Source: Candidatus Methanocorpusculum equi | GTDB lineage: Archaea; Halobacteriota; Methanomicrobia; Methanomicrobiales; Methanocorpusculaceae | Length of the DNA: 15,708 nucleotides | Assembly: GCA_018065685.1 (NCBI GenBank) | Contig: JAGHSU010000150.1 | Location: 1-15,708, forward strand | Direction: 5' to 3' | In this document: one piece after another, positions 1 through 15,708 of the stretch | Layout: every line of letters begins with the position of its first letter | Position numbering within the stretch: the first letter of the stretch is position 1 | The notes under the pieces: generated by a model | Seen by the model: the letters and a program-made list of their open reading frames with translations, nothing else | Database searches by the model: none | What the model was told of the DNA's origin: nothing | Translations under genes and position numbers: made by a program

Positions 1-1025
1 TATGTATCTGTGCATTCCTATTGTGTCTGTGCCGGGAAATCCGTTCGGCGGGTTCTGTCTGATTTCCACGTTTGAATCCGTGTTTGCCTGGCAAAATGAC
101 CTCTCCGGTTTTGAGCGGCTGCTTTCTTTCCAACTCTGAAAACAGCTTTCAAATCCTGCTTTCAGGGGCTATTCAGGCCGGAATCTCCCGGGTGTGCTCA
201 TCCTTTCATCCCGGTGGCGGCCTGAATACGGTTCATTTCCCGGTTTTTGAAAGGGGCTGCGGTAGTGTCCGTTTTTCTGCCGCAGTCTCATTTATAGGCG
301 GCTCTTTCAAGTCCGGCGGTCTGAAAGCACGTTCGTAAGGCATGGATGTCTGGTAAACAGAAGGGGTTTCAAACCGCAGTCCCTGAGCTGGCAGATTCCA
401 GGGATAAATGGTTCGATTCACCGGTTAAATGGGAAATGCATGCTGTATCATGGCTTTTTGGGAATGCCCGTGGAAGATTTGTTTCATCTCTTTTTGTCAG
501 GGAATCCGGTTTCGGTTCGGGGTGTTAACTTCGTCTGCAGAAAGCGCTTTTCCTTTTTCCAGGTGTGCCTCATTTCCTCTCCTTTGATGATGGTTGTATC
601 TTTTGGATTTGGTTGGCAGCAGTTTTGATAATTTTATCCTGATGTTTTTATCCTGATATTTTTCTGGCACTCTTATAGTATTCTCTCTGCCGGCTCCTCT
701 TTTCCATTTGCGTGTCAGTCACTATTTTTGAGTTCACTCTCCTTTTTGGATCATGATTTTTCTTTGGTCGGCCGAAAAACATACCTTCATATCGGGATTT
801 TAAAGCCATTTCGGATTGTGGGTAATGTATTCCATCGTCTGGAGTATTAGCCACACTCTATTTTCGTTTATTTGCGTGTTCTCTTTTTCATAGCCGGCAC
901 TGCTTCTCATCAGCAGTCCTGTGGTCCCGGATTTTCTGAAAAATTGTGAAAACTTCATTTTGGACTTTATTTTTAAAAATAAGCTCTATTTATTGGTATT
1001 TTAGAACCTTGAAAATGCCCGAAAA
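1..1025. other. Gene-free region left of the dif-like site
   Basis: No open frame here has recognisable protein features. The longest (72-338 on +, 233-421 on -, 648-854 on -) are short, mutually overlapping and of odd composition. The + strand is conspicuously richer in T than in A. From about 600 onward the sequence becomes AT-rich. A 12-base element, TTTTATCCTGAT, occurs twice at 632-643 and 646-657. No tRNA, rRNA or CRISPR signature was found. It could be a decayed gene, an untranslated RNA locus or terminus-proximal spacer; the sequence does not decide. Confidence 0.6.
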
Positions 1026-1053
1026 ATTTCGCATAATACATATTATGCGAAAT
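1026..1053. other. dif: Putative dif site (XerA recombination site)
   Basis: Two 11-bp arms, ATTTCGCATAA (1026-1036) and TTATGCGAAAT (1043-1053), are exact reverse complements around a 6-bp centre, TACATA (1037-1042). Perfect symmetry extends from 1025 to 1054, broken only by the two central bases CA. This 11-6-11 design is that of Xer/dif sites. Compared from memory with the E. coli dif site, about 21 of 28 positions agree, including CGCATAA and TTATG next to the crossover region. The only tyrosine recombinase gene in the window starts about 28 bp downstream, as in other single-recombinase systems (XerS/difSL, XerH/difH). Identical arms fit a system with one recombinase rather than XerC plus XerD. 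The alternative is an operator for a symmetric transcription factor. Confidence 0.75.
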
Positions 1054-1060
1054 TATATAT
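1053..1060 (+). promoter_or_regulatory. TATA box of xerA, abutting the dif-like site
   Basis: TTATATAT lies about 25 bp before the ATG at 1081, the usual archaeal spacing to the transcription start, so the mRNA is probably leaderless or nearly so. The purine-rich GCGAAA just upstream (1047-1052) would serve as BRE and is also the right arm of the dif-like palindrome. Confidence 0.6.
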
Positions 1061-1080
1061 CTGATGGGCTCCAATATAGT

Positions 1081-2022
1081 ATGTTAACAATGGCAGAAGT
1101 GCGGAGAACATTCGGTTCCTGGATTCCAAGGTACATCAGCAGCCTTCAGACCAAGAACTATTCGGCAAGTACTGTGGAGGCATACGAACGTGTGCTGAAA
1201 CTATTTGCCAGGTACGAGATGTACCTCAAAGAAAATGACGGTGAACTTCCTGCAGCTACTGCGGATTTTGAGGACAAAACCCTTGGAGCAGATATAGATG
1301 TGACTTCTCTGGATATTGTTGATTTCTTTACGCTTATCAGAAATGAACGTCATTTATCAGCCTCCAGTATCCATCAGTACTATTCGGCTTTATCCTCATT
1401 TTACCAGTATCTGATTAAACAGGACGTTTTATCGGCGAATCCGATGGATAAGATTGACAGGCCGAAGATTAAAGACCGGGAGCTTAAGTATCTGCGTCAC
1501 CAGCAGGTTATGGAGTTCATCTCCTCTTTGAAAAACCCCCGTGATTCTCTCCTGGTCAGGACAATTTATGCGACCGGAATGCGTGTTTCAGAGGTTTGCG
1601 GAATGAAGATTGAGCACATCGATTATAACGAGGAAACAATCCGTGTTCGCGGAAAAGGAGGCAAAATAAGGGTTGTTTTCTGTGATTTTGACACTCTGAA
1701 TATGATTCGGAAACATGTCGGAGAGAGGAAAACCGGCTTTGTTTTTGAAGGACGCGGTGGTGCTGCCCTGTCCCCCCGGACGGTGCAGCATGTCTTTAAT
1801 CTCTATGCTCCGGAGGGTATTACTCCGCATAAAATCCGCCACAGCTATGCCAGTGAACTGTACCGCAGATCTCACAATATCCGTGTTGTTCAGGAAAATC
1901 TCGGCCATACGTCGATTAAAACCACTGAAATCTATGTCCACACGGACCTTGATGAGAGAAGAGAGGCATATCACCAGTACTTCCCGCTTGCAAATAACGG
2001 TCCGGAATCAGTTGCGAAGTAA
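1081..2022 (+). CDS. xerA: XerA tyrosine recombinase/integrase
   Basis: This is a tyrosine recombinase of the XerC/XerD/XerA type, the enzyme that resolves chromosome dimers at dif. Numbered from the ATG at 1081 (313 aa), the N-terminal SAM-like core-binding domain covers about residues 8-120. It includes SASTVEAYERVLKLF and SASSIHQYYSALSSFYQYL. The catalytic domain has the full residue set: R168 in TGMRVSEV, K192 in the GKGGK beta-hairpin, H250 and R253 in HKIRHSYAS, H276 in LGHTSI, and nucleophile Y285 in TEIYVHTD. The frame is open back to 946, but that longer start would translate the dif-like palindrome and TATA box, so 1081 (or 1090) is preferred. Length fits chromosomal Xer proteins, and no phage or IS genes flank it. 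The close dif-like site argues for a housekeeping role rather than a mobile-element integrase. Confidence 0.9.
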   Translation: MLTMAEVRRTFGSWIPRYISSLQTKNYSASTVEAYERVLKLFARYEMYLKENDGELPAATADFEDKTLGADIDVTSLDIVDFFTLIRNERHLSASSIHQYYSALSSFYQYLIKQDVLSANPMDKIDRPKIKDRELKYLRHQQVMEFISSLKNPRDSLLVRTIYATGMRVSEVCGMKIEHIDYNEETIRVRGKGGKIRVVFCDFDTLNMIRKHVGERKTGFVFEGRGGAALSPRTVQHVFNLYAPEGITPHKIRHSYASELYRRSHNIRVVQENLGHTSIKTTEIYVHTDLDERREAYHQYFPLANNGPESVAK

Positions 2023-2040
2023 TTTATAGAATGTGTAATA

Positions 2041-2049
2041 AACTATATG
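2041..2049 (+). promoter_or_regulatory. Likely TATA box for the DUF5806-like gene
   Basis: AACTATATG lies about 30 bp before the ATG at 2078, in an AT-rich spacer after the xerA stop. The gene may therefore be transcribed independently of xerA with a very short leader. A second TATA-like stretch at 2053-2064 is too close to the start to serve. Confidence 0.4.
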
Positions 2050-2077
2050 ATGCTATACTATAATTTGACCCATAACC

Positions 2078-3142
2078 ATGAGTGATGAATACCAAAATCC
2101 CGAAAACCCGGGGGCTGTCCCGCTGCCGGAAGAAAAAGAGACTGAAACGGTTTCTTTTCCTGCAGAAACAGCGGATGGGGCAGCTGTCCCCCCTGTTTCT
2201 GCTGAGAGCAGTCTTTCAGAAATCCCTGCAGAAGTACCGCCTGCTTCAGATGTCCCGTCAGCTGAGAGTTCATCTGATGTGATTCCTGCCGCAGAAACTC
2301 CGGCAGATGCTGCTGCATCTTTTACTTCTGCCCCGGCAGAGGGAAGCCCGTCAGAGTCTGTTCCTGTCGAAACCTCTCCGGAAGAACAGCTGCAAACCGC
2401 TGTCCCGGGAGACAGGGATGATTATTTCACCGAAGAGCCGCCGAAACTCAAATACTATGATGAGTCGGAGCGGCAGGACGAGATTAACAAATATAAGAAG
2501 TTTAAAAAGGTCGACGGCGCAACCTACCGGAAGGTGAATGTCTTTCTCAGGAAACGTACCTACATCACGGCACGTGAGTGGGCAATTGCCCGTCTTTGTG
2601 CTGATTTCAAAACCCCCTACGGCTCCGAGATGACTTTTATCGGCGAGCATCTCCCCGAACTCTGCCCCTTCATGGAAGAGACCTATTCACCTCAGGCGGT
2701 CAATCAGGCACGTGCTTCATTTAAACGGAAGGTCAGAAAGTCCGCAGCAACATTCCTCTACGGGGCAATGTGCGGTTTCTTCACCCCCGAAGAGCTTGAC
2801 GACATTCTCTTTGAGGCAAATGAAGTCTCCAAATTCTTCCTCGAAATCGAAGGAACATCCCTGGAGCTCGACGACGAAATTGAGATCGAGGATAAGATCT
2901 CAGGCATCATGAAAAAGTTAGGGGACTCGGCCCGTATTCTTCTGAAAAACAGAGCAGAGGATGAGAAGGAGTCCGATGATGAAGAGGACGGGGACGAGGA
3001 AGAAGATGAAGAGGTTGAGGTAGTCCCGGTCGAAGGACCGGTATCAAAACCGACCCCATCCGCTGATTCTGCGGCTGACAGCCCGTCTGAAGAGGTACCT
3101 GAAGCACAAACCCCCTCTCCATCCGGTACCGACCAACCATAA
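2078..3142 (+). CDS. DUF5806-like conserved archaeal protein with disordered tails
   Basis: This 354-aa cytoplasmic protein has a folded core between two low-complexity tails. Residues 1-120 are rich in Pro, Ala, Ser and Glu. Residues 293-354 begin with a long Asp/Glu run and end in Pro/Ser. The core (about 130-290) contains KYKKFKKVDGATYRKVNVFL, RTYITAREWAIARLCADF, TYSPQAVNQARASFKRKVR and ATFLYGAMCGFFTPEELDDI. I recognise this pattern as the DUF5806-type family found in haloarchaea and Methanomicrobia; this is recall, not a search. The function is unknown. The ITAREWAIARLCADF and SPQAVNQARASFKRKVRK helices are basic and could bind nucleic acid, but that is inference. The gene lies 55 bp after xerA and 36 bp before the phosphohexomutase, on the same strand. 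The tails may be poorly conserved. Confidence 0.75.
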   Translation: MSDEYQNPENPGAVPLPEEKETETVSFPAETADGAAVPPVSAESSLSEIPAEVPPASDVPSAESSSDVIPAAETPADAAASFTSAPAEGSPSESVPVETSPEEQLQTAVPGDRDDYFTEEPPKLKYYDESERQDEINKYKKFKKVDGATYRKVNVFLRKRTYITAREWAIARLCADFKTPYGSEMTFIGEHLPELCPFMEETYSPQAVNQARASFKRKVRKSAATFLYGAMCGFFTPEELDDILFEANEVSKFFLEIEGTSLELDDEIEIEDKISGIMKKLGDSARILLKNRAEDEKESDDEEDGDEEEDEEVEVVPVEGPVSKPTPSADSAADSPSEEVPEAQTPSPSGTDQP

Positions 3143-3145
3143 CTT

Positions 3146-3156
3146 ATTTTTTAAAA
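3146..3156 (+). promoter_or_regulatory. TATA box / T-tract before the phosphohexomutase
   Basis: ATTTTTTAAAA centres about 28 bp before the ATG at 3179, the expected archaeal promoter spacing for a leaderless message. The T6 run lies directly after the preceding stop codon and could also act as a terminator for the upstream gene. Confidence 0.5.
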
Positions 3157-3178
3157 GACCACTGATATACTATACACT

Positions 3179-4555
3179 ATGGCACTGCAAAAACTTGAAA
3201 AAACCTATTTCGGTACAAACGGCGTTCGTGGAGTCAGCGGGAAAGATATGCACCCGGGATTTGCGCTCGGAATCGCCGAAGCGTACGGAACTCTTCTGGG
3301 TCCCGGGAAAACCGTCGGTCTTGGCATGGATACAAGAACATCGGGGCCTTCACTTGGCGCTGCGGTAAAGGCAGGGCTTTGCGCATGCGGCTGCAATGTT
3401 ATTGATTTCGGGATTCTTCCAACCCCCGCGCTGCAGTATCTGATTCTTTCAAAGAAACTTGACGGGGGTGTGATGATTACCGCCTCTCACAATCCTCCGG
3501 AGTATAACGGCATTAAGCTGATAGAAGCCGATGGAACGGAGATGGGAGATGAACGGACCATCGATGTTGAGCAGATTTATATTAACGGCCGGAAGAAGCT
3601 GGCAGACTGGGACACGCAGGGTCGGTTGTCTGAGGATTTCGAAGCATACAGACTTTATATCGATGCGATTGTATCAGCGGTCCCGGCCGGTGTCGGAACC
3701 GGCTTTACAATCGCAATCGACCCGGGAAACGGGGCTGCATGCAGAACCGCTCCGGAGATTTTCAGGCGTCTGGGATGCACTGTCGAGGTGGTAAACCCCG
3801 GGTTTGACGGCATGTTTCCGGGACGGCTTCCGGAGCCGTCAGAAGAGGGACTGCGCGGTCTTTCAGCCGCGGTTGTTAACTCCGGTGCGGCATTTGGTAT
3901 TGCCCATGACGGGGATGCGGACCGTGCCGTCTTTGTTGATGAGAAGGGACGGTTCATCGATGGAAACATCGCTTTAGCTCTTCTTGCTTCGTATTATGCG
4001 GAGCAGCAGCCGGGAGGAGAGATTGTAACGCCCCTTAGTTCATCCGGTGTTATCGAGGCCGCGGGAGCTGAGTTCGGGTGTTCCACGCTTTACACCGTTG
4101 TCGGAAGCCCGTATGTCGCCAGGACGATGCGCGAAGAGCTTGCCGCGGGGCATACTATCATCATCGGAGGCGAGGGAAACGGCGGCGTCATCTATCCGAA
4201 GCATCAGTTCTGCCGTGACGGGGGCATGTCGGGAGCGGTCCTTCTGGCATTACTCTCCACGCGGAAGGTGCCTCTTTCCTCTCTGATTGAAAAGCTTCCA
4301 AAGTACACGATGTATCAGGAAAAGCGTACCACGTCGAGAGCAAAAGAGATAACAGAACACATGAAGGAATACTTCAAAGATCTTCCGATGGACACCCGTG
4401 ACGGCATCCGGATTACAAAAGGCGGGGCATGGGCTTTAATCCGCCCGTCGGGCACCGAGCCGCTTATCCGCATCTATGCCGAGTCCCGTGATGCAGCTGA
4501 AGCAAAAGAGCTGATTGGTGAAATCCTTTCGGAAATCACACCCTTCCTGACATAA
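3179..4555 (+). CDS. glmM: Phosphoglucosamine/phosphomannose mutase family enzyme
   Basis: This alpha-D-phosphohexomutase interconverts sugar 6-phosphate and 1-phosphate, probably glucosamine-phosphate on the path to UDP-GlcNAc. All four family signatures are present. The phosphoserine loop TASHNP carries S103, the Mg-binding loop DGDADR is at 244-249, the sugar-recognition loop GEGNGG is at 331-336, and the phosphate-binding loop RPSGTEP is at 422-428. The N-terminal FGTNGVRG (11-18) and DTRTSG (51-56) are typical as well. At 458 aa the protein is full length for the archaeal GlmM/ManB group. Substrate choice between glucosamine-, manno- and gluco-phosphate cannot be settled from motifs, so the symbol is tentative. 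The product would feed glycan, S-layer or coenzyme precursors. The 3' end overlaps the convergent NTPase gene by 20 bp. Confidence 0.93.
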   Translation: MALQKLEKTYFGTNGVRGVSGKDMHPGFALGIAEAYGTLLGPGKTVGLGMDTRTSGPSLGAAVKAGLCACGCNVIDFGILPTPALQYLILSKKLDGGVMITASHNPPEYNGIKLIEADGTEMGDERTIDVEQIYINGRKKLADWDTQGRLSEDFEAYRLYIDAIVSAVPAGVGTGFTIAIDPGNGAACRTAPEIFRRLGCTVEVVNPGFDGMFPGRLPEPSEEGLRGLSAAVVNSGAAFGIAHDGDADRAVFVDEKGRFIDGNIALALLASYYAEQQPGGEIVTPLSSSGVIEAAGAEFGCSTLYTVVGSPYVARTMREELAAGHTIIIGGEGNGGVIYPKHQFCRDGGMSGAVLLALLSTRKVPLSSLIEKLPKYTMYQEKRTTSRAKEITEHMKEYFKDLPMDTRDGIRITKGGAWALIRPSGTEPLIRIYAESRDAAEAKELIGEILSEITPFLT

Positions 4556-5042
4556 AATACACTATTTTTTCCGGGATAAAGTCCCGGTTTTCTTTTGTTA
4601 CGGTGAGAAGGATAATATCGTCCCGTGCTCTCACCGCATCCAGAAATGCGTTTTTTTTGTTCCGGATAACACCAAGGACAGGGGTTGCACCATCCAGTGT
4701 TTCAAAGACGGTCTGCTGAAATGTTTTTGCATCCGATTCAAGAAATCCCAGTTCATCCATGAGGATAAGTTTTGCAGGACGCTTCAGAAGAGATGCTCCG
4801 TATGTGTCAAAGATTTCCGGATATGCCTCTCGTTTATCCGGCATCCGGTGTGCCGCTTTTTGTCCGTCTTCGGGCCGCATCTCTGCCGGGTACAGCATAA
4901 CATCAGAGCTTCCGTCCTCTTTGACGTTTGCTCCTGCTGTCCGAAAGCCCCCGGGTGTTACATTAAGCATCTGAAGTGCTTTGCTAACCGCTGTACTTTT
5001 TCCAATCTGTCTCTCACCGGTCAGGAAGATGTGTTTTTTCAT
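4536..5042 (-). CDS. THEP1-like nucleoside-triphosphatase (NTPase_1 family)
   Basis: This is a small P-loop NTPase of 168 aa. The Walker A motif GERQIGKST is at residues 9-17 and the Walker B segment LILMDELGFLE is at 92-102. The C-terminal IVYFMSGRV strand and the overall size match the archaeal and bacterial THEP1/NTPase_1 family. These proteins hydrolyse NTPs in vitro but their cellular role is not established. The gene lies 121 bp downstream of the cyclo-ligase gene on the same strand. That spacer contains a 14-bp palindrome, so it may have its own promoter. Its 3' end overlaps the convergent phosphohexomutase by 20 bp and carries that gene's terminator hairpin. Confidence 0.85.
   Translation of the reverse strand: MKKHIFLTGERQIGKSTAVSKALQMLNVTPGGFRTAGANVKEDGSSDVMLYPAEMRPEDGQKAAHRMPDKREAYPEIFDTYGASLLKRPAKLILMDELGFLESDAKTFQQTVFETLDGATPVLGVIRNKKNAFLDAVRARDDIILLTVTKENRDFIPEKIVYFMSGRV
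4571..4594 (+). terminator. Hairpin plus T-tract terminator of the phosphohexomutase
   Basis: CCGGGA (4571-4576) pairs with TCCCGG (4582-4587) across a 5-base loop and is followed by TTTTCTTTT. It starts 16 bases after the phosphohexomutase stop and lies wholly inside the 3' coding part of the convergent NTPase gene. A T6 run also precedes the stem. Confidence 0.55.
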
Positions 5043-5083
5043 TTGCTGTAGTTATGTATTTACGGCAGATACAATGAGTTTTT

Positions 5084-5097
5084 CGGCATGCATGCCG
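5084..5097. promoter_or_regulatory. 14-bp perfect palindrome upstream of the NTPase gene
   Basis: CGGCATGCATGCCG is fully self-complementary. It lies 42-55 bp before the NTPase start, next to a TTTTAA stretch at 5100-5105 (minus-strand sense) that could be a TATA element. The position suits an operator for a dimeric regulator, but no regulator is identified. Confidence 0.35.
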
Positions 5098-5163
5098 CGG
5101 TTAAAAGGGAGGTTGACGGATACGGGTAAACGGATGATGAGGTAAATAGTACGCAGATGAATC

Positions 5164-5721
5164 CTAACACAGGATTATTTCATCTTCGGTGACAATCTCA
5201 TCCATCCGGACATCAAATGCTTCTGCAGGCACCATCTCCGCCTCCTGGGAGGAGAATGCGGCACCTATCTTTTTTACTCCGGGGTTTGCTTCAAGGAATC
5301 TGTCATAATATCCTGCCCCGTATCCAAGTCTGTTTCCCCTGCGGTCGAAGCCCACCATGGGGAGGACCACACACTCAACGCGGCATCCGGAGATTGGAAT
5401 CTCCGCGGAAACCGGTTCCGGGACGTTAAAGGTTGAACACTCCAGATTTTTCGTATCCTCTATGACAGAAAGCCGGAGCGTGTGTGTTTCGCGTTCAATA
5501 ATCGGGAGAACAACGGTTTTACCGGCTGCAATCAGTTCTTCGATAAACGGCATCGTATCCACTTCCGGCTCCTTTGGAGCGTATGCCATGATGACAGAGT
5601 ATTCTGCTGTCTCCTCAAGGAGCTTTTTGCAGATGGAGCGGCTTTTCTCAGCCCGGATATCTGGAGACATCGCAGCACGCCGCTCTTTTAACACAGCACG
5701 TAAGGTTGACTTATCCATCAT
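5164..5721 (-). CDS. 5-formyltetrahydrofolate cyclo-ligase family protein
   Basis: This enzyme family makes 5,10-methenyltetrahydrofolate from 5-formyltetrahydrofolate with ATP. The diagnostic C-terminal block GFDRRGNRLGYGAGYYDR is at residues 124-141, preceded by the beta strand VVLPMV. The N-terminal TLRAVLKERRAAMS is the usual basic ATP-binding helix, and YAPKEPEVDTMPFIEE follows the family pattern. At 185 aa it is full length. Start ATGs are adjacent (5721 and 5718). It begins 11 bp after the pyrophosphatase stop, so the two are probably cotranscribed. In a methanogen the main one-carbon carrier is tetrahydromethanopterin, so the substrate may be a folate used in biosynthesis or a pterin analogue. 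The sequence cannot tell. Confidence 0.92.
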   Translation of the reverse strand: MMDKSTLRAVLKERRAAMSPDIRAEKSRSICKKLLEETAEYSVIMAYAPKEPEVDTMPFIEELIAAGKTVVLPIIERETHTLRLSVIEDTKNLECSTFNVPEPVSAEIPISGCRVECVVLPMVGFDRRGNRLGYGAGYYDRFLEANPGVKKIGAAFSSQEAEMVPAEAFDVRMDEIVTEDEIILC

Positions 5722-5732
5722 AGGTACCCGGT

Positions 5733-7352
5733 TTACCGCATCTCAAGAATTCTTCCAAACCCTGGAACGAAATCCTTTTTCCGTGAGACAACTCCCGGGA
5801 GATGAACCGGCGTGTTCCAGTGAGGGGAGGTGGAAAGCACCATATCCTCCGATGCCGCAAACATGTCAGACAACATATCCGCGATACTCGTGTAAAGAGC
5901 GACATAGATGTCCGGAGCATCTGCCCCTTTTATCTTCTCATTCAGCGCCGCATAAATTTCTGTGCTGTGCTCACGCGCATACTCATACGACGGGGTCAGA
6001 ATCTGTGCGATAACCACCCGTTTTGAGGCAAGCGTAAACTCCTTCGTGTCCCGTTCGAGAAGTTCTTTCTGAGATACGCCGGATAATGCCATTCCTTCGC
6101 TGATGAGCTCTTTGCTGTATGACTCTGTGTTCACCTGTGCAATCTCTGCGAGTGCTGCTGCCGCCTTTTTGTCCGCATCCGTGGTCGTTGACATCTTAAG
6201 GCCAAGCGTATCGGAAAGGATTCCGGAAAGGAGAATCCCTGCAGTGCATCTGTCGGGTGTTACTCCCGCCTCAAAGAAGCGGCCTGCAATAATCGTTGAG
6301 GTGGAACCGACCGGTTCCATCGTGAAACGAATCGGTTTTAGTGTCGACATTGCTCCGAGACGGTGATGGTCGATGATTTCTATCACATCTGCGGTCTCGA
6401 TACCGTCCACCGCCTGACTGTACTCATTGTGGTCTAAGAGAATTACGGATTTTGCCGCATTATCCATCAGTGAGTTGCGGGCGACGTTTCCGAGGAGTTT
6501 TCCCTCGTCATCGACCACACAGGCGGTACGGTAGCGTGTTCCTGAAACAACCTGTTTTACGTACTCAACCGTGTCATTCATCCGGACCGTCGGCACATCT
6601 GTGGCCATCATTGTCCCTGCAGGAAGGGTTAAATGAATCATCTTTGTCGTACCAAAGGCGTCCGCGTCGGTTCCAATCAGCGTTACATTCTTTTCCTTTG
6701 CGGCAGAGATGACCCGCTCCCCGATAGGGGCGGAGTCAGCAATGATGAGTGCTGCAATCCCCGCGGATATTAAAGCGAGCTGCGTTGGCTCGTCATCACC
6801 CACGACTGCTATATCTTTGCTTGTTATGCGGGAGAGGATGACGTGCAGGGCGTCGATTGAGATGTAGACCGAACCTTCTAAAATCTCTTGGGATTTTACA
6901 AACACCTTCCCGTGTAAAATCCTGGCCAGTGCATCGACTTTGATGGGGGAGACAGAGAGTGTTTCCATCTTTGTGTTGGAGACATAGGCTCTTGCAAGGC
7001 CGTGTTCCGAGATAAGACCGGTGAGTTTTCCGTTTTCATCGGTGATCGGGAGGTTTCGCAGATTGTTTTTATCCATCAGTTCGATGACATCGAAGGCAGG
7101 GGTTGATGCAAGCGCGCTTTCATGGTGGGTATTTTTCAGATCGGACACCGACGGCTCGACATTCATAATCAGCGCAGGCTCTTCTGCTCCGAACTTTTTA
7201 AGTGCATATTCCGACTCGGCGTTTAGCTTTCCGCAGACGGCGGGAATGTAGGTATTTCCCCCGTTCCGGTTCAGAAATGCGGCATATCCGATTGCGCTGC
7301 AGACCGAATCCGTGTCAGGATGTTTATGTCCTAAGATATAGATGTTATTCAT
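5733..7352 (-). CDS. ppaC: Mn-dependent inorganic pyrophosphatase with CBS-DRTGG insert
   Basis: This family II (DHH) cytosolic pyrophosphatase hydrolyses PPi to phosphate. The metal-binding signature GHKHPDTDS (8-16) supplies H9, D13 and D15. The second half of the site is LLDHNE (305-310) and IIDHHR (326-331). The C-terminal DHHA2 substrate-binding signature is SRKKDF (523-528). Inserted between DHH strands are a CBS motif at about 78-128, a DRTGG-like segment at about 130-240 and a second CBS at about 247-300. This gives 539 aa against about 310 for the plain enzyme. In studied CBS-PPases the insert binds adenine nucleotides and tunes activity, so energy-state regulation is expected here. 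It heads the leftward operon. Its promoter is probably in the shared region 7373-7394. Confidence 0.94.
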   Translation of the reverse strand: MNNIYILGHKHPDTDSVCSAIGYAAFLNRNGGNTYIPAVCGKLNAESEYALKKFGAEEPALIMNVEPSVSDLKNTHHESALASTPAFDVIELMDKNNLRNLPITDENGKLTGLISEHGLARAYVSNTKMETLSVSPIKVDALARILHGKVFVKSQEILEGSVYISIDALHVILSRITSKDIAVVGDDEPTQLALISAGIAALIIADSAPIGERVISAAKEKNVTLIGTDADAFGTTKMIHLTLPAGTMMATDVPTVRMNDTVEYVKQVVSGTRYRTACVVDDEGKLLGNVARNSLMDNAAKSVILLDHNEYSQAVDGIETADVIEIIDHHRLGAMSTLKPIRFTMEPVGSTSTIIAGRFFEAGVTPDRCTAGILLSGILSDTLGLKMSTTTDADKKAAAALAEIAQVNTESYSKELISEGMALSGVSQKELLERDTKEFTLASKRVVIAQILTPSYEYAREHSTEIYAALNEKIKGADAPDIYVALYTSIADMLSDMFAASEDMVLSTSPHWNTPVHLPGVVSRKKDFVPGFGRILEMR

Positions 7353-7372
7353 TGGGCGGTTTTCCTGTGGTT

Positions 7373-7394
7373 ATTATATTGGTCTTTATATATA
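7373..7394. promoter_or_regulatory. Shared divergent promoter region (TATA elements)
   Basis: TTTATATATA at 7385-7394 reads on the minus strand as TATATATAAA, about 33-42 bp before the pyrophosphatase start. A second AT element, ATTATATT (7373-7380), lies closer. The self-complementary TATATATA could also serve the rightward transporter gene with a leader of about 50 bases. That gene has another candidate, TATTAATAG near 7432-7440, for a nearly leaderless start. Confidence 0.4.
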
Positions 7395-7469
7395 GGTGCT
7401 GCTACGAGATAAGAGTTTGCGGAGATGATGACTATTAATAGAGAGAGATTGATATCTTAGCACACACAA

Positions 7470-8792
7470 ATGGATTCATCCGCGACAGCCCTGATTATCA
7501 TCTCGCTTCTGACCTGCGCTGCTATGACAGCCGCGGCAATCATAAAACCAAGAATCAGGGTCGGGCGTTTTTCTCTAAGCACCTACTGGATAATCACCCT
7601 TGCAGGTGCTTTAATCATTCTTGTATCAGGTCTTATCAATCCCGCGTACCTGATTGAGGGCCTCACCTCCGACTCCGCGGTAAATCCGGTAAAAATCCTC
7701 ATCCTCTTCTTTGCGATGTCGTTTTTATCTCTCTTCCTTGATGAGATATCCTTTTTCCGGTATCTGGCAGAGCTTACGGTACGAAAAGCAGGGGTTTCGC
7801 AGATAAAACTCTTCATCGCTCTCTTTGCCGTAATCTCCATTCTGACCGTCTTCACCTCAAACGATATTATCATCCTTACCTTCACGCCGTTCATCTGCTA
7901 TTTTGCAAAATACACGAGGATAAACCCGGTCCCGTATCTTCTGGCGGAGTTTGCCGCGGCAAACACCTGGAGCATGGCTCTTATCATAGGAAATCCGACA
8001 AACATCTATCTGGCATCCATGTACCAGGTAGGGTTTTTGGAGTACGCATCCGTTATGATTCTCCCGGCCCTGGTAACAGCCGCCGCGGCATTTCTGATTA
8101 TCTTCCTCCTCTTCAGGAAAACGCTTGGAGAGCCGCTGAAAGCACCTGATATGGAGGAGCACCGGACCCGTATTTCAGATAAGCCCGCTCTTGTCATCGG
8201 GCTGATTCATTTAGGCGTCTGCACCGCGCTTCTCGTCATATCATCCTTTATCGGCGTTGATATGTGGCTCATCTCCCTTGCAGCAGCTCTGAGTCTGGTC
8301 ATTTTCATCCTCGTGCTCTCATGTATCCGCAAAAAAGGACCGGCGGCTTTAGCCTCCGCCGCAAAGCGCGTTCCCTGGGAGTTTATTCCGTTCATCCTCT
8401 CGATGTTTACCATCGTCCTGGCGCTCTCAGGGGCAGGTATCACCGAATCCCTCGCGCATCTCCTCTCTGCAGGTGACCCGGTCTTTACCTACGGTATTGC
8501 CTCGTTCCTTTCGGCAAACCTCATAAACAATATCCCGATGAGTGTTCTTTTTGCCTTTATCTTAGAAGGCGTCTCCCAGGCAGCGCTTATGCCTGCCCTG
8601 TATGCATCGGTTCTCGGCTCAAACCTTTGTGCCGTCTTTACACCGGTAGGGGCCCTCGCGGGACTCATGTGGATGGGTATTCTAAAGAAGACAGAGGTCT
8701 CATTTTCCTATCTTTCGTTTGTGAAGTACGGGGTTTTAATCGCCCTGCCTGCCCTTGCCGCGGGTCTGTTTATTCTCTGGTGTATTGTGTAA
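7470..8792 (+). CDS. ArsB/NhaD-type (ion transporter superfamily) membrane permease
   Basis: This 440-aa polytopic membrane protein has about 10-12 hydrophobic segments in two repeated halves. Diagnostic re-entrant-loop motifs appear in each half. The first half has TSNDIIILTFTPF (129-141) and the GNPTN loop (174-178). The second half has SANLINNIPMS (348-358) and SNLCAVFTPVGALAGLMW (384-401). The TND.../NNxP pair with GN/TP loops fits the ArsB/NhaD/CitM ion transporter superfamily. The substrate (arsenite, sodium, or a di- or tricarboxylate) is undetermined. No arsR, arsA or arsC gene is nearby, so an arsenite role is only a possibility. It converges on the MFS gene with one base between the two stop codons. 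Confidence 0.85.
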   Translation: MDSSATALIIISLLTCAAMTAAAIIKPRIRVGRFSLSTYWIITLAGALIILVSGLINPAYLIEGLTSDSAVNPVKILILFFAMSFLSLFLDEISFFRYLAELTVRKAGVSQIKLFIALFAVISILTVFTSNDIIILTFTPFICYFAKYTRINPVPYLLAEFAAANTWSMALIIGNPTNIYLASMYQVGFLEYASVMILPALVTAAAAFLIIFLLFRKTLGEPLKAPDMEEHRTRISDKPALVIGLIHLGVCTALLVISSFIGVDMWLISLAAALSLVIFILVLSCIRKKGPAALASAAKRVPWEFIPFILSMFTIVLALSGAGITESLAHLLSAGDPVFTYGIASFLSANLINNIPMSVLFAFILEGVSQAALMPALYASVLGSNLCAVFTPVGALAGLMWMGILKKTEVSFSYLSFVKYGVLIALPALAAGLFILWCIV

Positions 8793-8793
8793 T

Positions 8794-10005
8794 TTAAGCA
8801 CTTTTCCCCGCCGCAGTTTTCTTTGCCGGCTTTATCTTATATCTGATAAAGAGGGCCAGAATCGGCGCTATCGCGATTGGAATAATCAGAAGCTGCATCG
8901 CAAATGTGAGGCCCGAGACATCTGCGATAAGTCCGATGAATGTTGCAGCGACCCCGCCGACTCCGAGCGTAAACCCGAGTGTGAGTCCCGATGCAAAGCC
9001 CGCTCTTCCGGGCAGAAGTTCCTGCGCCATCGTAACTGATGTGACGTAGCAGAAGCTTGCAAAGAACGCGTATGTCATAATACCTGCAAACATCAGCGCC
9101 CCGCCGGAGAAGATTAAAAGGAACGCCGGAATCGCAAGAGCAAGGCCTGCCACAAGCATCTTTTTCCGTCCGAAACGGTCCGAGAGAAATCCTCCGACCA
9201 GCTGCCCTGCGACACCGGAAAAGAGCATTATGGTAACTACTGCCGATGCCAGAGCAGCAGTCATCTCCATCTCTCCCAGGATCAGCATTGTAGGAAGGTA
9301 GGTGATGAGCCCGAGGTATCCGATTGCCCGGAGAGCACAGACGGTGACAACAAGAAATGCCGCTTTGTTCATCTGTCTGCGCTCATCTGCCGGAATCTGA
9401 ACCGCACTTTTCACAGGTTTTGCAGCTTCCTTTTCCGGAAGGTTTCCTTTTCTCCCCGTCATACGCCAGATCCAGGCAGTGCCGATGATACCCGGAAGGA
9501 CCAGCCAGGCAACCGCGGGAAGACCTGCAAATGTAATGAGGCATCCTGCAATCAGAGGTCCTATTGCATAACTGATGCTTCCTGCGGTCGTAAATAATGA
9601 GTTATAGAATCCGAGTTTATGCGGAGGGCTGATTTTATAAATCAGGTTCATCCCCGTGGGGTGGAAGAGGGCATGACCGATTGCAGCCCCTCCTACCAGA
9701 CAGAGCAGGATGACGTAGTTGTTTGTCAGAACCGAAAGCGATACGCCTGCAGCGCCAATTAAGACGCAGAATGCCACGTTTGCGGTTTTCCGGTCTTATC
9801 ATTCCAGATGCCGACAAACGGCTGCGCAATCGATGACACCACGTTAAAGATAGTTACCACAAGCCCTGCGAAAAAGTATGACAGCCCCATCCCGTCAATC
9901 AGAAACGGGAGGATGACCGGAAGGACCGGTGGTGTAAAGGTCAATAATAAAGTGCCCTGCGATGGCACTGATGAGTGATTTGTTTTCATGACCTGCGTCT
10001 GACAT
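8794..10005 (-). pseudogene. MFS transporter broken by two frameshifts
   Basis: Read with two frame corrections this is a complete major facilitator of about 400 aa with roughly 12 membrane segments. The start ATG at 10005 gives MSDAGHENKSLISAIAGHFI then IDLYT. Near 9930 the coherent frame moves (one extra base, or two lost in a C run) to VLPVILPFLIDGMGLSYFFA and the loop GIWNDKTGKP. Near 9779-9781 one base is missing from a T run (A run in the sense strand), and the frame returns to VAFCVLIGAAGVSLSVL. It then runs to the stop, with GGFLSDRFGRKK between the C-terminal helices. Without correction the first frame stops soon after 9930. The type resembles fosmidomycin-resistance-like exporters, but the substrate is unknown. 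A good TATA-like stretch at 10026-10037 gives a leaderless start at 10005. It is either a recent pseudogene or a sequencing error. Confidence 0.85.
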
Positions 10006-10161
10006 TTGGGATACGTCTGACCTTCTTTATTTTTTATGTGTCTGTATTATTGTGTTTTGGTGGAATATCAACTATGGGATATCTCTTTCCGGAAAGGAGG
10101 ATGGGCGGGGTACAGATACCTCATTAGAACCCCCTGACCTGTTCTGAAAAAGGAAAACAAA

Positions 10162-10269
10162 CAGAAAATAAAAACCAGACAGAAAATAAAAACCAGACAG
10201 AAAATAAAAATCAGGCAGAAAATAAAAATCAGACAGAAAATAAAACCCGGACGGAAAATAAAAAAAATA
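10162..10269. repeat. Six tandem copies of an 18-bp unit
   Basis: The unit CAGAAAATAAAAACCAGA repeats at 10162, 10180, 10198, 10216, 10234 and 10252, diverging in the last two copies. The array fills the spacer between the tfs stop (10282) and the MFS promoter. On the minus strand each unit gives a TTTTTATTTTCTG tract, so the tfs transcript would run into six successive U-rich tracts. Since 18 is a multiple of three, an open frame runs through it (FIFCLV repeats), but that is a by-product of the repeat. Confidence 0.9.
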
Positions 10270-10281
10270 AAATGAGGATGT

Positions 10282-10602
10282 TTAATCGTATTCACGCCAG
10301 GTGTGGTGACACTTGGTGCAGCGGAAGAATCTTACCTCGGATTCATCCGCACTTCTCAGCTGTCTGAGCCACCATTCCGCCAGGTTGTGGCCGCAGTTCG
10401 GACAGGTAATCTGAATTGTCGGTTTTGTTCCGAGGTTTTCGTCGCCGTCTACAATCAGAATATCATTCTCCTGCATGTAGGCAACTTTCTTCATCTGGTC
10501 TTTCTCTTCTTTGGAAATGGGTTCCTCATGGCCGCATTTGGTACAGACAAATTTACCGTCTCTTGCCTTCATGAGTTTCCCGCATTCTGGACAGAATATC
10601 AT
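10282..10602 (-). CDS. tfs: Transcription factor S (TFIIS/RPB9-like)
   Basis: TFS stimulates transcript cleavage by backtracked archaeal RNA polymerase. The 106-aa protein has two zinc ribbons. The N-terminal one uses C4, C7, C20 and C23 (CPEC...CTKC). The C-terminal one uses C67, C70, C95 and C98 (CPNC...CTKC). Between the C-terminal cysteine pairs lies the acidic hairpin RSADES, with D86 and E87 matching the catalytic DE pair that reaches the polymerase active site. Length is exactly that of the family. A TATA box, TTATTTAAAG, at 10634-10625 (minus strand) centres 28 bp before the ATG, so the mRNA should be leaderless. It is divergent from the archaeosortase gene and followed by the 18-bp repeat array. 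Confidence 0.95.
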   Translation of the reverse strand: MIFCPECGKLMKARDGKFVCTKCGHEEPISKEEKDQMKKVAYMQENDILIVDGDENLGTKPTIQITCPNCGHNLAEWWLRQLRSADESEVRFFRCTKCHHTWREYD

Positions 10603-10624
10603 GTAATAAAGGTGTGTCTTTATT

Positions 10625-10634
10625 CTTTAAATAA
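10625..10634 (-). promoter_or_regulatory. TATA box of tfs
   Basis: TTATTTAAAG on the minus strand is centred 28 bp before the tfs ATG, the spacing expected for a leaderless archaeal transcript. Confidence 0.55.
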
Positions 10635-10667
10635 CCAAAGCATTTATCCTTAGTTCATTCAGAAAAA

Positions 10668-10677
10668 AGATATACTT
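10668..10677 (+). promoter_or_regulatory. TATA box of the archaeosortase gene
   Basis: AGATATACTT is centred about 29 bp before the ATG at 10702, consistent with a leaderless transcript covering artA and the downstream HIT gene. Confidence 0.5.
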
Positions 10678-10701
10678 ACAAGGCAAACCAGATATAGAAA
10701 A

Positions 10702-11604
10702 ATGGCCGGACTCATAGAAACAATTCTCTTCACTGCAGCGCTCATCCTGTTTATCCTGTTCTTTATCCCGGGAAAGTTCCGGAAGTATTTCGGGATAGCC
10801 GCCTGGATCGCCCTTGTTGCAGGTCTTTTTGCAATGCTTCCCGAGCTGATATTCGTAGAAGGAAATGTTATCTATCCTGTCCTGATTGCCCTGTCTGTAA
10901 TCCTTCTCATCATCACGATAAAGCATCTCTTAAAAGAAGATAAACCAATCATGGACTTTACCTGTGCGGGAGGGGTATTTTGTATCCTCTATGTCTCGTT
11001 CATTCTCTTTAAGCCGCTTGCCGACTGGCTGATCGGAACTGTCGTCTACTGGATATCGGTTGTGCTCAATGCCATGGGATTCGAGTACTACCGTGTGGCG
11101 GAAGGAAGCGCCTTTTATCCGGATTTCTGGAACTTCTTCTTCTCGCTCCCGCCGGAAGAAACACTGATGCCGGGAGTCGGCTACGTAGGTATCGGCTATG
11201 CGGATGAAATTGTTCTCGGATGTACCGGTATTACTGCGATTGCCCTTCTTGCTGCGGTGGTGTTTCTGACGCATACAACATGGATTAAGAAGATTCTTCT
11301 TCTGCTGCTTGTAACAGTCCCCGTCTATGTCATCAATGTGTTCCGCAACGTGTTTGTGATAACCACATACTTTAACCAGTCCCTTAATCTTTTCCCGGAA
11401 TGGTTTATCGGAAATCCTATCCCCGGGTTTGCCAGCTACTTCTGGTCGCATAACGTTATCTGCGAAGGAGCGGCATTTCTTGTCATCATCGTGCTTGCCG
11501 TCATTCTTTTCAAATGTATGCCCGGGCTTCTCGGGACGGTGCGTGATATCGTTATGATCTTTGTCGAAGACATCAGAACATTTGTCAGAGGAAAGAAACA
11601 GTAA
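10702..11604 (+). CDS. artA: Archaeosortase/exosortase family transpeptidase
   Basis: Archaeosortases are membrane cysteine transpeptidases that cut C-terminal sorting signals (PGF-CTERM type for ArtA) from surface proteins and link them to lipid. This 300-aa protein has about eight hydrophobic segments. It has the expected catalytic core: C174 in EIVLGCTGITAIALLA, R215 in YVINVFRNVFVI, and a third polar residue region at SHNVI with H250. In the Haloferax ArtA as I recall it, the third key residue is an Arg, so the His here is a possible family difference. Length and residue spacing are close to ArtA, so I favour it over other archaeosortase classes. No PGF-CTERM substrate is visible in the window. 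Its stop codon directly abuts the HIT gene start. Confidence 0.85.
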   Translation: MAGLIETILFTAALILFILFFIPGKFRKYFGIAAWIALVAGLFAMLPELIFVEGNVIYPVLIALSVILLIITIKHLLKEDKPIMDFTCAGGVFCILYVSFILFKPLADWLIGTVVYWISVVLNAMGFEYYRVAEGSAFYPDFWNFFFSLPPEETLMPGVGYVGIGYADEIVLGCTGITAIALLAAVVFLTHTTWIKKILLLLLVTVPVYVINVFRNVFVITTYFNQSLNLFPEWFIGNPIPGFASYFWSHNVICEGAAFLVIIVLAVILFKCMPGLLGTVRDIVMIFVEDIRTFVRGKKQ

Positions 11605-11982
11605 ATGGAAACTCCCTGTCCGTTCTGCAGCCGCTCAGGCGCACTGTTTGAAAATGAACATGCATATGTCCGGGAGGACAAATTCCCGGTATCCCCCGGT
11701 CATCTGCTGATAATCCCGAAGCGGCACGTCCCGGACTGGTTTTCACTGACGGAAGAAGAACAGCAGGCGGTGCTTGCTCTTCTTTCGCGGGCGAAAGAGT
11801 ATCTTGATGTGCGGTATCACCCGGACGGGTACAACATTGGTATAAATTGCGGAAAGGCCGCAGGTCAGACGGTGTTTCATGTGCATATGCACCTGATTCC
11901 GCGGTATGCAGGAGATGTGGAGAATCCGCGCGGAGGAGTCCGCGGGGTTATTGCGGATAAGAAGGATTACCTGTCCGGATAA
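11605..11982 (+). CDS. HIT family nucleotide hydrolase/transferase
   Basis: The histidine-triad signature HVHMHLIPR gives H92, H94 and H96, the middle or last histidine acting as nucleophile on nucleoside phosphoramidates or dinucleotides. The 125-aa length, the N-terminal CPFC pair (C5, C8) and the FPVSPGHLLIIPKRH strand (27-41) place it with Hint/Fhit-like proteins such as Hit-family AMP hydrolases. Its ATG follows the archaeosortase TAA with no spacer. An AGAGG stretch at 11587-11591 could be a distant ribosome site, so translation is probably coupled. No functional link to the archaeosortase is evident. T-rich sequence after the stop could end transcription before the homocysteine cluster promoter. 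Confidence 0.93.
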   Translation: METPCPFCSRSGALFENEHAYVREDKFPVSPGHLLIIPKRHVPDWFSLTEEEQQAVLALLSRAKEYLDVRYHPDGYNIGINCGKAAGQTVFHVHMHLIPRYAGDVENPRGGVRGVIADKKDYLSG

Positions 11983-12059
11983 TTTTGTCTGTTCTTACCC
12001 GTTCCTCTTTTCCTCATCATTTTCTTATCCTCATCCCTTCGTTCATCCAAATCAACCCC

Positions 12060-12068
12060 TTTATATAG
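12060..12068 (+). promoter_or_regulatory. TATA box of the homocysteine cluster
   Basis: TTTATATAG is a near-consensus archaeal TATA box centred about 30 bp before the ATG at 12094. A leaderless or very short-leader transcript of the three-gene cluster is expected. Confidence 0.65.
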
Positions 12069-12093
12069 ATTGAGAGCATAATTAATTCCTATT

Positions 12094-13602
12094 ATGTATG
12101 AGACCATCGACGAAATCAATGAACGCATTCGTGATGGAAGTGTCCGTGTAGCAACAGCTGAGGAGATGCCGGGTATTGTTGATGAACTCGGCACTGCCGG
12201 AGCATTGAAGGAAGTGGATGTTGTAACGACCGGCACCTTCGGAGCGATGTGTTCTTCCGGAGTCTTCTTAAACTTCGGTCATGCGGAAATCCCCATCCGG
12301 ATGGAAAAGATGTACTTAAACGATGTCGAAGCGCACGCAGGCCTTGCTGCAGTTGACTGCTATCTCGGGGCAACCGCCGAGTCGGAAACGCTCCATGCGG
12401 ACTACGGAGGCGCACACGTCATCGAGGATTTTATAGCCGGAAAGACCGTAGAACTCCGTGCAACAGGTAAAGGAACCGACTGTTATCCCCGCCGCGCAAT
12501 CACCAATGAATTTACCCTCGACGAACTCAATCAGGCGGTCATGGTCAATCCGAGAAACTCATATCAGTGTTATGACGCGGCAACCAACATGGGAAACCGC
12601 ATGGTCAGAACCTATATGGGCTGCCTCCTTCCGGGACACCGGAATGTCACCTACTCAGGCGCCGGATGTTTATCTCCCTTAACAAACGACCCGCACTTTG
12701 ATGTCATCGGGTCAGGCACGCCGATTTTCCTCGGAGGAGCCAACGGAATTGTAATCGGTGAAGGAACGCAGAGCTCTCCCGGGACCGGATTTTCCACCCT
12801 GATGACCTGCGGAAATCTTAAGGATATGTCTCCTGACTTTATCCGTGCTGCAACCATGACCGGATACGGGGTAACCATGTACGTCGGTGTGGGTGTACCT
12901 ATTCCGCTCTTAAATGAAGAAATTGTACGGCACACCGCAGTCCGCGATGAGGACCTGGTAACAGAGATTGTCGACTACGGAACGCCTGTCAGAAACAGAC
13001 CGGTAATCCGGAAAGTCACCTATGCGGAGCTTAAAAGCGGCTCGGTCGAGATTAACGGGGAAGAAGTGAGAACTGCCCCCTTATCCAGCTATAAGAAGGC
13101 ACGTGAGGTTGCAGGAGAGCTGAAAAAGAGAATTGAAGGCGGCGGTTTCCTGATGGCAAAAGCAACCCATCCGATTGACAACACCAAGTGCAACAAGCCG
13201 ATGGCGGAAAAAGGAGAGACAGTCCACGTCTCTGACGTCATGGTGAAGTCCTTTGTAACCGTCACCGGGGACCAGACGGTAAAAGAAGCCGCAAAACTCC
13301 TCTTAAAAGGAGACACAAACCATCTTCCGGTCATTGACAAAGAGAACCGTCTCTCGGGAATTGTTACAACCTATGACATCTCAAAGGCGTTTGCAAACGA
13401 CGTGCAGGAGGCAACGGTCTCGGAGATTATGGTGCAGAAGGTCTACACCACAACACCTGATGTGCCGATAGATGTTGCAGCCAGTATGCTCCAGCAGAAC
13501 AATATCGGAGCACTTGTAGTCATTGATGCAAACCGCCATGTCCTTGGTCTGCTTCACTCGTATGATTTGGGAGAACGTGTTGTCCGGAGGGAGCAGAGAT
13601 GA
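12094..13602 (+). CDS. Homocysteine biosynthesis protein (HcyBio/DUF39) with two CBS domains
   Basis: This belongs to the COG1900 family, typified by Methanosarcina acetivorans MA1821. That protein converts aspartate semialdehyde to homocysteine with a sulfur donor, in organisms lacking the usual O-acylhomoserine route. Residues 1-355 form the HcyBio domain. C53 (TGTFGAMCSSG) and C130 (GKGTDCYPRR) match by position the two cysteines I recall as essential in MA1821. Further conserved blocks are GCLLPGHRNVTYSGAGCLSP (177-196) and the glycine-rich IFLGGANGIVIGEGTQSSPG (211-230). Two CBS motifs follow (about 378-433 and 440-496), which may bind an adenylate or S-adenosyl ligand as a regulator. 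The length of 502 aa fits. Its stop overlaps the next start (ATGA), and a strong TATA box precedes it. Confidence 0.95.
   Translation: MYETIDEINERIRDGSVRVATAEEMPGIVDELGTAGALKEVDVVTTGTFGAMCSSGVFLNFGHAEIPIRMEKMYLNDVEAHAGLAAVDCYLGATAESETLHADYGGAHVIEDFIAGKTVELRATGKGTDCYPRRAITNEFTLDELNQAVMVNPRNSYQCYDAATNMGNRMVRTYMGCLLPGHRNVTYSGAGCLSPLTNDPHFDVIGSGTPIFLGGANGIVIGEGTQSSPGTGFSTLMTCGNLKDMSPDFIRAATMTGYGVTMYVGVGVPIPLLNEEIVRHTAVRDEDLVTEIVDYGTPVRNRPVIRKVTYAELKSGSVEINGEEVRTAPLSSYKKAREVAGELKKRIEGGGFLMAKATHPIDNTKCNKPMAEKGETVHVSDVMVKSFVTVTGDQTVKEAAKLLLKGDTNHLPVIDKENRLSGIVTTYDISKAFANDVQEATVSEIMVQKVYTTTPDVPIDVAASMLQQNNIGALVVIDANRHVLGLLHSYDLGERVVRREQR
13586..13591 (+). promoter_or_regulatory. Strong ribosome binding site for the NIL-ferredoxin
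   Basis: GGAGGG lies 7 bases before the ATG at 13599, inside the end of the HcyBio gene. It fixes the start of the internal cistron and contrasts with the leaderless first genes of operons in this window. Confidence 0.75.
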
Positions 13603-13985
13603 AGCTTTTAGTGGACTTCGGAAACGGAAACACCCAGGACCCCGCGATTGCATCAGCCATCCTTGAGACCGGCATTGCCGCAAGTATTGAACGGGCGATG
13701 ATGGAAGAGGACGGGGGATGGGTTCTGTTATCCGTCGAGGACGGGGAGGAGGAGCGTTTCTCTGCGGCGCTTGCAAAACGGGGTGTCGCATCCCGTATCC
13801 AGACCAACTCGGTTGTCTATAACGCGGATGAGTGTGTGGACTGCGGTCTTTGTACCAGTCTTTGTATGAAACATGTCTTCTCGTTTGACAAAGACTGGAA
13901 TCTTGTGGTGGACGCCGACCGCTGTGTGCTCTGCGGCAGGTGTGCGGAGTTTTGTCCGCAGCGTGCCCTGACTGTGCAGAAATAA
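13599..13985 (+). CDS. NIL-domain 2[4Fe-4S] ferredoxin for homocysteine synthesis
   Basis: This 128-aa protein is the MA1822-type partner of HcyBio. Residues 1-72 resemble a NIL (ACT-like) domain. Residues 73-128 carry two 4Fe-4S motifs: C79-C82-C85-C89 (CVDCGLCTSLC, followed by Met rather than the usual Pro) and C109-C112-C115-C119 (CVLCGRCAEFCP). In M. acetivorans this ferredoxin is required with the COG1900 protein, presumably to supply electrons for making the thiol. The gene overlaps the upstream stop by four bases (ATGA), so the two proteins are probably made together. Confidence 0.93.
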   Translation: MKLLVDFGNGNTQDPAIASAILETGIAASIERAMMEEDGGWVLLSVEDGEEERFSAALAKRGVASRIQTNSVVYNADECVDCGLCTSLCMKHVFSFDKDWNLVVDADRCVLCGRCAEFCPQRALTVQK

Positions 13986-14008
13986 GTCCCCCATAATAAG
14001 TTCCCTAT

Positions 14009-14713
14009 ATGATTCGTGAACATTTCGCTTATCATGAGACGATAACAACAATCCTTGGCGACACGGAGGAAGATATAGCCGCGGCAAAAAAGGGCATGCT
14101 TTCCGCCCGCCACGACCTTGAGGCATATATTGCCTCAGACCCTTTTTTTCAGCTGAGTTATGACCCGGTACTGGTCAGAGAGGATGCGCCGGAGGTTGTT
14201 TTACGGATGGCTGATGCGGGTTCTGAGGCCGGTACGGGGCCGATGGCTGCAGTAGCAGCCGCAATCGCCTGGGCAGGCGCGGAGGCGATGCAGGACTTTG
14301 GTGCGTCCTTTGGTCTTATCGACAACGGGGGAGACATCGCATTTTTCTCGGACCGTGTGGTGAGCGTCGGAATCCATGCGGGGACGGCTCCCTCGTCTGA
14401 TAAGTTCGCCTTTGTTCTTCCTCCGCAGAAGACAATCAGCGGTATCTGTACCTCGTCTGCTACCGTGGGGCCTTCGGTTTCCTTTGGCATCTGTGATGCG
14501 GTTGTCTGCTTTGCGGATAATCCTGCAAAAGCTGATGCCTGGGCAACGTCGCTTTGCAACCGGATAACGCCTGAGACGTTTTCGGAGGTCCTTCCCCGCG
14601 AATCAGCCCTGCACGGTGTCTATGCGGTAGCAGGCGACTGGATCGGGAGATGGGGGACGCTTCCCGAAATCCGGCCTGCAAAGGTGGATACAGGGCTTAT
14701 AACGAAGGGGTAA
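14009..14713 (+). CDS. UPF0280/COG2122 protein (ApbE-like)
   Basis: This 234-aa protein belongs to the UPF0280 (COG2122) family, structurally akin to ApbE flavin transferases. Family blocks are SDPFFQLSYDPV (43-54), GTGPMAAVAAAIAWAG (75-90), GLIDNGGDIAF (102-112) and GICTSSATVGPSVSFG (145-160). Its M. acetivorans relative (MA1715) was linked genetically to homocysteine formation together with MA1821 and MA1822. Here it sits 23 bp after the NIL-ferredoxin on the same strand, strong context for the same pathway. No clear ribosome site precedes the ATG. Flavin transfer activity is not demonstrated for this family and is inference. The last 17 bp overlap the convergent zinc-ribbon gene. Confidence 0.92.
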   Translation: MIREHFAYHETITTILGDTEEDIAAAKKGMLSARHDLEAYIASDPFFQLSYDPVLVREDAPEVVLRMADAGSEAGTGPMAAVAAAIAWAGAEAMQDFGASFGLIDNGGDIAFFSDRVVSVGIHAGTAPSSDKFAFVLPPQKTISGICTSSATVGPSVSFGICDAVVCFADNPAKADAWATSLCNRITPETFSEVLPRESALHGVYAVAGDWIGRWGTLPEIRPAKVDTGLITKG

Positions 14714-14851
14714 GGGAACCCGTGGAGGACTGCTCTGTTCCCCGGTCTGCCTGTTTATTCCTGTTCTTTTGTCCGGGTGTCGCTCGTTTTTCCCTGCAGA
14801 CATGCTTTTTCCGGCACTTCGGGCAGAGCACATCCCCGCATTCGCGGCATT

Positions 14852-14909
14852 TTCTCATCTTTGATTTGGGGAAGGAGTTTCCGCATCCGTCGCATACAAT
14901 CTGCTCTTC
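14852..14909 (-). repeat. 58-bp direct repeat, copy 1 (zinc-ribbon module)
   Basis: This matches 15227-15284 at 57 of 58 positions, the single difference changing Asn to Lys at CG(N/K)SFPKSK. It encodes EEQIVCDGCG-SFPKSKMR. Identity at synonymous sites suggests recent duplication or gene conversion between modules. Confidence 0.9.
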
Positions 14910-15080
14910 CTCTTCTTTCTTCCCCTTTGTCTCTGTGCTCTGAGGGGAGGACTCTTTTGTCTCCGGGTTTTCCTCTTTTTGCGGGGTCTTTTTTACCGGC
15001 GGAGCGGTTTGTGTTCCAAAGAGCTGTTCCTTTGCATCTTTCTGTGCAGCATCCTTCTGTACTGCATCCTTTTGCTGTTT

Positions 15081-15147
15081 GTCTTTATCCTTATCCCTAT
15101 CTTTATCCCTATCTTTATCCTTAGCCTTATCTTTATCCTTGGCCTTT
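15081..15147 (-). repeat. Lys-Asp coding microsatellite
   Basis: Imperfect 6-base repeats (TTATCC/TTATCT on +, reading as AAGGAT-type codon pairs on -) encode alternating Lys/Arg-Asp residues with interspersed Lys-Ala. The stretch forms a charged, probably extended linker between two zinc-ribbon modules and is prone to length change by slippage. Confidence 0.8.
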
Positions 15148-15226
15148 CCCTTTTTGTCACCGTGTCCGGCACAGGAATGGAGTATCCTGCATTTCGGACA
15201 GAGGACCGCGCCGCAGTTCTGACACC

Positions 15227-15284
15227 TTCTCATCTTTGATTTGGGGAAGGATTTTCCGCATCCGTCGCATACAATCTGCTCTTC
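15227..15284 (-). repeat. 58-bp direct repeat, copy 2 (zinc-ribbon module)
   Basis: This is the partner of 14852-14909 in the upstream module of the same gene, 57 of 58 bases identical, with copy starts 375 bp apart. Confidence 0.9.
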
Positions 15285-15708
15285 TTCCGCATCTCCTTTT
15301 CCCCTCCTTTTTCCCCTCCTCCTCCTTCCTTTTCCTGCGTGTCCGAATTCCGTTCCGCGATTTTGCTGCCAAGAACCGGCAGGAATGCAAGTACTCCCTT
15401 TTTCTCGGGTCCTGGTCTCGGGCAGCGGTGTTTTTCCCGGCAGATCTGGCAGAGGACCATGCCGCAGTCGGGGCACTTCCACATGTCGGACTGCGGGTAT
15501 GACTCTCCGCACTCCTCGCATTCGATGAAGGGATTTAGTGAACGCACATACGCGGAGTAGGCCTCGTCTTCGGACATTTTGACAGGATTTTCTTCCCTGT
15601 CTGTAATCTGCGGGACGGGTATGGGAGCTGCGGGTGCCCAGGTGCCGCGGGTGCTGCAGGTGCTGCAGGGTTGTCTGCTGTGCAGTCATGGGTTTTCTGA
15701 CATTCCGC

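Follow-up and report, generated by a model that had tools for sequence, protein, structure and literature searches.

A symmetric candidate XerA recombination site (dif) embedded in the xerA promoter of Methanomicrobiales

The xerA/dif module is present in some archaea, according to the available parts of a 2017 review (PMC5357621), and dif itself is laid out as an 11-6-11 element in excerpts of a 2021 review of archaeal tyrosine recombinases (PMC8371274). Its place relative to the recombinase gene differs between lineages: excerpts of one study (Cortez et al. 2010, PMC2958812) put the dif of Thermococcales away from xerA, at 120-142 degrees from oriC, and the predicted dif of Sulfolobales close to xerA, a situation contrasted there with that of Euryarchaeota. 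The accessible part of a further review (PMC7776575) describes Sulfolobales dif as lying far from termination zones. The site described here resembles the Thermococcales dif/XerA pair, as far as the same excerpts (PMC2958812) describe it, in its 28-bp length, its inverted 11-bp arms and 6-bp spacer, its service by one XerA, its single copy and its likeness to bacterial dif.

In the window (the whole stretch of 15,708 nucleotides of Candidatus Methanocorpusculum equi that was analysed), positions 1026-1053 read ATTTCGCATAAT-ACAT-ATTATGCGAAAT, in which the arms form a perfect inverted repeat over 12 bp around a 4-bp centre, and which fits the 11-6-11 layout of archaeal dif (two inverted 11-bp arms with 6 bp between them). 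A sequence-only reading that preceded this analysis had recognized the symmetric element correctly, but had given it 11-bp arms and a 6-bp centre in place of the 12-bp perfect arms and 4-bp centre found here. No other perfect 12-4-12 palindrome occurs in the window (one place has two mismatches and 12 have three); the arm pattern with up to three mismatches matches the window once, at the site, and matched none of 200 shuffles. The whole-genome search for the 28-mer proposed in that reading returned one copy in the partial source genome (1.15 Mb in 170 contigs, 70.8% complete). From these and the comparisons below, the 28-mer is very probably the chromosomal XerA recombination site (dif) of Methanomicrobiales-type archaea, with its ACAT centre probably forming the inner portion of the segment in which strands are exchanged. 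The features of the locus are collected in Table 1.

Table 1. Features of the xerA region in the window (positions of the window; all on the forward strand).
Feature	Position	Strand	Basis or remark
Candidate XerA recombination site (dif), 28 bp	1026..1053	+	single copy, order-wide recurrence, arm covariation, displaced copies, site-specific insertion in relatives
Left arm ATTTCGCATAAT	1026..1037	+	more variable arm across the order
Asymmetric 4-bp centre ACAT	1038..1041	+	ATGT (exact inversion) in closest relative
Right arm ATTATGCGAAAT, promoter-proximal	1042..1053	+	arm retained at g2 promoters whose full site is elsewhere
TATA-like box of xerA, TTATATAT	1053..1060	+	sequence; directly behind right arm
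xerA, single tyrosine recombinase (NF040815)	1090..2022	+	homologous starts; alternative upstream ATG 1081
DUF5806 gene	2078..3142	+	conserved neighbour of site-xerA pair
glmM	3179..4555	+	conserved neighbour of site-xerA pair

The product of the gene behind the site matches the NCBIfam archaeal XerA equivalog NF040815 with 244.7 bits (cut-off 220). It is not XerS, since it scores 96.4 bits against the XerS model, below the cut-off of 267, nor is it XerH, since its match to XerH (5jjv, E 8e-16) is weaker than that to 4a8e (E 6e-27). Its best matches among solved structures are, in order, 4a8e, 1a0p (XerD), 9i5v (which carries another name) and 5hxy; the closest structures are of the XerA/XerD type, 4a8e and 5hxy being the XerA proteins of Pyrococcus abyssi and of Thermoplasma. 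Homologues start at the ATG that matches 1090, 36 bp past the end of the site; the earlier distance of 28 bp holds for the ATG at 1081 alone (27-28 bp) and fails for the homologous start. With its opening at GTG 946, the longest mechanical frame of xerA would run across the site, but this start is contradicted by those of the homologues; the 28-mer, which would be included in that frame alone, is non-coding and lies ahead of the homologous start.

Archaeal promoters combine a TATA box with a TFB recognition element, and read in this grammar the right arm would share bases with the latter element in the xerA promoter. The first six bases past the site have major-base frequencies of 0.81-1.00 among 21 genomes of the genus. 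The retention of this arm at promoters, and its abutment on the TATA-like box, suggest that XerA at the right arm would block transcription factor B, and autoregulation of xerA by XerA bound at the site is plausible. Two separate observations concern the neighbouring genes: a ATAAACTATATGATGCTATA-like motif lies ahead of the DUF5806 gene (window 2037-2062) and in the sister genus g2 (L207-L211) is repeated between dif and xerA, and the orientation of the site-xerA pair relative to DUF5806-glmM is inverted among species of the window's genus (L216-L222).

XerA proteins 98% and 76% identical to that of the window occur in two records named Methanocorpusculum sp. Within that genus (g1, Methanocorpusculum), a pattern search with one mismatch permitted gave a single copy of the site in each of 22 out of 25 genomes; the other three (G010, G024 and G029) are 61-79% complete and likewise have no xerA match. 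All 21 genomes with an xerA match carry the site in the xerA promoter, 36-44 bp ahead of the homologous ATG, and in G030 the contig stops about 115 bp past the site, inside the first 24 codons of xerA. The outer arm bases covary, being TTCG/CGAA in three genomes and TGCG/CGCA in all others, and the mean major-base frequency in an ungapped comparison is 0.93 for site columns against 0.62 and 0.65 for the flanks.

The wider search covered 232 genomes of the order, which we take from general taxonomy to be Methanomicrobiales (a class-level query covers the same 232). A gene for XerA was found in 188 of them. Matches to NF040815 above the cut-off number one per genome in all 38 genomes counted, which had been selected for carrying a site-pattern match, and many have weaker tyrosine recombinases besides. 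The pattern TTGCGCAGAAT-NNNN-ATTCTGCGCAA with up to three mismatches occurs in 114 of the 232 genomes, and its reversed control gave no matches. When 84 xerA promoters outside the family were read (52 loci, 30 loci, and G040 and G041), 83 held a version of the site, with roughly 63-66 bases between the end of its right arm and the point where the profile match begins, and G101 was the lone exception. The comparison of upstream regions in relatives that the sequence-only reading had called for found the site ahead of xerA in 21 of 21 cases within the genus and 83 of 84 elsewhere in the order. One site-bearing genome in this count, G067 (66 bases before the profile match), is absent from the table of 110 sites used below, and G195 is entered there with an element-derived left arm. 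The later loci were the best-scoring xerA matches, so families are unevenly covered. Thirty of the genomes had been chosen for lacking a match in the order-wide pattern search: 22 have xerA, and all 22 nevertheless have the site at its promoter.

The arms vary in concert across these lineages. Divergent types such as GCGGGGAAT (genus g10) and ACTGAGAAT (G037) still have two arms that are alike or nearly so, and among 79 sites with 41 types of arm pair the total of mismatches between partners is 87, a value as low as this being reached by none of 20,000 permutations of partners (a comparison that ignores kinship). In some lineages, amounting to 29 of the 110 sites, the arms differ at 3-5 of 12 positions; 35 distinct left arms and 20 distinct right arms occur in the 110. 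A second, weaker site is present in several genomes of the order (17 listed). G156 and four members of genus g40 have a conserved second site, TATCGCAGAAT-TATT-ATTCTGCGCAA, which lies about 30 bp ahead of a short conserved frame, MPYM.AW (L293-L296, L267), in a promoter layout like that of xerA. Outside the order, five of 118 genomes sampled from the phylum have an xerA match; among four loci read, all in family f11, two have a dif-like palindrome at some 115 and 185 bp ahead of the match, a third (L254) has one of an unlike type at a distance of about 140 bp, and the fourth has no palindrome upstream of xerA.

The distance from site to gene is nearly constant. A script applied to 80 of the 84 loci (L120, L129, L130 and L138 were missed because their right arm was unlisted, although the site is visible on reading) placed the start codon 30-33 bp past the right arm in 68, and at exactly 33 bp in 60; in the other 12 an upstream start was picked, 18 or 21 bp past the arm. 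Such spacing, to the start codon and to the TATA-like box, counts towards the view that the palindrome is an operator of the xerA promoter and nothing more, bound by XerA or by another dimeric regulator and devoid of any role in recombination, because dif function alone needs no fixed spacing, whereas an operator would. The same view draws on the better conservation of the promoter-proximal arm, on its retention alone at seven of seven g2 promoters, and on the palindrome of the same type about 30 bp before the conserved short frame (four g40 genomes and G156).

It is, however, rendered very improbable by sites that persist apart from the promoter. While the site otherwise adjoins the recombinase gene, as in single-recombinase Xer modules, g2 and G101 are exceptions. 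None of seven g2 genomes has the full site at the xerA promoter, where each retains the right half alone; in six the full palindrome lies 530-1215 bp upstream of this half-site, and the contig of the seventh stops about 1 kb upstream. The intervening spacers have a motif of roughly 40 bp in common and, inside two pairs of species, can still be aligned in part (71-80% identity), but agree in little else; the possibility that they contain an old, decayed copy of xerA was considered, and a search of the spacers found no remnant of one. In G101 an intact site (L204 6947-6974) adjoins the usual neighbours, DUF5806 and glmM, and the xerA behind it is decayed, being recognizable from fragments that are 26-41% identical and include a stop; the intact xerA is on a different contig, with a site of its own that lacks two bases between its arms, in a draft with 2% contamination in which that contig could be foreign. 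The palindromes standing 0.5-1.2 kb from a promoter in g2 and beside a dead gene in G101 suggest that the whole element is selected independently of the xerA promoter. The operator-only view is further opposed by an 8.5-kb element that lies exactly at the site between identical centres and has an empty counterpart.

This element was found in two genomes, G193 and G195, in which two direct copies of the site lie 8466 and 8697 bp apart, respectively, with centres that are equal within each genome (GTCT/GTCT in G193, AGGT/AGGT in G195). The copy that adjoins xerA has an outer arm, TACCTC, of the element's type. The empty site is represented by G194, which has one copy, lacks the insert and is 90-95% identical to G193 on either side, with alignment blocks that meet at the site. 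The insert (L288, L290) encodes an ATPase-like protein with a phage terminase match (E 6e-12), small membrane proteins (judged by eye) and a further protein of 159 aa. The fold predicted for the latter, modelled from 12 sequences with a mean pLDDT of 73.5, matches those of the P23-77, SH1, HCIV-1 and HHIV-2 capsid proteins (lowest E 6e-6, TM about 0.5-0.7); a search of predicted viral structures with the same model gave only weak and mixed hits. On this modelled fold the insert looks like a small provirus of about 8.5 kb with a P23-77/SH1-like capsid, presumably of the sphaerolipovirus kind, and one of its proteins has a database entry under uncultured Methanoregula. No recombinase was detected in the insert: Pfam scanning of nine of its reading frames gave no match, and the best tblastn match of XerA on the insert had E 0.010, with 26% identity over 71 residues. 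A Methanoregula-type provirus integrated between direct copies of dif, with an empty site in a relative, is the IMEX pattern, and in its sequence arrangement the pair G193/G195 has the pattern of elements that borrow the host Xer.

A serine-resolvase-like gene lies on the far side of the site in four Methanoregula-type genomes (L288, L290, L300 and L301; by Pfam match in L290 and by eye in the rest). In G137 (L262) and G167 (L299) a dif-like palindrome occurs shortly ahead of a terminase gene, that of G137 having a centre that differs from the host site's, and G133 (L260) has a similar site on a contig in which the two frames tested have no family match. Scans of viral contigs with exact longer arms gave 0 and 0 matches, and looser patterns gave 12, 3 and 28 loci, the arm used for the 28 being identical to a bacterial dif arm. 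In one of the 12, L314, both arms are present and the site is free of long reading frames; the three are L314, L311 and L315, and in the latter two the site falls inside a reading frame. In L314, a metagenomic viral contig, the site has the centre AGGT and lies outside frames of 100 codons, with a terminase gene 2.8 kb away.

On the chromosome the site keeps no fixed place. In 15 single-contig genomes a span of 0.12-0.47 of the genome, on average 0.32, separates it from the main orc1 gene (most lengths being rounded to 0.1 Mb, G123, G156 and G195 being left out with two contigs each, and the place of xerA standing for that of the site in G158, G192, G197, G201 and G207). Skew sampled in 20 stretches of G012 has its clearest sign change at around 1.0 Mb, some 0.2 Mb beyond the site, and in G031 is weak and without an evident switch there. 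The GC-skew analysis proposed earlier, as carried out by sampling in these two genomes, gave no sign change at the site, and neither this nor the varying orc1 distance supports the claim that the site marks the terminus zone; for the same reasons the site is unusable as a terminus marker. The main part of the sequence-only reading, that the element is dif, is upheld by its single copy, its position in front of xerA in relatives, its displaced copies and the provirus insertion, and the searches made brought up no better single-copy candidate at another place. That XerA is instead a domesticated integrase, and the site an old attachment site for mobile elements with no part in resolving chromosome dimers, is most unlikely. 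In its favour are that the site is not tied to the terminus, that a provirus occupies it in two genomes and that dif-like sites lie near terminase genes on other contigs; against it, the gene exceeds the archaeal XerA equivalog cut-off and is found in 188 of 232 genomes, and the element was seen at two xerA-adjacent sites only (G193 and G195), most neighbourhoods having been viewed within 1.5 kb.

The 110 sites have 27 different 4-bp centres, none self-complementary, and on the xerA strand the centre begins with a purine in 109. In 30 reciprocal nearest pairs by XerA identity the centre differs in 10, and in five of these the difference is an exact inversion (G000/G027, G020/G023, G011/G016, G001/G002 and G040/G041), with arms that are unchanged and symmetric over at least 11 bp. 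The first of these pairs joins the window's own genome to its closest relative, with XerA proteins 98% identical and centres ACAT and ATGT; the earlier claim that the two central bases alone give the site its polarity was right, and this polarity is inverted in the closest relative. Among all pairs of at least 85% identity with unlike centres, 12 of 92 are exact inversions, and the rest are mostly AGGC/AGTG of one genus. Joining of sites by XerA in the wrong direction and template switching in a perfect hairpin both fit these inversions. A polarity that follows the replichore, suggested by the complete genomes G012 and G031, was considered and rejected: the local sampled skew signs are opposite in those two, and relatives with the same local gene order differ, as in G020/G023.

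If the site is dif, two like XerA monomers would bind its two equal arms, the two sites of a chromosome dimer would synapse, strands would be cut at the borders of arm and centre and exchanged, and the exchange would turn the dimer into two monomers. We infer from sequence comparison that XerA is the enzyme that acts there and that dimer resolution is the normal use of the site. XerA on the site may also restrain its own promoter, because its right arm lies directly against the TATA-like box, at a distance that hardly varies. A broader proposal, which we regard as tentative and rather doubtful, would join three parts: that the site is the operator of xerA, that the inverted centres are scars of misaligned synapsis, and that archaeal viruses without an integrase exploit dif. 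XerA on dif would then shut xerA off, and expression would rise at unoccupied or duplicated sites; equal arms would permit synapsis in either direction, with recurrent 4-bp inversions as its scars; and membrane-containing viruses lacking an integrase would be archaeal IMEX, with a centre matching that of the host.

A search of titles and abstracts, with most subscription journals outside its range, returned none that reported this site or an archaeal virus exploiting Xer. The present work offers a defined dif candidate for a methanogen order for which the literature searched shows none, and with such a candidate FtsK-free resolution of chromosome dimers becomes directly testable in Methanomicrobiales. 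The location of the site in the promoter hints at a simple feedback loop that links it to its enzyme. The inserted provirus, together with the relative in which the site is empty, would be the archaeal equivalent of phages that exploit Xer, and the inverting centres document by comparison, as is rarely possible, a symmetric site of a tyrosine recombinase.

Several described systems share parts of this arrangement. In contrast to the Thermococcales dif of the excerpts available (PMC2958812), the Methanomicrobiales site lies inside the xerA promoter, has arms that can be perfect over 12 bp and is more variable in its distance from orc1; in contrast to that of the Sulfolobales, which are Crenarchaeota and whose site the same excerpts call merely ‘close’ to xerA, it is euryarchaeal and has a nearly fixed promoter spacing. 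Among bacteria, XerS/difSL and XerH/difH likewise combine a single recombinase gene with an adjoining site, but in the available part of the 2017 review (PMC5357621) their sites are 31 bp long or have imperfect, unequal arms, and they depend on FtsK. XerL/dif of Legionellales has long uninterrupted inverted arms, a single recombinase and a mobile element that integrates at dif, but it is bacterial, and over 400 kb separate xerL from dif in L. pneumophila (PMC9765430, in the sections available). The right arm TTATGCGAAAT recurs unchanged as the final 11 bases of Xanthomonas campestris dif as given in excerpts of PMC2731167, although the bacterial XerCD dif described there differs in having two recombinases and two unlike arms. 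Accompanied by an archaeal hijacker not met in the literature searched, the site is of a known kind, dif/XerA, in a promoter-embedded and symmetric form.
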